This document shows, in pieces, positions 1 through 64,000 of a DNA stretch of 64,000 nt (positions within the stretch are counted from its first letter, which is position 1; every line of letters starts with the position of its first letter). The stretch spans positions 124,001 to 188,000 of the forward strand of contig CAIMLR010000002.1 of assembly GCA_903842345.1 (NCBI GenBank), given 5' to 3'. The position numbers and the translations under genes are program-made. The notes beneath the pieces were generated by a model, which worked only from the letters and a program-made list of their open reading frames with translations, did not search any database and was not told the DNA's origin. This stretch comes from an uncultured Myxococcales bacterium. GTDB taxonomy: Bacteria > Myxococcota_A > UBA9042.

Positions 1-234
1 AGCATCTGAACCGATCGCGTCCGGAACGTCCTTGTCGATCGAATCGGGCTTGATCGGCGCGTCCTGATCCGTCGCGGCGTCCGCAGCAATGACCGCGTCC
101 TGATCGGTGCCTGCGGCATCCTGGCTTTCAAGACCGAGCACCGCGACGTCGTCGCCGCAACCGGCAAGACCGAGCATCGCCGTCAGCGCAACGGAAAAAG
201 ACACGATGGAAGACCAGCGACGACGAATAATCAT
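1..234 (-). CDS. Asp/Ala-rich lipoprotein, N-terminal part only (cut by window edge)
   Basis: The reading frame starts at ATG 234 and stays open to the window edge (78 residues). It opens with an Arg-rich n-region and a hydrophobic stretch ending in a lipobox, LAGC, with Cys at residue 26, so it should be a lipid-anchored envelope protein made through Lgt/LspA. The residues after the Cys are Asp- and Ala-rich (repeated DQDA), a low-complexity linker common at the start of surface lipoproteins in Myxococcota-type bacteria. AAGGA lies about 8 nt upstream of the ATG. The functional domain lies outside the window, so no function can be given. Confidence 0.75.
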   Translation of the reverse strand, partial: MIIRRRWSSIVSFSVALTAMLGLAGCGDDVAVLGLESQDAAGTDQDAVIAADAATDQDAPIKPDSIDKDVPDAIGSDA

Positions 235-305
235 TTGATTTCCTTAGTAAACCGCACTATTTCCCGAACCCGCACGGGCAACCGCAAATACCGGAATAAT
301 CGTTG

Positions 306-334
306 ATTCTGGCGTGATTTGGCCCGCGACGCAA
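306..334 (-). promoter_or_regulatory. possible sigma70-type promoter for the partial lipoprotein
   Basis: On the minus strand TTGCGT (334-329) is followed by a 17-nt spacer and CAGAAT (311-306), about 70 nt before the lipoprotein ATG. Match to consensus is partial (3/6 and 4/6), so this is a weak call. Confidence 0.25.
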
Positions 335-350
335 GGGAATGGGGCAAGGG

Positions 351-1355
351 TCAAGGCGCGTAGAGCAACAGCAGCGCGGTCTGGCAGACATTGGCCAGGG
401 CGTGATGCGCGGCGGGGGCAAAAACCCCACGACTGCGCTCGGCCAGCCAGGCAAAAAGCAGGCCGGGGAAGAAGACGAGGAGCCGCTGCGGCGCGGGCAC
501 GAGCACCAAATGGATCAGCGCAAACAGCGCCGCGGAGAGAATGTGGGGCCAGCCAAACGGCACGCCGAGCAGGCGGCGGCGCACGGGAAAGCACGCGCGG
601 AGGCGGCCGAGCACGTAGCCGCGAAAGAACATCTCCTCGGGCAGCGCAACGACGATCAGTTGGCTGAACAGCCACGGCAGCAGCCAGCCGAGCCCCGGCG
701 CCGCGTGGATGGGATTGTCGAGCGCCTCGCCTGTCGCGGCGGCCATCACCGCGCCGTCCGGCAGCGGCTGACCGCGCGCGTCGCGCACCTGCAAGTCGCG
801 CGCGGCGATCGGCGCAAGCAGGAGGCGGCCTCCCGGCGGCAGCGTGCGCGGCGCACACAGCGGCTGTTCGCTGCACGCGGGCTGCACGAGCACGGCCAGG
901 CGCATGTGGTTTTCCACAGCCAGACCGCGGCGATCGTCCAGCAGCACGATGTGATCGGCGGCGGACGCACCGCGGCCCTGAAAGGCAATGCCCGCGCTTT
1001 CAAGCGCCGCGACGCCCAGCCGGCGATGGTGCAGGACGCGAACCTGCAGGACGTCCAGCGCGAGGGCGAAGAGCGGCAAGACGACGAGGCTCACGAGCAC
1101 GCCCTGGGCCAAACCGCGCCACAGCGGCGCGCGGTCGATGCCCAGTGGATCGGCCAGCGCCGGCAAGCCGCGGCGGACGCCTGAGCGCAGCACCAGGAGC
1201 GGCACCGCGACGAACGTCACCGCAGACAACAGCCCGGCGAGCGGCGCCAGCCACGCAACCGCCAGGGCGGCGCGATCAATCAGCCACAGCGCCGCCGCGG
1301 CGAGCAGCATCGCCACGGCGATTTCCGCCAAAACTGTGCGTGGGTGTGGATTCAC
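351..1355 (-). CDS. CPBP-family (CAAX/Rce1-like) intramembrane metalloprotease
   Basis: A 334-residue multi-pass membrane protein with the three CPBP signatures in the C-terminal third: EExxxR (E240, E241 in EEMFFR), FxxxH (F278-H282, FALIHL) and HxxxN (H318-N322, HALAN). These acidic and His residues form the presumed intramembrane active site. About six hydrophobic segments are visible. A polar insert of roughly 100 residues between the early and catalytic membrane segments (about 105-220) is longer than in minimal CPBP proteins. Start ATG 1355 overlaps the stop of the upstream PilZ gene (ATGA), so the two are translationally coupled. CPBP proteins do several jobs, including prenyl-protein processing, bacteriocin immunity and C-terminal sorting-signal cleavage (myxosortase). 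The last is plausible because a MYXO-CTERM protein is encoded at 33.4 kb. Confidence 0.85.
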   Translation of the reverse strand: MNPHPRTVLAEIAVAMLLAAAALWLIDRAALAVAWLAPLAGLLSAVTFVAVPLLVLRSGVRRGLPALADPLGIDRAPLWRGLAQGVLVSLVVLPLFALALDVLQVRVLHHRRLGVAALESAGIAFQGRGASAADHIVLLDDRRGLAVENHMRLAVLVQPACSEQPLCAPRTLPPGGRLLLAPIAARDLQVRDARGQPLPDGAVMAAATGEALDNPIHAAPGLGWLLPWLFSQLIVVALPEEMFFRGYVLGRLRACFPVRRRLLGVPFGWPHILSAALFALIHLVLVPAPQRLLVFFPGLLFAWLAERSRGVFAPAAHHALANVCQTALLLLYAP

Positions 1356-2770
1356 GGGCCTTGGAGCGCCTGCAGGAATGCGCGGAATGCGCCTTTGTGA
1401 CGCCCCTCGTCGGCCCGCTCAATGTGCATCACAAAGCGCTTGCCCGTCGGCGTGTCCGTTGTGACCTGCAGCAGCTTCCCGGTCAGTTGCACGGTCCGCC
1501 AGGCGTTCTCGACGCGCACGGGCAGATGGATGACGATCACTTCATCGAGGTCCGGCGCGTCGCCCTGGGTGACGACGCATGCGAGCTGTTCCGCGATGCC
1601 GATCAACTGCCCCGGAATCAGCTGATTCTGACGCAGGAAGGTAATGGGCACGTCAGCGGCAACCAGCATCCGGGCGCCTTCTGGCTTGCGCGGCCGGATC
1701 GGCAGGGGGTCGGCCGGATCGGTGCGGTCGGCCGACGGGTCAAACGGCTGGCTGGACGGCAGGCCGTGCGGAGCGACCATCGGGTGGTTGTTGCCAATCG
1801 CCGGCGGGCGGACAAAACGGCCACCCAGGGTGTCCTGGGCCACAACGCCTGACGCGTGATGAGCGGTCGGCGCCAGAACGGGGCGCTGCAGGACGTGCGC
1901 CGCGGAAGCGCGCGGATCGGTGACCAACCGCCGTTCTCCCGGTGCCAGCGCGTAGACGGGCCACGAGTGCGAGGAATCATCGCGCGTGCCGGAAGACGGA
2001 TCACCCCGCTCGCCAACGGCGACGGACAGACCGTCGTCCAGGCTGTCAAAAAGCCCGCTCGGGTCTTTTTCCGCGAGCGGCGACGACGGCCGGTTGCGAG
2101 TGGCGTCGAAAGCATGCGGCAACAACGCGCCCGACGGGCCACGCGGAACCGCCACCTTCACGGGCGCTTGGGGCTCCAACTGGACGGGATGTTGTGCGGA
2201 TTGGCGCGCCGGCTCCAGCACCTGGGATTCCCGGGAAGCCACAGCTCCGACGCGGTGCACGGGCGGCGACCAAACACCGAGCGCCTGGTGCACGCTGCTC
2301 GGCCGCGTCGGCGCGGGCGGCGTGCCATGCGGGGTCACGCTGTTCGGCTCTTCGGGCGGTCGACCGTCCGCCGCGGGCAGAAACACGTATTCCGCTGAAC
2401 GCCCCGGCGTCAGGTCCGCATCGCCCTGGACGCTGATGTGCATGACATGACGCAGCACCCAGAACAGCGGATCCGGTCCCGTGTCGCAGCGCGCTTTCTG
2501 CCACGCCACGGCGAAGCCGATCGGTCCCGGGCTGCCCATCTGGGAATTGCGCGTGACGATGCCGTGGAAGTTGACGATGGGGCCGTCGCCGCCGCCGGCG
2601 CGCAATTCGACGACGACTTCCGCGCCGATCGTCGGTGGATTGCGCGTGGTGAACGAGGCGCCGGTCGGGCTGGTGTCCGTGCAAACAACGTCAAAGCGCA
2701 CCCGGCCGATGGTGGCCGTCGCTCGGATCAGCGCGGGTTGCCGCGGACTTCGCCGTCTCTCGTCAAACAT
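1352..2770 (-). CDS. PilZ-domain protein with long disordered linker and second PilZ-like domain
   Basis: The N-terminus carries a PilZ signature: an Arg-rich RRRSPR box followed by DTSPTGASF (D/NxSxxG), the usual cyclic-di-GMP contact motifs. A Pro/Ser-rich, probably disordered stretch of about 230 residues follows. The last 110 residues have the length and beta-rich pattern of a second PilZ-like barrel, but I see no RxxxR box there. I start it at ATG 2770 (MFDERRR); a TTG at 2800 would add ten residues with no family similarity. A c-di-GMP effector role is inferred. The overlap with the downstream CPBP protease gene suggests co-expression, not a shown partnership. Confidence 0.75.
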   Translation of the reverse strand: MFDERRRSPRQPALIRATATIGRVRFDVVCTDTSPTGASFTTRNPPTIGAEVVVELRAGGGDGPIVNFHGIVTRNSQMGSPGPIGFAVAWQKARCDTGPDPLFWVLRHVMHISVQGDADLTPGRSAEYVFLPAADGRPPEEPNSVTPHGTPPAPTRPSSVHQALGVWSPPVHRVGAVASRESQVLEPARQSAQHPVQLEPQAPVKVAVPRGPSGALLPHAFDATRNRPSSPLAEKDPSGLFDSLDDGLSVAVGERGDPSSGTRDDSSHSWPVYALAPGERRLVTDPRASAAHVLQRPVLAPTAHHASGVVAQDTLGGRFVRPPAIGNNHPMVAPHGLPSSQPFDPSADRTDPADPLPIRPRKPEGARMLVAADVPITFLRQNQLIPGQLIGIAEQLACVVTQGDAPDLDEVIVIHLPVRVENAWRTVQLTGKLLQVTTDTPTGKRFVMHIERADEGRHKGAFRAFLQALQGP

Positions 2771-2912
2771 CGCATCGCCCTGGCCGCAGCCTCCGGTCAA
2801 AAGAACGTCGAACTGACGACGCGCCGGAAGGATAGCAGACCACGACCGCGGCGCCAGCGCCCAAAAGGCCGGTCCAAGGCGTTCGTTTCATGCAGCATTT
2901 GACCGCTCGGGA

Positions 2913-4055
2913 TCAGGCGCGCTCGAACAAGCCCGCCGCGCCCATGCCGCCGCCGACGCACATCGTCACGATGCCGTACTTGCCGCCGTTGCGCTTCAGG
3001 CCGTGCAGCAAGGTCGCGGTCAGCTTGGCGCCGGTCGCACCCAGCGGGTGACCGAGCGCGATCGCGCCGCCATACGGGTTGACCTTGGCCGGATCGATGC
3101 CGAGCGTGCGGATGACCGCGAGGCTCTGCGCCGCAAACGCTTCGTTCAGCTCAAAATGGTCGATCTGGTCCAGCGTCAGGCCCGCGCGCGCCAGCAGCTT
3201 GGGCACCGCGGCCACGGGACCGATGCCCATGAGCTCCGGCGGCACGCCGCCGACCTGGAAGCCGCGGAAATAGCCGAGAATCGGCGCGCCGAGCTCCTTG
3301 GCCTTCTTTTCCGACATGATGACAACCGCCGCCGCGCCGTCCGTCAGGGGACTGGACGTGCCCGCGGTCACCGAGCCATTGGCCTGGAACGCCGGCTTCA
3401 GCTTGGTCAGGCCTTCCAGCGTCGTCTCCGGCCGCGGCAATTCGTCCACCGCCAGCGCGCCATCGGGGGTGTTCACGGCGACCAGCTCGTCATTGAACAT
3501 GCCCGCGGCCAACGCGCGACCCGCCTTCTGCTGGCTCAGGATGGCGAACGCGTCCTGATCAGCGCGGCTGATGTTGTACTTCGCCGCGACGAGTTCCGCG
3601 GTGTTGCCCATCGGCATGTAGATTTCCGGCCATTCCAGGATACCGCGCGGGTGCGGCGCAAACTTGAAGCCGCCCATCGGGACTTGGCTCATGGACTCGA
3701 TGCCGCCCGCGATGAGGATGTCATTGTGACCCGCCTCAATCGCCATCGCCGCCTGCGCCACCGCCTGCAGACCTGACGAGCAGAAACGGTTGACCGTCAC
3801 GCCCGACACTTCCACCGGCAAGCCAGCGCGCAAAGCGGCAATGCGCGCGATGTTCATTCCCTGCGGGCCTTCCGGCATCGCGCATCCAAAGATGACGTCT
3901 TCGATGTCCGAGCCTTTGAGCACTTTGGCCGCTGCCAGCACGCCGGCAATCGCCGTCGCCGCCAGATCTTCCGGCCGCACGCGCGCCAGACTGCCCTTCA
4001 ACGCCCGACCACACGGCGTACGCACCGCCGCGACAATGACTGCTGTGTTCGACAT
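2913..4055 (-). CDS. fadA: acetyl-CoA acyltransferase (3-ketoacyl-CoA thiolase)
   Basis: A thiolase of about 380 residues that cleaves 3-ketoacyl-CoA to acetyl-CoA in the last step of beta-oxidation. The acyl-accepting Cys sits in NRFCSSGLQ, the catalytic His in GHPLGATGA, and the second Cys in [10 protein letters not shown] near the C-terminus. The start is ATG 4055, with GGAGAG 6-7 nt upstream; a TTG at 4067 is in frame but poorly placed. It lies 39 nt downstream of the fadN-like gene on the same strand, so the two form a fatty-acid oxidation operon. The paired order is like Bacillus fadN-fadA. Confidence 0.93.
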
Positions 4056-4094
4056 GGTTCTCTCCAAATGTCCGTAAGGGTTCAGTCTGATGGC

Positions 4095-6461
4095 TTAATT
4101 GCGAAGCGGCTTGCCGGTGGTGAGCATGTGCAGGATCCGGTCCTGCGTCTCCTGCATGCCCGCCAGCTTCAGGAACGACTCGCGCTCCAGATCCAGCAGA
4201 TCCTGCTCCGTCCGCAGACCGCCGCGCTCGCCGCCGCAGATCACGCGGGCGACTTCGTGGCCGATCGTGCAATCGTGCTTGCTGGCCTGACCGGCGAGCC
4301 GGAACGTGTACAGCGCCATGTCAAACGTGGCGATGGCTTCCGCACCCGGCAGGTTCAAGTTGTCCGGCGCGTTGGCGGGACGGTAGCCCTGCGACGCGAG
4401 GTTGACGACGAGACGGCGGGCGTCCTCGATCCGGCGTTCCGGATCCACGCTGATGCTGTCCAGGTCGCGGAGGAAGCCGAGCTCGCGCGCGTTGCCCGCG
4501 CCCGTGGACACTTTGGCCAGCGCGATGGTCTCAAACGCCCGCTGCAGGAGCGGCAGGCGATCGACCTTGGATTCCGCCGGCACGCCGTTGAGCGAACGGA
4601 CCGTCAGTTCCTTGGTGCCGCCCGCGCCGGGAATCAGGCCGACGCCCACTTCCACGAGGCCCATGTAGGTCTCGCTCGCGGCCTGCATGCGGCTGGCGTG
4701 CATCGCGACTTCGCAGCCGCCGCCAAACGTCATGCTGTGCGGCGCCGAGACGATCGGCGCGTGGCTGTACTTGAAGGCCATGAAGAGGTCCTGGAACATC
4801 TTCGTCGCGCCTTCCAGCTCCTTCCACTTGCCTTCGCCGACCAACTGCACGACGAACGCGAGGTTCGCGCCCACCGAGAAGTTGCTGCCGTCGTTGGCGA
4901 TGACCATGCCGGTCCAGCCCTTGCTGTCGATCTGCTCCAGGCCTTTCCAGCCCATCTCGATGATCTTGTCGTCGAGCGCGTTCATCTTGCTCTTGAAGCA
5001 GAGGCAGAGCACGTTGTCGCCGATGTCGAGCAGCTGCGCCGACTCGTTCTCTGCCACGACCTTGCCGGCCGCGCGCACGTCCTTCAGGTGAATGCCCGGC
5101 AGCGCGGGAACGGCGATCTGCGTCGCCTTGGCCGTGGTCTGCTTGCCGTCCGAGTAGAACGTCGTCTTGCCCGAGGCGAGCAGCTTCTCCACGATCTTCG
5201 GCACCGCGCGGCCTTCCGCTTTCAGGCGGTCGACGACGTTCTGCACGCCAATCGCATCCCAAATCTGGAACGGCCCGAGCTGCCAGTTGAAGCCCCATTG
5301 CATCGCGCGGTCGATCGAGATCACGTCGTCCGCGATCTCACCCAGCAGGTCCGCCGCGTAAACCAGCGAGTGCGACAGCGCCTGCCACGCAAACTTGCCG
5401 CCGCGATCGGTGCTCTCGACGATGGCCTTGATGCGCGCGCCGGTGTCGCGGATCTTCTTGGTCTCGGCGAGGCACGGGAAATCCGCCTTGATCTGCGGCA
5501 CGTACGTCTGCGTCGCCGGATCCAGCACCTGAATGTCCTTGCCGACCTTCTTGTAGAAGCCCGCGCCCGCTTTTTGGCCCGTCGCGCCGGCTTTGATGAG
5601 CGCGGCGATGACCGGGTGCAGGTTGAAGATGTCGCGGTTCGGGTCGCTCTGCAGGTTGTCGTAGCAGTTCTGGCTGACATGGCCGAGCGTGTCCAGACCG
5701 ACGACGTCGGCCGTGCGGAACACGGCGCTCTTGGGACGTCCCATCGGCTCGCCGCACAGCGCGTCGATTTCGTCGATGCGGTAGCCTTGGCTGAACGCGA
5801 TGTTCACCGCGCGCATCATGTCGTGCACGCCGATGCGGTTGGCGATGAAGTTGATGGTGTCCTTGGCGTCGACAACGCCCTTGCCGAGGTCGTCGCGGCA
5901 GAACGCCTGCATCTTGGCCGTCGTCGCCGGGTCGGTAAACTCGCCCGCGACGATTTCCACAAGTTTCATGTAACGCACGGGATTGAAGAAGTGCGTGATG
6001 AGGAAGTTCTTCTTGAAGCCTTCCGGCTTGCCCTCGGCCATCGTCGCGAGCGGAATGCCAGACGTGTTGGAGGAGATGATGGTGTGCGGCTTGCGGAACG
6101 GCTCAATCGCGCTGAACACCGCGTTCTTGATGTCGAGGCGCTCCGTCACCGCTTCCACGATCCAGTCGCACGCGCCAAGCGCCGCGAGGTCGTCCTGCAA
6201 GTTGCCGAGCACGATGCGCGAGGCATCAGCCGTGCGCTGGAACGCTGCGGGCTTGAGCGCCAACGCCTTGTCCAGGCCAGACTTGCAGATGGCGTTGCGC
6301 GCGGCCTTGGTCTTGGCCGTGCCATCGGCCGCAGGCGCATCCCTGGGAACGATATCGACCAGCAAAACGTCGATGCCAGCCGAAGCGAGATGAGCGGCAA
6401 TGCCTGTGCCCATAACGCCGGCGCCAACGACACCGACGCGACTGATGCGGTGCTGCGACAT
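4095..6461 (-). CDS. fadN: 3-hydroxyacyl-CoA dehydrogenase / enoyl-CoA hydratase fusion (FadN type)
   Basis: A 788-residue bifunctional beta-oxidation enzyme. The NAD-binding dehydrogenase comes first (GAGVMGTGIA at about residues 12-21, then SNTSG and a downstream dehydrogenase helical domain). A crotonase-fold hydratase comes last (FGGGCEVAMHA, then GLIPGAGGTKE). This order, dehydrogenase then hydratase, and the length match FadN (YusL), not E. coli FadB, which has the reverse order. The start is ATG 6461 with GAGG about 7 nt upstream. It is followed by the thiolase gene after 39 nt, giving the hydration, oxidation and thiolysis steps in one transcript. No acyl-CoA dehydrogenase is visible nearby. 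Confidence 0.92.
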   Translation of the reverse strand: MSQHRISRVGVVGAGVMGTGIAAHLASAGIDVLLVDIVPRDAPAADGTAKTKAARNAICKSGLDKALALKPAAFQRTADASRIVLGNLQDDLAALGACDWIVEAVTERLDIKNAVFSAIEPFRKPHTIISSNTSGIPLATMAEGKPEGFKKNFLITHFFNPVRYMKLVEIVAGEFTDPATTAKMQAFCRDDLGKGVVDAKDTINFIANRIGVHDMMRAVNIAFSQGYRIDEIDALCGEPMGRPKSAVFRTADVVGLDTLGHVSQNCYDNLQSDPNRDIFNLHPVIAALIKAGATGQKAGAGFYKKVGKDIQVLDPATQTYVPQIKADFPCLAETKKIRDTGARIKAIVESTDRGGKFAWQALSHSLVYAADLLGEIADDVISIDRAMQWGFNWQLGPFQIWDAIGVQNVVDRLKAEGRAVPKIVEKLLASGKTTFYSDGKQTTAKATQIAVPALPGIHLKDVRAAGKVVAENESAQLLDIGDNVLCLCFKSKMNALDDKIIEMGWKGLEQIDSKGWTGMVIANDGSNFSVGANLAFVVQLVGEGKWKELEGATKMFQDLFMAFKYSHAPIVSAPHSMTFGGGCEVAMHASRMQAASETYMGLVEVGVGLIPGAGGTKELTVRSLNGVPAESKVDRLPLLQRAFETIALAKVSTGAGNARELGFLRDLDSISVDPERRIEDARRLVVNLASQGYRPANAPDNLNLPGAEAIATFDMALYTFRLAGQASKHDCTIGHEVARVICGGERGGLRTEQDLLDLERESFLKLAGMQETQDRILHMLTTGKPLRN

Positions 6462-6640
6462 GAAGACCTCGTGAAAGCGGAAGAGAGAAAACAGCGCCGG
6501 AATCGTCCGACTGCGCGCCAGTTCGACTCAGCAGCGTGCCAAGCGGACCCGGTGGCGCGGCAGTGTAGGCTGGTTGCGGTGTCGTGTCATCTGGGTCAAG
6601 CGCGGCGATGACGAAGACGTGGCGAAGCGCGGGTCTGCGT

Positions 6641-8575
6641 TCAGGGCATCTTGACCGTGAGGTCCTGATCGATGGCGGGTACAGGCAGATCGGTGATCTT
6701 TCCCGACGGCCACCACACGCGCACGAGGTCGATCTTCGCGACGGAGCCCAAGCCAAAACGCGCAACGGGCGCATGTTTCGCGCCCCAGCCCGTCGCTGCC
6801 AGGACCTGCAGTTCCTGCACGTGGCCCTGCGCCCAGACTTGCACAAGCGCGCCCAACACCGGACCCACGCCATCGACGGCGTGCACATTCAACCAGTGAT
6901 TGCCCTGCTGCGTGTCATTGCGCCAGACGCCGATCTCGCCGTTGCCGTAGGTGAGAAACAGGTCGAGATCCCCGTCGTGATCGTAGTCGCCCGCGGCGCC
7001 GACTGGGCTTGTGAAGTCCGAGATCAGGCCGTTGGGCCAGGGCAGCTTTTGAACGGCGAAGTGACCGCCTTGATTCTGCCCGACGAGGTGATAGCCGGGG
7101 AGGAAGATGCTCGAGTCGCCGTCCTCGACCTGACCGACCTTGCCAGGCGTGGTGGCCGATGAAACCGTCATCGCGTAGTCGGGCGAACCGTCGCGGTCCC
7201 AGTCTTCGGCGAACGCCGCCCAGTTGACCGTGTCGATGGTGTCGGGCCAGACGCCCCAAGCGGCGCTGGCATCCTCAAAGCCCGCCGCAGTCGCATGGTA
7301 GAGCGTCGCGGGACCCCAGTCGGTCACCAACAGGTCGTCGCGGTGGTCACCGTCAAAATCAGCGACCGCGGAGCCCATGATGTGGGCATACGGGCGCATG
7401 CCGACTTGCTTTTTCAGCGGTGCAAACCCGTCGCCGCGGTTGATGAACCAGCCGTGCTGGCCAAAATCATCGCCGATGAAGAGATCCGTGTGGCCATCGC
7501 GATCGATGTCGTGCGGCGTCACCGTCATCCCAGCGCCCGCGTCCACCGCGAACTTGGCGCTGTCGTCCACCAGCACGCCAGCCTGGTTGCGCAGCACCAC
7601 GTGCGGAGACGGCGGCGGCGCGCCGACGCAGCAGCTGGAGAGGTCGCTGGCGCCAGCCTTGGTCTGCATGCACGCCGCCGAGGCCACGTCCAGGCAGCAC
7701 AGGACATACGGCGCATCGGCGTTGCCGCACACGTACTTGCCCTGAATGCCAACGTCGAGATTGGTCGAAAGGTAGACGTCCGGGACGCCATCGCCGGTCA
7801 GATCGGTCACGGACACGGACCAGCCAAAAGGATAGACGCCGGGCAGGAACTTCGCGTTCACGAGGCTGCCGGCTTTGGCGCCCGTCAGCTCAAGCACCGC
7901 GAGCCCGGGCAAGGTCGTGACGAGGAGCTCAGGGTGACCGTCGTGCTCCAAATCGGCGACTGCACAGTCAAACGGCAGGCCCATCAGCTTGGTGCCGTGC
8001 ACCTCCACCTTCAGCGTGCCGTTCGACTGGCCACGGGCGATGACGAGCTTGCGACCGCCGATTGGCGAATCCGGGGCCATCAGGAACGTGAGATCCTCCA
8101 GACCGTCGCCGTCGAGGTCCTGCCAAATCATGCACCGATCCACCTGCCCGCCCATGGGCAGCGCGAGGACATCCGACGCGAACGTGAAGGCCAGGGGCTT
8201 GGCGGCAGTGGGGGCGGGCCAGCCCGGCAACGCGCACTGCCGACCGGGCGGCGGCGCAACGGCGGAGGACCCCGTGATCGGCGGCGCCCACGACGGCGTT
8301 GGATCGGGCGGACAGCCGATGGGGAGCGCGACCTCCGCGTCCAACGCAGCCGCGTCAAGCACGTCGCCTTTCGTGTCGGTGGAGTCCGCGGGCGCCAAAT
8401 CCGCCGCCGGCGTGGCGTCCGTATCGGCATCCTGCAGCGCGTCTACCGGTCCGGACAGTTCCAGCCCGCCAACGTCCACAGTCGCATCGAGGCCCGCATT
8501 GCCGCTCGATTGGCCACAACCGCTGAGGCACAGGGCAGCAAGGCATAGCGAAGCCGGGAAGACTTGCATCCCCAT
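6641..8575 (-). CDS. FG-GAP/VCBS repeat surface lipoprotein with ASPIC/UnbV C-terminal domain
   Basis: About 644 residues. The signal peptide ends in LSGC (lipobox), followed by an Asp/Ala-rich linker as in other lipoproteins of this window. The body has repeated calcium-binding-like DxDxDG loops (for example DLDGDG, DIDRDG, DFDGDH, DWDRDG, DYDHDGD) typical of a beta-propeller of FG-GAP/VCBS repeats. The last 80 residues match the ASPIC/UnbV pattern (GWGAKHAP, FGLG, VWWPSGK). It is predicted to sit on the cell surface as a binding or adhesion protein; the ligand is unknown. An upstream in-frame extension to 8671 is possible, but only the ATG at 8575 (or 8569) gives a proper signal peptide. 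It stands alone on the minus strand. Confidence 0.85.
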   Translation of the reverse strand: MGMQVFPASLCLAALCLSGCGQSSGNAGLDATVDVGGLELSGPVDALQDADTDATPAADLAPADSTDTKGDVLDAAALDAEVALPIGCPPDPTPSWAPPITGSSAVAPPPGRQCALPGWPAPTAAKPLAFTFASDVLALPMGGQVDRCMIWQDLDGDGLEDLTFLMAPDSPIGGRKLVIARGQSNGTLKVEVHGTKLMGLPFDCAVADLEHDGHPELLVTTLPGLAVLELTGAKAGSLVNAKFLPGVYPFGWSVSVTDLTGDGVPDVYLSTNLDVGIQGKYVCGNADAPYVLCCLDVASAACMQTKAGASDLSSCCVGAPPPSPHVVLRNQAGVLVDDSAKFAVDAGAGMTVTPHDIDRDGHTDLFIGDDFGQHGWFINRGDGFAPLKKQVGMRPYAHIMGSAVADFDGDHRDDLLVTDWGPATLYHATAAGFEDASAAWGVWPDTIDTVNWAAFAEDWDRDGSPDYAMTVSSATTPGKVGQVEDGDSSIFLPGYHLVGQNQGGHFAVQKLPWPNGLISDFTSPVGAAGDYDHDGDLDLFLTYGNGEIGVWRNDTQQGNHWLNVHAVDGVGPVLGALVQVWAQGHVQELQVLAATGWGAKHAPVARFGLGSVAKIDLVRVWWPSGKITDLPVPAIDQDLTVKMP

Positions 8576-8712
8576 GCCACGAAAGTGCAACCCAAATCCT
8601 TCGGCCTGCCGCACGCTTACCGCCTGAAACCAGCTACCCGCTTGGTTTGAGGGTCCTTGCGCAGCACACACATGTCAACATAGATGTTTGTGGATGTGAC
8701 AGGTGAAGGGCG

Positions 8713-8730
8713 CGCCGCCGTTCCGCGGCG
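8713..8730 (-). terminator. possible terminator hairpin after the esterase gene
   Basis: Directly after the esterase stop, CGCCGC and GCGGCG pair around a 6-nt loop. There is no convincing T-tract, so it could be an intrinsic terminator of the dnaN operon or simply GC-rich sequence. Confidence 0.3.
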
Positions 8731-8732
8731 AT

Positions 8733-9365
8733 TCAGTGCAGCCGGTATGCAAGCCAAGTCTTCAATTCTGCAGTCAATTGCTGGGGGATGACGTGGCCGC
8801 CCTCATGTGTCGTCAGCGTCGCGTCAAGCCCGGCTTTGCGCAGCACCGCAACGGCTTCCTGGGCCTTTGCGTAGGGCACCATCGGATCGTGGGTGCCGTG
8901 GACAAAGCGAACCTGCACAGTGTGGCGTCCGGGCGGCACCTGCACCGGCGCGATCAACATGCCGCCAAAGCACAGCACCGCGCGCACCTGATCGGGATGT
9001 GCCGCCACGTAATGTGCCGCGACCATGCAACCCTGGCTGAACCCAACGAGCGCGACCGGCTTCTTCCCCGCCTTGGCCACCTGCGCCGCCACAAGCGCGA
9101 TCGCCGCCTGCAGCGCGGCCTTGCCGCCATCGGGCGACTGGCGGTCAAACCACTGCGCGCCCGCCATGTCTGGCTTCCACTGCAGCGGCCCGCGCAGAAA
9201 CTGCCAGTGCAGTTGCGGCCCAAGTCGCTCCGCGACAGACCGGAAATTCTCCGGCGTGTCGCCACGGCCATGGAGCCCGATGACGATGGGCGCGTTGGCA
9301 TCCGCCACCGGCTGATCGACGACCGGCAGCAGCGCGAGAAGGAGCGTCAGAAGGAGCGTCGACAT
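8733..9365 (-). CDS. secreted serine esterase / carboxylesterase (alpha/beta hydrolase, YpfH-like)
   Basis: A 210-residue alpha/beta hydrolase of the phospholipase/carboxylesterase group. The nucleophile Ser is in GFSQG, the Asp in HGTHDPMVP and the His in GGHVIP near the C-terminus; the oxyanion strand motif GLHGRGDTP is at about residues 30-38. The N-terminal hydrophobic run suggests export, or an N-anchor. The substrate is unknown; relatives hydrolyse short acyl esters. Its ATG begins immediately after the TGA of the NRDE gene, with no spacer, making it the last gene of the dnaN-recF-murA-proB-NRDE run. Confidence 0.82.
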   Translation of the reverse strand: MSTLLLTLLLALLPVVDQPVADANAPIVIGLHGRGDTPENFRSVAERLGPQLHWQFLRGPLQWKPDMAGAQWFDRQSPDGGKAALQAAIALVAAQVAKAGKKPVALVGFSQGCMVAAHYVAAHPDQVRAVLCFGGMLIAPVQVPPGRHTVQVRFVHGTHDPMVPYAKAQEAVAVLRKAGLDATLTTHEGGHVIPQQLTAELKTWLAYRLH

Positions 9366-10088
9366 TCAGGACCTCGCCAGCTGGGACTCAAAAACCGCCA
9401 CGTCCTGGCACGGCGGCCCGGCCAGATACCACACCCGCGTCGCCTCCGCGTGCACATGCACTTGCGTGTGGCTCACGGTCCCGGCGAGCGGTTCGCGGTG
9501 CATGCACACGCCGCGCGGCGCACCGTTCAATGCGTGGCTGGCAAACCACTGGCGCAACGTCGCCGCGATGTCCGGGGTCCTCGGCAGGTCCACCTGCAGC
9601 GCGGCAAACTCCAGGTTGCGCGCCGCGCGCACTTCCGCCGCGTCAAAGGCCGCCGACACCCGCAGCAACGGCAGCGCCGCAGGCGTCAGCGTCAACGCCA
9701 CGCCATCCCACCGCGCGTCCAGGGCGCGCTGCGACGCATCGACGCCGAGCAGGTGAAACGGCCGCGTCTGCGCCAAATGCGGATGTTGCTGAATGCGCGC
9801 CGCCAGGTCCGCGAGCGTCGCCGCATCCGCCAGATCCGTCACCAGCAGGCCACGACTGCGAATCGGCGGCTCGGGCTCGCGGACGGCGGCTTCGTAGACG
9901 TTGAGCGCGGCCAGCGTCAGGCCAGATGCGTTTGTCGCGAGCCAGGTGCCGCCGCCTTCGGGGTCAATCGGCGCCAGTACCACCCCGCGTTGCTGCGGCG
10001 GCAGCGCCGACGGCCGCGACAGCAGTTCATCGCGGTTGAACGCCAGCACGTAGCCGTCCGGCAGCGGCCAGACCACGGTGGTGCACAC
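9366..10088 (-). CDS. NRDE (TANGO2-like) family protein
   Basis: 240 residues. It starts MCTT and carries the family's signature AFNRDELLSRP at about residues 16-26 and a conserved GGGTWLA a few dozen residues later. NRDE/TANGO2 proteins are widespread; the bacterial function is not settled, and animal TANGO2 has been linked to heme and lipid handling. The Cys at position 2 is conserved in the family. The start is GTG 10088, which directly follows the proB stop TAG, and no good Shine-Dalgarno is visible there. Expression therefore probably depends on ribosomes finishing proB. Confidence 0.82.
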   Translation of the reverse strand: MCTTVVWPLPDGYVLAFNRDELLSRPSALPPQQRGVVLAPIDPEGGGTWLATNASGLTLAALNVYEAAVREPEPPIRSRGLLVTDLADAATLADLAARIQQHPHLAQTRPFHLLGVDASQRALDARWDGVALTLTPAALPLLRVSAAFDAAEVRAARNLEFAALQVDLPRTPDIAATLRQWFASHALNGAPRGVCMHREPLAGTVSHTQVHVHAEATRVWYLAGPPCQDVAVFESQLARS

Positions 10089-11195
10089 CTACTGCACCAC
10101 AAAATCATCGCGGTGGATGAGTTCACTGGCCGGCAGCCAGCCGATCTCCTGGGTGATCTGCTCGGTCCGCAGCCCGGCCGCACGGCGGGCATCCGAGCTG
10201 TCATACCGCGACAAACCGCGACCCAACGGCTGGCCATCCGGGTCGACAACCAGCAGCGGATCGCCCACGGCAAACTCGCCCTCGACCCGCTTGACGCCAA
10301 TCGGCAACAGCGAGCGACCGCCCGAACGCAGCGCGTCCGCCGCGCCCTGGTCCACGTGAATCGTTCCCCGCGGCCGCAGCGACGTCGCGATCCACGAGCG
10401 CTTGCCGGTCAACCGCCGCTTGCCCGGGGTGAGCAGCGTGCCGACGTCCTTGCCAGCGAACAGCGCCTGCAGCACGCCCGGATTCTTGCCGCGCGCGATC
10501 GCCACCGTAACACCGACCGATCCCGCCTTGCGCGCCGCCAGCAGCTTGGAGTGCATGCCGCCCGTGCCAAAAGCGCTCTTGCCGCCCGACGCGACAGCCA
10601 GGAGCGCGTCGTCGTGGCTCTGCCCGTTGGCGATGCGCTGCGCCGTCGCGTCATCGTGCGGATTGGCCGTGTACAGCCCGTCCGTCTCCGTCAGCAGCAC
10701 CAGGACGTCCGCGCCAACCACGTGCGCGACCTGCGCCGCCAGCGCGTCGTTGTCGCCGAATTTCAGCTCCTCGACCGCGACCGTGTCGTTTTCATTGATG
10801 ATCGGCAAGACGCCCGCAGCCATCAGCTCCGCCATCACCCGCCGCGCGTGCAGAAAACGCCCGCGGTCGGCCAGATCGGCGTGCGTCAGCAGGATCTGGG
10901 CGACTTGCAGGCCGTGTGTTGCGAACAGCTCGCGGTACCGCGCCATGAGCAGCGGCTGGCCAATCGCCGCCAGCGCCTGTTTGCCCAAATTCAGCTTGGA
11001 AGCAACGCCCGTGCCCGACGCCACCGCGCCCGAGGACACGAACGCGACCTCCTGCCCCGCGCGCAGCCGGTCCGCCAGCCCGCCGACGAGCGCCACGAGC
11101 ACCGCGTCGTCCAGCGTCCCGTCGTCGCGGCACAGCACCTGGGAACCCACTTTCACGACGATCCGCTGCGACCGCGCCAGTGCATCGCGCTCCAT
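10089..11195 (-). CDS. proB: glutamate 5-kinase
   Basis: 368 residues, catalysing ATP-dependent phosphorylation of glutamate, the first step of proline synthesis. Visible landmarks are VVKVGSQVL, VSSGAVASG and NENDTVAVEELKFGDND (substrate and nucleotide loops), followed by TGGMHSK. The C-terminal 100 residues form a PUA domain (GTIHVDQGA, LLPIGVKRVEG), as in full-length bacterial ProB. ATG 11195 abuts the murA stop TAG with no spacer. proA is not adjacent, so the pathway is split in this genome. Its place in an operon with dnaN, recF and murA is unusual. Confidence 0.95.
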   Translation of the reverse strand: MERDALARSQRIVVKVGSQVLCRDDGTLDDAVLVALVGGLADRLRAGQEVAFVSSGAVASGTGVASKLNLGKQALAAIGQPLLMARYRELFATHGLQVAQILLTHADLADRGRFLHARRVMAELMAAGVLPIINENDTVAVEELKFGDNDALAAQVAHVVGADVLVLLTETDGLYTANPHDDATAQRIANGQSHDDALLAVASGGKSAFGTGGMHSKLLAARKAGSVGVTVAIARGKNPGVLQALFAGKDVGTLLTPGKRRLTGKRSWIATSLRPRGTIHVDQGAADALRSGGRSLLPIGVKRVEGEFAVGDPLLVVDPDGQPLGRGLSRYDSSDARRAAGLRTEQITQEIGWLPASELIHRDDFVVQ

Positions 11196-12476
11196 CTAGC
11201 TTTCCTCAATGCGCTCAATGCGCGCGCCCAGGGAAGCCAGCTTCACTTCGATCTTCTCGTAGCCGCGGTCAATCTGGCGGATGTTGTGAATCGTCGTTGT
11301 GCCATGCGCGCACAGCGCCGCCATGACCAGCGCCATACCCGCGCGCACGTCCGGGCTCTGCACGCGCTGACCCACCAGACGGCTCGGACCGGCCACGACC
11401 ACGCGATGCGGATCGCACAAGATGATCTGCGCGCCCATGCCGATCAGGTGATCGACAAAGAACATCCGGCCTTCGAACATCTTCTCAAAGAACAGCACGG
11501 TGCCGCTCGACTGCGTGGCCACCGTGATCGCGATCGACATCAAGTCGGTCGGAAACTGCGGCCAGATCGAGTCGTCCACGCGCGGAATGCCGCCCGCCAG
11601 ATCCTGGCGAATCCGCATGTCCTGCTCGCCGGGCACCAGCACGTCATTGCCGTCGATTTCCGTGCGCACGCCCAGGCGCTGGAACACCATGCGGATCATG
11701 CGCAAGTGCTCGGGCGCCGCGTCCTGGATGCGCAGGCTGCCGCCCGTCACCGCAGCCAGACCGATGAAGCTGCCAACTTCCAGGTAGTCCGGACCGATCG
11801 TGAAGTCCGCGCCGTGCAGCTTGTCCACGCCGTGGATGATGAGGCGATTGGTGCCAATGCCCTCGATCTTCGCGCCCATGGCCGTGAGCAGCCGCGCGAT
11901 GCCCTGCACGTGCGGTTCGCATGCGACGTTGGACAGGACCGTCGTGCCCTTGGCGACGGACGCCGCCATCAGCAGGTTCTCCGTCGCGGTCACGGACGCT
12001 TCATCCAGAAAGAAATCGGCGCCGATGAGACCCGTGGAATCGAGCTTGTACGTCTCGCCGACCGTCAGCTTGGCGCCGAGCGCGGCAAAGCCGTCAAAGT
12101 GCGTGTCCAGCCGGCGCCGGCCAATCACGTCGCCACCGGGCGGCGGCAATGCGCAATGACCCGCGCGACCGAGCAGCGCGCCGGCAAACAGGATCGACGC
12201 ACGCACGCGGCGACCCAGGTCCGGCAGTTCCGTCGTGCGCAAATCGCGGGTCACGATGCGAATCGCGTGCGGCTCCAGCCACGTCACTTCGCTGCCGAGC
12301 TCGCGGAGGATGTCGATCATCACGCGGACGTCGAGGATGTCCGGGATGTTGCGCAAGATCACCGGCTCGTCGGTCAGAAGCGCCGTGGCCAATGCCGGCA
12401 ACGCCTCATTCTTGTTGCCAGAAACGCGCACGGTACCGGAGAGCGGCACGCCGCCTTGGATGCGAAAGAGGCTCAT
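11196..12476 (-). CDS. murA: UDP-N-acetylglucosamine 1-carboxyvinyltransferase, Asp-type active site
   Basis: 426 residues, transferring enolpyruvate from PEP to UDP-GlcNAc in the first committed step of peptidoglycan synthesis. SGNKNEALPA (Lys of the active site) is near the N-terminus. The loop that normally holds the catalytic and fosfomycin-alkylated Cys (Cys115 in E. coli) reads PPPGGDVIGRRRLDTHF, so Asp116 replaces Cys. Asp variants are active and fosfomycin-resistant in mycobacteria, and this loop style is also found in Bacteroidetes. The start ATG overlaps the recF stop (ATGA), and the stop abuts proB. Identity is certain; the resistance is inferred. Confidence 0.95.
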   Translation of the reverse strand: MSLFRIQGGVPLSGTVRVSGNKNEALPALATALLTDEPVILRNIPDILDVRVMIDILRELGSEVTWLEPHAIRIVTRDLRTTELPDLGRRVRASILFAGALLGRAGHCALPPPGGDVIGRRRLDTHFDGFAALGAKLTVGETYKLDSTGLIGADFFLDEASVTATENLLMAASVAKGTTVLSNVACEPHVQGIARLLTAMGAKIEGIGTNRLIIHGVDKLHGADFTIGPDYLEVGSFIGLAAVTGGSLRIQDAAPEHLRMIRMVFQRLGVRTEIDGNDVLVPGEQDMRIRQDLAGGIPRVDDSIWPQFPTDLMSIAITVATQSSGTVLFFEKMFEGRMFFVDHLIGMGAQIILCDPHRVVVAGPSRLVGQRVQSPDVRAGMALVMAALCAHGTTTIHNIRQIDRGYEKIEVKLASLGARIERIEES

Positions 12477-13609
12477 GTCACACCTGTGGAAGAATCGGGG
12501 GAAGTCGTCCGGTCAAAACGGCCGGTCTCAGACAAATGGCCAGCTTGCATCAGGAAGACCTGGCGCGGCGCGGCGACGCGGATGTGCGCGGCGTCCGTCG
12601 TTGTCAGGAACACCTGACCACCCAGCTCGTCCAGATAGCCCATCAGCGCGCGGTTGCGCGTCGCATCGAGCTCCGAGGAAACATCGTCCATCAGCAGCAC
12701 GGGCGGTTCGCCAAAGTCCGCTTCCAGACTGCGAATTTCCGCTATCTTCATGGCCAGAACCAGCGCGCGGCATTGGCCTTGGCTCGCATGCAGCGCGGCG
12801 GTCCGGTCGGCAATGCGCAGGTCAACGTCGTCGCGATGCGGCCCGCGCGTCGTGTGACCGCGCGCCAGATCCCGCGGGCGATTGGCAAGCAGGAGCCGCA
12901 AGAGCTGCGCCTCGTCCGCCACTTCGTCACGGGGCAGGTACAGGGCATCGGCCAGCAGTCCCGGCGCCGCGATGCGGGCAAAAGCATCCCGCAGGATCGG
13001 CGCAAAACGCTGCAGCACGCGCTGCCGACGCAGGATCAGCTTGATGCCGGAATGCGCCAGCACCTGATCGTACGCATCCAGCAGCCCGGTATCGACGTGC
13101 GTCGTCTTGTGCTGGCGGAGCAGCGCGTTGCGGTTGGCGAGCGCCTGTTCATAGCGGCGGAGGTCGGCCAGGTGCGCCGGCTCGTGATTGAACGCCAGGC
13201 GATCGAGCCAGCGCCGCCGTTCCGACGGCTCCGCGTGCGGCAATCCCAGATCCGTCGGGGCAAACAGCACGACGACCAAACGACCGAGGTAGTTCGCCAT
13301 CGACGTCGCGCTCTTGCCGTCCAGAAACAACTTCTTCTGGCCGTGGGCGATGCGCACGCCCAGGTCTTCCCGCAGCCCGCGGCGTTCAATTCGCAAGCCG
13401 AGCGTCGCTTCCTTCTCGTCAAAAGCCAGACAATCGCTCAACTTGCTCGTGCGAAAGCTGCGCAAGCTCGCCGCCACCGCAATCGCTTCCAGCAGGTTGG
13501 TCTTGCCTTGGCCGTTGTCGCCGCTTATCAGGTTGAAATGGCGATGCGGCCACCACTCGATGGTCTCGAGGTTGCGGAAGTGTTCAGCAAAAAGGCGCTC
13601 AATATGCAC
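12473..13609 (-). CDS. recF: DNA replication and repair protein RecF
   Basis: 378 residues, an SMC-like ATPase that helps load RecA at gaps. Walker A is GDNGQGKT at about residues 30-37, the ABC signature is SQGQCR, and Walker B is VLLMDDVSSELD near residue 320. The start is GTG 13609, 21 nt after the dnaN stop, preserving the classical dnaN-recF order. Its end overlaps murA by four bases. gyrB, which often follows recF, is replaced here by murA. Confidence 0.95.
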   Translation of the reverse strand: MHIERLFAEHFRNLETIEWWPHRHFNLISGDNGQGKTNLLEAIAVAASLRSFRTSKLSDCLAFDEKEATLGLRIERRGLREDLGVRIAHGQKKLFLDGKSATSMANYLGRLVVVLFAPTDLGLPHAEPSERRRWLDRLAFNHEPAHLADLRRYEQALANRNALLRQHKTTHVDTGLLDAYDQVLAHSGIKLILRRQRVLQRFAPILRDAFARIAAPGLLADALYLPRDEVADEAQLLRLLLANRPRDLARGHTTRGPHRDDVDLRIADRTAALHASQGQCRALVLAMKIAEIRSLEADFGEPPVLLMDDVSSELDATRNRALMGYLDELGGQVFLTTTDAAHIRVAAPRQVFLMQAGHLSETGRFDRTTSPDSSTGVT

Positions 13610-13630
13610 GAGCCATCCAATCTGGCCGGG

Positions 13631-14773
13631 CTACATGCGCATCGGCATGATGACAAACACGCAGCCGGGCTCTTCGTCGGCATGCAGCAGGCACGGCGAG
13701 AACTGGTCAGACAACTCCAGCGTGATGTGCTCAGTGCCCAGCACGTTGCACACGTCCAGCAGGAAACGCGGATTGAAGCCGACCTTGATCTTGGCGCCCT
13801 GGTAGTCGGGCAGGTCGATTTCTTCGTGCGCTTCGCCGTCGTTGTGGCTCATCTCAAGCACCATGCGACCCGCTTCCAACTCCACGCGCAGCGGTGAATC
13901 GCCGCGCGCTGAAGCCAGCGAAGAGACGCGGCGCACCGCGCTCATGAATTCGCTCGTCCGCAGACTGACCGAGGCATCGCCGCGCTCCGGGATGACGCGG
14001 GTGTAGTCGGGAAAGCGCTCTTCAATCTGCCGCACTTGCACGCGGGCCTTGTCGCTGGAAATCACGACGTTGCGACCGACAAACTCAATGCGCGCCGACG
14101 GATCCGCGCCCTCAAAGATGCGCTGCAGTTCCGAGGCGCCGCGGTGATGCAGGATCCACTGGTGCTTCTGGCCGTCGTAGTCGCTCACGGTCATCGACCG
14201 CTCAGCCTTGGACAGCCGCGTGCCATCGGTCGACACCATGCGGATGCGCACCTGGTTGGCCGGCGCGCCGTTGCCTTCCGGCTCGATTTCCAGCAGCACG
14301 CCGTTCAGCGCCGGGCGGTTTTCTTCCTGCGACACGGAGAACAGCGTGCGTTTCAGCATCGTCTCCAGGTGGCTCTTGTCACACAGCAGGCCGCGGCCTT
14401 GGGTATCCTCAATCGCGTTGGGCGGAAATTCTTCCGGCGCCATGCCGTTCAGGTAGTAGTACGCCCGACCCGCTTCAATGCGCAGTCGATTGTTCGCCTC
14501 AGTCGACAATTGCACCGTCGCGCCATCTGGCAACGCCCGCACGATGTCAAAAAGCGACCGCCCGTTGACGACTGCGGCACCCGGCTCGATGACGTCCGCC
14601 GCGACTTCCGCCACGACCGTGACGTCGTATTCCGCCGCCGTGAACACCAAGCCGTCTTCGCTCGCCGCGATGTGCACGTGCGCGAGGACGTTGTTCATCG
14701 GCTTGCGGGAAATCACGCCCTGGGCGCGATAAAGCGGCACAGTCAAAGCAGCTTTGTCGATGCGAACTTTCAT
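13631..14773 (-). CDS. dnaN: DNA polymerase III sliding clamp (beta subunit)
   Basis: 380 residues, the ring-shaped processivity clamp. It has the typical three-domain length and the conserved C-terminal tail ending in MPMRM (family M-P-M-R/K pattern). Interior matches include SRKPMNNVLAHVHIAA and the DYTRVIPE loop. ATG 14773 has AGGAGAG about 8 nt upstream. It heads the operon with recF and is transcribed away from the origin candidate. dnaA, which normally precedes it, is absent; the upstream neighbour is the DnaA-box region and then hutU. Confidence 0.96.
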   Translation of the reverse strand: MKVRIDKAALTVPLYRAQGVISRKPMNNVLAHVHIAASEDGLVFTAAEYDVTVVAEVAADVIEPGAAVVNGRSLFDIVRALPDGATVQLSTEANNRLRIEAGRAYYYLNGMAPEEFPPNAIEDTQGRGLLCDKSHLETMLKRTLFSVSQEENRPALNGVLLEIEPEGNGAPANQVRIRMVSTDGTRLSKAERSMTVSDYDGQKHQWILHHRGASELQRIFEGADPSARIEFVGRNVVISSDKARVQVRQIEERFPDYTRVIPERGDASVSLRTSEFMSAVRRVSSLASARGDSPLRVELEAGRMVLEMSHNDGEAHEEIDLPDYQGAKIKVGFNPRFLLDVCNVLGTEHITLELSDQFSPCLLHADEEPGCVFVIMPMRM

Positions 14774-14929
14774 CTAGGCACTCTCCTGCCGAACACGACG
14801 TCTGATGCTCGGCTGACGCGGCGAAGTTGTACTCTGGATGGCCGCAATTGACCAGACCCGCACGCGGCGGGACGCAGGCTCCAGGCAAGTGCAGCACGGG
14901 GGTGGATTGAATCAGATGAGATCCAAAGA

Positions 14930-15230
14930 GGTGCTGTCGCTGGTCCTGTGGATGGCTGTGGGTAGGCGAAATAGCCGTGTGTTGCAGCCAAGTTGTCGAC
15001 GATCAACCTGTGGATGAATCCGTGGACGGGTGTGGACAGGTCGGCCGTTTGTCCACAGGCTTGGCGGGCTGTCCACAGGCCCGCGTGTTTGTCCACAAAG
15101 GCCCAACAGGTTATTCACAGCTTATTCACAGGAACAATCGATCGGAATTTCAACGTTTTGCAAATGATTGCAGGGTGTTGCATGATAGTGAGCGGACAAT
15201 TGCCAACAAAAACAACGCGGGTACCTTCTC
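14930..15230. other. candidate chromosomal replication origin (oriC)
   Basis: The 457-nt gap between dnaN and hutU holds no gene. Its right part combines a DnaA-box cluster (14947-15130) with a less GC-rich stretch at about 15131-15215 (AATTTCAACGTTTTG, AACAAAAACAACG), which could be the unwinding element. It adjoins dnaN-recF, the classical origin neighbourhood. Gene strand polarity switches here: all genes to the left are on the minus strand and most to the right on the plus strand. The remaining part (14774-14929) shows nothing beyond the dnaN leader. Confidence 0.75.
14947..15130. promoter_or_regulatory. DnaA-box cluster
   Basis: Boxes that I can place: TGTGGATGG at 14947, TGTGGATGA at 15009, TGTGGACAG at 15031 (forward orientation); TTGTCCACA at 15049, CTGTCCACA at 15069, TTGTCCACA at 15089, TTATTCACA at 15111 and TTATTCACA at 15122 (opposite orientation). 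The last two fit the TTATNCACA consensus exactly, and TTGTCCACA is the type preferred in high-GC genomes such as Streptomyces. Start-to-start spacings of the five in the second group are 20, 20, 22 and 11 bp, consistent with one or two helical turns. Confidence 0.8.
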
Positions 15231-16919
15231 TCACCTGGGCACCTGCACGCCTTCGCGCGCTGCGACGACAGCCGCTTCTTCATAGCCGGCGTCCAGATGG
15301 CGCAGCACGCCAAGCGTCGGGTCGTTGGTCAGCACGCGTTGGATGCGCTTGGCGGCTTCGGGCGTTCCGTCAGCGACGATGACCACGCCCGCGTGTTGGC
15401 TGTAGCCCATGCCCACGCCGCCGCCGTGGTGGACGCTGACCCAGGAAGCGCCGCTGACGGCGTTGACGAGCGCGTTGAGGAAGACCCAATCGGAGACCGC
15501 GTCGGAGCCGTCCTTCATGCTCTCCGTTTCGCGGTTGGGAGAAGCGACGCTGCCACAGTCCAGATGGTCGCGGCCAATGACAATCGGCGCCTTGACCTTG
15601 CCTTCCGCGACGAGTTGGTTGAACAGCAGGCCAGCCTTGGCGCGCTCACCCAAGCCCAGCCAGCAGATCCGCGCCGGGAGGCCCTGAAAGGCGATTTGCG
15701 GCGCGCCTTCTCTCAGCCACTGCTGCACGCCGGGATTGTCGGGAAAGGCCGCGAGGATGGCCCGGTCCGTCACCGCGATGTCCTCCGGATCGCCCGAGAG
15801 CGCGACCCATCGGAATGGTCCCTCCCCGCGACAGAACCGCGGGCGGATGTAGGCGGGCACAAAACCGGGAAAGGCGAAGGCCGTTGCGTGGTCCATTCCG
15901 CCCGCCACGGCCTCTGCCCGCAGGTTGTTGCCATAATCAAAAACGTGGACGCCTTGGCCCAGCCACGCGCCCAGGCGCGCGACGTGTTCGCAGATGTCCC
16001 GGCGGACGCGGGCAATCCACGCGTCCGGATCCGCCTCACGCGCGATCTGGGCTTGCGCCAGCGTCAGCCCCGTCACGTGGTAGCCGACGAGGGGATCATG
16101 GGCGCTTGTCTGGTCGGTCGCGAGATCGGGCAACACGCCGCGCTGCTCCAACGCCCGAAGCAGTTCCAGCGCGGTGGCTTGCACGCCGATGGAGGGCGCT
16201 TCGCCCGCCGCCTTGGCCGCCAAAGCCCGGTCAATCGCCGCGTTCACGTCGGTGAACTGCTCATGCAGGTAGCGCTGTTCCAGCCGCCGCTCCAGCCGCG
16301 TCGGGTCGACTTCCGCGGCGAGCATCACGCCGCCCGCGAGCGTGCACGCCAGCGGTTGCGCACCGCCCATGCCGCCCAAGCCGGCCGTCACGGTCAAGCG
16401 CCCGCGCAACGGCCGATGCGGATCAAAGCCAGGCAGGTGGCCAAAATGCTGGCGGCCCGCTTCAGCAAAAGTCTCGTACGTTCCCTGCACGATCCCTTGG
16501 CTGCCAATGTAGATCCACGATCCCGCCGTCATCTGGCCGTACATCATCAGGCCTTTTTGCTCCAGTTCGCGGAAGACCTGCCACGTCGCCCATTTGGGCA
16601 CCAGGTTGCTGTTGGCGATCAGCACGCGCGGCGCATCCGCGTGGGTCTTGACGATGCCGACTGGCTTGCCCGACTGCACAAGCAAGGTCTCGTCGTCTTC
16701 CAGCGTCGTCAGCGCGCGGCAGATCGCGTGGAAGGCCGGCCAGTTGCGCGCCGCCTTGCCGATGCCGCCGTACACAACCAGGTCCTGCCATCGCTCGGCG
16801 ACGTCCGGGTCGAGGTTGTTGCACAGCATCCGCAGCGCGGCCTCCTGCATCCAACCGCGACAGGAAAGCGTTGTGCCGCGGGCGGCGTGGATCGGTTGTT
16901 CCGGCGGATGGTTGTTCAT
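15231..16919 (-). CDS. hutU: urocanate hydratase (urocanase)
   Basis: 562 residues, the usual length. It converts urocanate to imidazolonepropionate in histidine breakdown, using tightly bound NAD+. Family landmarks include [22 protein letters not shown] and [18 protein letters not shown] in the C-terminal half, which contains the conserved Cys, followed by YSQHAG. The start is ATG 16919 with AGGAG 7-8 nt upstream; the ten extra residues from 16946 are not needed. No hutH, hutI or hutG is adjacent, so the gene is isolated between the origin candidate and a divergent metallophosphoesterase gene. Confidence 0.95.
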
Positions 16920-17027
16920 GGCGGGCTCCTGCGTTGGCCGCAGCAAGTGTGGCAGACCGTACGAATCGGAACAAACGTTGGTGCGTTAGCGTTAAGATGG
17001 CTCGGTTGGCAGCCGGAGCAGGTGATC

Positions 17028-17849
17028 ATGGACAGGCGGACATTCTTGCGCAGAACAGTAGCCGGTGGTGCGGCGCTCAGCGTCGCGGGCATTGCGGGCA
17101 TGGCAGTTGCGCAGGGCGGCGTGCGCATTACCCGGCACGATTTGCCTCCCGATCAAGCGCCGCTTCTGGCCCCCGGGCGCCGTCTGCGCGTCGCGCAGCT
17201 CACGGACATTCACGTCGGCTGGGGCACCTCCGCGGAGACGCTGCGCACGGCGCAGGTTCAAGCCAAGCTGGTGCGTCCAGACCTGCTGGTGCTGACCGGC
17301 GACTACCTGAATCACTCGCTGGCGGAGATCGACACGCTCCGCGCGTGGGTGCGCGGGCTGCCGCGGCCGTGCATCGCGACCCTGGGCAATCACGATCACT
17401 GGAGCGGCGCCATGGCGATCCGCCGCATGCTGGAGCAGGAAGGGATTCCGGTGCTGTCCAATGAATCGACCGTGATGGATGTGGCGGGTCAGCCGTTGCG
17501 TATCGTCGGCGTGGAGGACGGCTTCACTCATCGCGATGACGTGGACGCCGCGTTTCGCGACGTGTCGCGCCCCGAACAAGCGCTTGTGTTGAGCCACGAT
17601 CCGATGACCGCAGACAAGATCGCCCGCACCGGCGCCCGCGTCGTGTTGTCCGGTCACACCCATGGGGGCCAGTTCGACATCCCTGGGCTCACGGCCGCGC
17701 TCGCGACAGTCGCCGGCATCCGCTACCTCAAGGGCTGGTACATGATCGGCGACACGCGGCTGTACGTGAACTGCGGCGTCGGCTCGTCCGTCGGCGCGGG
17801 CCGCAACGGCGCGGCAGCCAGCGAACTTGCGGTCTTCGACGTCGGCTGA
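17028..17849 (+). CDS. Tat-exported metallophosphoesterase (YkuE-like)
   Basis: 273 residues. The N-terminus MDRRTFLRR followed by a hydrophobic AGGAALSVAGIAG stretch is a twin-arginine signal. The calcineurin-like metal-binding motifs follow in order: LTDIHVG, GDYLNH, GNHDHW, SHDP and GHTHGGQ. These ligate a two-metal centre for phosphomono- or diester hydrolysis outside the cytoplasm. Tat export fits folding and metal loading before transport, as in Bacillus YkuE. Start ATG 17028 has AGG about 6 nt upstream; the longer open frame to the left is antisense to hutU and is not coding. The substrate is unknown. Confidence 0.88.
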   Translation: MDRRTFLRRTVAGGAALSVAGIAGMAVAQGGVRITRHDLPPDQAPLLAPGRRLRVAQLTDIHVGWGTSAETLRTAQVQAKLVRPDLLVLTGDYLNHSLAEIDTLRAWVRGLPRPCIATLGNHDHWSGAMAIRRMLEQEGIPVLSNESTVMDVAGQPLRIVGVEDGFTHRDDVDAAFRDVSRPEQALVLSHDPMTADKIARTGARVVLSGHTHGGQFDIPGLTAALATVAGIRYLKGWYMIGDTRLYVNCGVGSSVGAGRNGAAASELAVFDVG

Positions 17850-17881
17850 CGGCAGGAAGTTTCGGGTTCCCGCCGTCAGCC
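17844..17881. terminator. bidirectional terminator hairpin between metallophosphoesterase and recA
   Basis: GGCTGACGGC (17844-17853) pairs perfectly with GCCGTCAGCC (17872-17881). Inside it GGAA pairs with TTCC around an 8-nt loop, so the stem is about 14 bp with one mismatch. It begins within the last codons of the phosphoesterase gene and lies between two convergent genes. There is no T-tract on either side. Confidence 0.6.
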
Positions 17882-17922
17882 ATTGACCGTCGAAACGCTG
17901 GCCTTCCGCGACGCTCGCAGGG

Positions 17923-19002
17923 CTAGCCTTCCGCTACGCTTGACACTGTCATCGCCGAGAGCGTCACCGACGCGTTCGGCGCGAAAGCGGCTTCGCGGAC
18001 GCGCTGGTCGATCTTCTTGAACAGTTCCTTCTCATCTTTGAGCAGCTGGCGCACTTTCTCGCGGCCCTGACCGAGGCGCTCGCCATCAAAGCTGTACCAT
18101 GCGCCGACCTTGTCCATGATGCCGGCTTCGGACGCCACGTCGATCAAGTCGCCGCATGCGCACACGCCTTCGCCGTACAGGATGTCGAATTCGTGCTGGC
18201 GGAACGGCGGCGCGACCTTGTTCTTGACCACTTTGACGCGCGTGCGATTGCCGATGTTGTCCTCGCCGCTCTTCAACGCGCCGATGCGGCGGATGTCGAG
18301 GCGGATGGAGGCGTAGAACTTCAGCGCGTTGCCGCCCGTCGTCGTTTCGGGGCTGCCAAACATCACGCCGATCTTCATGCGCAGCTGGTTGATGAACAGC
18401 ACGATGCAGTTGGACTTGGCAATGGACGACGTCAGCTTGCGCAGCGCCTGGCTCATCAACCGCGCGTGGCCGCCGACCTGGCTGTCGCCCATCGCGCCTT
18501 CCAGTTCCGCCTTGGGCACCAGCGCCGCCACCGAGTCGATGACGATCACGTCGACCGCGCCCGACCGCACCAGCGTGTCGCAGATTTCCAGCGCCTGTTC
18601 ACCGGTATCCGGCTGGCTGACCAGCAGGTCGTCGGCTTTCACGCCCAGCTTGCGGGCATAGCCCACGTCCAGCGCGTGTTCCGCGTCGATGAACGCCGCA
18701 ATGCCACCGGCCTTCTGCGCTTCCGCGATCAGGTGCAGGGCGATTGTCGTCTTGCCCGACGATTCCGGTCCGAAGATTTCCACAACCCGGCCGCGCGGAA
18801 AGCCGCCCACGCCGAGCGCGATGTCCAGGCCGATGGAGCCCGACGAAATCACGCTGATGTCGCGCGCCGTCGCCGCTTCGTCGCCCAAGCGCACCATGGC
18901 GCCTTTGCCAAAGGCGCGTTCGATGGTCGAGAGCGCCGTCGCAATGGCTGCGCGCTTGTCCGTTTCCATCGGTTCGTTCAGGTCTTTCTTGGGCTTGGCC
19001 AT
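17923..19002 (-). CDS. recA: recombinase RecA
   Basis: 359 residues, the ATP-dependent strand-exchange protein and SOS co-protease. Walker A is GPESSGKT, followed by FIDAEHALD, the Walker B region [18 protein letters not shown], and [20 protein letters not shown] (L2 loop). Start ATG 19002 is preceded by GGAGAGGA. It is monocistronic as far as can be seen; recX is not downstream. Its upstream region contains three 11-bp tandem repeats and a LexA-like element, so DNA-damage control is likely. It converges with the phosphoesterase gene across a strong hairpin. Confidence 0.97.
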
Positions 19003-19050
19003 GGGGTCCTCTCCGCTTCGTTTTGTGTGGCTGTTGGTCTGTCTGTTCGC

Positions 19051-19083
19051 TGTCAGGTGTCTGTCAGGTGTCTGTCAGGTCTC
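19051..19083. repeat. three 11-bp tandem repeats in the recA leader
   Basis: TGTCAGGTGTC occurs at 19051 and 19062, and TGTCAGGTCTC at 19073, with a further decayed TGCCAG at 19084. The array lies 49-82 nt upstream of the recA start codon. The 11-bp period places copies on the same helix face, which would suit cooperative protein binding; slippage-born repetition without function is equally possible. Confidence 0.8.
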
Positions 19084-19121
19084 TGCCAGATTGCTGGCTT
19101 TGCTGTCTCTCGCTCGGGTCT

Positions 19122-19168
19122 GTTCAGTAGTTTGGCAACTTCCGTTCAGGCCTGTACAGATGTTCAGT
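19122..19168 (+). promoter_or_regulatory. GTTCAG elements, including a LexA-like box, between recA and the kinase gene
   Basis: GTTCAG occurs three times (19122, 19144, 19162). The last lies in CTGTACAGATGTTCAGT (19152-19168), which I score as 14 of 17 positions against the Myxococcus xanthus LexA consensus CTRHAMRYBYGTTCAGS as I remember it. Position between the divergent recA and kinase promoters fits an SOS operator for recA. The rest of the 345-nt gap shows palindromes GTGATCAC (19241) and CTTGATCAAG (19261), with no further signal. Confidence 0.45.
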
Positions 19169-19347
19169 GATCGTCGCCGATCTGGCAAGTATTTTGCCGC
19201 ACGCGCGCAAAAAAGCCACGCCTGGTTGGTACAACTGCTCGTGATCACACAAATCATCGACTTGATCAAGATTCCCGAGGCGCGCGGACGCGTTGCGACT
19301 TGGTGGGAGATCATGGCAAGCTGCAGTGCCACGAGGTGCCCATTGTG

Positions 19348-22300
19348 ATGTCAGAGCGTCGCCCGCATGACACGGACCCGAGCCCGCCGCGTTTGCCCAC
19401 GGACGATCCTGCTGTCGAGGCGGTTGAACCGGACGTCGCTGATGACGGCAACCGTACGTTTATCCAGCCTTTTCGCACGACAGTGACGATTGAAGACGCG
19501 TCGACCCTCGCCGCGCTGCAGGCGGCGCTGAACGCGGGTGATGTCGAGCGGACCACGCCGGGTCAGCCGATCACGGGCCGGCTGATGAGTCAGTCTGAAG
19601 CTCTGGCGCACCTGACGTCGTCGCCTCTGGGTGCGCTGGGCGGCCCGGACGAGGCGCTGCTGCCCGTCGAGGCTGAAGGTCGCTACGTCATCGGGGAAGA
19701 GATCGGCGTGGGCGGCATGGGCGTTGTCCGGCGCGTGCAGGATACGGCGCTGCGGCGCGATGTGGCGATGAAGCTGCTCAAGCCGGAACTGCGCGGCGAG
19801 GCCGGTTTCGTCGGCGCGCTGCGGCGCGAAGCGCGGATCATCGGCGAATTGACGCATCCGGCGATCATCCCGATTTACGAGCTTGGCGTCTGCCGGGACG
19901 GCCAGACCTACTACACCATGCGCATGATGCCCGGACGCTCGCTGGGCGACGTCATCGGCCTGCTGAGCATGGGCGACGCGGGGACCGTCGACGAGTTCAC
20001 GCTGCGCCGCATGGTGGGCGTGTTCATCCAGATCGCCCAGGGCATGGATTTTGCCCACCGCTCGCGCATCGTCCACCGCGACCTCAAGCCGGAGAACGTG
20101 CAGCTTGGCGATTTTGGCGAAGTCTTCGTGACTGACTGGGGCGTGGCCAAGCATTTTGACAAGGCCAATCCGGAAGGCGAGGGCATGATCATCGGCACCG
20201 CGGCCTACATGGCCCCGGAGCAGGCGGCCGGCCGCGAGGACGAAGTGGATCAGCGGGCGGACATCTACGCGCTCGGCGTGATGTTGTACGAAGTCCTGGC
20301 GATGACGCGGCCGTATCAAGCGGAGACGCGCCAGCAGTGGCTGGAGGCGGCCAAGAACGTGGTGCCGTTGCCGCCGTCCAGCGTGGCGCGCGATCGCCTG
20401 GTGCCGGCGGATCTGGAAGCGCTGTGTATGCGCATGCTGGAGAAGCTGCGCGAGCGGCGGCCGCAGTCCATGCGCGAGGTGTGGCAGGCGCTGGACCGTT
20501 TTCTGGCGGGCGATCTGGAGCGCGAACGGCGGGCGGAGCGCGCAGAAGTGGCGTACCAGGAGGGCCTGACGGAGCTGGCGCGCTGCGAGCAATTGCACGT
20601 GGAGCTGGCGTTGCTGCGCGAGGAGGAAGTGGCGCTCGCGCGCGACGTGCGGCCGTGGGACGCACAGGCGGAGAAGCAGCGGGCGTGGGCGGTGCGGCGG
20701 CAGCGGGAGATGCTGGATGTGCTCTACGCGCATTCGTTTGCGAGCGCGAGTGAGGCGTTGCGGCAGGCGCTGACGGAAGACCCGAGCCATGAAGAGGCGC
20801 GGAGTCGGTTGATCGAACTCTACTGGCGTCGCCACGATGAGGCGGCGACGGCGGGGGACCACGCGACCAAGCTGTATTTTGCCCGGCAGGCCCATGAACT
20901 CGCGCTGACGCAGCGCACCCGGCAGCTGCCCCAGACCGGGACCGTGCACATCCGCAGCCAGCCGCCGGGCGCGCGCATCTACGCGATCCCGTTTGACCGC
21001 ATTCGCGACACGCTGGGCGCGCCCGATCCCGAGTCGGAGCTGGGCGCGGCGCCCATTTCCGGCCGCGAGCTGCCGCTTGGGCCGTACGTGTTGATCGCGC
21101 GGCTGGATGGCCATCAGGACGCCGTCGAGACGGTGCACGTGCGCGCCGGTTCGCAGGATTTTCTGCTGCTGTGCTACCCGTGGTCGTCGGAGCTGCCGAC
21201 GACGGGTCGCGAGGTCGAGCTCAAGCGGCTTTGGTCGCTGCTGGAAGACGTAGAACTGCGCTCGCGGCCGCTGACTTGCCTTGTGGCCGGCGCGCTGGGC
21301 ATGGGCAAAAACGTGCTGCTGGACGCGTTCCGTCGGCAGGTGGAGCAGCATCCGGAGAAGCTCTACTTTCTGATGGAAGTCAGCTGCGATCGCCTGCACG
21401 CGGATTTGCCGTACTCCACGGTCGTTGAGCTCGTGCGCCTGCGCGCGGGCATTCTGGAGACCGACTCCGCCGAGCAAACGCGGCGCAAGCTGCAGCGCAT
21501 GGTGGAGCTGGCGTTCTCGCGCATGGGCCAGCGCAAGCTGACCGCGCAGCGGCGCCAGGAAGCCGCAGAAGTCGCGGAGACGATCGCCTCGCTTCCGGCT
21601 TTTGACATCACCGAGCCGGGGCGCGCGGGCATGCAGTCCGGCATTGGCCGCGATACGCGCAAGGAGATGGCGGCGGCGCTTGCGCGTTACTTCCAGGCGG
21701 TCGCGCTGGCGGCGCCGATGCTCGTGCTCATCCGCAACGCGCAGCACATGGATCCGTCGACGCGTTCGTTTTTTCAGGACCTGCTGGCGGATCTGGGCGG
21801 CTCGCCCATCCTCATCGTTTCCAGCTCCACGGAACTGGACGACGTCGAGCCGCTGCAATCGTCCGCGCTGCGCCATCTGGTGCCGCGCCAGCCGCCTTTC
21901 CACTTTGACGAACAGCTTGACCTCCTGCCGCTGCCCAATCCGGCTGTGGTGCAGGTGGTGCGGGAGATGCTCGCGGCGCCCGTGAACGCCAAACTGCGCG
22001 ATTGGATCCAGACGCACGCGCTGGGCAATCCGTTTCTCGCGGGCGAGCTGACGCACCTCCTGGCGCGGCTGGGCGCGATGGATCTGGACAACGCGCAGTG
22101 GCGGCTGGTGCGGGAGAAGCTGCCGACGGAGATCCGCCCGGGCGTGGTGGACGGCGTCATCCGCCAGTTGATCGGCACGTTGCCGCCGCACGTCCAACGC
22201 TGCCTGTCAGTCGCGGTGGTTGTCGGCGCGGAATTCTGGGCCAACGCACTGCATTTTCTGGGCGTCGAGCAACTCGACGATGCGTTGGAACAGCTGGTGC

Positions 22301-22701
22301 AAACCGGCTTTGTCGTCCGCAACGCCTCGTGCCGCTACCAGGGCGATCGCGAGTACCGCCTGACGTCGACGCTGCGTCGCCGCGTCGCGTACGATTTCCT
22401 CAATCCCAAGCAGCGCAGGGCCTTGCACCGCAAGACCGCCACGTGGATCGCCGATCGCGGCAGAACCGATCTGGAAGAAGGCCTGCGCCTGGCGTTCCAT
22501 TTGAAGATGGGCGGCCAGCCCGAGGAAGCGGCGCTGCTGTACCTGCGGCTGGCGCGCGCCGCGATCGCCGTAGGTGCTGAAGAAGAAGCGGAAAGGCTGT
22601 ACACGCAAGCGCACGTGCTCTCCCAGGATCCCGATATGCAGGGCCAGGTGGAAACGGCGTTGCGGGCGATGCGCGCGGCGGTGCGGAGTCGGGTGCTGTA
22701 G
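19348..22701 (+). CDS. Ser/Thr protein kinase with PEGA-like and AAA-type ATPase modules
   Basis: 1117 residues. The kinase domain begins at about residue 112 with the Gly loop IGVGGMGVV, then VAMKLLK (ATP Lys), HRDLKPENV at about 243, DWG instead of DFG (TDWGVAK), and MAPEQ; the catalytic set looks complete. A charged helical linker follows, then a PEGA-like segment (GTVHIRSQPPGARIYAIP, about 530-600). From about 620 there is a signalling-ATPase-like region with a Walker A variant GALGMGKN, where Asn replaces Ser/Thr, and a weak Walker B (VLIRNAQHMD). ATP hydrolysis by this second module is doubtful. Start ATG 19348 has GAGGTG upstream. No transmembrane helix is obvious, so it is probably cytosolic. 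Targets are unknown; an FHA protein is encoded 1.3 kb downstream. Confidence 0.9.
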   Translation: MSERRPHDTDPSPPRLPTDDPAVEAVEPDVADDGNRTFIQPFRTTVTIEDASTLAALQAALNAGDVERTTPGQPITGRLMSQSEALAHLTSSPLGALGGPDEALLPVEAEGRYVIGEEIGVGGMGVVRRVQDTALRRDVAMKLLKPELRGEAGFVGALRREARIIGELTHPAIIPIYELGVCRDGQTYYTMRMMPGRSLGDVIGLLSMGDAGTVDEFTLRRMVGVFIQIAQGMDFAHRSRIVHRDLKPENVQLGDFGEVFVTDWGVAKHFDKANPEGEGMIIGTAAYMAPEQAAGREDEVDQRADIYALGVMLYEVLAMTRPYQAETRQQWLEAAKNVVPLPPSSVARDRLVPADLEALCMRMLEKLRERRPQSMREVWQALDRFLAGDLERERRAERAEVAYQEGLTELARCEQLHVELALLREEEVALARDVRPWDAQAEKQRAWAVRRQREMLDVLYAHSFASASEALRQALTEDPSHEEARSRLIELYWRRHDEAATAGDHATKLYFARQAHELALTQRTRQLPQTGTVHIRSQPPGARIYAIPFDRIRDTLGAPDPESELGAAPISGRELPLGPYVLIARLDGHQDAVETVHVRAGSQDFLLLCYPWSSELPTTGREVELKRLWSLLEDVELRSRPLTCLVAGALGMGKNVLLDAFRRQVEQHPEKLYFLMEVSCDRLHADLPYSTVVELVRLRAGILETDSAEQTRRKLQRMVELAFSRMGQRKLTAQRRQEAAEVAETIASLPAFDITEPGRAGMQSGIGRDTRKEMAAALARYFQAVALAAPMLVLIRNAQHMDPSTRSFFQDLLADLGGSPILIVSSSTELDDVEPLQSSALRHLVPRQPPFHFDEQLDLLPLPNPAVVQVVREMLAAPVNAKLRDWIQTHALGNPFLAGELTHLLARLGAMDLDNAQWRLVREKLPTEIRPGVVDGVIRQLIGTLPPHVQRCLSVAVVVGAEFWANALHFLGVEQLDDALEQLVQTGFVVRNASCRYQGDREYRLTSTLRRRVAYDFLNPKQRRALHRKTATWIADRGRTDLEEGLRLAFHLKMGGQPEEAALLYLRLARAAIAVGAEEEAERLYTQAHVLSQDPDMQGQVETALRAMRAAVRSRVL

Positions 22702-22753
22702 CGGCTGCACGGTCGGCCTCGATCGATTCTGCTGGCAGTTGCGCATTCAATCC

Positions 22754-22782
22754 TTGACGCGCGGCGCTGACTGCGGCACAAT
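22754..22782 (+). promoter_or_regulatory. sigma70-type promoter for rplU-rpmA
   Basis: TTGACG, a 17-nt spacer and CACAAT lie 67 nt before the rplU start codon, in the 147-nt gap after the kinase gene. The -35 matches 5/6 and the -10 matches 4/6, which is good for this GC-rich sequence. Confidence 0.55.
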
Positions 22783-22848
22783 TCGCACCCCCTGCGCCCC
22801 AGTCGGCTTGGTCGATTGCTAGCGCAAGTCTGCGAAACGAGGACTACC

Positions 22849-23184
22849 ATGGCGAGTTATGCGATCTTCAAGACCGGCGGCAAGCAATACCGCGCCGCCC
22901 CGGGTCAACAGCTTACGATCGAGAAGGTCGCGGACGCGGACGGCAATGCCATCGCGCGCGGCGCCGAAGTCGTGTTTGATCACGTGCTTCTGATCGGCGG
23001 CGACGCCGGCGTGCAGGTCGGTACGCCGCTCCTGGCGGGCGCCAAAGTGCGCGCGCAGGTCGTCGAACAGACCCGCGACAACAAGGTGCTGATTCACAAG
23101 TACCGTCGGCGCAAGAACAGCCGCAAGACGATGGGCCACCGGCAGTCGATCACGCGCGTGCGCGTCACGGCGATCGAAGCCTAA
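22849..23184 (+). CDS. rplU: 50S ribosomal protein bL21
   Basis: 111 residues, a 23S rRNA-binding protein of the large subunit. It begins MASYAIFKTGGKQYR and ends with the basic HKYRRRKNSRKTMGHRQ block followed by the usual ITRVRVTAI tail. The start is ATG 22849 with GAGGA 6 nt upstream; an upstream in-frame start at 22816 lacks any L21 similarity. It is followed by rpmA after 42 nt, the universal L21-L27 pair. Confidence 0.97.
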   Translation: MASYAIFKTGGKQYRAAPGQQLTIEKVADADGNAIARGAEVVFDHVLLIGGDAGVQVGTPLLAGAKVRAQVVEQTRDNKVLIHKYRRRKNSRKTMGHRQSITRVRVTAIEA

Positions 23185-23226
23185 AGCATCCGACGCGTTC
23201 ACACGCAGTCCTAGAACGAGGCAACC

Positions 23227-23487
23227 ATGGCACACAAAAAAGGTCAGGGCTCATCCCGCAACGGCCGCGACTCCAATCCGCAATACCGTGGCGTCAAGCG
23301 CATGCACGGTCAGGTCGTCCCCGCGGGCGACATCCTGGTGCGCCAGGTCGGCTCGACTTTCCACGCTGGCAAGGGCGTTGGCACGGGCAAGGATTACTCC
23401 CTGTTCGCGTTGATCCCCGGCACCGTGGCGTTCGGCGCCTCCAAGGGCCGCAAGACCGTCTCGGTCTTCCCCGCCGCTCAGGCGTAA
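23227..23487 (+). CDS. rpmA: 50S ribosomal protein bL27
   Basis: 86 residues, near the peptidyl-transferase centre. It starts [17 protein letters not shown], and the N-terminus has no Firmicutes-type cleaved leader. GAGG lies 6-9 nt upstream of ATG 23227. The obg GTPase gene that often follows is not here. Confidence 0.97.
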
Positions 23488-23957
23488 GGGCTCGCGCAAG
23501 AACGAATCGATCAAGTCCCAGCCGTGTGTCGCCTGGCGTATCGCGCAGCTGGTGCACTGGGCGACCCAGCGTCCCGCACGACGGGTTATTGCTGCACGGC
23601 GCCCAGATTGCGCGCTCAGGCGTCAAGCCTGAAGTCGCCGCGCTCCCGGCAATCTCCTTCGCAGGCCGCTGATCCGCACGCTCACCTTGCGCGCGCGATC
23701 GCGTGTCGCGTGCTATTTCCAGACCAGATTCGCCGTCGCTGTGAGCCGTTTTGTGACGCGCTCGTGGCAAGACTTGCTTTCGCGGCGCGACACTTGCCGT
23801 TGTCGACCCGCGCCGACTGTGCTACAGCCCTTTTGGTGGAAAGCCAGTCTGGCTTGGGTCGCAGCGGGCCCAGACGGAGTGTGCGAATCCGGTGGAATCG
23901 CCTCAGGGCAAACCAGAAGTGACGGCCGCGCTGCGGCGCTAGCGGGTGAAGGGAACC
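23488..23957. other. 470-nt gap without a recognisable gene
   Basis: Open frames here lack family similarity. A small hairpin, TCAGGC-GTCAA-GCCTGA (23616-23632), is a possible weak terminator for rplU-rpmA. TTGTCG, a 17-nt spacer and TACAGC (23800-23828) could be a promoter for the FHA gene, with a poor match. No tRNA-like cloverleaf is apparent. Confidence 0.5.
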
Positions 23958-26150
23958 ATGGCGAATGAAGAGCGACGCGGCGGGAATCCTCCTCCTCCGC
24001 ATCTGGAAGAAGACGACGAGCCGATTGAAGCGACGCGCGCGATCCGGCTGGACGACTTGCCGCCAGCGCCGACCACGCTTCCGTCTTCGCCCCCGCCAGG
24101 CAAGTCGCCTGTGCCACGGCCGATGCCGCGGCCGATGCAGCCGACTGGCGCCGCCGCGCAGGGTCCCCGGCCCGTAGCGAAGCCCGCTGCGATGCCGCCG
24201 CCGATTCCCGATCATGACGAAGAAGACCAATCAACTCGCGTGTTTGAAGCCGCAGAGGCTGAAGCGGCCACGCGCGCGATCGACACATCAGCGCTCGCCG
24301 CCATGCGCCCGACGGCAAAGTCCGCGACGCCGATGGAGCTGCGGGCGGTGTCCGGTCCGGATCGCGGCAAGATCCACCGTGTGCCTGAGGGCCGGCATCT
24401 TGTCGGTCGCGGCTTGGACTGCAACATCGTGCTCGCGGACCCCGCGGTGTCGCGCAAGCACTTCCAGATCGAGCGCAAGGAAGACGAGGCCGTGCTGAGC
24501 GATCTCGGCGGCGCCAATGGCACGAGCATCAACGGCGTCAAGAAGCCGCGGCATGTGCTGGAATCCGGTGATCGGATTGAGATCGGCACGAGCGTGCTGG
24601 AATTCTTCATCGAGGGCGCCGAGCCCGTCGCGCGCAATCGCCAGGCCATGCCGGAGCGGCAGGCGTCTGCCACGCCGCAGGTCGGCTACGAAAAATCCAA
24701 GTCGCGCAAGAAGCTGTTCATGACCGTCAGCGGCATCTTTGCCGTCGTGGCGATCGGTGGCGGCGTGGGCGCGTTCTTTGCGACGCGCAAGTCGGCCCAG
24801 GCGCCCAAGCCAGTCGCCGCGCCGGTCCAGGACGAGGGCGCCAACGAAGTGGCCGCCGCGATCGCCAAGGCCAAGGAGCTGATCTCTGACACGCCGCCGG
24901 ATTTTGCCAACGCGCTGGACATCCTGAAGGCGGCCAAGAAGAAAGACCCGACAAACAAGGAGTTGAAGGAGTTGATCGCGTCGACCCGCAAGGAAGTCGA
25001 AGCCGAGGACACCTTTGAAGAGGCCAAGCAAGCGCTCAAGGCTGGGGATTTCCCGGGGGCGATCAGCAAGTTTGGCGAGGTCGACAAGGATACGCAGAAG
25101 TATGCGGATGCCCAGGATGAGCTGGCTGCGGCCAAGGAATCCCTGTTCAGCCAGCGCATGACGGACGCCAAAAAGGCCAACGAGACGGGCGATACCCCGG
25201 CGGCGATCAAGGCGTTGGATGCGATTCTCGCGCTGGATCCCAATCGCGCGGAAGCCAAGGCGATGCGGGCGCAGCTGGAAGGCGAGCCAGGCGAGGCCAA
25301 AGTGGCCGATGCGAAGCCAGGCGCGAAGCCCGCGGAAGAGAAGGCGGGCAAGCCCGAGCCGAAGGTTGAGGCGCTGGCCGGGAAGCCAGCGGCGCATCCC
25401 GGCAAGCCGGAAGCGGCTGCCAAACCGGAAGCGGCGACCAAACCGGAGCATGCGGCGAAGCCCGAGCACGCCGCCAAGCCGGAACCCAAGCCCGCGGCGA
25501 AGGCGGAAGAGAAGCCAGCGCCGGCCAAGCCGGAATCGGCCAAGGGCGAGTCGGGCAAGAAGGCGGATTTTTCCGCCGGACTGACGGCGTATCACAACCG
25601 CCTGTGGACCCCAGCCGTGCAGGCGTTTGACGCCATCGCGGCGGGCAGCAATTCCAAGGACCAAAAGGCCAAGGCGGCGGCGTATTCGGCGGCCGTGCGG
25701 CAGGTGGAAGCGTCCATGAACGAGGCGCAGGCCGCGGGCAGCAACGCCAAGAAAGCGATCGCCGCGTGGAAGCAGGCCTACAACGCCGATCGCCGCGTGG
25801 ACGGCACGCACAGCACCTTCATTGCGGGCAAGCTGGCGGATGGTTATCTTGGTCAGGCCAAGGCCAATCTCGCCGCGAAGAAGTACGCCGATGCATTTGA
25901 AGATGCCCAGGAAGCGCTCAACTACCAGCCGGAGAAGGCCGAGGCCAATCAGGTTGTGGACAAGTGCATGCAGCAGGCGGCGACGATGCTGAAAGATGCC
26001 AAAGACTTGATGGACAAGAAGAATTATCTGGGTGCGCGCGATTTGGCGCGGACTGTGGCGCACATCCTCCCAGCCAGCGACAAGCGGGCCCAGGAAGCGC
26101 AGGAAATTGCCAAGAAGGCGACCGAATTGAGTCGCCAAGACGCGGACTAA
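23958..26150 (+). CDS. FHA-domain membrane protein with TPR-like repeats
   Basis: 730 residues. A Pro-rich acidic N-terminus is followed by an FHA domain at about 125-220 with the phospho-Thr-binding residues in GR...SRKHF and NGTSINGV. A single membrane helix follows at about 250-272 (SGIFAVVAIGGGVGAFFA), flanked by KSRKK. Beyond it are helical TPR-like segments at about 290-430, an Ala/Lys/Pro/Glu low-complexity stretch at about 440-540, and a second helical repeat region. The FHA is on the cytosolic side if the positive-inside rule holds. It is presumably read by a Ser/Thr kinase such as the one upstream; this pairing is inferred. Start ATG 23958 has GAAGGG upstream. The response regulator gene begins 1 nt after the stop. 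Confidence 0.85.
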   Translation: MANEERRGGNPPPPHLEEDDEPIEATRAIRLDDLPPAPTTLPSSPPPGKSPVPRPMPRPMQPTGAAAQGPRPVAKPAAMPPPIPDHDEEDQSTRVFEAAEAEAATRAIDTSALAAMRPTAKSATPMELRAVSGPDRGKIHRVPEGRHLVGRGLDCNIVLADPAVSRKHFQIERKEDEAVLSDLGGANGTSINGVKKPRHVLESGDRIEIGTSVLEFFIEGAEPVARNRQAMPERQASATPQVGYEKSKSRKKLFMTVSGIFAVVAIGGGVGAFFATRKSAQAPKPVAAPVQDEGANEVAAAIAKAKELISDTPPDFANALDILKAAKKKDPTNKELKELIASTRKEVEAEDTFEEAKQALKAGDFPGAISKFGEVDKDTQKYADAQDELAAAKESLFSQRMTDAKKANETGDTPAAIKALDAILALDPNRAEAKAMRAQLEGEPGEAKVADAKPGAKPAEEKAGKPEPKVEALAGKPAAHPGKPEAAAKPEAATKPEHAAKPEHAAKPEPKPAAKAEEKPAPAKPESAKGESGKKADFSAGLTAYHNRLWTPAVQAFDAIAAGSNSKDQKAKAAAYSAAVRQVEASMNEAQAAGSNAKKAIAAWKQAYNADRRVDGTHSTFIAGKLADGYLGQAKANLAAKKYADAFEDAQEALNYQPEKAEANQVVDKCMQQAATMLKDAKDLMDKKNYLGARDLARTVAHILPASDKRAQEAQEIAKKATELSRQDAD
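25404..25560 (+). repeat. KPEAA-type low-complexity repeats inside the FHA protein gene
   Basis: The encoded segment repeats KPEAA, KPEHA and KPEP units about nine times with near-identical codons, a slippage-prone tract that probably forms a flexible spacer between the two TPR-like regions. Confidence 0.7.
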
Positions 26151-26151
26151 C

Positions 26152-26562
26152 ATGCCAAAAGACAATGGAATCAACGTACTGATTGCGGAAGACGACCTGG
26201 AGATTGCCGGGATCCTGCGCAAGACCTTGGCGGCGGAAGGCTATCGGATCGCGCTGGCGTACGACGGCGAAGAGGCGTTGCGCTCCGCGTTGGCGCACAA
26301 GCCGGATCTGATCGTGCTGGACGTGATGATGCCGCAGATGAACGGCTGGGAAGTCTGCAAGTCCCTGCGCGCGCGTATGGAATACAACGACGTGGGCATC
26401 CTGATGCTCACCGCGATCGGCCCGAACTTGAACGAGATGACCGCGCCGCTCTACGGTGCGGACGACCACCTCGACAAGCCGTTCATGATTCCCGAGCTGC
26501 TTGAGAAGCTCGCGGCGCTGGCGTTGAAGAAGCACAAGCCGGCCGCAGGCGCGACCGCGTGA
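26152..26562 (+). CDS. single-domain response regulator (CheY-like receiver)
   Basis: 136 residues, only a receiver domain. The acidic pocket is E13-D14-D15, the phosphorylated Asp is D57 in LIVLDVMMP, with T87 and K109 completing the switch residues. There is no DNA-binding or enzymatic output, so it acts by protein contact. It starts 1 nt after the FHA gene and its stop overlaps the next start (GTGA). No histidine kinase is nearby, so the phosphodonor is unknown. Confidence 0.92.
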   Translation: MPKDNGINVLIAEDDLEIAGILRKTLAAEGYRIALAYDGEEALRSALAHKPDLIVLDVMMPQMNGWEVCKSLRARMEYNDVGILMLTAIGPNLNEMTAPLYGADDHLDKPFMIPELLEKLAALALKKHKPAAGATA

Positions 26563-27671
26563 AGTGTGCCGCAGCGCTCGCTCTCCTCGCGGTGCTTTCG
26601 GCTGGCTGTGCGCAGTCGCAAGGCGCGGGTGGTACGACGTATGTGGCGCCCGCTGACGCCGGTGGCGATGCGGCCTTGGCGAATGACACGGGCGCCGCGC
26701 CAAGCGACGTTGCGATCGCCGTTGGCAATTTGCCGCCCGGACCCGTGCTCGAGCTCAAAGCCAACAAGGACTACATGGGCGGCGCGCTGGAGGTCATCCA
26801 GACGGCGCACGTGCAGTTGGACATCACCGAGTTCGAGACGACCGCGATCAGCGACTATCTGGCGATCCTCGTGGGCGCGCTGAAGGCGGCGCAGGCGCGC
26901 GGGGTCAACGTCCGCGTGCTCATGGACGACGAGATCGCCAACAACGCGCTCGTCGTCGCCGACCTCAAGGCCGCGGGCATCAACGCCAAGCTGGACGGCA
27001 CCAAATCTGTGCGCACGCACGTCAAGCTGATCCGCAGCGAGCAGGGCTTCGTGCTCGGCTCGACCAACTGGTCACAGTCGTCCATGTACTACAACAACGA
27101 GACCAACTTCCTGGTGCGCGACGCGGCGGCCAATACCGCGATCGCCGGCTATTTTGAAGCGCTGTGGAACAAGCCGACGGCCATGAAGAAGGTGGCGACG
27201 AGCGCCGATCCCAACGTCGCGCTCTACAGCGACGGCGGCTACAAGGGCGTTGTGCAGCCTCTCCTCCAGGCCGCCAAGACGCGCATTCTGCTGTGCACCT
27301 ACGCCATGAACGTGGACGACAGCGACGTGAAGTCGTTGCTGGCCGACGTCGCCGCCGCGGTCAAGCGGGGCGTGAGCGTGCGCGTGGTGCTGGACCAGTC
27401 CCCAGGCGATTTTGGCGATCCCACGCTCAACATCGACGCCGGCGCGTACCTGAAAAACCTCGGCGCCGTGGTGCGCAACGATCCCGACACCGTCATCACC
27501 CACGCCAAGTTCATCGTCATCGACGACACGGTGGTGCTCGGCAGCAACAACTGGGGCCACGGCGGCTTTGTCAGCTACCACGAGGCGGGCGTGAAGACGA
27601 AGTTCGCCGCTGCGGTGACCGCGGTCGTGGCGTACTTTGAAAAGCTGTGGCTGACGGGCACCGCGGTCTAG
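26559..27671 (+). CDS. phospholipase D-like lipoprotein with one degenerate HKD motif
   Basis: 370 residues. A signal peptide with lipobox-like SAGC (Cys17) is followed by two PLD-type halves. The second motif, THAKFIVID then GSNNW (H315), is complete (HxKx4D). The first, THVKLIRSE then GSTNW (H154), has Glu where Asp is expected. The two His residues that form the active centre are both present, so activity is likely kept. It should act on phospholipid or another phosphodiester in the envelope. The GTG start overlaps the response regulator stop by four bases, so the lipoprotein is translationally coupled to the signalling genes. Confidence 0.85.
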   Translation: MKCAAALALLAVLSAGCAQSQGAGGTTYVAPADAGGDAALANDTGAAPSDVAIAVGNLPPGPVLELKANKDYMGGALEVIQTAHVQLDITEFETTAISDYLAILVGALKAAQARGVNVRVLMDDEIANNALVVADLKAAGINAKLDGTKSVRTHVKLIRSEQGFVLGSTNWSQSSMYYNNETNFLVRDAAANTAIAGYFEALWNKPTAMKKVATSADPNVALYSDGGYKGVVQPLLQAAKTRILLCTYAMNVDDSDVKSLLADVAAAVKRGVSVRVVLDQSPGDFGDPTLNIDAGAYLKNLGAVVRNDPDTVITHAKFIVIDDTVVLGSNNWGHGGFVSYHEAGVKTKFAAAVTAVVAYFEKLWLTGTAV

Positions 27672-27690
27672 CGCTCAAAAGACCTTGCGG
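27661..27690. terminator. hairpin enclosing both stop codons of convergent genes
   Basis: CCGCGGTCT (27661-27669) pairs with AGACC-tt-GCGG (27680-27690), a 9-bp stem with a 2-nt bulge. The loop holds most of the PLD-like gene's TAG and all of the porin-like gene's TGA, which are only three bases apart. It is likely a shared bidirectional terminator, though without a T-tract. Confidence 0.5.
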
Positions 27691-29222
27691 ATGTCGATGA
27701 GCACCTGATCGTCGGTCCGGTACAGCCCGCCTGGACTCAGCAGCGGCCCGCCCGTGAATGCAGCGCCCAGGCCGGTTTGCCAGCCTTCAGCGAATTTCCA
27801 GCTCACGCGCGGCAGCGCCGCCCAGTCGCCCAGTGAAATGCCGTACATGCCGCCCGCCTGCAGCGCCCACGCCTGGCTCTCCCCGAATTTCCACTGCGCG
27901 CCGCCGGCGATCACGGCCTGATGCCGCGCCATCAGGAAGAGCGGCTGGTCTTTCGGCACGTCAATGGACCACTGGTACGTCGCCTCCACGACAACCGCCA
28001 GCGTATCGCCGTGCGTCCACTCCACGCCTGCGCCGGTCATCAGCATGGACGTCACGATCGGCGCGAACTGGTCCGTGAACACCACGCGCCCCAGCGCTGA
28101 TCCGACCTTGGGCGCATACGCCACGTCGCCGCGGACGATCCACCCCTCGGCCACTTCCACGCTCCATTGCCCGCCCAGTGTCAGGCGCCGCTGCCACTCC
28201 GCCGTCGCCAGGTCCAGCGGCCCCTTGCCCGAGCCCTGCACCGCCGCCTGCGCCGCCTGATACTCCGGGTCGCCCAGCAGCGCGACCTGCTTCTGGGTGT
28301 CAAAACCCACCGCGGCAATCTTGCCCAGCAGCGTTGCGATGTTGGGATCAAACCGCAGCAGCGGCATCCGGTCCCAGTTGAAGATCGCCGCCACGCCCAG
28401 CTCCCAGTCGCCGGTATTGACCAGCCAGCGCGCGCCCATCGACCCGGCGAGCGGCGTCGCGGGCGGCGGCTTGAGCGCCGTCGTGAGCGTGTCGCCCAGT
28501 TGCCGATCCAGCCGCAGATCCAGGTGCCGCAACATCTGGAACATACCCTGCGGCAGCGGCGGACCCACGTCCGGCCGCACCACCGCGGTGTCCGTCGCGA
28601 AGGGGCTGAAGCGATGCTCCGTGAAAAACGGCTGGAAGATGCCTTCAAACCGGCCACCGCCCAGCGGCTGGGACCAGCGCACCATCCAGTCGGCAAGCAG
28701 CGGCGTGTCGTCCGGGTTGAGCGCGCCCAGAATGCCCTGGCTGTAGTCCACGGGATTCCAGATGCGCCACGGACTCTGCAGCTCCAGCGCGCCCCACTGC
28801 ACGATGTCGCGGCCCACCGTCAGGCGGCCTGGACCCAGATCCCACTGCACGTACGCCTCGCGCAGCTCCGCGAGTTGATCGTAGCGCAGGCCAAAATCCG
28901 GAAAATGGCCGTTGACGTCGAGCTTCCACCCGTTGCTGTCGGTCCGCGCCGCTGACGTCCGCTGCCACAGTCGCGCGGCGATCTTCACGCGCATCGTCTC
29001 CGACACCGGATGGCGCAGATCCAAATCCAGGCGATTGCGCAGCGTCAGGAGGTCCTCGCCCGGCGCGTCCGCTTGCGTGTCGACGCCCAGCACGCTCATC
29101 CAAGTGCCGGAAAACAGCGTCGGCTCCTGCGCCTGCGCGGGCGACGCCAGCAGCGCAAGCACAAACGGCAGCAGCCAGATCGACTGCTTTGTGTTGCCGC
29201 GCATCGGACTTTCCGCCATCAT
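27675..29222 (-). CDS. outer-membrane beta-barrel protein (DUF1302-like)
   Basis: 515 residues with a signal peptide ending AQA before QEP. The mature part alternates hydrophobic and polar residues in many strands and contains VGRDIVQWGALE followed by WRIWNPVDYSQG, a pattern seen in the DUF1302 outer-membrane family. The final residue is Phe (RKVF), as usual for Bam-assembled barrels. I place the start at ATG 29222 (GAGGGG 5-6 nt upstream); the very long frame further upstream is antisense to other genes. In other bacteria DUF1302 proteins often accompany LolA-like proteins and RND/MMPL transporters; a LolA-like gene lies divergently 0.9 kb away. Confidence 0.75.
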   Translation of the reverse strand: MMAESPMRGNTKQSIWLLPFVLALLASPAQAQEPTLFSGTWMSVLGVDTQADAPGEDLLTLRNRLDLDLRHPVSETMRVKIAARLWQRTSAARTDSNGWKLDVNGHFPDFGLRYDQLAELREAYVQWDLGPGRLTVGRDIVQWGALELQSPWRIWNPVDYSQGILGALNPDDTPLLADWMVRWSQPLGGGRFEGIFQPFFTEHRFSPFATDTAVVRPDVGPPLPQGMFQMLRHLDLRLDRQLGDTLTTALKPPPATPLAGSMGARWLVNTGDWELGVAAIFNWDRMPLLRFDPNIATLLGKIAAVGFDTQKQVALLGDPEYQAAQAAVQGSGKGPLDLATAEWQRRLTLGGQWSVEVAEGWIVRGDVAYAPKVGSALGRVVFTDQFAPIVTSMLMTGAGVEWTHGDTLAVVVEATYQWSIDVPKDQPLFLMARHQAVIAGGAQWKFGESQAWALQAGGMYGISLGDWAALPRVSWKFAEGWQTGLGAAFTGGPLLSPGGLYRTDDQVLIDIRKVF

Positions 29223-29276
29223 TGCTGCCCCTCGGCGCCCGCCGCCATCCCCAGCCATTCTGCCCCGGTGAACGCA

Positions 29277-30107
29277 ATGACGCCAATGAGCCCGCAACCC
29301 TCGACCCTGCAACATTCTACGCTGGACGGCTTCGGCGGTCACCGGTCGCGTTTTGACGACATCCGCCTCGTGCATGAGCTGCTGGAAGAACTGCCCGAGC
29401 GTCTTGGCCTCCAGCCCGCGATGCCGCCGATGTTGCTGCCGTACTACAACGGCGTGGAGCCCGATGACTGCGGCGTCTCCGGTTTTGTGTTCCTGCCGGG
29501 CGGCCACCTGACGCTGCACACGTTCAGCTTTCGCGAATGCTACTTTGCCGACCTCGTCGCGCCCATGGCTTTTGACAACGGCGAACTGACCCGCCTGCTG
29601 CGGACCGCGCTGCCGACGCGCAACGTCGACGTGCACACGGCCCTGCGCCCCGAGCGTTTTGACGAAGTGCGCGTCCAGCCCGAGGACGATTTTGGCCCGC
29701 ACCTGCTGATCAACATTCAGGGCTACACGGGTCCGAACAACATGGACTCGCTGTTCCAGTTGTTTGACAACCTGCCGCCGCGCATCGACATGACGCCGAT
29801 CATGCGGCCGTACGTGCTGCGGTCCAAGACAGCGAACGGCACTTCGGTGCTGTCTGCGATGACGATGATCGCGGAGAGCCACATCGCGATCCACATCAAT
29901 GAAGCGACCCATGAGGCGTTCTTTGACATCTTCTCGTGCAAGTTCTTTGACACGACGGACGTGCTTGAGGAGCTCAAAGCGGCGTTCCCGGGCAAGAACC
30001 ACTCCGTGCAGCTGATTGCCCGCGGTTGTGGCTATCGCACGCGGCGCACGGAGCGCGAGCCGGAGCACGCGCGCACCAAGGCGTGGCTGCAGTCGCGGCC
30101 GGGCTAG
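29277..30107 (+). CDS. tandem-duplicated S-adenosylmethionine decarboxylase-like protein, first domain inactive
   Basis: 276 residues made of two SpeD-type domains. The C-terminal one (about 140-245) keeps the pyruvoyl set: E200-S201 cleavage site in IAESHIAIH, H206 (+5) and C221 (+20), in exact register with Ser63, His68 and Cys83 of Thermotoga SpeD. The N-terminal one (about 16-120) aligns along the same pattern (VSGFVFL, HTFSF, ADLV). There Gly76 replaces the Ser, His81 is kept and Pro96 replaces the Cys, so it cannot form pyruvoyl. Each domain is near the size of one bacterial SpeD. The substrate may be AdoMet, for spermidine synthesis, or another amino acid, since some SpeD homologues decarboxylate arginine or ornithine. 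No speE is adjacent. ATG 29277 follows GGTGAA; 29286 is an alternative. Confidence 0.8.
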   Translation: MTPMSPQPSTLQHSTLDGFGGHRSRFDDIRLVHELLEELPERLGLQPAMPPMLLPYYNGVEPDDCGVSGFVFLPGGHLTLHTFSFRECYFADLVAPMAFDNGELTRLLRTALPTRNVDVHTALRPERFDEVRVQPEDDFGPHLLINIQGYTGPNNMDSLFQLFDNLPPRIDMTPIMRPYVLRSKTANGTSVLSAMTMIAESHIAIHINEATHEAFFDIFSCKFFDTTDVLEELKAAFPGKNHSVQLIARGCGYRTRRTEREPEHARTKAWLQSRPG

Positions 30108-30122
30108 TTCGGGAGGCAAGAA

Positions 30123-30887
30123 ATGCGCAAGTTGTCGGCGATTGTGGTGATGGCGGCGCTGTTTGCCGCCAACCTCGCGGAAGCGGCGGACGATCCGGCG
30201 GCGCGCAAGCTGCTGGACGCGGTCATGGCCAAGAACGCCGCGGGTTTCCAGGCGGGCCAGTCCAAGACCGCGCTGACGCTGCGGCTGGCGTCCGGCAAGG
30301 AAAAGACCTGGATGACGCTGGCGCGCGTGGTGCGCAAGGACGGCAAGATGCGGTCGCGCATCACGTTCCTGCAGCCGGCGGAGGACGCGGGCATCGAGCT
30401 GCTCATGCTGGAGCAGGGCAAGGGCCAGGCGGCGCAGCAGTTCCTGTGGCTGCCCAAGATGCGGCGGCTGCGGCGGATCGGCGGGTCGCAGCGCAACGCG
30501 GCGTTCATGGACACGGACTTCAGCTTTGGCGATCTGGACAGCCACGGGATGCAGGGCGGCGAGACGAAGAAGCTCGGCAACGAGGCGGTGGGCGGCGTGC
30601 CGTGCGCGCACGTGGAAGTGACGACGCCGGATCCGGATGAGGCGTACAGCAGGATCGAGCTGTGGATTGACGAGAAGTTGTCCGTGCCGCGGCAAATGAC
30701 GTTCTACGGCAAGGACGGCAAGCTGGTGAAGACGCTGACCGTGGACGCGATTGACGGCAGCACGCTGAAGAAATTCCACATGCAGAACCACGTGCGCGGA
30801 TCGACGACGACGGTGGAGACGCGCGAAATCGACACGAAGGTCGTGCTGCCCGACGCGGCGTTTCAGCCTGAAGCGCTGGGGCAGTAG
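30123..30887 (+). CDS. LolA-like outer-membrane lipoprotein-sorting family protein
   Basis: 254 residues with a signal peptide (AEA before ADD). The mature part follows the LolA-like family pattern (PF17131 type): RSRITFLQPAEDAGIELL, then QFLWLPKMRRLRRI and DTDFSFGDL. Such proteins have the half-barrel fold that binds lipids or lipoproteins and often work with MMPL/RND exporters and DUF1302 barrels. GGGAGG lies 7 nt upstream of ATG 30123, and the SpeD-like gene ends 15 nt before. The cargo is unknown. Confidence 0.78.
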   Translation: MRKLSAIVVMAALFAANLAEAADDPAARKLLDAVMAKNAAGFQAGQSKTALTLRLASGKEKTWMTLARVVRKDGKMRSRITFLQPAEDAGIELLMLEQGKGQAAQQFLWLPKMRRLRRIGGSQRNAAFMDTDFSFGDLDSHGMQGGETKKLGNEAVGGVPCAHVEVTTPDPDEAYSRIELWIDEKLSVPRQMTFYGKDGKLVKTLTVDAIDGSTLKKFHMQNHVRGSTTTVETREIDTKVVLPDAAFQPEALGQ

Positions 30888-30890
30888 CGC

Positions 30891-31223
30891 GTGGAGCTGT
30901 CGATCTGCGCGGTGTGCCGCAAAAAGCCGGGCGAGGTCTGCGATTCGCTGAAAGACCTGGAGACCGAAGCGCGCGACTGGGCCAAGGCCAGGCAGCAGAA
31001 ACTGACGGTGAAGCGCGAGCCGTGCCTGTCGGGCTGCATCCAGGGGCTGACGGTGTTGGTGGCGACGGTGGAAGGGTCGATTCGTTGCCAGCGCGTGCAC
31101 ACGAAGGTCGAGCTGCGGGCGATCCTGGACCACGCCGAGGCGAAGATTCACGCGCCGGTGGCGACGCCGGTGGATGGGTTCGTGCTGTCGCGGACGAATT
31201 GGGCGGAGTGGGACGCCGAATAG
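30891..31223 (+). CDS. small Cys-rich putative metal-binding protein (DUF1636-like)
   Basis: 110 residues, starting GTG 30891, three nucleotides after the LolA-like stop. Cys residues are arranged as CAVC, a further Cys at 17, and CLSGC at 46-50, resembling the thioredoxin-like [2Fe-2S] or metal-binding fold of DUF1636 proteins. There is no signal peptide, so it is cytosolic. The function is unknown; family placement is by Cys pattern only and uncertain. It ends 35 nt from a convergent metzincin gene. Confidence 0.55.
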   Translation: MELSICAVCRKKPGEVCDSLKDLETEARDWAKARQQKLTVKREPCLSGCIQGLTVLVATVEGSIRCQRVHTKVELRAILDHAEAKIHAPVATPVDGFVLSRTNWAEWDAE

Positions 31224-31258
31224 GCACGCTGGCCTGACGGCGCGCCCTGCGGACCCAC

Positions 31259-32845
31259 CTACTCCACTGCGAGCGGCTTGCCGAACGAGGTCGCGTAGCG
31301 CTTTGCCAATTCGCCCAGCTTCTGCGGCTGGCCGGCGTCCTTGAGCGCGCGCGCGAGCTCCAGCCAGGTCGGTTCAAAGTCCGGAATGAGGTCCAGGAGC
31401 GTCTCCAGATGCTGGACCGCGTCCGCAGCGTCGCGGTGCGATCGTGCCAGCGCCACGAGTCCCTGGTGGGCCAGCACAGTCTCCGGCCACAGCTGCAGCG
31501 CCGCATCGCACAGCTTCTTGCCGCGTTGCGCACCGCCCCGGCTATTCAGCGCCAGCGCGCACTGCAGGGCGACGCTGCCCGCGACCTTCGGGTAGTCCCG
31601 GTGGAACGCCTCGCCGTCGGGCGCATTCGGCCCTGACAGCGCCGCGCGGGCCTTCTCAAACCGCTGGCCATACGCGGGCTCGTCGTGTTCCGGCAAAGCC
31701 CCTGGCTGCAGGCCGACCACCCGTCTCTGTCGGGTAATCTGGCCGCGCAGCGTCAGGCCTTCCGGGGCAAAGCCCAGCTGCGCGGCGATCGTTTCTGCCG
31801 CCGTCAGCCGCCCGGCCTCCAGCAGCACGCTCGCAAGCGCGCGCAGCAAGTCGGGTTCCGTCTCGACCGTCGCGTTCGCCAACGCCGCGTCGAGCAGCGC
31901 CTCCGCCTCGTCCCGCTTGCCCACCCGCAGCAGCCGCTGCGCCTCAACGACGCGGTTGAAACGCGCGGGCTTCGCCAACTGCGCCGGCTTGGGCGCCTCC
32001 GGTCGCACGGGCGGTGCCGCGCCCTCTTGCTGGAACGCGCCCGGGTGCGCCGCGATCGCCGCCGTCCGCGCCGCCTGCCAGGCCGCTTCCGCCTCGCGGC
32101 CGGGCTGATTCAGGTGCTCCAGACCGAGCCGAATCACCTCGATCGACGCCGGCGAAAACTGGACGATCTGTGGGTCATACGTCGGCGACATGATGTAGTC
32201 GCCATTGCCGTCATGCGGCGAGCCCAGCGTGTGCGCCCATTCGTGCAGCACCAGCAGCGTCTCCGTGTGCAGACGCATCTCCTTCCACAGCTGATCGCGC
32301 TCCTTCTCCGGCAAGGCTTCCAGCCGCTTGTCCAGCCAGTCGCGCTGCCGGACGTTCTGCGTGCCGCGCAGGACCATGTGCTTGCCCGGCGATTTCGCCT
32401 GACCCAGATGGTGCCAGTCCGTGTTGAAGGAACGCGCGCCGACGAAGCCGAGGACCCAATTGGCGTCGTCCGCCGCGTCGTGTTGCATCAGCGCGGCGAG
32501 GCTTGCGTCCAGCACGGCGTCGTCCGGCGTGTCATGTTCCCAAGCCGCGACGCTGTCGATGACGAGTTCCATCCCAAACTGCGCCTGCAGGATCGTGTTG
32601 GCGCGTCCGAGCTGATCGCGGATTCGCTGTTCCCAGCGTAGGTTCTGCTTGCGGTAGTCGTTGTTGGCCCACGCGCGTACGTGCAGTCGCCGCTGCAGCG
32701 CGGGCCTGGCCGTGTCGGTATTCACATGGAACGAGCGCGGCGCCAGCGTCTCGCGCGCATAGTCGCGCTGGATGTCCGCGGCCGTGCGGGCGCACGATGC
32801 TGTGAAAGCGAGCAGCACAAGCAGCGCGAGGAGTCGAGCCCGCAT
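31259..32845 (-). CDS. metzincin-type zinc metalloprotease lipoprotein with TPR-like C-terminus
   Basis: 528 residues. The signal peptide ends in a lipobox (TASC). A zinc site HEWAHTLGSPHD begins at H201, giving HExxHxxGxxHD, the metzincin consensus with a third His and the following Asp as in reprolysins. A Met-turn candidate is YIMSPTYD, ten or so residues on. The C-terminal half (from about 290) is helical with TPR-like repeats (LLRVGKRDEAEALLDAAL, LLEAGRLTAAETI). It is predicted to be a membrane-anchored envelope protease. Start ATG 32845 has AGGGGA upstream; the extension to 32899 lacks support. It is last in a minus-strand group with the zinc-ribbon and subtilase genes. Confidence 0.82.
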   Translation of the reverse strand: MRARLLALLVLLAFTASCARTAADIQRDYARETLAPRSFHVNTDTARPALQRRLHVRAWANNDYRKQNLRWEQRIRDQLGRANTILQAQFGMELVIDSVAAWEHDTPDDAVLDASLAALMQHDAADDANWVLGFVGARSFNTDWHHLGQAKSPGKHMVLRGTQNVRQRDWLDKRLEALPEKERDQLWKEMRLHTETLLVLHEWAHTLGSPHDGNGDYIMSPTYDPQIVQFSPASIEVIRLGLEHLNQPGREAEAAWQAARTAAIAAHPGAFQQEGAAPPVRPEAPKPAQLAKPARFNRVVEAQRLLRVGKRDEAEALLDAALANATVETEPDLLRALASVLLEAGRLTAAETIAAQLGFAPEGLTLRGQITRQRRVVGLQPGALPEHDEPAYGQRFEKARAALSGPNAPDGEAFHRDYPKVAGSVALQCALALNSRGGAQRGKKLCDAALQLWPETVLAHQGLVALARSHRDAADAVQHLETLLDLIPDFEPTWLELARALKDAGQPQKLGELAKRYATSFGKPLAVE

Positions 32846-32944
32846 CGGTCCCCTTTCGTCAGTCCCGCTGCAGTCCCCGTCCTGCCGCGCCTTGCTCAAT
32901 CGGCAAGTGGGCTTGCGGCGCCAGGCAATGCGCCGCCGCGCGGC

Positions 32945-33349
32945 TTACTTTTTGAACAACGCATCCAGCTTCGCCCGCGCGGCGTCTTCTGGCCGTTCGG
33001 TCTTGCCGCCTTCGGGCGCGCCCCAGCTCACGGTCGGTTTCGCCGCGCCGCCGCCGCCAAACATCGCGTCGAGCTTGGCCTTGTGCGCGTTGATCTCCGC
33101 GCTGGCATCCTCGCCCACGACCCGGAACTGGAAGAAGCCGCAGAAGTTGCCGGCCTCGCGGTCGCGGATGAACTCGCCCTGGTTCTCGATGCACTGGTTG
33201 TGCGCGGAGATGCTCCAGAACCGGCAGTTGCGGCACGAGTGCAGATACGCGCCGCAGTTGGGGCACGTGTCCAGACGGCCAATCTTGACGTCAAAGACCA
33301 GTTCTTCTTCGCACTTGTAACAAGCGTTGCGGACTTCCGTTGCGGCCAT
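32945..33349 (-). CDS. small zinc-ribbon protein of unknown function
   Basis: 134 residues. The N-terminal half has paired Cys: CYKC, CPNC and CRNC, plus single Cys at about 53 and 69 (NQC, NFCGFF), likely binding one or two zinc ions. The C-terminal half is Ala/Gly/Lys-rich with two similar AKLDAMF/AKLDALF segments. There is no signal peptide. It starts 11 nt downstream of the subtilase stop and precedes the metzincin gene, suggesting co-transcription. I do not recognise a named family. Confidence 0.75.
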   Translation of the reverse strand: MAATEVRNACYKCEEELVFDVKIGRLDTCPNCGAYLHSCRNCRFWSISAHNQCIENQGEFIRDREAGNFCGFFQFRVVGEDASAEINAHKAKLDAMFGGGGAAKPTVSWGAPEGGKTERPEDAARAKLDALFKK

Positions 33350-33360
33350 GAAGCTTTCCC

Positions 33361-36300
33361 TTAGGCAAAGAGGCGACGGCGCACGAGGATCGCCGCCATC
33401 AGGATCAAACCAATTACCGCGCCAGCGCCGTTGCCGCCGCCCGTGCTCGCCGTGCAGCCGCTCTTGGCGGGCGCCGCGCTGTCCGTCGGGGTGGCCGTGT
33501 CGCCGGTGTCTACCGCCGTGATGGCGTCGCCGCCGGTGGTATCCGTCGAGCCAGCGTCCACTTCCGCCTTCTTGGCGTAGGGATTGATCGCCGCGTGGTA
33601 GTTGTCGGTGTTGTGCAAGTCATGGCCGTGCATCGGCCATTCGTTGATGGCGTCCTTGATGACGCCCTTGCGCGTGCCCCACGCGAAGATCCAGCCGTCG
33701 CGCGAGCCAATCGCCACGTCGAACTTGCCGTCGCCGTCCATGTCGCCCACTGCCGGGGAAGCCAGCATCCAGCCCATGGTGTAGTGCGGGAAGCCGATCG
33801 GCTCGACGCCCAGGTAGTTCCACGCGTGGATCAGGTAGCCGGCTGAAGCCGCGACGACTTCCGGGTTCTTGTCGGCGTCCAGATCGACGATGCTCGGGTT
33901 CGAGAAGAACTGCCAGTCGTCGATGACGCGCGGCCACCCCTGCAGCATCTTGCCGGTCGCGCTGTCATACGCGCCGATCAGGTGGTCAAATTCCGCGCGC
34001 TGGCCGCCGGAGGCGAACGTGAGCGCGAAGTCAAAGCCGGCGGACGCCTTGACGAAGTCGATGCCGCCGCCCGGATCGATGTGACCGACCGAGCCGTCGG
34101 AGATCAGCACGAACGCCGCGGTCTTTTCCTTGGTGTTGGTGTCCGGACCAAAATTCTTGGCGTTGTTGGAGAACGTCGACGTGCACTTGCCCGCGGCCTT
34201 GCCGATGCAATAGGTCTTGCCTTCCCAAGTGAAGAACGTGCCGGCCGAGCCGATCGTGTCAAAGTTCACTTCCAGCTTCTTGTCGCCGTCCAGATCGACG
34301 AGCGTCGCATTGCCCGGCACGCCGGAGCCGACGCTCGGCAGCACGTACGCTTGAATGCCGTACGTCGTGACCGGATAGCCCTTGAACAGCGTGCCGTCGC
34401 CGTGCATCACGTAGCCGCGCGCTTCGTTCTTGGCCTTGTCGGCGCCAAACACCTCGTTGGTGCCGAGCGCGATGTCCAGCTTGCCGTCGTTGTCGATGTC
34501 GCCAATCGACGGCGTAGTCACGATGCGATCGCCCTGGCCCGGCTTGGTCTTGTCGACGACTTCGATCGGGAAGCCCTTTTGCATCGTGCCGTCGTGGCGC
34601 CACATGTAGAGCTGCCCGTCCATCGCGCCGACCACGATTTCCAGCTTGCCGTCGCCGTCCATGTCGCCGAGCGACGGTGCCGAGAAGATGCCGTCGTCCC
34701 ACAGGTGCGTCTCGTCGGCCTTCTTGGAGCGCTCGCGATCGACCTGCACCGGGAAGCCCGGGCGCTTGCTGCCGTCGGCTTCCACGACGTTGACGCTGCC
34801 GTCATAGGTCGTGAAGATGACTTCCATTTTGCCGTCGCCATCCAGATCGCCAATCGCCGGCGTGCCGGTGATCATCTCGTGGAATTCCGGCTTCACGCCG
34901 CCGTTCTTGCGCAGGCAGCCGGTCTTGTCGGTGCGGAACGCGCAGCCCTTGGTGATGTTGTAGAGGAAGTCCTCTGACAGCTCGCGGCGCAACGGCGACC
35001 ACACCGGCCAGCCCTTGGGCTCCGTGCCATCGGCCTTGAACGCGTGCACGCGGCCATCGGAGTTCGGCAGGATGAACTCGTCCTTGCCGTCGCCATCGAT
35101 GTCGAACATCTTGCCGGACGCTTCGATCGACGCCAGGTTGCGGATCGGGAAGCCGGGCAGCAAGTCCGGGTCCTTGAACAGGCCGACGGACTTGCGGAAC
35201 TCGTTCTTCAACTCAGTGCCGTCGGCGTTCTTGGCCGTGACGCGCAGGCGCAGCGTGAAGCTGTACTGATCGTGATCGGTCAGCGGCGCGGTGAAGTCCA
35301 CGGCCTTGGCCGCTTCCGCCACGTCCCATTGCGCCAATTCGCCGGCAAACGCCGCGACGTCCGTGCCGTCCTTGATGGTCGTCCAGCCGCTCTTGGGGTC
35401 GATGCCCTTGGCGTATTCCAGGACGTAGCTGTACTTGGCGTAGCGCGAAGCCGTGCCGTCCGCGCGCGCACCGACGCGGCCCGTGATCGTGTACTTCGGC
35501 GTCTTGGTCACTTCGATCGGCTCAAACCACGTCGGCAGCAGGAGGTCCGCTTCCGGCGGAATCAGCTTGGCGGCGACCATCTTCACCGACGCCGCGACGT
35601 TGTTGCGGCCATAGCCGAAGTGCAGATCCCAGCCCGGTCCGGAGATGAACTTCGTCGGATCGTTGGCGGATTCCGGCACGTCGATGTCGTCCACGGTATT
35701 GAGCATCACGCCGCGCACTTCCTCCGCGGAGAGCGGCGGGGCCAGCGCGACTTTCAGTGCCGCCGAGTAGATCATGCCCGCGTGGCCCGCGGTGACGCCC
35801 GTCGCTTCTGACGAGCAGCCGGTGCCGGGCGAGCTGAGGAACAAGTTGCCGCCATAGTTGGTGCAGTTGTTGAAGTTGAGGAACGTGGTGGAGTTCTTGT
35901 CCGACGGGCCGTCAAACACGATCGCGTGCACGTAGAGCGCGTGGTTGGTCGTGCTGGGCGCGTTGTGGTGGAAGGAGAGTTCATCGGCTGCGGAGGCGAT
36001 GAACACGACGTTGTTCTCGTACGCGTACTCGATGGCCTGTTCGGCGTAGAGCGAGCGGCTCAAGGAGCCCAACGCCGACTGGATGACCATCGCACCGCTG
36101 TCGGTCGCGAAAAGGACGCCCGCGGCAAAGTCGTTGCCGTCCGCGACGAAGCTGTCGCCGGCGCGGATCATCAGCGTCGTGCATTCCGGGCAGATGCCCA
36201 GCGAGCCGCGGCCGTTGTTGCCTTCCGCGCTGGAGTCGCGCGCTTCGCCGGTGCCGTGGCCGTAGCGCGTGTCGTCGTACGGATCGTTGTCGTTGCGGTA

Positions 36301-37140
36301 GAAGTCCCAGCCGGAGATGTCGTCGACGTAGCCGTTGCCGTCGGTGTCCTTGCCGTCGGCAAAGTCCTTGCTGTTGATCAGGTCCTCGGGGTCGAGCAAG
36401 CCGTTGCCGTTCTTGTCGGAAACGCGCGAGTCGCACGGCGTGCGCGGGACCGAAAGTGGATCTTCCTTGGCGTAATCGGCCATGGTGAACTTGCCGTCGC
36501 CGTTGGCGTCAAACGGGTCGCTGTCCTTGTACGCGGCGGTGCGGCACGCGGCTTCGGGCGGCGTCAGTTCGCCGCGGCTCAGATAGAACTTGTTGATCTG
36601 GTCGTCCGATTCCCATTTGATGCCGCAGTCGATGACCGCGATGATCGTCTTGCGATCGCCCACCGTCGTCGACCACGCGTCGTTGGTGTGCATGCCGGAG
36701 CCGATCGCGCGTTCCACCTGGCGAAAGCCGGGCAGGCGTGTCCACGCTTCCGGAATGAAGGAGAAGTTGTTCCATTCGCCGTCGGTGACATAGACCTTGG
36801 GGCCGACGCCCGGCGCGCACTGCTGCACGGTCGCGGTGCCGGTGCCGACGTATTGGCAGATTTGGCCGGTCGCGCAGGTCGTGGTCTCGGTCCACTTGCC
36901 GGCGACGCAGGTCATCTGCGCTGAGCCGTTGATGTTGCAGATCGGCGTCGCGCCATCCGCGCACGCGCTGCCTACCGGTACGTAGCTGGCAAAGCCCGGA
37001 TCGTTGGGCCAGTTGGCGGGATCAAGCGGGTCAGAACCCGGCGCCGGCGGCCATGCAGCGTCAGCGGCAAGCGGCGCAAAGGCGACGACAAAACCCAAGG
37101 CCAGAGCGATACGCCGACCTGCGGATGCAAAACGAACCAT
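33361..37140 (-). CDS. secreted subtilisin-like (S8) protease with VCBS/FG-GAP repeats and MYXO-CTERM-like tail
   Basis: 1259 residues. After a signal peptide comes a Cys-rich segment and then an S8 catalytic domain: Asp171 (AVIDCG), His295 (YGHGT), Ser444 (GCSSEATG). The Ser motif has Gly where GTSMAxP has Pro, and the oxyanion position reads ASAAD386, Asp instead of Asn. Several EF-hand-like DxNGDG loops interrupt the domain (210-290). From about 650 there are at least six FG-GAP/VCBS repeats (DIDGDGKDEF, DLDGDGKMEV, DMDGDGKLEI and so on). The tail has Gly-Cys1229, a Gly/Ser/Thr stretch, one membrane helix and RRR, the MYXO-CTERM layout. It should be exported, anchored and processed at the Cys. 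Start ATG 37140 has GGGAGGG upstream. Confidence 0.88.
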   Translation of the reverse strand: MVRFASAGRRIALALGFVVAFAPLAADAAWPPAPGSDPLDPANWPNDPGFASYVPVGSACADGATPICNINGSAQMTCVAGKWTETTTCATGQICQYVGTGTATVQQCAPGVGPKVYVTDGEWNNFSFIPEAWTRLPGFRQVERAIGSGMHTNDAWSTTVGDRKTIIAVIDCGIKWESDDQINKFYLSRGELTPPEAACRTAAYKDSDPFDANGDGKFTMADYAKEDPLSVPRTPCDSRVSDKNGNGLLDPEDLINSKDFADGKDTDGNGYVDDISGWDFYRNDNDPYDDTRYGHGTGEARDSSAEGNNGRGSLGICPECTTLMIRAGDSFVADGNDFAAGVLFATDSGAMVIQSALGSLSRSLYAEQAIEYAYENNVVFIASAADELSFHHNAPSTTNHALYVHAIVFDGPSDKNSTTFLNFNNCTNYGGNLFLSSPGTGCSSEATGVTAGHAGMIYSAALKVALAPPLSAEEVRGVMLNTVDDIDVPESANDPTKFISGPGWDLHFGYGRNNVAASVKMVAAKLIPPEADLLLPTWFEPIEVTKTPKYTITGRVGARADGTASRYAKYSYVLEYAKGIDPKSGWTTIKDGTDVAAFAGELAQWDVAEAAKAVDFTAPLTDHDQYSFTLRLRVTAKNADGTELKNEFRKSVGLFKDPDLLPGFPIRNLASIEASGKMFDIDGDGKDEFILPNSDGRVHAFKADGTEPKGWPVWSPLRRELSEDFLYNITKGCAFRTDKTGCLRKNGGVKPEFHEMITGTPAIGDLDGDGKMEVIFTTYDGSVNVVEADGSKRPGFPVQVDRERSKKADETHLWDDGIFSAPSLGDMDGDGKLEIVVGAMDGQLYMWRHDGTMQKGFPIEVVDKTKPGQGDRIVTTPSIGDIDNDGKLDIALGTNEVFGADKAKNEARGYVMHGDGTLFKGYPVTTYGIQAYVLPSVGSGVPGNATLVDLDGDKKLEVNFDTIGSAGTFFTWEGKTYCIGKAAGKCTSTFSNNAKNFGPDTNTKEKTAAFVLISDGSVGHIDPGGGIDFVKASAGFDFALTFASGGQRAEFDHLIGAYDSATGKMLQGWPRVIDDWQFFSNPSIVDLDADKNPEVVAASAGYLIHAWNYLGVEPIGFPHYTMGWMLASPAVGDMDGDGKFDVAIGSRDGWIFAWGTRKGVIKDAINEWPMHGHDLHNTDNYHAAINPYAKKAEVDAGSTDTTGGDAITAVDTGDTATPTDSAAPAKSGCTASTGGGNGAGAVIGLILMAAILVRRRLFA

Positions 37141-37225
37141 AGAAACCCTCCCACTCTGGCCGTAAACGGCGCCCACAAACCCACCGTGCTGACGCGCTTC
37201 CCCGCAACGTGCAACACGGCGCGGG

Positions 37226-37254
37226 ACGATAGCAGGCTACCCGGTGCGCGGCAA
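37226..37254 (-). promoter_or_regulatory. putative promoter of the subtilase gene
   Basis: On the minus strand TTGCCG (37254-37249), a 17-nt spacer and TATCGT (37231-37226) lie about 86 nt before the subtilase ATG, in the gap downstream of priA. Each hexamer matches 4/6. Confidence 0.4.
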
Positions 37255-37286
37255 TGAATGGCTTCGCAGGTTGCGTAACAGTTTGG

Positions 37287-39671
37287 TCAGGAAAATGCGT
37301 AGGGATCCACGTCCACGCTGTAGGTTACGCCGGACGGCAGGTGCGGCACGACCTCGCGTTCCAGCACCCGCAGACCCGCGTGCAACGGGCGGCGATCGCG
37401 GCTCCGCACCAGCGCGTGCCAGCGCCAGATCCCGCGCACCCGCGCGACGCCCGCATACAGCGGTCCGCGCACTTCCAGGCCCAAGGCGCGGGCGCGTTCC
37501 ACAAGCGCGATCATGGCCGCCTGCGCGCGACTTTCCTCCAGGTGCCGTGTCTCCAGCAGCGCGAGGTGCATGAACGGCGCATAGCCAAAGCGCTGGCGGT
37601 TAGCCAGCTCGGCTTGGACAAAACCGGCGTGATCATGGCGCAACGCCGCCTGGATCGCCGGATGATCGGGCATGTACGTCTGCACCAGCACGCGGCCGGG
37701 CTTGTGACCGCGACCCGCGCGGCCGGCGACCTGGGTCAGCAGTTGGAACGTCCGCTCGCTGGCGCGGAAATCGGGAATCTGCAGCCCCGATTCAGCGAGC
37801 ACGATGCCGACGAGCGTCACCGCCGGGAAGTCGTGGCCCTTGGCCAGCATCTGCGTGCCGACGAGCACGTCCAGCTCCTGGCGGGCGAATTTCTCCAGCG
37901 TGTCGTGGAGCCGCTGCCCGGCCGCAGTGTCGCGATCGAACCGCGCCATCCGCGCCTGCGGCACCGCCGCCGCCAGCGTGTCCTCGATGCGCTCCGTGCC
38001 CGCGCCGATCGCCAGCAGGTTGCGGCCTTGGCATTTGGGACAGCTCGCGTCGCTGGAGACCGAGTGATCGCACAGATGGCAGCGCAGCCGGCCCTGGTTG
38101 CGGTGCCACGTCAGCGTGACCGCGCATTCCGGGCAATCCAGCGTGGATCCACAGGTCTGGCAGAGCATGCTCGTGGCAAAGCCGCGGCGGTTGTGCAGCA
38201 GGATCGCCTGCTCGCCGCGCTTCACCGTCTCCGCCACCGCCGCCACGAGCTCCTCGGACAGCAGGCTCGGCCGATCCTCCTTCTCGTCGCGCAGCCGCGG
38301 ACTCTCGCGCAGGTCGATGACCCGCGCCAACGGCAGCGCGCCGCCTGTCGCGCGCAGTTGCAGTTCGGTCAGGTGCAGCTTGCCTTCCTGCGCCAGAAGC
38401 ATCTCCTCGCAGCCCGGCGTCGCCGAGCCCAGCACGCACACCGCGCTCGCCGCCTTGGCCCGCGCCAGCGCCACGTCGCGCGCGTGGTAGTGCAGGCCGT
38501 TCTGTTGCTTGAAGCTGCTGTCATGGCACTCGTCCACGACGATCACGCCCAAATCCGCCACCGGCGCAAACAGCGCCGAACGCGGCCCCACGACGATGCG
38601 CCGCTTGCCGCTCGCCACCTGCGCCAACTGGTCCAGCCGCTCGCCTTCCGTCATCGCCGAGTGCAGCGCCGCCACCTGATTGCCAAACCGTGCGCGGAAC
38701 CGCCGCACGAGCAGCGGCGTCAGCGCGATCTCCGGCACCAGCACAATCGCCCCGCGCCCCTGATCGAGAATGTCGGCGATCACGTGCAGGTACACTTCCG
38801 TCTTGCCCGACCCCGTGATGCCGCGCAGCAGATGCCCGGCAAATCGCCGCGCGTGGGTGTCCTCCTGCATCCGGTGCAGCGCCAGCCGCTGTTCCGGCGT
38901 CAGCTCCGGCGGTGTGTCCCGCTTCACGTCTTCCCGCAGGCCCATCGGATCGCGCAACACGCGGTCCTGCCACAGCCGCACGAGGCCGCGTTCCTGCAGC
39001 GCCTCCAGCACCTTGGTCGGCGCCGTCAGCTTGCCGTTCTCGCCGGGCCGCCGCAGCTCCGCGAGCGACAGCGTGCCGGCCGCCTCCACCTTTTGCAGGA
39101 TCCGCACCTCCGCCTTGCCCAGCCCATCTGGCCACGGCCGCACGTCGTTGGACGTCACCATCGGCTGCATCCGCTCGGGCGCATCGTCGCCCTCCACGCC
39201 GGTGTGGCGCAGCGGTGCGGGCAGGGCCAGACGCGCCGCGGCGCCCAACGGCGCGTGGTAGTACGCCGCGCAAAACCGCAGCGTTTCCAATAAATCCGGC
39301 GGCAGCGGCGGTTCCTGACGGTGGACGGCCACGATCGGCCGCAGCTTGCGGGTGTCAAACGTCAGCTCAGCGACCGGCTGCAGGCGCATCGCCAGACCGA
39401 CGACGAGCTTGCCCTGCAGCGGCACCGTCAGCCGCTGGCCCGGCGTCACGTCCCCCACAAGCGCCAGGGGAATGCCATAGTGCAGCGCATCGGTGTGGTT
39501 GGCGACGGCGACTTCCACGGCTTGGAGGAACGTCTGCCCGGCGAGCGTCGCCTGCCCTGCGCGCGGCTTCTCCTTGGCCGGCCGCGCCCGCACCTCAACG
39601 GCAATTGGCTGTTCCGACTGCGGTTCCGCCGCGAACAAGGCAATCTGCGGGGACGTGCGGGGCTTGGACAT
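37287..39671 (-). CDS. priA: primosomal protein N' (replication restart helicase PriA)
   Basis: 794 residues, a 3'-5' superfamily 2 helicase that reloads the replisome at stalled forks. Walker A is GITGSGKTEVY. The DEAH-box equivalent reads DECHD, where most PriA proteins have DEEHD. Eight zinc-binding Cys occur as CQTCG, CPECA, CHLCD and CPKCQ. The C-terminal helicase part (QVAGRAGRG) and the C-terminal domain are complete. I start it at ATG 39671 (MSKPRTS) with AGGAT 7-9 nt upstream, not at 39725, which would run into the divergent lipoprotein leader. Confidence 0.95.
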   Translation of the reverse strand: MSKPRTSPQIALFAAEPQSEQPIAVEVRARPAKEKPRAGQATLAGQTFLQAVEVAVANHTDALHYGIPLALVGDVTPGQRLTVPLQGKLVVGLAMRLQPVAELTFDTRKLRPIVAVHRQEPPLPPDLLETLRFCAAYYHAPLGAAARLALPAPLRHTGVEGDDAPERMQPMVTSNDVRPWPDGLGKAEVRILQKVEAAGTLSLAELRRPGENGKLTAPTKVLEALQERGLVRLWQDRVLRDPMGLREDVKRDTPPELTPEQRLALHRMQEDTHARRFAGHLLRGITGSGKTEVYLHVIADILDQGRGAIVLVPEIALTPLLVRRFRARFGNQVAALHSAMTEGERLDQLAQVASGKRRIVVGPRSALFAPVADLGVIVVDECHDSSFKQQNGLHYHARDVALARAKAASAVCVLGSATPGCEEMLLAQEGKLHLTELQLRATGGALPLARVIDLRESPRLRDEKEDRPSLLSEELVAAVAETVKRGEQAILLHNRRGFATSMLCQTCGSTLDCPECAVTLTWHRNQGRLRCHLCDHSVSSDASCPKCQGRNLLAIGAGTERIEDTLAAAVPQARMARFDRDTAAGQRLHDTLEKFARQELDVLVGTQMLAKGHDFPAVTLVGIVLAESGLQIPDFRASERTFQLLTQVAGRAGRGHKPGRVLVQTYMPDHPAIQAALRHDHAGFVQAELANRQRFGYAPFMHLALLETRHLEESRAQAAMIALVERARALGLEVRGPLYAGVARVRGIWRWHALVRSRDRRPLHAGLRVLEREVVPHLPSGVTYSVDVDPYAFS

Positions 39672-39739
39672 GGCGGCATCCTGCCGTTGCGTGGCGGGAA
39701 GGGCAAGCGTAGGCTTGCGCGGCAACGGGAGCGACGACC

Positions 39740-42700
39740 ATGAAGCAGGCGCAAACGGACAAACTGGTGCGGCTGCCGCTCCATACTGTGCTCTGCCTCT
39801 GCGCGGCGCTTGTCGCGTGCGGCAATTCCCCGAAAACGGCGGTCGGTGACGCGCAAGGTCAGGCCCCCGGCCCTGCCGCTGTCCTTGCCCCGGAGCACGC
39901 GGCGGCGACGCTCGGGGTGCCCCCGCCCGTTGAGCCGACCGTGACGTTTGCCCTGCCGAGCGACGAGGTCGCCATTGACGCGCCGCTGGTGCTGGCGTTC
40001 TCCGAGCCGATGGTGCCTCTCGCCGCGCTCGATCAGCCCGCGGCGCTCACCGGCGTGACGCTGGAGCCGGACGTCCCGATTCAGTGGCGGTGGGTCTCGA
40101 CGGACACCGTCGTGGGCCAGCCGCAGCCGGGGTGGCCGCACGCGCAGACAATGCGCGCCCACCTGGCGGGCAACCTGCAGACGCGCGCCGGTCGCGCGGT
40201 GCGCCAGCCGCTGGACTGGGAATTTCATACCGCGCCGCCGCAGCTGCTTTGGAGTTCGCCGGGCGAGGGTGAGTCGTTTGCGCCGCGCGACACCAAGGTG
40301 CGGCTGCTGTTCAACCAGCCGGTCGACGTCGCGCAGCTCCGCGACCATCTGACGGTGACCAACGAGGATCCGGAGCAGGCGCTGCCGCCCTTCCAGTTGA
40401 CGGTGCTCGATCCCAAGTCGCTCGCCGATGACGCCCTGCCGTTTGCGCTGCGCAATCCGCCCGCGCCGATCGCCGCAGGTCAGCTTATCGGCCTGACTTT
40501 TGCGAAGCGGCTGCCGGCGTGGCAGCGCGTGACCGTGACGGTGACCCCCGGGCTGGCCGGCAAGGGCGGGCCGCTGGTGTCGACCGCGAGCCAAGAAGTG
40601 CTGTTCGGCACGGCAGGCGGCGCTGCGGACCCGGCGGGCGGGGCGCTGGAGCCCTTTGAGCTGCTGCAGGTGACGGGGGACACGGATCAGGACCCGGACA
40701 CCTGGCGCGCCGCGGAGTTGAAATTCAGCACGCAGATGCCGCCCAGCGATCAGACCAAGCTGCTCAAGGCGACGCCCGCGGTCCTGAACTTGCAGCTGCA
40801 GTGCTACGGCGCGACGTGTTCGATTGTCGGCGATTTTGCCCCCGCGACGACCTACACGCTCACGCTCTCGCCGCAGCTTGAGGACGCGCACGGTCGCCGT
40901 TTGGGCAAGCCGGTTGCGCTCACGCGGACGTTTGGCCATCGCAAGCCGTCGCTGGCTATCGACACGGACGGCACGGTGATGGAGTTCCAGCAGAAGCCGC
41001 ACGCCGTGGCGGTCACGCTGCGCAATCTCAAAGCGCTGACGGCGCGGGCGTATCGCGTGCCGGCGGACGCGCCGTGGTCGGTGCTGGCGGGGCTCAAGGT
41101 CGATGGACCCGGCTACGCTGCGGCCTTGGCCAAGCTGGGCGCGCCGGTCGAGCTGCCGATCAAGCCGTCGGCCAAGCCGGATGTGCAGGAGCGCCGCCTG
41201 CTGGACCTCGACGCGGTGCTGGGCGGCAAGCCCGGGCACGTCTGGCTGGAGCTGGCGACGTCGGACATTGTGCAGCCGCCGGGCCAGCGCTGGCAGCCGT
41301 CGGGGCGCGAGGGGCGGCTCTTTCAGGTGACGGATCTGCACATCGCCGCGAAGTCGGCGCGCAACGAGTCGCTGTTCTGGGTCACGTCCCTGCAGACGGG
41401 TCAGCCGGTGAGCGGCGCGCGGGTGGAACTCCGCGATGAGAATGACAGCGTCGTGTGGCGGTCGACGACAAACGCGGATGGCCTGGTCACCGGTCCGGGC
41501 GGCATGACGTGGAAGCAGCGCAAGAAGGCGATGGCGCGGCGCGTGACGGCGGTCAAGGGCGACGACGCGGCGCAGATGCAGCTGGTGGAGCCGACGCCTT
41601 GGGCGCAAGAAGACGGCGGCGAAGCCGATGACAGCGAGCGCGGCTGGTTGTTCACGGACAAGCCGGTCTACCGCCAGGGTGAAACGGTGCAGGTCAAGGG
41701 CCTGCTGCGGCTTGTTGGCAAGGAGGGGCTCGGCCTCCCAGCGGCGGGGCGCGACGTGACGCTGCAGTTGCTGGACCCGGCGAGCCACGCCGCCAGCGAG
41801 ACGCAAGTGCGGCTGAGCGCGCGCGGGACTTTTGCCGCGTCCCTGACACTGCCCAACGCCGGTCGCGTGGGCGGTTGGCAGGTGCGCGCCACGTCGCAGA
41901 AGGCCGTGTTTGCCAGGACCGTGCAATTGGCTGTCTACCACGTGCCGCGCACCAAGCTGGACCTGACGCTGAAGGCGGAGCACGTGTCGCGCGGGGATGC
42001 GCTGCGCGGGGAAGTCCAGGCGAGTTGGTTCTCCGGTGGGCCACTGGACAAGGCGCCGACGCATGTGACCGCGTCCGGTGGGCCGCAGGGTTACGAGCCG
42101 CCCGGCTGGCCGCAGTTCCAGTTTGGCCCCAACACGTGGCAGGAAGACGACGGCGCGGGCGGCACCAATGTGCTGAACCACGAGCTGCGCGGGACGACGG
42201 ACGAGCACGGCCGCACCGTGTTCAGCGTGCCGACCGGCGTGGCGATGGACCGCTCGCTGCATGTGGAAGTCGCTGCCGCGGTGCAGGATCCCAACGGCCG
42301 GGAGATGACGGCGACCCGGGCGTTCTGGCTGCACCCGGCGGCGGCGCTTGTCGGCGTGGGGATTCCGTCGGCGCTGGTCCCGGCGCAGGCGCCGCTGCCC
42401 GTGCACCTGATAGCGACCGATCCCCAAGGCAAGCCGCAGTTGGGCTTGCCGCTCACGGTGCGGCTCGTCCGCCGCGACTGGAAGGCGATTCGCGTGCGCG
42501 GCATGGCCGGCGAAACGAGCTGGCAGACGCGCTTGGTGACGACGCCCGCTGGGACCTGCGCGACGACAAGCGCCGCGTTGCCCGTGGATTGCACGCTGAC
42601 GGTGCAGCAGCCGGGCCTCTACGGCATCCAGGCCACCCTTCGCGACAGCCGCGGCCGCACGGCGACGACGACGCGCGATTTCTACGCCACGGGTCCAGAC

Positions 42701-45403
42701 ATGGTCTGGGGACCCGATGAAGACGCGCACCTGCTTGTCGCCGACAAGCCGACGTACAAGGTCGGCGACACCGCGCACATCCTCGTGCGCAATCAGGCGC
42801 CGGGCGCGCTGGCGCTGGTCACGGAGGAGCGCGCGGGCATCCTCCGCACGCGGCTGGTCAAGCTGGATTCCGCAGCGCCGACGCTGGACGTGGTGATTGA
42901 GGCGCGCCATGCGCCCAACGTGCACATCGGCGTGCTGGCCATTGCGGGTCGGCGCAGCGATGGCGCGCTCGGCTTGGACACCGGCGCGCCGGCAGTGCAG
43001 ATGGAAGCGATTGAACTGACCGTCGATCCGGTCGACCACCGCCTGCAGGTGACGGTGACGCCCGAGCACCGCAAGGCGCTGCCGGGGCAAAAGACGTCGG
43101 TGGAAGTGGCGGTGCGCGACGCGGCGGGGCGGCCCCGCGCGGCGGAAGTGACGCTGTGGGCGGTGGATGAAGGCGTGCTTGCGCTGACCGGCGAGGCGAC
43201 GCCCGATCCGCTGACGACGCTGTACGCGGCGATCGAGCGCGGCGTGGAAGACACGGTCCTGATGGATGTGCTGGTTCGCCGGCGCGCTGGCGAGCTGAAG
43301 GGCGATCCGGGTGGCGGCGGCGGCGATCGCGGGCTGACGCGCGCCAATCTGCGGGATGTGGCGTTCTGGCAGGCGGCGCTGGAACTGCCGGCTGATGGCA
43401 AAATACGCCACACGTTCACGTTGCCGGACAACCTGACGACCTGGCGCATCATGGCCGTGGCGGTGGACGGTCCGGGCGAGTTCGGCAGCGGCGATGCCCA
43501 GCTGGAGGCGTCCAAGCCGCTGATGGTGCAGCCGGCGCTGCCGCGGTCCGTGGCGGTGGGCGATCAGGTTGAACTGACGGCGACGGTCCGCAACCGCCAG
43601 GCGTTCCCCGTGACGGCGCAGGTGGACTTGAAGCTGACCGGGCCGCTGGCGCTGGAGGGCGCGGCCGCGGCGACGTTGACGCTGGCACCGCAGCAGAGCC
43701 AGGAAGTGCGGTTTCGCGTGCTGGCCAAGGCGGCTGGTCAGGCCAAGGTGCAGTGGCGGGCAACAGCGACCGCGCCGCACCAGGCGGAGGCGACGGACGC
43801 GGTGGAAGAAGCGCTGGAAGTGCAGACGCTGCAGCCGGTGGAAACCGTCGCGAGCTGGGCGCAGGTGACCGGCAATCGCATCGACGTGCTGCGCAAGGAC
43901 GCCAGCGTGCTGAACGATCGCGGCGGATTGCAGATCGCGGTGTCCGGATCGCTGGCGGTGGGTGCGGAGATCGCGATCGCGGCGCTGACGGACTACCCGT
44001 ACGCCTGCACGGAGCAGCTGGCCTCGCGGCTGCAGGGGCTCCTGGCGCTGGACGTGTTGCGGGGCGCCGACAAGACGGCGCTGGCCAACGTCGCCGGGGA
44101 TGCCAAGGCGCAGGCGCAGAAGTGGGTCGACCGCATCCAGGGCCGCGCGCAGTTCGATGGCGGCCTTTCGCTTTGGGACAACGGCGAGGCCAACGCCGAC
44201 GCGACGCTCTGGGCGCTGTGGGTCCTGGCCGATGCCAAGGCGGCGGGTCTGCAAGTCGATGCGGCGGTGCTGCAGAACGCCGCGAAGTGGCTGCACAGCC
44301 ACCAGGCCAAGGCGCAACAGGTCCAAGTGCTGGCGGTAGGCGCTGCGGTCGGTCTCGCAGATGCCGCGACGGCTGAGGCGTTCTTTGCTGGCCGCGCAGC
44401 GCTGGGCGCCGACGATCAGCTGTGGCTGGCCGCGGCGTTCGCGCGTTTGGACAGCAAGAAGCACGCCGCGCAGATCCACACGCTGCTGGAGCCGCTGCTG
44501 GCGCAAGTCCGCGTCGATGGCGAGTCGAGCTACCTGCCGACCGCAGCGAGCGCGTGGAACTGGGCGTCGCCGCTGCAGCGTCAGGCGCTTTTGGTGGAAG
44601 TGTTGGCGCACAGCCAGCCGGACCATCCCCTGCTGCCGCGGCTGACCCGCTGGTTGGCGCGGCAGCAAGGCGGCCACGGTTGGCGCAGCACCCACGAGAA
44701 CGCGTGGGCCTTGCGCGCGCTCGTCGCGCAGATGCGCGCGGGCACGCCGCCCACGGGCGATTTCAAGGTCCGCGTCGGCGATCAGGTCAAGCTTGCCGGG
44801 CTGGTGACGCGCAGCTTGCACGTCGATACGGTGGACATCGCGCAGGACCAGTTGGCCCAGGGCGACACGCCGCTCCAGCTGGAGCGCACAGGTCAGGGGC
44901 CGGTGTGGCTGCGGCTGGCGTACAGCTACGCGCTGCAGACGCCGTCGCAGGAGGCGCGCAATGGCGGGTTACTGGTGCGGCGGCGGCTCTTCACCGTGAG
45001 AGGTGAGCCGGTGACCGGGCCGTTGCACCGCGGCGATCAGGTGATTGTGCAGGTGGAGGTGACTGCGGGCGATCGCTGGGAGGACGTCGCGGTCGTCGAT
45101 CGGCCGGGCGCGGGTCTGGAGCCTGTCGACCTGCAGTTCGCCAACCACGACGCCGGCCTCGCGCAGCGGCTGGCGGCGTTGCAGGTGGATCGGCACGCGC
45201 GCATCGCCACGCCGCAGAACACGGAGCTGGCCGGTCGCGAAGTGCGCTTCTTCGCGGACATTCTCCCCGGCACGCAGGTCTTTCGCTACGTCGCCCGCGC
45301 CGCCAACCGCGGCAGCTTTCAGGATCTCGGCGCCCGCGCGGAGGCCATGTACCGACCCGACGTCTTTGGCACGTCCGGCGCCGGCACCCTCCACATCGAC
45401 TGA
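39740..45403 (+). CDS. yfhM: alpha-2-macroglobulin family lipoprotein (YfhM-like)
   Basis: 1887 residues. The signal peptide ends in LVAC (Cys27), so it is lipid-anchored in the periplasm. It has the long multi-domain layout of bacterial A2M, with Ig-like MG domains and a bait region. A thioester motif CTEQ (Cys1423, in YPYACTEQL) is present where E. coli YfhM has CLEQ and animal A2M CGEQ. After it comes the alpha-helical thioester domain (WVLADAKAAG, NAKWLH-type repeats). Such proteins trap attacking proteases after bait cleavage and protect the envelope. The stop overlaps the pbpC start (TGATG), the same pairing as yfhM-pbpC in E. coli. Confidence 0.92.
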   Translation: MKQAQTDKLVRLPLHTVLCLCAALVACGNSPKTAVGDAQGQAPGPAAVLAPEHAAATLGVPPPVEPTVTFALPSDEVAIDAPLVLAFSEPMVPLAALDQPAALTGVTLEPDVPIQWRWVSTDTVVGQPQPGWPHAQTMRAHLAGNLQTRAGRAVRQPLDWEFHTAPPQLLWSSPGEGESFAPRDTKVRLLFNQPVDVAQLRDHLTVTNEDPEQALPPFQLTVLDPKSLADDALPFALRNPPAPIAAGQLIGLTFAKRLPAWQRVTVTVTPGLAGKGGPLVSTASQEVLFGTAGGAADPAGGALEPFELLQVTGDTDQDPDTWRAAELKFSTQMPPSDQTKLLKATPAVLNLQLQCYGATCSIVGDFAPATTYTLTLSPQLEDAHGRRLGKPVALTRTFGHRKPSLAIDTDGTVMEFQQKPHAVAVTLRNLKALTARAYRVPADAPWSVLAGLKVDGPGYAAALAKLGAPVELPIKPSAKPDVQERRLLDLDAVLGGKPGHVWLELATSDIVQPPGQRWQPSGREGRLFQVTDLHIAAKSARNESLFWVTSLQTGQPVSGARVELRDENDSVVWRSTTNADGLVTGPGGMTWKQRKKAMARRVTAVKGDDAAQMQLVEPTPWAQEDGGEADDSERGWLFTDKPVYRQGETVQVKGLLRLVGKEGLGLPAAGRDVTLQLLDPASHAASETQVRLSARGTFAASLTLPNAGRVGGWQVRATSQKAVFARTVQLAVYHVPRTKLDLTLKAEHVSRGDALRGEVQASWFSGGPLDKAPTHVTASGGPQGYEPPGWPQFQFGPNTWQEDDGAGGTNVLNHELRGTTDEHGRTVFSVPTGVAMDRSLHVEVAAAVQDPNGREMTATRAFWLHPAAALVGVGIPSALVPAQAPLPVHLIATDPQGKPQLGLPLTVRLVRRDWKAIRVRGMAGETSWQTRLVTTPAGTCATTSAALPVDCTLTVQQPGLYGIQATLRDSRGRTATTTRDFYATGPDMVWGPDEDAHLLVADKPTYKVGDTAHILVRNQAPGALALVTEERAGILRTRLVKLDSAAPTLDVVIEARHAPNVHIGVLAIAGRRSDGALGLDTGAPAVQMEAIELTVDPVDHRLQVTVTPEHRKALPGQKTSVEVAVRDAAGRPRAAEVTLWAVDEGVLALTGEATPDPLTTLYAAIERGVEDTVLMDVLVRRRAGELKGDPGGGGGDRGLTRANLRDVAFWQAALELPADGKIRHTFTLPDNLTTWRIMAVAVDGPGEFGSGDAQLEASKPLMVQPALPRSVAVGDQVELTATVRNRQAFPVTAQVDLKLTGPLALEGAAAATLTLAPQQSQEVRFRVLAKAAGQAKVQWRATATAPHQAEATDAVEEALEVQTLQPVETVASWAQVTGNRIDVLRKDASVLNDRGGLQIAVSGSLAVGAEIAIAALTDYPYACTEQLASRLQGLLALDVLRGADKTALANVAGDAKAQAQKWVDRIQGRAQFDGGLSLWDNGEANADATLWALWVLADAKAAGLQVDAAVLQNAAKWLHSHQAKAQQVQVLAVGAAVGLADAATAEAFFAGRAALGADDQLWLAAAFARLDSKKHAAQIHTLLEPLLAQVRVDGESSYLPTAASAWNWASPLQRQALLVEVLAHSQPDHPLLPRLTRWLARQQGGHGWRSTHENAWALRALVAQMRAGTPPTGDFKVRVGDQVKLAGLVTRSLHVDTVDIAQDQLAQGDTPLQLERTGQGPVWLRLAYSYALQTPSQEARNGGLLVRRRLFTVRGEPVTGPLHRGDQVIVQVEVTAGDRWEDVAVVDRPGAGLEPVDLQFANHDAGLAQRLAALQVDRHARIATPQNTELAGREVRFFADILPGTQVFRYVARAANRGSFQDLGARAEAMYRPDVFGTSGAGTLHID

Positions 45404-47784
45404 TGCGCCGCCTGACCGTCCGTCGCGGGCTGCTCGCGCTCGCGCTGCTGTGCCTCGGGCTGTGGGGCCTCACGCGCGCGCATTTCCTGCTGCCCGCCGA
45501 TCCGGGCCAGACGCTGCGACAGCGCTATGGCGCGACGGAGCTGCGCGACGCCGACGGCCGATCCCTGCGCTGGATCTACGGCCCGGACCACACGCGCGCA
45601 CAGCCGGTGCCGCTCGAGGCCATCTCGCCCCGCTTGATCGCCGCGACGCTGGCGCTGGAGGATCAGCGGTTTTGGCGGCATCCGGGCGTCGACGGCCTCG
45701 CGATTGTCCGCGCCATGGGCCAAAACATCGCGCGCGGGCGGCGGTTTTCGGGCGCATCGACGCTGACGCAGCAGCTTGTGAAGCAGATGCAGCCGCGGCC
45801 GCGTACGTGGTCGGGCAAGGCCGTCGAGGCGCTGGAGGCGCTGCAGCTGGAGGCGCGCTATCCCAAGCCGGTCATTCTCGGCTGGTACCTGAATTGGGCG
45901 CCGTACGGCGGGCTTGTGCGCGGCGTCCAGGCGGCGGCGCGTGGCTATTTCCACAAGGATGCCAAGGACCTGACGTGGGCGGAGGCCGCCTATCTCGCGG
46001 TCCTCCCGCGGGCGCCGGGACGGCTGGATCCGCTGCAGCATCCGGAGCGGGCGCTGGCGGCGCAGCGGCACCTGCTGCGTGTGCTCCACGCGTCCGGCGC
46101 GCTGGACGCCCAGACCCTGGCGCGCGCCCTGGCCGAGCCGGTGCTTGTCCAGCCGGAGGCCAACGCGCTCCTCGCGCCGCATCTGGGCGATCTGGTGCGC
46201 GAGCAGCTGAACGCGCTGTGGCAAATGCGGCCGCCGCAGCTCCTGACCACGCTCCACGCGCCGCTGCAGGATGAAGTCGCGCGGCTGCTGCACGCCCATC
46301 TGGCGACGCTCGCGGATCGGCGCGTGGGCAACGGCGCGGTGGTCGTGATCGACAACGCGACGATGGAAGTGCGCGCGATGGTCGGCTCGTCCGGTTACGC
46401 GGATGCGGATCGGCTGGGCGCCAATGACGGCGCGCTGACGCTGCGGCAGCCCGGTTCGACGATCAAGGCTTTTGCCTATGCGGCGGCTTTTGCGGCGCCC
46501 GACAAACAGCTGACGCCCGCGACGCTGCTGGCCGATCTCGAAGCGCATTTTGCCACCGAGCAGGGCGACTACGCGCCGCGCAACTATGGCGACACGACGG
46601 CGGGGCCGCTGCGCGCGCGTGTGGCGCTGGCATCGTCGGTGAACATCGCGTCGGTGCGATTTGTCGAGAGGCTGGGCGTCGCGCCGTTGCTGGACCTGCT
46701 GCACGCGCTTGGCCTGGCGTCGTTGGACCGGGCGCCGGAGCACTACGGCCTGGGGCTTGTGCTGGGCGACGGCGAGGTTGCGCTGCTGGATTTGACCGGT
46801 GCGTTTGCGGCGCTCGCGCGTCTGGGAAGTTGGCAGCCGCCGCGCTGGCTCGCTGCGGTGCAGTTGGACGCTGGCGCCCCGTTGAACGTGCCGCGGGAAC
46901 CGCCGCGTCAGGTCCTGTCCGCGACAGCGGCGTTCCAGGTGCTGGACATCCTCGCCGATCCGGTGGCGCGCCAACCGGCTTTTGGCCGCGGCGGGCCGCT
47001 TGAAATGCCGTTTCCGGTGGCGGCCAAGACCGGAACGTCCAAGGGTTTTCGCGACAACTGGGCGCTGGGCGCGACGCCGCGCTGGACCGTCGGGGTGTGG
47101 GTCGGCAACTTTGACGGCGCGCCGATGCGCGATGTCTCCGGCGTGACGGGCGCCGCGCCGCTGCTGCGCGCTGTCCTCCTGCACCTCGTCGGCGATCAGC
47201 CTTCGCCGTCTTTTGCGCCGCCCGCAGGTCTCGTGCACACCGCGATCTGCCCGCTGTCCGGCGGCGCGCACACGCCGCTGTGTCCCACCGCGGTCGAGGA
47301 GTGGTTCGCCGCGGGCACGGAGCCGTCGCCGTGCCCAGTGCATCAGGATATCACCCTGGATCGCCGCAATGGCCTGCGCGCCGGGCCCGACTGTGCAGCG
47401 GAACACGTCGTTCACGAGGTCTACGCGGTGCTGCCGCCGGTGTTCGATCGCTGGGCGCAGGCGCATCTGCCGCAGCCGCCGGTGGCGTTTTCGCCTTTGT
47501 GTCCGGATCCGCGCGCGCCCCTGGCGGTGCAACTGGCGATCGACGAGCCAGCCGCCGGCGCGGTCTACCAGCGCGATTCGCAGCTCCCGGACTCCGTGCA
47601 GCAGATCGCGCTCGCCGCCCACGGTCCGGCGCCGATCCGCTGGCAGGTCGACGGGCGCGCGCTCGGCGAGACGTGGACGGGGCAACGGCTGTTCTGGACG
47701 CCGCCGCCGGGCCAGCACGTCATCCGCGCGACGGATGCGCGCCAACAGCACGCCCAAGTGCACATCGAGGTGCTGGCGCCGTGA
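45403..47784 (+). CDS. pbpC: penicillin-binding protein 1C (bifunctional peptidoglycan synthase)
   Basis: 793 residues. A short N-terminal membrane anchor is followed by the glycosyltransferase domain (E86 in LEDQRFWRHPGVD, then GASTLTQQLVKQ). The transpeptidase domain has Ser352 in QPGSTIK, SVN and KTGTS. The C-terminal 100 residues form the small biPBP-C domain typical of PBP1C (IRWQVDGRALG, GQHVIRATDA). It polymerises and may crosslink glycan strands in the periplasm. Linkage to the A2M protein suggests that damaged wall is repaired where a protease attack was trapped, as proposed for E. coli. Confidence 0.94.
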   Translation: MRRLTVRRGLLALALLCLGLWGLTRAHFLLPADPGQTLRQRYGATELRDADGRSLRWIYGPDHTRAQPVPLEAISPRLIAATLALEDQRFWRHPGVDGLAIVRAMGQNIARGRRFSGASTLTQQLVKQMQPRPRTWSGKAVEALEALQLEARYPKPVILGWYLNWAPYGGLVRGVQAAARGYFHKDAKDLTWAEAAYLAVLPRAPGRLDPLQHPERALAAQRHLLRVLHASGALDAQTLARALAEPVLVQPEANALLAPHLGDLVREQLNALWQMRPPQLLTTLHAPLQDEVARLLHAHLATLADRRVGNGAVVVIDNATMEVRAMVGSSGYADADRLGANDGALTLRQPGSTIKAFAYAAAFAAPDKQLTPATLLADLEAHFATEQGDYAPRNYGDTTAGPLRARVALASSVNIASVRFVERLGVAPLLDLLHALGLASLDRAPEHYGLGLVLGDGEVALLDLTGAFAALARLGSWQPPRWLAAVQLDAGAPLNVPREPPRQVLSATAAFQVLDILADPVARQPAFGRGGPLEMPFPVAAKTGTSKGFRDNWALGATPRWTVGVWVGNFDGAPMRDVSGVTGAAPLLRAVLLHLVGDQPSPSFAPPAGLVHTAICPLSGGAHTPLCPTAVEEWFAAGTEPSPCPVHQDITLDRRNGLRAGPDCAAEHVVHEVYAVLPPVFDRWAQAHLPQPPVAFSPLCPDPRAPLAVQLAIDEPAAGAVYQRDSQLPDSVQQIALAAHGPAPIRWQVDGRALGETWTGQRLFWTPPPGQHVIRATDARQQHAQVHIEVLAP

Positions 47785-47823
47785 CACCGTCCGACGCTAG
47801 GATAGCCGCCCCTGGAGGTTCCC

Positions 47824-48663
47824 ATGTGGTTTGATACGCCCGCTCTGCGCACGCTGATTGATCTCGCCCTCGCGGAGGACGTGGGCACGGGCGACCACGC
47901 GACGGAAGCCACGCTCGATCCCACACGCATCGGCCACGCATCGGTGCGCGCCAAGTCTGATGCCGTGATGTGCGGCGGCGCGGTGTTTGTACTCGTCATG
48001 CAGCGTTTTGACCCGCGCATCGTCGCCCGCGTGATCGTCGCCGATGGCACGCCCGTGACTCCCGGCACCGTCGTGATTGAGCTGGACGGGCCGCTCGCGT
48101 CGATCCTGACGGCAGAGCGCATCGCGCTGAATTTCCTGCAGCGGCTGTCGGGCATCGCGACCGCGACGCGGGCCTACGTCGACGCCACGCAGCCGCATCT
48201 GGCCAAGATCGCCGACACGCGCAAGACGCTGCCGGGCTACCGCGCGCTGGACAAGTACGCGGTGCGGATGGGCGGCGGTCACAATCACCGGACAGCGCTG
48301 GACGCCGGCATCCTCGTCAAGGAGAACCACACGATGGCGGCCGGTTCAGTGGCTGAGGCCGTGCGGCGTGCACGCAACGTGGGTTCCCACCTGCTGCGCG
48401 TGGAAGTGGAAGTGGAGACGCTGGCGGATCTGGAAGAAGCGCTGCAGGCCGGCGCGGAAGTGGTGCTGCTGGACAACATGGACACCGCGACGTTGCGGCA
48501 GGCCGTTGTGCAGACCGCGGGCCGGGCGATCCTGGAGGCAAGCGGCAACATGACGCTGGCGCGGATTCCGGAGGTGGCGGCGACGGGCGTCCACTTCATC
48601 TCGGTCGGCGCGCTGACGCATTCCGTGGAAGCGGCGGACTTTTCCCTGCGCATCCAGCGATGA
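47824..48663 (+). CDS. nadC: nicotinate-nucleotide pyrophosphorylase (quinolinate phosphoribosyltransferase)
   Basis: 279 residues, converting quinolinate and PRPP to nicotinate mononucleotide in NAD synthesis. Landmarks include LAEDVGTGDHAT at the start, ERIALNFLQRLSGIAT, ADTRKTLPGYRALDKYAV, GGGHNHR and KENH, and the late VLLDNMD and EASGNM strands of the barrel. GGAGG lies 5-8 nt upstream of ATG 47824. It overlaps birA by four bases (ATGA), beginning a run of cofactor genes. nadA and nadB are not here. Confidence 0.96.
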   Translation: MWFDTPALRTLIDLALAEDVGTGDHATEATLDPTRIGHASVRAKSDAVMCGGAVFVLVMQRFDPRIVARVIVADGTPVTPGTVVIELDGPLASILTAERIALNFLQRLSGIATATRAYVDATQPHLAKIADTRKTLPGYRALDKYAVRMGGGHNHRTALDAGILVKENHTMAAGSVAEAVRRARNVGSHLLRVEVEVETLADLEEALQAGAEVVLLDNMDTATLRQAVVQTAGRAILEASGNMTLARIPEVAATGVHFISVGALTHSVEAADFSLRIQR

Positions 48664-49415
48664 ACGATCTGGCCGCGCGGCTGCCGGGTTTTGCGCCCCT
48701 CCTGCATTTTGCGACGTGCGATTCCACGCAAACGGCGCTGTCGGCGCATCTGCAGGCCAACCGCGGGCGGCAGGGGCATTGGCATCTGGCCATCGCCGAC
48801 GCGCAAACCGCAGGTCGCGGGCGCACAGGCGCGCGTTGGCTGGCGCAGCCGGGCGACGCGGTGCTGATGACGTTGGCGGTTCAATTGCCGCTGCCGTTGG
48901 ACAAGTGGCCGCGCGCGTCGCTCGTGGCGGGCTTGGCGGCGGCGGAAGTGCTGGGCGACGCGGTGCAGCTGAAATGGCCCAACGACCTGCTGGTGGCGAC
49001 GGAAGGCTGGCGCAAGCTGGGCGGGATTTTGTGCGAGCGGCTGGAGACAACGCACGGCCCTTGGTGGTTGTGCGGCATCGGCGTGAATGTGCGCAACGTG
49101 CCGCCGGAGCTGACGGAATACGCCGCTGCGCTGGAGGGCAACGCCGATCGGGCGGATGTGGCTGCGCGGTTGGCCAACGCCATTCGCCAGCGCATGGATG
49201 GGTTTGTCGCGCAGCAGGGGCAATTGCCGCTGGCGGAGTTGCACGCGCGGCTGGCGTTTCGCGGCGCGGTGATCGAGATGCAGGACGGCCTGCGCGGCGA
49301 GCTGGAAGGCTTGGCAGACGATGGCGGGCTGCGCGTGGCCGGCCGCGTGGTGCACGCGGGGGCGATTGCGCGGGTGGAGGGCGAGGCGGCTTGGCGGGCA
49401 AGACCCCAGCGCTGA
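48660..49415 (+). CDS. birA: biotin-[acetyl-CoA carboxylase] ligase, monofunctional
   Basis: 251 residues, attaching biotin to carboxyl carrier protein via biotinyl-AMP. The nucleotide loop GRGRTGARW, KWPND and GGILCE are present. No N-terminal winged-helix DNA-binding domain is found, so this is the class I form that cannot repress the bio operon. The bioB-bioF genes at 62 kb must be controlled some other way. The start ATG overlaps the nadC stop. Confidence 0.93.
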   Translation: MNDLAARLPGFAPLLHFATCDSTQTALSAHLQANRGRQGHWHLAIADAQTAGRGRTGARWLAQPGDAVLMTLAVQLPLPLDKWPRASLVAGLAAAEVLGDAVQLKWPNDLLVATEGWRKLGGILCERLETTHGPWWLCGIGVNVRNVPPELTEYAAALEGNADRADVAARLANAIRQRMDGFVAQQGQLPLAELHARLAFRGAVIEMQDGLRGELEGLADDGGLRVAGRVVHAGAIARVEGEAAWRARPQR

Positions 49416-49504
49416 TCCCCGCGTGCGATCGGCAACTTTTCATGGCAAACTACCGCCCCCGGTCCGGATGACCGCGCCAGACGCTCGAACCCATGGGACT
49501 CGCC

Positions 49505-50338
49505 ATGACGACCTCCGCCACGCCTGAACTCCTGCTCGCCATCGACATCGGCAACACCAACGCCGTTCTTGGTATTTACCGCGACACGGAGCTGCTCGAT
49601 CACTTGCGCATTGAGAGCCGGCGCAACTCCACGGCGGACGAGTATTTCGCGTCGGTGTTCTTGATGCTGCAACAGCGCGGCTTTGCGTTTTCGGCCATCC
49701 ATCAGGCGATCATCGGCTCGGTCGTGCCGCAGTTGACCGGCGTTTTTGAGGAAGTCTGCCGCCGCGGCATTGGCAAGGCACCCGTCATCGTCGGTCCGGG
49801 CACGCGCTCCGGCATGCCGATCCTCGTCGACAATCCCAAGGAGGTGGGCGCCGACCGCATCGTCAACGCGATCGCCGCGTTTGAACGCTGCCAGAGCGCC
49901 TGTATTGTCGTGGACTTCGGCACCGCGACGACTTTTGACGTCGTCGACGCCAAGGGCCGCTACCTCGGCGGCGTCATCGTCCCGGGCATTGGCATCAGCG
50001 CCGACGCGCTGTTCACGCGCGCCGCCAAGCTGCCGCGGGTTGAAGTGGTTCGGCCACCAAGCGTGATTGGTCGGACCACAGTCCAAGCCATCCAGTCCGG
50101 CCTTGTCTACGGCTACGTCGCCCTCGTGGAAGGTCTCGTCACCCGCCTGCAAACCGCGCTCGGCGAGCCGTGCAAGGTCATCGCGACGGGCGGACTCGCG
50201 CCGCTCATTGCCAAGGAAACCGAGAGCATCGGCGAAGTGCTTGAATTCCTGACGCTGGACGGCCTGCGCATGGTGTACGAGCGCAACCGCGACGAGACGC
50301 CCGAGCCGGGCGTTGTCCGCCGGGGACACAAGGCGTGA
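49505..50338 (+). CDS. coaX: type III pantothenate kinase
   Basis: About 277 residues, making 4'-phosphopantothenate in CoA synthesis. The ASKHA-fold phosphate motifs are DIGNTN at the N-terminus, PGTRSGMPI with GADRIVNA, and VDFGTATTFDVV. Two starts are close, ATG 49493 and ATG 49505; I take 49505, which puts the DIGNTN motif at the usual distance from the N-terminus, but the ribosome site is weak for both. Its last bases overlap queE (GTGA). Confidence 0.93.
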   Translation: MTTSATPELLLAIDIGNTNAVLGIYRDTELLDHLRIESRRNSTADEYFASVFLMLQQRGFAFSAIHQAIIGSVVPQLTGVFEEVCRRGIGKAPVIVGPGTRSGMPILVDNPKEVGADRIVNAIAAFERCQSACIVVDFGTATTFDVVDAKGRYLGGVIVPGIGISADALFTRAAKLPRVEVVRPPSVIGRTTVQAIQSGLVYGYVALVEGLVTRLQTALGEPCKVIATGGLAPLIAKETESIGEVLEFLTLDGLRMVYERNRDETPEPGVVRRGHKA

Positions 50339-50982
50339 ACGAAAGCGTCGCGCTCATTGAACTCTACGCGTCCATCCAGGGCGAATCGACGCACGCGGGG
50401 CGCCCTTGCACGTTCGTGCGCCTCGCCGGCTGCCCGTTGCGCTGCACGTGGTGCGACAGCACGTACACGTTTGGCAAAGGCGAGAAACGCCCGATCCGCG
50501 ACGTGGTGCAGCAAGTGCTGGATCTTGGCGTGCCGCTGGTGGAAGTGACGGGTGGCGAGCCATTGGCGCAAAAGACCGCGCCGCTGCTGCTCAAAGCGCT
50601 GTGCGACGCCGGGCTGGAAGTGCTGCTGGAGACCTCCGGTGCGTACCCGTTTACGCAGCTGGACCCGCGCGTGACGGTGATCGCGGATCTGAAGTGCCCG
50701 GCTTCGGGCGAGTCGGCGCGCAACCTGTGGCCGGAGCTGGCGCAGCTGCGGGCCCACGATGAGCTGAAGATCGTCGTGGCCAACCGCGTGGATTTTGACT
50801 GGGCGCTGGCGGCGCTTTCCGGTCCATTGGCCGGCTGTCAGGCCAAGGTGCTGTGGTCGGCGGTGGCGGGGCAAGTGCCGCACGCTGCATTTGTGACGTG
50901 GCTGCTGGCGGCAAAAGCGCCGGGACGGCTGCAGCTGCAGCTGCACAAGATCATCTGGCCGGACGTCGACAAAGGCGTTTGA
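50335..50982 (+). CDS. queE: 7-carboxy-7-deazaguanine synthase (radical SAM)
   Basis: 215 residues, converting carboxytetrahydropterin to carboxydeazaguanine for queuosine. IQGEST comes first, then the radical-SAM cluster CPLRCTWCD (CxxxCxxC) and VTGGEPL. The start is GTG 50335, overlapping the coaX stop by four bases. queD, queC and queF are not in the window. Queuosine-tRNA synthesis is the expected role; a preQ1-related DNA modification is possible but nothing nearby suggests it. Confidence 0.94.
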   Translation: MNESVALIELYASIQGESTHAGRPCTFVRLAGCPLRCTWCDSTYTFGKGEKRPIRDVVQQVLDLGVPLVEVTGGEPLAQKTAPLLLKALCDAGLEVLLETSGAYPFTQLDPRVTVIADLKCPASGESARNLWPELAQLRAHDELKIVVANRVDFDWALAALSGPLAGCQAKVLWSAVAGQVPHAAFVTWLLAAKAPGRLQLQLHKIIWPDVDKGV

Positions 50983-51027
50983 TCTCAGAGGTTGTGAATT
51001 CCTCGAATTCCCAAAATCCTTGCGTCT

Positions 51028-51044
51028 GTCGCTGATCCAGCGAC
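51028..51044. terminator. small hairpin between convergent queE and Cys-rich lipoprotein genes
   Basis: GTCGCTG and CAGCGAC pair around an ATC loop in the 83-nt gap. No T-run follows on either strand. The gap also holds three GAATTC sites of no evident meaning. Confidence 0.4.
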
Positions 51045-51065
51045 CAAGAACCGCCTGCAGTGAAT

Positions 51066-52061
51066 TCAGTTGGCCGTGGCCAAAGTGCACAGGCCCGCCG
51101 TGCCGCCGCTGGTCGTCGGGACGCACTTGGCGGGCGAGAGGCAATCCGGGCCTTTGCTGGGATCGCTGTCACACGCCGCGCTGTCCGCGGCAAATGCCTT
51201 GCACACGCCGGCTTTGTCGGTCGTCGCGGCCTTGATGCACGTGCCGAGCGGGCAGAACGCCACCGCGTCCGTCCCGGTGACGCCGCACGCTTCGCCGTTT
51301 TTGGCGGTGATCGCCGCCTTACAGTGGTGGGTGCTGTCGCAGAAGAGGCCCAAGTTTGTCGCGCAATCGGCGGCAATCTTGTCCGTCGCGTCGCATCCCG
51401 CCCCGACAATCAGGCCTTTGGCTTTGCACGCGCCCATGGCGGTCTTTGTCGCGCCGACGCACGACAGCTCTGGACCGCACCGGTGGTCCTTGTCGCATGC
51501 GGCGTCCGCGGGGAGCGGCGCGAAGCACACCGACGCGCCGGCGGCGTTCTTGTTGCACTCCAATCCGCGGCCGCACGACGTGGTTTCGCAGCTGTCCCCG
51601 GCCTTGGGCAACGGGGCGCAGACGCCCGCGACGGCGTTGGCCTGGAGGGTGCACCACGTTGTCGCGCATTGGCCCGAAGCGATGCACGCCTGGCCTTCCG
51701 TCAGCGCGCCGGGCAAGGGGACGCAGGCGTCGGTTTGGATGTTGAGCGCGCGGTCCCAGCAGCTCTGGGTGCCGGCGACGTCCGCGCACGCCTGCACCGT
51801 GTTGGCCGTCTGGCTGGTGCCGCTGGCCGCGAGGTTGGTTTGGCAGGCGAGCAACTGCCGCGCTTCACACGTCGCGCCGTCGCCATATGCCGATTGAATG
51901 CCGACGCTGTTGGTGCAGCTGGCGAGCACCGCGCACCGCGCTTTGACGAGCGCCGCGCACGCCGCATCGACGCTGGGGCCTGATGCGCCAGCGGTCGTCG
52001 CCGCGTCGCAGCCGGAAAGCGCCACGAGCGTGACGGAAAACAGGGCCAATGAAATGCGCAT
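51066..52061 (-). CDS. secreted Cys-rich lipoprotein of unknown function
   Basis: 331 residues. The signal peptide ends in LSGC. The mature part has about 30 Cys spaced in small knot-like units (CTNS, CEARQLLACQ, CQ..CGRGLEC, CGPELSCVG), presumably disulfide-bonded, with a repeating pattern G-x-x-C-D-x...C. This layout is common among myxobacterial surface lipoproteins, but I cannot assign a function. GGAGG lies 6 nt upstream of ATG 52061. The far longer frame upstream is antisense to pyk and is not coding. It is divergent from pyk. Confidence 0.8.
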   Translation of the reverse strand: MRISLALFSVTLVALSGCDAATTAGASGPSVDAACAALVKARCAVLASCTNSVGIQSAYGDGATCEARQLLACQTNLAASGTSQTANTVQACADVAGTQSCWDRALNIQTDACVPLPGALTEGQACIASGQCATTWCTLQANAVAGVCAPLPKAGDSCETTSCGRGLECNKNAAGASVCFAPLPADAACDKDHRCGPELSCVGATKTAMGACKAKGLIVGAGCDATDKIAADCATNLGLFCDSTHHCKAAITAKNGEACGVTGTDAVAFCPLGTCIKAATTDKAGVCKAFAADSAACDSDPSKGPDCLSPAKCVPTTSGGTAGLCTLATAN

Positions 52062-52156
52062 GCAAACCTCCACCGCAGCTGCGGCACGACTTGGACACCG
52101 TGGCGCGGCTGAAGTCAAAACGCCAGAAACCGCTGCGTCGGGTCCGCGCCGTGAGG

Positions 52157-52178
52157 TTGGCCAGATCGGCCAATTGGC
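52157..52178. promoter_or_regulatory. overlapping inverted repeats between the Cys-rich lipoprotein and pyk genes
   Basis: TTGGCC-agatc-GGCCAA (52157-52173) overlaps the perfect palindrome GCCAATTGGC (52169-52178). It sits in the 171-nt divergent intergenic region, where an operator would be expected. A loose promoter match for pyk (TTGGCC, 17 nt, TAGCAT) overlaps it. Confidence 0.4.
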
Positions 52179-52232
52179 ATAGCATCCGCCGCACGATAGC
52201 GGCGCACGGCAGCGCGGGACGGGGAACGAGCG

Positions 52233-53873
52233 ATGAAGCGACATGAAGGCACGCACCCGCGGCAGACGCGCATCGTCGCGACCATTGGCCTGTGTCAGGA
52301 GCCGAGCTACGCGCAGTTTCTTGAAAAGATTACGGAAGCTGGCGCAGACGTGCTGCGCATCAACATGAGCCATTGCGACGCGGACTACGCCAAGGAGACG
52401 GCGATCCTCGCGTGGGCCAACCAGCCCGTCGCGAGCCTCTCGCCGCCGCCGGTCGCAGTGATGGCCGACCTGCAGGGGCCCAAGTCCCGCATTGGCAAGC
52501 TGCCGGACGACGGGCTTGAGCTGCTGGCGGGCCATCTGGTGCTCCTGGTGCCCGACGGCGTGACGGTGCACTGCGCGCCCAATCCGGACGGCAGCATGCC
52601 GCCCTGCATTCCGCTGCCGCAGCCGCTGGGCCAGGGCGTGATGGCGTCGCTGCGGCTGTTGATGGAGCAGAAGCCGGATCTGCGCCCGAGCGTGCTGTTT
52701 GGCGATGGCGACATCGTGATGGAAGTGTCCTCCCTGGAAGCGGAGTACGTGCGGTGCGTGGTCGTCGCGCCCGGCCTGCTCGGTTCGCGCAAGGGCATCA
52801 CGATTCGCGAGATCGACCTGGATCTGGATCCGTTTCCGGAGAAGGACCAGCGCGACCTGCTGTTTTGCCTCGAGCACGGCATCGATTTCGTGGCGCTCTC
52901 TTTTGTGCGCACCCGCGCGGACATCGACCGCGTGCGCGCTTTCATCCACGCGCACGCCAAGCCAGGCGAGCGCGACGTGCGCCTGATCGCCAAGATCGAG
53001 ACGCTCGCGGCAATTGAGCACATCGACGGCATCCTGCAGGCCAGCGATGGCATCATGGTGGCGCGCGGCGATCTGGGCCTGCAGCTGGGCGTGGAAGAGG
53101 TGCCGCTGGTGCAGAAACAGCTGGTGGTGGCGGCGCGGCGGCACGGCAAGCCGGTGATCGTGGCGACCCAGATGCTGGAGTCGATGATCACCAACCCGAG
53201 CCCGACGCGCGCGGAATCGACGGACGTGTTCAACGCGATCGTCGACGGCGGCGACGCGGTGATGCTGTCCGGCGAGACGAGCGTGGGACTGCGGCCGTAC
53301 CTGGTTGTCGCGACGATGGACCGCATCACCCGCAAGGCGGAGGCGTGGATGCACGACATCCACAAGCGCACGCCCAAGAGCCCGCTCTCGACGTTTGACA
53401 GCGAGACCGCGACGCACTTGCACCGCATCAACGAGGCGTTTTCCGCGACCGCGGTGCAATTCGCCGAGCACTTGCCGGCCAAGGCCATCGTCTGCTTTAC
53501 CCGCACGGGCCGCACGCCGGAGCGCCTGAGCCGCCACCGGCCGAGCGTGCCGTTGCTGGCGTTTTGCGCGAGCGCCCGGGCGGCGCGATCCCTGCTGCTG
53601 TATTTTGGCGTCCATCCGGTTGTGATGAGCGGTTTTGACGCCGACAAGGAGAAGCTGCACCGCATGGTCCAGGCGGCGCGGGAAATTCTCTATCGCCAAT
53701 ACGGCATGACCCGCGGCGACGCGATTGTCGTCACGGCCGGCATTGACTGGCCCAAGGGCGGCACCAACGCGCTCCAGGTGTTGATTGAAGACCACGCGCT
53801 CGCGGCCGGCAGCGCGCTCCAGGGCGGCGACGTGCCGTGGTCGACCGCGATTGAGTTCCCGGTCGGCAGTTGA
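52233..53873 (+). CDS. pyk: pyruvate kinase
   Basis: 546 residues, making pyruvate and ATP from PEP. Visible are RINMSH, the FVRTRAD and IAKIET strands, and MVARGDLGLQLG. ATQMLESM, TRAESTDVFNAI and GDAVMLSGETS complete the active site. The C-terminal allosteric domain is present (AIVCFTRTGRTPERLSRHRP) and the protein is longer than the usual 470-480 residues. Extra residues lie in the B-domain region (about 95-170). It is probably co-transcribed with the Ank-RCC1 gene, which starts 12 nt downstream. Confidence 0.94.
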   Translation: MKRHEGTHPRQTRIVATIGLCQEPSYAQFLEKITEAGADVLRINMSHCDADYAKETAILAWANQPVASLSPPPVAVMADLQGPKSRIGKLPDDGLELLAGHLVLLVPDGVTVHCAPNPDGSMPPCIPLPQPLGQGVMASLRLLMEQKPDLRPSVLFGDGDIVMEVSSLEAEYVRCVVVAPGLLGSRKGITIREIDLDLDPFPEKDQRDLLFCLEHGIDFVALSFVRTRADIDRVRAFIHAHAKPGERDVRLIAKIETLAAIEHIDGILQASDGIMVARGDLGLQLGVEEVPLVQKQLVVAARRHGKPVIVATQMLESMITNPSPTRAESTDVFNAIVDGGDAVMLSGETSVGLRPYLVVATMDRITRKAEAWMHDIHKRTPKSPLSTFDSETATHLHRINEAFSATAVQFAEHLPAKAIVCFTRTGRTPERLSRHRPSVPLLAFCASARAARSLLLYFGVHPVVMSGFDADKEKLHRMVQAAREILYRQYGMTRGDAIVVTAGIDWPKGGTNALQVLIEDHALAAGSALQGGDVPWSTAIEFPVGS

Positions 53874-53885
53874 AACGGAGGTCTG

Positions 53886-55703
53886 ATGCGCTGGTGGCTG
53901 GCCGTGATCCTGACGCTTTTGCCCGCCGCGGTGATCGCGCAGCCCGTGAGCACGGTGGAAGCGGATCAGACGATTGATCTGGTGCGCCAAGGTCAGATCG
54001 AGCTGCTGCGCCAGGAATTGCGCAGCAAGCGCGCGATGGCGATCGTCAACGCCGAAAATGAGAACCATGTGACGCCGCTGCTGGCCGCCATCGAGTCGGA
54101 CAAGCAGGAGATCCTGGAGATCTTTCTGAATGTCGGCGGCAATGCCCAGGACCCGCGCATGCTGATTGCGGCGGCGGAACGCGGCGCAGCGGCGATTGTG
54201 GAGAAGCTGCTGGCACACGGCGCGAGCGCGACGGCGGCGGATTCGCGCGGCTGGACGGCGCTGCACGCGGCGTGTCAGGCGCGGTCGGCGCAGGTGGTGG
54301 CGCTGCTGCTGCACAACGGCGCCAATCCGAACGCGGAGGCCAAGCCGGACAATTGGCGGCCGATTCACGAAGCGGTGTGGCAGCGGGCGCAGGCGGTGCT
54401 GGATGTGCTCCTGGCCGACAAACGCACGCAGGTGAATGCCGCGGACGCGCTTGGCTGGACGCCGCTGCACTTGGCGGTTGAGGCGGACGCGTTTGGCCCC
54501 CTTGGCGCGGGCGCAGGTCCCCACGCGCTGGTGGGTGCGCTGTTGGCGCGGGGCGCAAAATCGGAGGTCGCATCGGGCCTCGGGGAGACGCCGGTGAGCC
54601 TGGCGCGGGCGCTGGAGCGCGGCGAGGTTGTTGACATGCTCAAGGCCGGCAAGCCGGAAAACGCCAAGGCGGCGACGCCGGATGGCCTCTTTGCTGGCGG
54701 CGGACTTGGCTGCTTGCGCCTGAGCAACGGCAACCTCTCCTGCTGGGGCGACGTCAGCGGCCACGCCAAACCGACGCCGATGCTCCGCTTGGGCCACGTG
54801 GAACGCGTCGCCATCGCCCACAACCATGCCTGCGCGCTCAGCCGCGGCACCAGCGGCGCGAACGCCGTGCGCTGCTGGGGCGACAACGCGGAAGGCAGCT
54901 TGGGCGTCGGCAGCAACCTCGTGACAATCGACCGGCCCATGCCGGTTCCCGGTTTGCGCGACGCCATCAGCATTGGCGCCGGCCGGGGCTTCTCCTGCGT
55001 CGTGCTCAAGGACGGTTCAGTGCGCTGTTGGGGCAGCTCGGCCGCCGGCATTTGGCTGGGCGCTGCGCCGGGCAAGTCCGGCCAGCCCGTGACGATCGCC
55101 GGCCTGAACGGCGCGGTTGCGGTCGCCACGACGGACAACTCAGCATGCGTGCTCGACAAACCAGGCCGCGTTCGGTGCTGGGGCCACGGCGCGCTCGGCC
55201 AGCTCGGCCACGGCCAACTGCAGGACAGCGCGACGCCGGTTGACGTCAAATTGCCCGGGCCCGCGCTGGCGCTTGTCGCCGGCAGCGACCATTTGTGCGC
55301 GCGGTTGCAGACGGGCCGCGCGGTTTGCTGGGGCAGCAATGATCTGGGCCAACTCGGCAACGGCGCCAGCGTTTTTGAAGGCCGCGTCCAGGATGGCAGC
55401 GACCGCTCGCCATTGCCCGTCGCCGTCGTCGGCATCGCCAACGTCACGCAACTGGCGGCGAGCGGCAGCCAAACGTGCGGCATCGTGGAAGGCGCCCGAC
55501 CCGGCGCGCTCTGCTGGGGCGGCGTAGCCGACAGCTTGGCGGAAGCCGACGTCAGCGGCATTCCCCGCATCGCCCAAACCGGCGCCATCCGCGCGCTCGC
55601 CGTGAGTCCGCAGAGCGCCTGGCTTCTGGACGCTTCTGGACTCTTCCTGCACTGGGGCATGCACGGCAAACAATGGCTGAGCCGGCCAATCCTTTGGCGT
55701 TGA
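53886..55703 (+). CDS. exported Ankyrin-repeat / RCC1-repeat fusion protein
   Basis: 605 residues with a signal peptide (VIAQ). The N-terminal half (about 25-260) has five to six ankyrin units (GWTALHAACQ, HNGANPNAE, GWTPLHLAV, GETPVSLA). The C-terminal half (about 270-600) has six or seven RCC1-like blades, each marked by CWG (for example LSCWGD, VRCWGD, VRCWGS, VRCWGH, AVCWGS, ALCWGG) and a paired Cys. The two Cys per blade probably form disulfides, which fits an extracytoplasmic location. Both halves are protein-binding scaffolds; no catalytic part is seen. It follows pyk after 12 nt. Confidence 0.82.
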   Translation: MRWWLAVILTLLPAAVIAQPVSTVEADQTIDLVRQGQIELLRQELRSKRAMAIVNAENENHVTPLLAAIESDKQEILEIFLNVGGNAQDPRMLIAAAERGAAAIVEKLLAHGASATAADSRGWTALHAACQARSAQVVALLLHNGANPNAEAKPDNWRPIHEAVWQRAQAVLDVLLADKRTQVNAADALGWTPLHLAVEADAFGPLGAGAGPHALVGALLARGAKSEVASGLGETPVSLARALERGEVVDMLKAGKPENAKAATPDGLFAGGGLGCLRLSNGNLSCWGDVSGHAKPTPMLRLGHVERVAIAHNHACALSRGTSGANAVRCWGDNAEGSLGVGSNLVTIDRPMPVPGLRDAISIGAGRGFSCVVLKDGSVRCWGSSAAGIWLGAAPGKSGQPVTIAGLNGAVAVATTDNSACVLDKPGRVRCWGHGALGQLGHGQLQDSATPVDVKLPGPALALVAGSDHLCARLQTGRAVCWGSNDLGQLGNGASVFEGRVQDGSDRSPLPVAVVGIANVTQLAASGSQTCGIVEGARPGALCWGGVADSLAEADVSGIPRIAQTGAIRALAVSPQSAWLLDASGLFLHWGMHGKQWLSRPILWR

Positions 55704-55818
55704 GTTTGGCGCGGCGCCGGACCCTTGCGTTACATCCGTGTGTCATCATTAGTGCGAGCAAAATCATAAGGTTGCCATGCACATGACACGCCGCGTTAGG
55801 AATCGCCGCAACGCGCTG

Positions 55819-55838
55819 CGTTACCGCTGGACGTAACG
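55819..55838. promoter_or_regulatory. inverted repeat upstream of gltDB
   Basis: CGTTAC and GTAACG pair across 8 nt, and CGTTAC recurs at 55728. The repeats lie in the roughly 200-nt gap before gltD, where a regulator of nitrogen assimilation could bind. No clear sigma54 -24/-12 element was found there. Confidence 0.35.
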
Positions 55839-55905
55839 GGCGCGCAATCGTACAAAGGCGTCGCCGCGCGTCATGCCGGCGGGACCGCACGACGGCCGAG
55901 AATGG

Positions 55906-57348
55906 ATGGCGATGGCTGAAAAGATGTTGAAATTCGTGAGCTTGTTACGTGAACCGGGCGCCAAACGGCCGGCCGCGGAACGTCGCGCGGACTTCCAGGA
56001 AATTCAAGAAGAACTGCCGGTTTCCAACGCGGCGCGTCAATCGTCGCGCTGCTCGCAATGCGGCGTGCCGTTCTGCCAAACCGGCTGCCCGCTCCACAAC
56101 CACATTCCGGACTGGCTCGCGCTGGCCACGGAAGGCCGGCTGGAAGAGGCGTGGCAGATTTCTGCGCAAACCAACAATTTTCCGGAAATCTGCGGCCGCA
56201 TCTGCCCGCAGGATCGCCTGTGCGAAGGCGCCTGCGTGCTGGAAATGTCGGCCCATGGCGGCGTCACCATCGGCGCAGTCGAGCGTTTCCTGACCGAAAC
56301 CGCGTTTGAGAACGGCTGGGTGAAGGCCGTCAAGCCGGCGCAGGAACGCGAGAAGACGGTGGGCATCATCGGCGCGGGACCGGCGGGGCTCGCTGCGGCC
56401 GAGGAGCTGCGGCGCGTGGGCTGGCAAGTCACGGTCTATGACCGCCACGACCGCATTGGCGGTTTGCTCGTGTACGGCATTCCGTCCTTCAAGCTGGAGA
56501 AGCACGTTGTGGCGCGGCGCGCGGACTTGCTGCGCGAAGCGGGCGTGACTTTCCACCTGAACTTTGCCGTCGGTCGCGATGCGACGCTCGCCGAACTGCG
56601 CAAGAAGCACGATGCGATCCTGATTGCGACCGGCGTCTACAAGGGCCGCGCGCTGCACGTGCCGGGCGTGGGCCTGCCGGGCGTGTTGCCGGCGCTGGAC
56701 TACCTGACGACAGCCAATCGCGTGGATCTCGGCGATCCGATCGCCGGCTTCGCGGACGGCACGCTGAACGCCCACGGTCGGCAGGTCGTCGTGATTGGCG
56801 GCGGCGATACGGCAATGGACTGCGTGCGCACGGCGATTCGCCAGGGCGCGGCCAAGGTCACGTGCCTGTACCGCCGCGACAAGCAAAACATGCCCGGGTC
56901 GGCGCGCGAAGTGCAGTACGCCGAGGAAGAGGGCGTGCAGTTTGAATGGCTGGCGGCGCCGCTGGCGTTCCACGGTGCGGAGGGTGTCGCGGCCGTGCAC
57001 GCGCACCGCATGCGCCTGGGCACGCCCGATGCCACCGGTCGGCAAGTGCCGGTGGAAGTGCCGGACTCGGAGTTCACGCTGCCGGCGGATCTCGTCGTCA
57101 ACGCGCTGGGCTTTGAGCCCGAGGATCTGCCGGCGATGTTTGGCGAGCCGGCCCTGCGGGTCGATCGCCACGGCACGCTGGAGGTGCAGAACTTGCACAC
57201 GAGCCTCCCGGGCGTGTTTGCCGCGGGCGACATTGTGCGTGGTGCCTCGCTGGTGGTCTGGGCGATCGCCGATGGCCGTCAGGCGGCCGGGCAGATCGAC
57301 ACGTATTTGCAGGCTAAAATGGCGATTGCGCCGCGCGCCGCGCTCTGA
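55906..57348 (+). CDS. gltD: glutamate synthase (NADPH) small subunit
   Basis: About 480 residues. The N-terminal [4Fe-4S] region has CSQCGVPFCQTGCPL and ICPQDRLCEGAC. The FAD site is GIIGAGPAGLAAAEEL, the NADPH site VVVIGGGDTAMDCVR, and the C-terminus AAGDIVRGASLVVWAI. It passes electrons from NADPH to the large subunit. An in-frame ATG at 55873 would add eleven residues; 55906 or 55912 fit the family N-terminus (MAEKMLKFV) better. It precedes gltB, the reverse of the E. coli order. Confidence 0.93.
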   Translation: MAMAEKMLKFVSLLREPGAKRPAAERRADFQEIQEELPVSNAARQSSRCSQCGVPFCQTGCPLHNHIPDWLALATEGRLEEAWQISAQTNNFPEICGRICPQDRLCEGACVLEMSAHGGVTIGAVERFLTETAFENGWVKAVKPAQEREKTVGIIGAGPAGLAAAEELRRVGWQVTVYDRHDRIGGLLVYGIPSFKLEKHVVARRADLLREAGVTFHLNFAVGRDATLAELRKKHDAILIATGVYKGRALHVPGVGLPGVLPALDYLTTANRVDLGDPIAGFADGTLNAHGRQVVVIGGGDTAMDCVRTAIRQGAAKVTCLYRRDKQNMPGSAREVQYAEEEGVQFEWLAAPLAFHGAEGVAAVHAHRMRLGTPDATGRQVPVEVPDSEFTLPADLVVNALGFEPEDLPAMFGEPALRVDRHGTLEVQNLHTSLPGVFAAGDIVRGASLVVWAIADGRQAAGQIDTYLQAKMAIAPRAAL

Positions 57349-57390
57349 TCAGCGACCGCGCCTCATTCCTTCGACACGCGAGCAGAAGCC

Positions 57391-60300
57391 ATGGAATCCG
57401 ACCAGATGCAAGCCGAACGGGAAATTGAACTCTGGCAGCAAAATGCCAAGTTGCTGGACGAGAACGGCCTCTACGACCCGGAGAGCGAACACGGTTCGTG
57501 TGGCGTTGGCGTCGTGGTGTCCCTAGACGGCACGCCGCGGCGGGAAGTGGTGACCGCGGCGATTGAAGCGCTGAAGTGCGTCTGGCACCGCGGCGCCGTG
57601 GACGCCGATGGCAAGACGGGCGATGGCGCCGGCATTCACGTGCAAATTCCCCAGCCGTTTTTCCGCGACCACGTGCTGGCAAGCGGATTTGAGCCCGGCG
57701 CGGGCAAGATGGCCGTGGGCATGATCTTCCTCCCGCGCACGGACACGGCCGCGCAGGAGCGCTGTCGCGTGCTCGTCGAGCGCGAGGTCATCCGGTTTGG
57801 CTACCGCGTCTACGGTTGGCGGCAAGTGCCTGTGCACACGGAAGTTATCGGCGAAAAGGCCAACGTCACGCGCCCGGAAATTGAGCAGCTCATCGTCGGC
57901 AACTTGAAGGGCATCCCGTCGAGCGAGTTTGAGCTTGAGCTCTACATCATGCGCCGCCGCATCGAGAAAGCCGCGCACAAAGAGAACATCCGCGATTTCT
58001 ACATCTGTTCGCTGAGTTGCCGGTCGATCATCTACAAGGGCATGTTTGTCGCTGAGCAGCTCACGGCGTTCTACCCGGATCTCGCTGACGAGCGGTTCAT
58101 CAGCAACTTTGCGATCTTCCACCAGCGCTACTCGACCAACACGTTCCCGACGTGGCAGCTCGCCCAGCCGTTCCGCGTCATTGCCCACAACGGCGAGATC
58201 AACACGCTGCGCGGCAACCTGAACTGGATGATGGCGCACGAGACGCGGCTGGAACACGCCCGATTTGGCGCGTACATTGAGGACTGCAAGCCGATCGTCA
58301 CGGCGGGATCCTCGGATTCAGCGGCGCTTGACGCGGTTTTTGAAGTGATGACGCGCGCAGGCCGCCACCTGCCGACCTGCAAAGCGATGCTGATGCCGGA
58401 AGCGTGGTCGTCGCAGAGCTCCATGTCTCCGGAACTCAAAGGTTTCTACACGTGGTCCAATGCCGTGATCGAGCCGTGGGACGGTCCGGCTGCGGTGTGC
58501 GGATACGGTGGTCGCTGGGTCGTCGCCGGCATGGACCGCAACGGCTTGCGGCCGATGCGCTGGACGCTGACCAAGGACGGCCTGCTGTTTGCCGGCAGTG
58601 AAGTCGGCATGGTCCGGCTGGAAGAAGAACGCGTGCTGGAGAAAGGCCGCCTGGGTCCGGGGCAGATGCTCGCGGTGGATCTGGAAGGCAAGAAGTTCTA
58701 CCGGGACGCGGAGTTGAAGGCGCACCTGGCGAGCCTCTATCCGTACCACGAATGGGCGCGCGACATCACGCCGCTTGATGCGCTGATTCGCCCGGGCACC
58801 GGTGAGCCGACGCACCTGACCGCGGAGGAGCTCCGCGTGCGTGAGGCGAGCTTTGCGTGGAGCCACGAGGATCTGGAGCTGATCCTGCAGCCGCTGGTGG
58901 CCGACGCCAAGGAGGCGATTGGCTCCATGGGCGACGACACGCCGCTCGCCGTGCTGAGCGACAAATACCGCGGCCTGCACCATTTTTTCCGCCAGAACTT
59001 CGCGCAGGTGACGAACCCGCCGCTGGACAGTCTGCGCGAGCGGCGCGTCATGTCGATCCGCACGCGGCTGGGCAACTTGGGCAACATCCTCGCTGAGGAT
59101 CAGACGCAGTGCCGGCTGTTGCAGCTGGAATCGCCGGTGCTGTCCAACGCCGAATTTGCCGCGATGCGCGCGTACATGGGCACGACGGCGGTGGAAATCG
59201 ACGCGACTTTCCCGGTCAGCGGCGGCACCGAGGCGCTGCGCGATGCGCTGCAGCGGATGCGCGAAGAGGCGGCGCAGGCGGTGCGCGATGGCCGCGAGCA
59301 CGTGATCCTGAGCGACGACCAACTTGGCCCGGAGCGCGCGGCGGTGCCGATGATCCTCGCGACCGGCGCGGTGCACACGCACCTGCTGCGGCAGAATCTG
59401 CGGACGTTCACCTCGCTGAACGTGCGCAGCGCGGAATGCCTGGACGCCCACTATTTTGCCGTGCTGATCGGCGTGGGCGCGACGACCGTCAACGCGTGGC
59501 TGGCCCAGGAAGCGATCGCCGACCGCCACAAGCGCGGGTTGTTCGCGCCGTTGACGCTGGAAGCGTGCATTGGTCGCTACAAGAAGGCGATCGACGACGG
59601 CCTGCTGAAGATCCTGTCCAAGATGGGCATTTCCGTCATTTCCGCCTATCGCGGCGGCTGCAATTTTGAGGCGCTGGGCCTCTCGCGGACGCTCGTGGAC
59701 GACTACCTGCCGGGCATGCCCAGCCGGCTGTCGGGCATCGGCCTCTCGGGCATCGCCGGCATGGTCATCAGCGAGCACAAGAAGGGTTTCCAGACCGGCA
59801 TCCTGCCGATCGGCGGCTTTTACCGCGCGCGCCAGGGCGGCGAACGCCACGCGTGGGATGCCGATGCGATCCACCTGCTGCAGACGGCAGTCGCGACGGA
59901 TAGCCTCGCGGCGTTTCGCAAGTACTCGCAGACGCTGCGCAATCGTCCGCCGGCCAACCTGCGCGACCTGCTGGACTTCAACCCCAAGCATCCGCCCGTG
60001 CCGATCGACGAGATCGAGTCGCTGACGTCCATCCGCAAGCGGTTCTTGACGCCGGGCATGTCGCTGGGCGCGCTGAGCCCTGAAGCGCACGAGACCCTGA
60101 ACATTGCGATGAACCGCATTGGCGCGCGCTCGGATTCGGGCGAAGGCGGCGAGGATTCCGCGCGTTTTCGGCCCTACGCCAATGGCGACAATCCCAACTC
60201 CGCGATCAAACAGGTCGCCTCGGGGCGCTTTGGCGTGACGATGGAGTATTTGCAGCGCTGCAAGGAGATCGAGATCAAGATCGCCCAGGGCGCCAAGCCC

Positions 60301-61899
60301 GGTGAAGGCGGCCAGCTGCCGGGCTTCAAGGTGACGGAGATGATCGGTCGGCTGCGCCATGCGACGCCGGGCGTGACGCTGATTTCGCCCCCGCCCCACC
60401 ACGACATCTACTCGATCGAGGATTTGGCGCAGCTGATCTATGACCTGAAGCAGGCCAATCCGGATGCGCGCGTTTGCGTGAAGCTGGTGTCGCGTTCCGG
60501 CATCGGCACCGTCGCGGCGGGCGTGGCCAAAGCCAAGGCGGACGTGATCCTCATCTCCGGCCACAACGGCGGCACGGGTGCTTCGCCGCAAACCTCGCTG
60601 CACTACGCGGGTTTGCCGTGGGAGCTGGGCCTTTCCGAGTCCCATCAGGTCCTCACGCTCAACCGCCTGCGCCACCGCATGCGCCTGCGCGTGGACGGCG
60701 GCATTCGCACGGGTCGGGACGTCGTCGTCGCGGCGCTGCTGGGCGCGGAGGAATTTGGCATTGGCACGGCTTCGCTCGTGGCCATGGGCTGCCTGATGGT
60801 GCGGCAATGCCACAGCAACACGTGTCCCGTCGGCGTGTGTACGCAGGACGAGACGCTGCGCGCCAAGTTCGAAGGCACCGCGGAGAAGGTCGTCAACCTC
60901 TTCAGCTTCATTGCGGAAGAGACGCGCGAGATCATGGCCAAGCTGGGCATCCGCACGTTTGACGAGTTGATCGGCCGCACGGACTTGTTGAAGCAGGTCA
61001 GCCGCGGCTCCGCCCAGTTGGACGATCTGGACCTGAATCCGCTGCTGGTGCAAGCCGACGCGGGCGGGCTGCCGCGCTACTGCGTGCTGGAAGGCCGCAA
61101 TGAAGTGCCGGACGGCCTGGACGGGGAGATGCTGAAGGACGCCGGGCCGCTTGTGCAGGACGGCGAGAAGATGCAGTTGCAGTACACCGTGCGCAACACG
61201 CACCGCGCCGTGGGAACGCGGCTGTCGGCGATGATCACGCGCAAATTTGGCATGACCGGCCTGAAGCCGGGGCATGTGACGGTGCGGCTGCTGGGCTCGG
61301 CGGGCCAATCGCTCGGCGCGTGGGCGGTGCAGGGACTGAAGCTGGAAGTGTTTGGCGACGCCAACGACTACGTCGGCAAGGGCCTGTCCGGCGCGATGAT
61401 TGTCGTGCGGCCGCCCGCGGCGTCGTCCCGGCCGAGCGAGCAAAATACGATCATCGGCAACGTGGCGCTGTACGGCGCGACGGCCGGCATCCTGTACGCC
61501 GCAGGTCAGGCGGGCGAACGCTTTGCCGTGCGCAACTCCGGCGCGACTGCCGTCGTGGAAGGCTGCGGCTCCAACGGCTGCGAGTACATGACGGGCGGCG
61601 ACGTCGTCATCCTCGGTGAAGTCGGCGACAACTTTGCGGCCGGCATGACCGGCGGCACGGCGTGGGTCTGGGATCCCAACCAGAAGCTGGCGGAGCGCAC
61701 CAACCACGAGACGGTGCTCTTGATGCGGCCCGACGAAGCGCAGACCGCGCGGGTGCGGCTGCTCATCGAAGACTTTGTCGCGGCGACCAACAGTCGCTAC
61801 GCCGCGCAGATCCTCGCCGATTGGGCCCACGTGCAGACGCAATTCTGGCGCGTATGGCCGCGGGAGCTGGCGCAGCGGGAACTCACCGCGGTTGCGTAG
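57391..61899 (+). CDS. gltB: glutamate synthase large subunit
   Basis: 1502 residues, the full alpha-subunit. The amidotransferase nucleophile is Cys37 (EHGSCGVG), exposed after removal of a 36-residue propeptide. The central domain and FMN barrel follow, with the 3Fe-4S cluster as C-x5-C-x4-C in GCLMVRQCHSNTCPVG. The C-terminal beta-helix contains GLSGAMIVVRPP and GGDVVILGE. It makes glutamate from glutamine and 2-oxoglutarate. Starts 42 nt after gltD and forms the GOGAT operon. Glutamine synthetase is not in the window. Confidence 0.96.
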   Translation: MESDQMQAEREIELWQQNAKLLDENGLYDPESEHGSCGVGVVVSLDGTPRREVVTAAIEALKCVWHRGAVDADGKTGDGAGIHVQIPQPFFRDHVLASGFEPGAGKMAVGMIFLPRTDTAAQERCRVLVEREVIRFGYRVYGWRQVPVHTEVIGEKANVTRPEIEQLIVGNLKGIPSSEFELELYIMRRRIEKAAHKENIRDFYICSLSCRSIIYKGMFVAEQLTAFYPDLADERFISNFAIFHQRYSTNTFPTWQLAQPFRVIAHNGEINTLRGNLNWMMAHETRLEHARFGAYIEDCKPIVTAGSSDSAALDAVFEVMTRAGRHLPTCKAMLMPEAWSSQSSMSPELKGFYTWSNAVIEPWDGPAAVCGYGGRWVVAGMDRNGLRPMRWTLTKDGLLFAGSEVGMVRLEEERVLEKGRLGPGQMLAVDLEGKKFYRDAELKAHLASLYPYHEWARDITPLDALIRPGTGEPTHLTAEELRVREASFAWSHEDLELILQPLVADAKEAIGSMGDDTPLAVLSDKYRGLHHFFRQNFAQVTNPPLDSLRERRVMSIRTRLGNLGNILAEDQTQCRLLQLESPVLSNAEFAAMRAYMGTTAVEIDATFPVSGGTEALRDALQRMREEAAQAVRDGREHVILSDDQLGPERAAVPMILATGAVHTHLLRQNLRTFTSLNVRSAECLDAHYFAVLIGVGATTVNAWLAQEAIADRHKRGLFAPLTLEACIGRYKKAIDDGLLKILSKMGISVISAYRGGCNFEALGLSRTLVDDYLPGMPSRLSGIGLSGIAGMVISEHKKGFQTGILPIGGFYRARQGGERHAWDADAIHLLQTAVATDSLAAFRKYSQTLRNRPPANLRDLLDFNPKHPPVPIDEIESLTSIRKRFLTPGMSLGALSPEAHETLNIAMNRIGARSDSGEGGEDSARFRPYANGDNPNSAIKQVASGRFGVTMEYLQRCKEIEIKIAQGAKPGEGGQLPGFKVTEMIGRLRHATPGVTLISPPPHHDIYSIEDLAQLIYDLKQANPDARVCVKLVSRSGIGTVAAGVAKAKADVILISGHNGGTGASPQTSLHYAGLPWELGLSESHQVLTLNRLRHRMRLRVDGGIRTGRDVVVAALLGAEEFGIGTASLVAMGCLMVRQCHSNTCPVGVCTQDETLRAKFEGTAEKVVNLFSFIAEETREIMAKLGIRTFDELIGRTDLLKQVSRGSAQLDDLDLNPLLVQADAGGLPRYCVLEGRNEVPDGLDGEMLKDAGPLVQDGEKMQLQYTVRNTHRAVGTRLSAMITRKFGMTGLKPGHVTVRLLGSAGQSLGAWAVQGLKLEVFGDANDYVGKGLSGAMIVVRPPAASSRPSEQNTIIGNVALYGATAGILYAAGQAGERFAVRNSGATAVVEGCGSNGCEYMTGGDVVILGEVGDNFAAGMTGGTAWVWDPNQKLAERTNHETVLLMRPDEAQTARVRLLIEDFVAATNSRYAAQILADWAHVQTQFWRVWPRELAQRELTAVA

Positions 61900-61974
61900 C
61901 GCTTGCTCCGGCCATCGATTGTACCCCACCATACGCCCGCGTCAGGCCACACGCAGCTGACGCAGGAGCTTTGC

Positions 61975-62922
61975 ATGACGATCCGCCACGACTGGTCCCT
62001 GGATGAAGTGATCGCGCTGTACGAGCAGCCGCTTTTGGAGCTCGTGTGGCAAGCCGCGGCAGTGCACCGCCAGCACCACGATCCGCTGGCGATCCAGCGC
62101 AGCACGCTGCTGTCCGTGAAGACCGGCGGCTGCAGCGAAAATTGCGGCTATTGTCCGCAGAGCGCGCACCACGACGGTCCGGCGCGCAAATCCCAGGGCA
62201 TGATGAGCCTGGACGACGTGCGGCTGGCGGCGACGCGCGCCAAGGAATCGGGCGCCTCGCGGTTTTGCATGGGCGCGGCGTGGCGCGAGGTCAAGGACGG
62301 CGCGCAGTTCGACAGCGTGATTGAGATGGTGGAGACCGTTTCCGGGATGGGCCTCGAAGCGTGCGTCACCCTCGGCATGGTCACCGCGCCGCAAGCTGTT
62401 CGGCTCAAGGCGGCGGGGCTCACGGCGTACAACCACAACCTGGACACGTCGAGCGAGCATTACGGGGCGATCATCTCGACCCGCACCTACGAGGACCGGC
62501 TGCAGACGCTCGCCAACGTGCAGCAAGCCGGGCTGCAGGCGTGCTGTGGCGGCATCCTCGGCATGGGCGAGACGGCCAAGGATCGCTGCATGCTGCTGCA
62601 AACGCTGGCCAGCCTGGACCCGCAGCCGGAGTCTGTGCCGCTCAACGTGCTGGTGCGCGTGCCGGGCACGCCGCTGGCGGACGCGCCCGATTTTGACCCG
62701 TTGGAGCTGGTCCGTGCGGTCGCCTTGGCGCGGCTCCTGATGCCCAAGTCGCGGGTGCGGCTGTCCGCGGGTCGCAGCGATCTGAGCCGCGAGGCCCAAG
62801 CGCTGTGCTTCCTCGCCGGTGCCAATTCCATCTTCTTTGGCGACCAACTGCTGACGACAACCAACCCACAAGTCGCCGCCGACGAACAGCTGATGCGCGA
62901 CCTGGGGCTGCACGCGGCATGA
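61975..62922 (+). CDS. bioB: biotin synthase
   Basis: 315 residues, a radical-SAM enzyme that inserts sulfur into dethiobiotin. The SAM cluster is [23 protein letters not shown] and YNHNLDTS follow, and further on RLSAGR, whose Arg ligates the auxiliary cluster. The start is ATG 61975 with AGGAG 7 nt upstream, not 61903. The stop overlaps bioF (ATGA). No BirA operator type regulation is expected, because BirA here lacks a DNA-binding domain. Confidence 0.95.
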
Positions 62923-64000
62923 CGGCCCAGGCGCGTTTTTTGGCTGACCTGACTGCCGGCCTGACCGAGCGCGCGGCGGCCGGGCTGCTGCGGACGCTGG
63001 CTTTGCCGGCGGGCATCGACGTCACGTCCAACGACTACCTTGGCTACGCAGCGGATCCACAGATTGCGGCGCAAACGGCCGATTTCGTCCGCACGCACGG
63101 CGCAGGTTCAGGCGCGGCCCGACTGCTGCGCGGGCATCTGGACCTGCACGCGCAGGCGGAAGCGGCGTTGGCGGCGTATTCCCAGCGCGAGGCAGCGCTC
63201 CTCTTCAGCTCCGGCTGGGCCGCCAACACCGGACTGTGGCCCGCGCTGGCCGGCAAGGGCGACCGCGTCTTCTCGCACGGCGCCAACCACGCCAGCATCA
63301 TCGACGGCCTGCGCCTCAGCAAAGCGGACCGCGCGATCTTCCACGACCTGCCCCAGCTGCAGCAGTTGTTGCAGGCGCCGCGCCCCGGCCGGGCGTTCGT
63401 CGCCGTTGAATCCGTCCAGTCCATGTCCGGGCAGCTGACCGACGTGGCGGCGATCTGCAAGTTGGCCGCGGCGCACGACGCGCTGGTCGTTGTCGATGAG
63501 GCCCACGCGACCGGGCTCTATGGTCCGTACGGCGCGGGACGGGTGGCCGAGCTCGGGCTGCAAGCCCAGGTGCTGTGTACGGTGCACACCGGCGGCAAGG
63601 CGCTGGGCGTGAGCGGCGCGTGGGTTGCCGCGCCACAGCCGTTGATCGGCCATTTGCTCAATCATGCCCGCAGCTTTATCTACTCCACGGCGGTTGCGCC
63701 GGCGATGGTCGGTGGGCTGCTGGTGGTGCTGGCGCGCCTGCGTGCGGACGGCGCGGTCGTGACGCAGTTGCACGCCAAGGCGGGTTGGCTGCGCGATCGC
63801 CTGCACGGGGCGGGACTGGATCTGGACGGGAGCGCGTCGTGCATCGTGCCCGTGGTTCTTGGCGCACCGGAGCGCGCGCTCGCCGTCGCCCAGCAACTGC
63901 GCCTGGACGGCTTTGATGTGCGCGCCGTGCGGCCGCCGACGGTGCCTCAAGGCACCTCGCGCCTGCGTCTCGTCGTGCGCGCCCCGTTGGCAGAAGCTGA
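62919..64000 (+). CDS. bioF: 8-amino-7-oxononanoate synthase, C-terminus cut by window edge
   Basis: 360 codons are in the window without a stop, so only a few dozen residues are missing compared with the usual 385-390. It is a PLP enzyme condensing pimeloyl-thioester with alanine in biotin synthesis. Landmarks are [31 protein letters not shown] and the PLP Lys in [13 protein letters not shown]. Most family members have LGKA with Ser/Thr before, so the Lys context is slightly variant. The ATG overlaps the bioB stop. Confidence 0.93.

Follow-up and report, generated by a model that had tools for sequence, protein, structure and literature searches.

The hutU-dnaN gap and its DnaA boxes

The gene for the beta clamp of DNA polymerase III, dnaN (13631-14773, minus strand, 380 aa), lies next to recF (12473-13609, minus strand) in the stretch of DNA analysed here, a 64,000-nucleotide window that corresponds to positions 124001-188000 of contig C2 in genome G000 (5.85 Mb in 50 contigs, 95.7% complete). 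Both genes were confirmed by Pfam, and their adjacency, which the sequence-only reading of this DNA had called classical, is kept in relatives. Upstream of dnaN is a gap of 457 bp (14774-15230), and beyond it lie hutU, encoding urocanase (15231-16946, minus strand), and recA (17923-19002, minus strand). Comparisons within the genus were made with G000 and four congeners, G001-G004, all of them draft genomes. The hutU gene flanks the gap in G000, G001, G003 and G004, and not in G002. The nearest named records, with DnaN 99-100% identical, are "uncultured Myxococcales" MAGs, whose isolate names suggest a lake habitat for the host. One further record, L029 (CAMDBH010000117.1), is titled as a Klebsiella pneumoniae MAG and encodes a DnaN 67% identical to that of G000; it matches G005, from the same family as G000, and its Klebsiella title is evidently wrong.

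When sites were scored against TTATCCACA, the gap was found to contain the eight DnaA-box-like sites described earlier, or nine counting a weak one at 14957. The candidate oriC array, defined by box matching, shuffles and genus alignment, occupies 14947-15130 on both strands. Five boxes are on the plus strand, at 15049 (TTGTCCACA), 15069 (CTGTCCACA), 15089 (TTGTCCACA), 15111 (TTATTCACA) and 15122 (TTATTCACA), and their starts are separated by steps of 20, 20, 22 and 11 bp, exactly the spacings first reported. The boxes at 15031, 15009 and 14947 and the weaker 14957 are on the minus strand. The outer end of the array is formed by a strong plus-strand pair, TTATTCACA-GC-TTATTCACA (15111-15130), of which the box at 15122-15130 is outermost. 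The array adjoins dnaN-recF, the position expected of oriC.

The clustering of these boxes is beyond chance. Allowing one mismatch at most, the 457-bp gap contains 5 boxes, compared to a mean of 0.08 and a maximum of 2 in 5000 dinucleotide shuffles; with up to two mismatches it contains 9, compared to a mean of 1.0 and a maximum of 5 in 1000 such shuffles. No other 250-bp stretch in 400 kb of contig C2 has more than one box at one mismatch or less, and the phased pattern TGTCCACA-N10..16-TGTCCACA occurs genome-wide only in the hutU-dnaN gap. By this pattern search the cluster is unique in the genome, as an origin should be. Strict box pairs were found at only two other places in G000, both on contig C7. 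The first, a perfect TTATCCACA pair (C7:14197-14218), has a trmFO-like gene on one side and a hypothetical gene on the other; the second, also a perfect TTATCCACA pair (C7:465356-465384), is inside a mobile island whose genes include serine-recombinase-like ones and one for a TraG/VirD4-like ATPase. Both pairs are isolated and lack an array, and they were rejected as rival origins.

Alignment of the gap among the five genomes of the genus revealed that 65% of the columns within boxes are invariant, compared to 24% of those in the spacers, and none of 183 register shifts scored as high as the true box register. In each of these genomes the outer box (15122-15130) reads TTATNCACA, either TTATTCACA or TTATCCACA. 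The alignment thus indicates genus-wide constraint on the boxes. Closer to dnaN is a strongly conserved block, GGTCTGGTCAATTGCGGCCATCCAGAGTACAACTTCGC (14821-14858, minus strand), a probable promoter region for dnaN.

The least stable 60-mer of a 1.8-kb region (15111-15170) both covers and abuts the strong boxes, so that easily melted, AT-rich DNA adjoins the array of G000 in the manner expected of oriC. This segment is likely a DNA-unwinding element. The least stable 60-mer adjoins the outer strong boxes in G002, G003 and G004 as well, and in G001 it is found at the opposite end of the array. The mark of a basal unwinding system is a run of at least three NAN trios no more than 16 bp from a DnaA box, and no strict run of this kind follows the outermost box (trio definition of PMC8287927). 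One weak trio run, CAG GAA CAA, can be counted from the inner box, and it overlaps the outer box.

GC skew and strand polarity

A GC-skew minimum at this site had been proposed as a check on the origin, and at the scale of the contig the minimum is indeed close by. On contig C2 it falls at 142909 (window 18909), within the 5' end of recA and 3.8 kb from the array, and is the deepest of 400 kb; averaged over 139 kb on either side, the skew is -0.017 on the left and +0.019 on the right. The corresponding minimum in G004 is at 139142 and the array at about 142863, 3.7 kb apart. In these two genomes, then, the contig-scale minimum coincides with the array to within 4 kb. The minimum is 15 kb from the array in G001 and 25 kb in G002, offsets that are expected after the recent flank rearrangements in these genomes (see below). 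They are also a reminder of how weak the skew is, at about 0.02. The signal is noisy as well, and a secondary local minimum is found near dnaA, at about 215 kb of contig C2.

The sequence-only reading also placed a flip in gene strand polarity at the array. The eleven genes to the left are indeed all on the minus strand. On the right, however, hutU and recA are minus-strand genes too, which puts the actual flip near 18.9 kb, about 4 kb beyond the array. Genes show only a weak strand bias, and CDS skew on contig C2 reaches its minimum elsewhere, at 382 kb.

The relocated dnaA gene

The same reading inferred a loss of dnaA, which proved mistaken: the gene has been relocated, and lies about 80 kb from the array on the same contig (C2 218580-220178). 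It is complete (532 aa); the AAA+ and helix-turn-helix domains of its product are intact, and the GGRDHSTAIHA signature is present. One conserved block, in which a response-regulator-like gene adjoins the 3' end of dnaA, surrounds the gene in every genome of the genus, and none of the five has a box cluster at dnaA. An equally dense cluster beside dnaA had been named as a result that would count against an origin next to dnaN; an origin at dnaA is rejected because no such cluster is there. The G000 locus lacks the dnaA adjacency of the canonical dnaA-oriC-dnaN arrangement and corresponds to the dnaN-linked, cyanobacterial type of origin, with boxes beside dnaN and dnaA elsewhere without boxes. 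A second DnaA-like match, at C7:458374, was discarded, since sequence and neighbouring gene identify it as the IstB protein of an IS21-type element, beside IstA. This element (C7:458230-460471) is a possible source of error in counts of DnaA, since the Pfam model PF00308 for DnaA also matches its IstB.

Could the displacement of dnaA be an artefact of assembly or binning? The genomes are drafts and the nearest named records are all MAGs. Nonetheless, dnaA and dnaN are 80-82 kb apart in both G000 and G004, and the same collinear segment of about 80 kb joins them on single long contigs of these two separately assembled genomes (C2 and C37, respectively). The two genes are on separate contigs in G001, G002 and G003, but the flanks of dnaA are common to all five genomes. 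An artefact is accordingly extremely improbable.

Another way to account for the displacement is that replication uses a different initiator or several origins, as in some cyanobacteria with dispensable dnaA, and that the array is a relic. The separation of dnaA, the weakness of the skew and the lack of a convincing DnaA-trio run could be taken in this sense. Against it stand the constraint on the boxes in the five genomes, the intact, conserved DnaA and the turn of the skew near the array. We judge this explanation very unlikely.

Ancestral gene order and rearrangement beside the array

Elsewhere in the family, dnaA is found directly upstream of dnaN (G006, G007, G008, G009, G011, G012 and G035). 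Boxes are present between the two genes in all six of the same-family genomes that were read (G007, G008, G009, G011, G012 and G035), with the fewest in G012, and an intact dnaA-dnaN junction in another family (G019) also has boxes. Comparison of these sequences indicates that dnaA-[array]-dnaN-recF is the ancestral order in the family and that the breakpoint in the genus of G000 is between the 3' end of dnaA and the array. Since the sister genera have dnaA-[boxes]-dnaN-recF, a rearrangement in the genus apparently split dnaA from an origin that was kept with dnaN.

These results also bear on the idea that the array is a DnaA-responsive control region for transcription of dnaN (and recF), with the origin in some other place such as dnaA. 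In favour of this idea, DnaA acts as a transcription factor, the array is upstream of dnaN, a promoter-like conserved block adjoins that gene, and there is a secondary skew minimum near dnaA. Yet dnaA is devoid of a box cluster throughout the genus, and in G000 and G004 the skew is lowest at the array, which moreover has kept the ancestral place between dnaA and dnaN and is adjoined by the least stable DNA. A purely regulatory array is thus improbable, though regulatory and origin roles may coexist.

On the side of the array away from dnaN, at least three rearrangements have taken place in the genus, with breaks between dnaA and the array, between hutU and recA, and between the array and hutU, and this flank is a possible breakpoint hot spot. 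The origin flank was rearranged again in G001 and in G002; in G001, hutU is followed by the segment that in G000 sits on the other side of dnaN. Origin-tied rearrangements are the usual form of structural change in bacterial genomes (PMC9584773), a pattern that fits but does not prove the rearrangement mechanism proposed here.

A second genus of the family, g7, has dnaA and dnaN on different contigs. One of its members, G013, has a seven-box array with 22-bp steps upstream of dnaN and, in place of dnaA, a gene that by eye resembles a sensor kinase; other g7 genomes are less clear. In a DnaN tree the G000 genus and g7 form separate clades among genomes with adjacent dnaA and dnaN, with low support at the deeper nodes; g7 shows the same dnaA-origin split, apparently independently. 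Across the class, dnaA and dnaN are on different contigs in all of family f5, in g7, and in G014, G015, G020, G030 and G032, and their separation looks frequent. In the four f5 genomes that were read, no box cluster was found at either dnaA or dnaN. A search of open-licence papers found no description of dnaA-dnaN separation in Myxococcota.

ParB and parS

ParB and parS are usual neighbours of the origin. No chromosomal ParB above the curated cut-off of TIGR00180 was found in the whole genomes of G000, G001, G002 and G004, and parS matches in G000 at up to two mismatches were no more numerous than those of a reversed control, giving no signal. G000 itself gave only a ParB-like fragment of 135 aa on C42, close to an integrase-like gene, and a weak match on C47. 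Within the family, g7 and g8 do have ParB, as does most of the class, and the pattern suggests that ParABS was lost in the G000 genus and some of its neighbours. In M. xanthus, parAB is essential and maps some 35 kb away from oriC, with 22 parS sites close by (PMC3899335).

A broader proposal, which we hold only tentatively and consider rather doubtful, is that within the family the array repeatedly stayed with dnaN after dnaA moved, at least twice and perhaps independently, and that the split in the G000 genus went together with the absence of a recognisable chromosomal ParB. If this were true, selection would act to keep the origin beside dnaN, the clamp gene, and not beside dnaA.

A model for initiation with DnaA in trans

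With a probability of roughly 90%, the 457-bp hutU-dnaN gap is a functional chromosomal oriC that uses DnaA in trans; DnaA binding, the direction of unwinding and initiation are what we infer from the arrangement of the DNA. The original suggestion of a candidate oriC is supported by the skew minimum, the uniqueness of the array, its footprint in the genus alignment, the sister genera, and the lack of boxes at dnaA. Counting against it are the weak and noisy skew with its offset minima in G001 and G002, the weak gene-strand bias and distant CDS-skew minimum, the lack of a strict trio run after the outermost box, and the failure to find chromosomal ParB or parS. Steps of 20-22 bp are about two helical turns. 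DnaA made from the gene some 80 kb away would bind the helically phased boxes and form a filament growing toward the outer TTATTCACA pair. It would open the AT-rich DNA alongside (about 15111-15170), where the helicase could then be loaded. At the base of the genus, the chromosome would have been broken between the dnaA stop codon and the array, such that dnaA left and the origin stayed with dnaN.

The family thereby offers a natural experiment with a polarity: near genera with dnaA beside the origin can be set against a genus in which dnaA has moved and the origin is otherwise kept, which permits testing whether dnaA-oriC linkage matters for the control of initiation. On the practical side, numbering or origin-calling from the position of dnaA would be wrong by at least 80 kb in the G000 group.

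Comparison with known origins

In the canonical dnaA-oriC-dnaN arrangement, the array is between dnaA and dnaN-recF, much like the boxes of G008, G035 and G007. The G000 genus differs in that dnaA has moved and hutU (another gene in G002) is in its place. The E. coli oriC is away from dnaN, whereas the G000 origin stays with that gene. The two are alike in that the origin is apart from dnaA (PMC8287927 for the separation) and would depend on DnaA in trans. The tandem strong boxes of G000, 2 bp apart and beside unstable DNA, resemble the basal unwinding system of Bacillus subtilis, made up of tandem boxes and DnaA-trios (definition in PMC8287927), but in G000 the outer box is not followed by a clear run of at least three trios.

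The closest parallel is with cyanobacteria (Synechococcus elongatus PCC 7942, Cyanothece ATCC 51142), in which, as in G000, a box cluster is beside dnaN at a skew shift and dnaA is elsewhere, with DnaA acting in trans as proposed for G000 (PMC7198777, PMC4674748). In S. elongatus PCC 7942, oriC is near dnaN at the skew shift point and is bound by DnaA, dnaA is essential, and dnaA and dnaN are apart (PMC7198777); predicted cyanobacterial origins mostly have dnaN on one side (PMC4674748). The cyanobacteria are a different phylum with a different box, TTTTCCACA, present three times in Cyanothece, compared to the TTRTCCACA/TTATTCACA of G000 at 8-9 sites. Of the two systems, only the cyanobacterial one has been proven by experiment. 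The novelty of the G000 origin is modest, because dnaN-side origins without dnaA are already known from cyanobacteria; its useful part is the clear before-and-after within one family.

Follow-up and report, generated by a model that had tools for sequence, protein, structure and literature searches.

The window (the whole 64,000-nucleotide stretch of DNA that was analyzed) encodes a 276-aa protein with two domains of the prokaryotic class 1b SpeD family in one chain, of which only the C-terminal one retains the full set of catalytic residues. As an overall explanation of the sequence patterns, we moderately favor a fused pseudo-dimer with a single composite site, which would most likely be an arginine decarboxylase. 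Most likely, the protein makes agmatine (or putrescine) in cells where the enzyme that usually catalyzes this reaction is missing.

Domain composition and catalytic residues of the tandem protein

The gene, its parts, and its immediate neighbors are as follows.

27675 to 29219, minus strand: divergent DUF1302-like outer-membrane protein (PF06980, 4.5e-6; synteny)
29277 to 30107, plus strand: tandem SpeD-like gene, 276 aa, with the start at 29277 or a few codons downstream
29307 to 29657, plus strand: N-terminal SpeD domain, residues ~11 to 127 (PF02675, 8.4e-8; fold match to 1tlu)
29421 to 29483, plus strand: conserved loop, residues 49 to 69 (MPPMLLPYYNGVEPDDCGVSG; Thermotoga maritima ~36 to 56), a predicted trans-contributed active-site wall
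29517 to 29537, plus strand: His81-Thr-Phe-Ser-Phe-Arg-Glu87, a predicted trans His and substrate segment (6 of 7 positions invariant in the N-terminal domain)
29688 to 30038, plus strand: C-terminal SpeD domain, residues ~138 to 254 (PF02675, 6e-12)
29874 to 29879, plus strand: Glu200-Ser201, predicted autocleavage and pyruvoyl-forming site (invariant in 22 homologs; aligns to T. maritima Glu62-Ser63)
29892 to 29894, plus strand: His206 (invariant in 22 homologs)
29937 to 29939, plus strand: Cys221, the catalytic acid position (T. maritima Cys83; invariant in 22 homologs)
30123 to 30887, plus strand: downstream LolA-like outer-membrane lipoprotein-sorting protein (PF17131, 1.2e-38; synteny)

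The open reading frame begins with an ATG at 29277 and runs for 276 codons to a stop that ends at 30107; the position of the start is uncertain, as conservation in the family begins only at residues 11 to 13. Each half separately exceeds the curated 25-bit cut-off of the Pfam AdoMet_dc profile (PF02675), the N-terminal half with 33 bits (E = 8.4e-8) and the C-terminal half with 46 bits (E = 6e-12), and each is a member of this class 1b SpeD domain family. The whole chain scores 44.9 bits with the NCBIfam AdoMetDC equivalog TIGR03330, below the cut-off of 75.65 that marks AdoMetDC proper. Local alignment of the two halves with each other gave a score of 76, against a mean of 27 (standard deviation, 4.5; maximum, 48) in 500 shuffles. 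Chance resemblance or an unrelated N-terminal extension is ruled out by these scores, the PF02675 matches, and the fold alignment (see below).

In the C-terminal half, Ser193, Ser201, His206, and Cys221 reproduce the spacing of T. maritima Ser55, Ser63, His68, and Cys83 and constitute the full four-residue set. The equivalents in the N-terminal half are Ser68, Gly76, His81, and Pro96, such that only the counterparts of Ser55 and His68 are kept, and the offsets of +5 and +20 are equal in both halves (Ser201/His206/Cys221 and Gly76/His81/Pro96). Across 22 homologs, Gly75, Gly76, His77, His81, Ser193, Glu200, Ser201, His202, His206, and Cys221 are invariant, as are both residues at the T. maritima Ser55 position (Ser68 and Ser193), and Pro96 is kept in 21 of the 22. 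A sequence-only reading of this DNA had proposed two SpeD-sized domains with a dead first half and a live second half, and it had named Ser201, His206, and Cys221, with Gly76, His81, and Pro96 as their N-terminal counterparts, in family spacing. That spacing proved exact, the residue pattern is invariant or nearly so throughout the homologs, and the two domains were recovered both as PF02675 matches in each half and as a SpeD topology that occurs twice in the predicted structure.

Among near relatives, dN/dS ranges from 0.013 to 0.075 for the dead half and from 0.042 to 0.109 for the live half, and it is lower for the dead half in all four comparisons. The dead half is therefore functional, and it is under tighter constraint than the live half. 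Its low values and invariant residues rule out simple decay into a pseudogene.

Predicted fold and a candidate composite active site

An AlphaFold2 model of the chain, computed with the 22-row alignment as input (pLDDT, 87.2; pTM, 0.87), has two copies of the SpeD secondary structure. Residues 8 to 127 of the model match T. maritima SpeD (1tlu; Z = 11.1; 2.1 Å over 113 residues), and the N-terminal SpeD fold, singled out beforehand as the point on which the two-domain reading could fail, is thus present in the model. The human AdoMetDC proenzyme is collinear with the whole chain (4 to 253 on 4 to 289; 214 residues, 3.3 Å, Z = 15.6). The topology of the model together with this match therefore predicts a two-sheet sandwich, like that of a SpeD dimer or of one eukaryotic protomer.

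Class 1b SpeD is normally a homodimer with two symmetric sites, each of which takes its pyruvoyl Ser and Cys from one protomer and its His and substrate-binding segment from the partner (PMC1282579). In eukaryotic AdoMetDC, the first half provides Ser and Cys for the single site, the second half provides the processing His and ribose-binding Glu, and prokaryotic AdoMetDCs show the union of both eukaryotic half-site residue sets (PMC1282579). Retention of one site in a fused dimer predicts that the half without Ser and Cys keeps the partner set, and the N-terminal half does so. Among the 22 homologs, its stretch 51 to 68 and the segment His81 to Glu87 are invariant or nearly so, whereas the matching C-terminal stretches (182 to 192 and 207 to 213) vary, with entropies of up to 2.9 bits; the Ser201 and Cys221 strands of the C-terminal domain are invariant. 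Identity to four single-domain relatives is 47% for the N-terminal loop versus 22% for the C-terminal one, 66% for the C-terminal Ser core versus 30% for the N-terminal one, and 74% for the C-terminal Cys core versus 23% for the N-terminal one. The losses in the two halves are complementary, as judged from these alignments, and have the appearance of complementary decay of a symmetric dimer.

On this pattern of conservation, we hold with considerable confidence to a composite-site architecture, in which the dead half is probably one-half of a single active site and not a separate allosteric unit. The dead domain had been suggested to be either an allosteric or a dimer-replacing unit; the second suggestion fits best, as the domain keeps the elements contributed in trans, and nothing of its own speaks for allostery. 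We envisage that a single-domain ancestor was joined to a second copy of itself and that one of the two symmetric sites was retained. The C-terminal domain would supply Cys221 and Ser201, the latter becoming the pyruvoyl group upon autocleavage at Glu200-Ser201, and the N-terminal domain would supply Ser68, His81, and the loops 49 to 69 and 81 to 87. The predicted products of self-cleavage are a long N-terminal chain (residues 1 to 200) and a short pyruvoyl chain (residues 201 to 276).

Polyamine pathway context and alternative readings

The host encodes a class 1a SpeD (TIGR03331, 464 bits; cut-off, 256) and a SpeE that scores over its equivalog cut-off, and it therefore needs putrescine. No recognizable pyridoxal phosphate (PLP)- or PvlArgDC-type arginine/ornithine decarboxylase was found in the host genome: we recovered neither a PF01276 nor a PF01862 (PvlArgDC-type) protein, and its sole PF02784 protein is LysA. 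As the assembly is 95.7% complete, the missing decarboxylase could be unassembled, and one of an unknown family is also possible. An arginase plus ornithine decarboxylase (ODC) route was rejected, the sole PF00491 protein of the host being HutG-like. The host has an aguB-aguA operon, the adjacent genes of which match those families best, with scores below the strict equivalog cut-offs.

Pairs of aguA and aguB occur in the tandem-bearing genomes G000 to G004, G007, G010, G012, G013, and G023 and probably in G015, whereas G006, G011, G016, G018, G021, and G026, which are tandem genomes with no strong AguA, instead encode an agmatinase over the TIGR01230 equivalog cut-off. Two further tandem genomes (G008 and G009) have only AguA-like proteins with no aguB adjoining, and no clear agmatine route was found in G005, G019, and G020, which are incomplete metagenome-assembled genomes (MAGs), all <85% complete. 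SpeA is present in G029, G032, and G034, all of which are without the tandem gene. None was found in the tandem genomes that were tested for it, and their extra PF02784 proteins are LysA/FslC-like and not SpeA. The association is not exclusive, since agmatine-using genes are also found in tandem-less genomes (e.g., G027 and G029).

The tandem gene itself lies outside any polyamine operon. The DUF1302-like and LolA-like genes adjoin it across most of the family (27675 to 30887 in the window); they are not polyamine genes, are uninformative with regard to the substrate, and are not obviously part of the system. A 1,158-aa open frame runs antisense to the tandem gene and its neighbors (27675 to 31151, minus strand), and its 3' part is the real DUF1302-like gene, while the remainder looks like a high-GC artifact.

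The nearest single-domain relative, in MW495066, is preceded by a canonical speD and followed by speE and the agmatinase gene speB. The same speD-speD-speE-speB layout occurs in Vampirovibrio, the SpeD2 of which is a proven arginine decarboxylase (PMC10407285). The row in MW495066.1 (245198 to 251581; speD, speD-like, speE, and speB) would amount to a full arginine-to-spermidine set if the speD-like gene encodes an arginine decarboxylase. Although MW495066 is called Microcystis phage MaAM05, it may be bacterial rather than phage. Taken together, the pathway gap, the agmatine-using genes, and the MW495066 layout favor an arginine decarboxylase, with ornithine as a possible substrate, and we consider L-arginine the probable substrate, if by a modest measure. 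The tandem enzyme would then convert L-arginine to agmatine, AguA and AguB (or agmatinase in relatives) would convert agmatine to putrescine, and the separate class 1a SpeD and SpeE would convert putrescine to spermidine. The SpeDA arginine decarboxylases are reported to be without a proline conserved in AdoMetDC (PMC10407285), which may be that of HTWP, its column here being deduced; the HTWP proline is absent in 20 of the 22 homologs (Glu209 in the window protein) but present in L039 and L040.

The same pseudo-dimer with one composite site could instead act on L-ornithine, as a SpeDC-like ODC that makes putrescine directly. A PLP-type ODC is likewise not found in the host genome, the known bacterial two-domain fusions use their C-terminal domain as an ODC (PMC10407285), and the tandem genomes G005 and G020 are without an agmatine route. 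However, nearly all of the well-assembled tandem genomes have AguBA or agmatinase, which an ODC would not need, and the residues that immediately precede the Ser in the C-terminal core (IAESH) include neither Gln nor Thr; the ODC group (SpeDC) is reported to have Gln, Thr, Phe, and Tyr as its four diagnostic residues (PMC10407285), the exact columns of which are uncertain here. We regard ornithine, the main alternative, as rather unlikely on this evidence.

It is improbable that the protein is a second AdoMetDC regulated by its dead partner domain, i.e., a one-chain version of the trypanosome prozyme. Its SpeD family membership (PF02675), the precedent for catalytically dead AdoMetDC partners (PMC5201418), and the HVWPE kept in the C-terminal domain of the deepest homolog (L040) are in line with such a role, but the host already has its high-scoring class 1a SpeD, position 85 of the N-terminal domain (the would-be trans ribose-binding Glu) is Phe, Tyr, or Val, and the TIGR03330 score falls short of the cut-off.

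His206 and Ser193 are invariant, although the composite-site model assigns neither of them a part in catalysis at the live site; they may have a structural or folding role. Their retention would allow a C-C homodimer to hold all four residues, with live domains pairing across a chain-chain dimer and the dead domain as a separate allosteric or effector-binding unit, but this is highly improbable, given that the C-terminal segments needed in trans (182 to 192 and 207 to 213) are the variable ones, their N-terminal versions are invariant, and the model aligns both domains together with a single human protomer.

Distribution, origin, and relationship to other SpeD fusions

The fusion is present in ~23 Myxococcota genomes, and the family that carries it consists of lake and groundwater myxobacteria. 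A profile scan of genome contigs recovered 15 tandem loci, a search of relatives placed the tandem in 22 of 52 genomes, nearly all of them from one Myxococcota family (with G023 and G026 in addition), and sampling 377 genomes across the phylum brought in G200, which belongs to a different family. The 21 other aligned copies are 48 to 96% identical to the window protein, and the live/dead pattern is the same in 22 of 22. A tandem protein with the same neighbors and 73% identity also occurs on CAMDBH010000029.1 (L017), a contig titled as a Klebsiella pneumoniae MAG; this label is probably wrong. A family-profile scan of viral contigs found no tandem copy, and the plasmids and phages searched yielded single-domain matches only.

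In a tree of the separated halves, the N-terminal rows form one clade and the C-terminal rows another, with a support of 100 each, and one fusion event therefore explains all sampled copies. The closest relatives found for both halves are the single-domain SpeDs of MW495066 (speH_1), the megaphage LR756501, and two IMG/VR contigs (together L046, L047, L053, and L054), which contain all four residues and are presumed homodimers. The halves of the window protein score 137 to 177 against MW495066 speH_1 and L053 (~27 when shuffled) and only 49 to 59 against the canonical speD of MW495066. A branch whose support (85/80) is not strong separates the N-terminal rows, the C-terminal rows, and these single-domain proteins from the rest of the tree, and the tree does not choose among N+C, C+single, and N+single branching orders (AU P = 0.42 to 0.51).

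The sequence-only reading had also proposed a fusion independent of the eukaryotic one, with the opposite polarity. The proximity of both halves to one bacterial/phage single-domain clade supports the independent origin, and the residue pattern and the two-half fold alignment agree with the polarity. Eukaryotic class 2 AdoMetDC shares with the tandem model both the two-half sandwich fold (Z = 15.6) and the division of the site into a half that bears Ser/Cys and a half that bears the His and substrate segment (PMC1282579), but its pyruvoyl Ser is in the first half, in contrast to Ser201 in the second half of the tandem protein (Gly76 in the first). The two are 8 to 9% identical in the structural alignment and probably differ in substrate.

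Li et al. (2023) reported SpeD-SpeDC fusions with two pyruvoyl sites, along with versions in which the C-terminal half is degraded, and proposed these fusions as models for the eukaryotic enzyme (PMC10407285). Those of Desulfotignum phosphitoxidans and "Candidatus Omnitrophica" likewise combine two class 1b domains in one chain of ~280 to 320 aa, with both domains self-cleaving (the N-terminal one as an AdoMetDC and the C-terminal one as an ODC) and with speE next to them (PMC10407285). Unlike them, the tandem protein has one live site (Gly76 in the N-terminal domain of 22 of 22) and no linked polyamine gene. Direct descent from such a fusion (N from SpeD and C from SpeDC) is not favored, because both halves are nearest to the same single-domain clade in a comparison that covered this clade and canonical SpeD. 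The SpeD plus degraded SpeDC of Victivallis vadensis and Desulfobacter is also a bacterial fusion with one dead half (PMC10407285), but in the V. vadensis type the N-terminal half is live and the C-terminal half dead, the reverse of the tandem protein. The trypanosomatid AdoMetDC and prozyme are likewise live and dead homologous partners; unlike the one-chain tandem, they are separate class 2 chains with allosteric activation (PMC5201418). The SpeDA arginine decarboxylases have the chemistry predicted for the tandem protein and share a gene layout with its nearest single-domain relative, but the known ones are single-domain proteins (PMC10407285), in contrast to the two-domain tandem, whose arginine activity is a prediction.

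We found no fusion with a degraded N-terminal and a live C-terminal half, or any such fusion in Myxococcota, in the open-access literature. The fusion with a live C-terminal and a dead N-terminal half therefore appears to be new; bacterial fusions with a dead C-terminal half have already been published (PMC10407285). We put at about even the chance that the family is an independent bacterial mirror of eukaryotic AdoMetDC, in which the opposite site was kept in an arginine decarboxylase, and that unfused live/dead pairs of the same phylum (see below) act as heterodimers. The case that eukaryotic AdoMetDC arose from a homodimer that was fused and then decayed on one side rests mostly on structure. 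The tandem family would be an independent bacterial instance of such an event that ended the opposite way and can be viewed alongside its single-domain relatives, and hence the rule that a symmetric dimer is fused, loses one site, and splits its residues between the halves becomes directly testable (His81 versus His206). It would also fill a gap in the polyamine pathway of a widespread family of freshwater myxobacteria.

Adjacent, unfused pairs of a SpeD and a dead SpeD-like protein were observed in other Myxococcota.

L162, 6808 to 7176 (plus strand) and 7173 to 7508 (plus strand): adjacent SpeD and dead SpeD-like pair
L161, 857 to 1243 (plus strand) and 1329 to 1697 (minus strand): adjacent SpeD and dead SpeD-like pair
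L163, 4642 to 5046 (minus strand) and ~4379 to 4642 (minus strand): adjacent SpeD and dead SpeD-like pair

In these genomes (G092, G141, and G170), a live-looking single-domain SpeD that has lost an intact HxWPE adjoins a SpeD frame that is over the PF02675 cut-off, has no pyruvoyl Ser, and keeps HSWPEH or HTWPEL. In G092 and G170, the two genes share a strand and either overlap or directly adjoin each other; in G141, they are convergent. To judge from these motifs, such pairs are possible unfused heterodimers with complementary half-sites and the same division of labor. Separately, a viral fold search returned at its top a 357-aa SpeD-like protein of Bacillus phage vB_BcoS-136 (BFVD A0A3G3BVD9; 238 columns), which is possibly another two-domain or enlarged SpeD.
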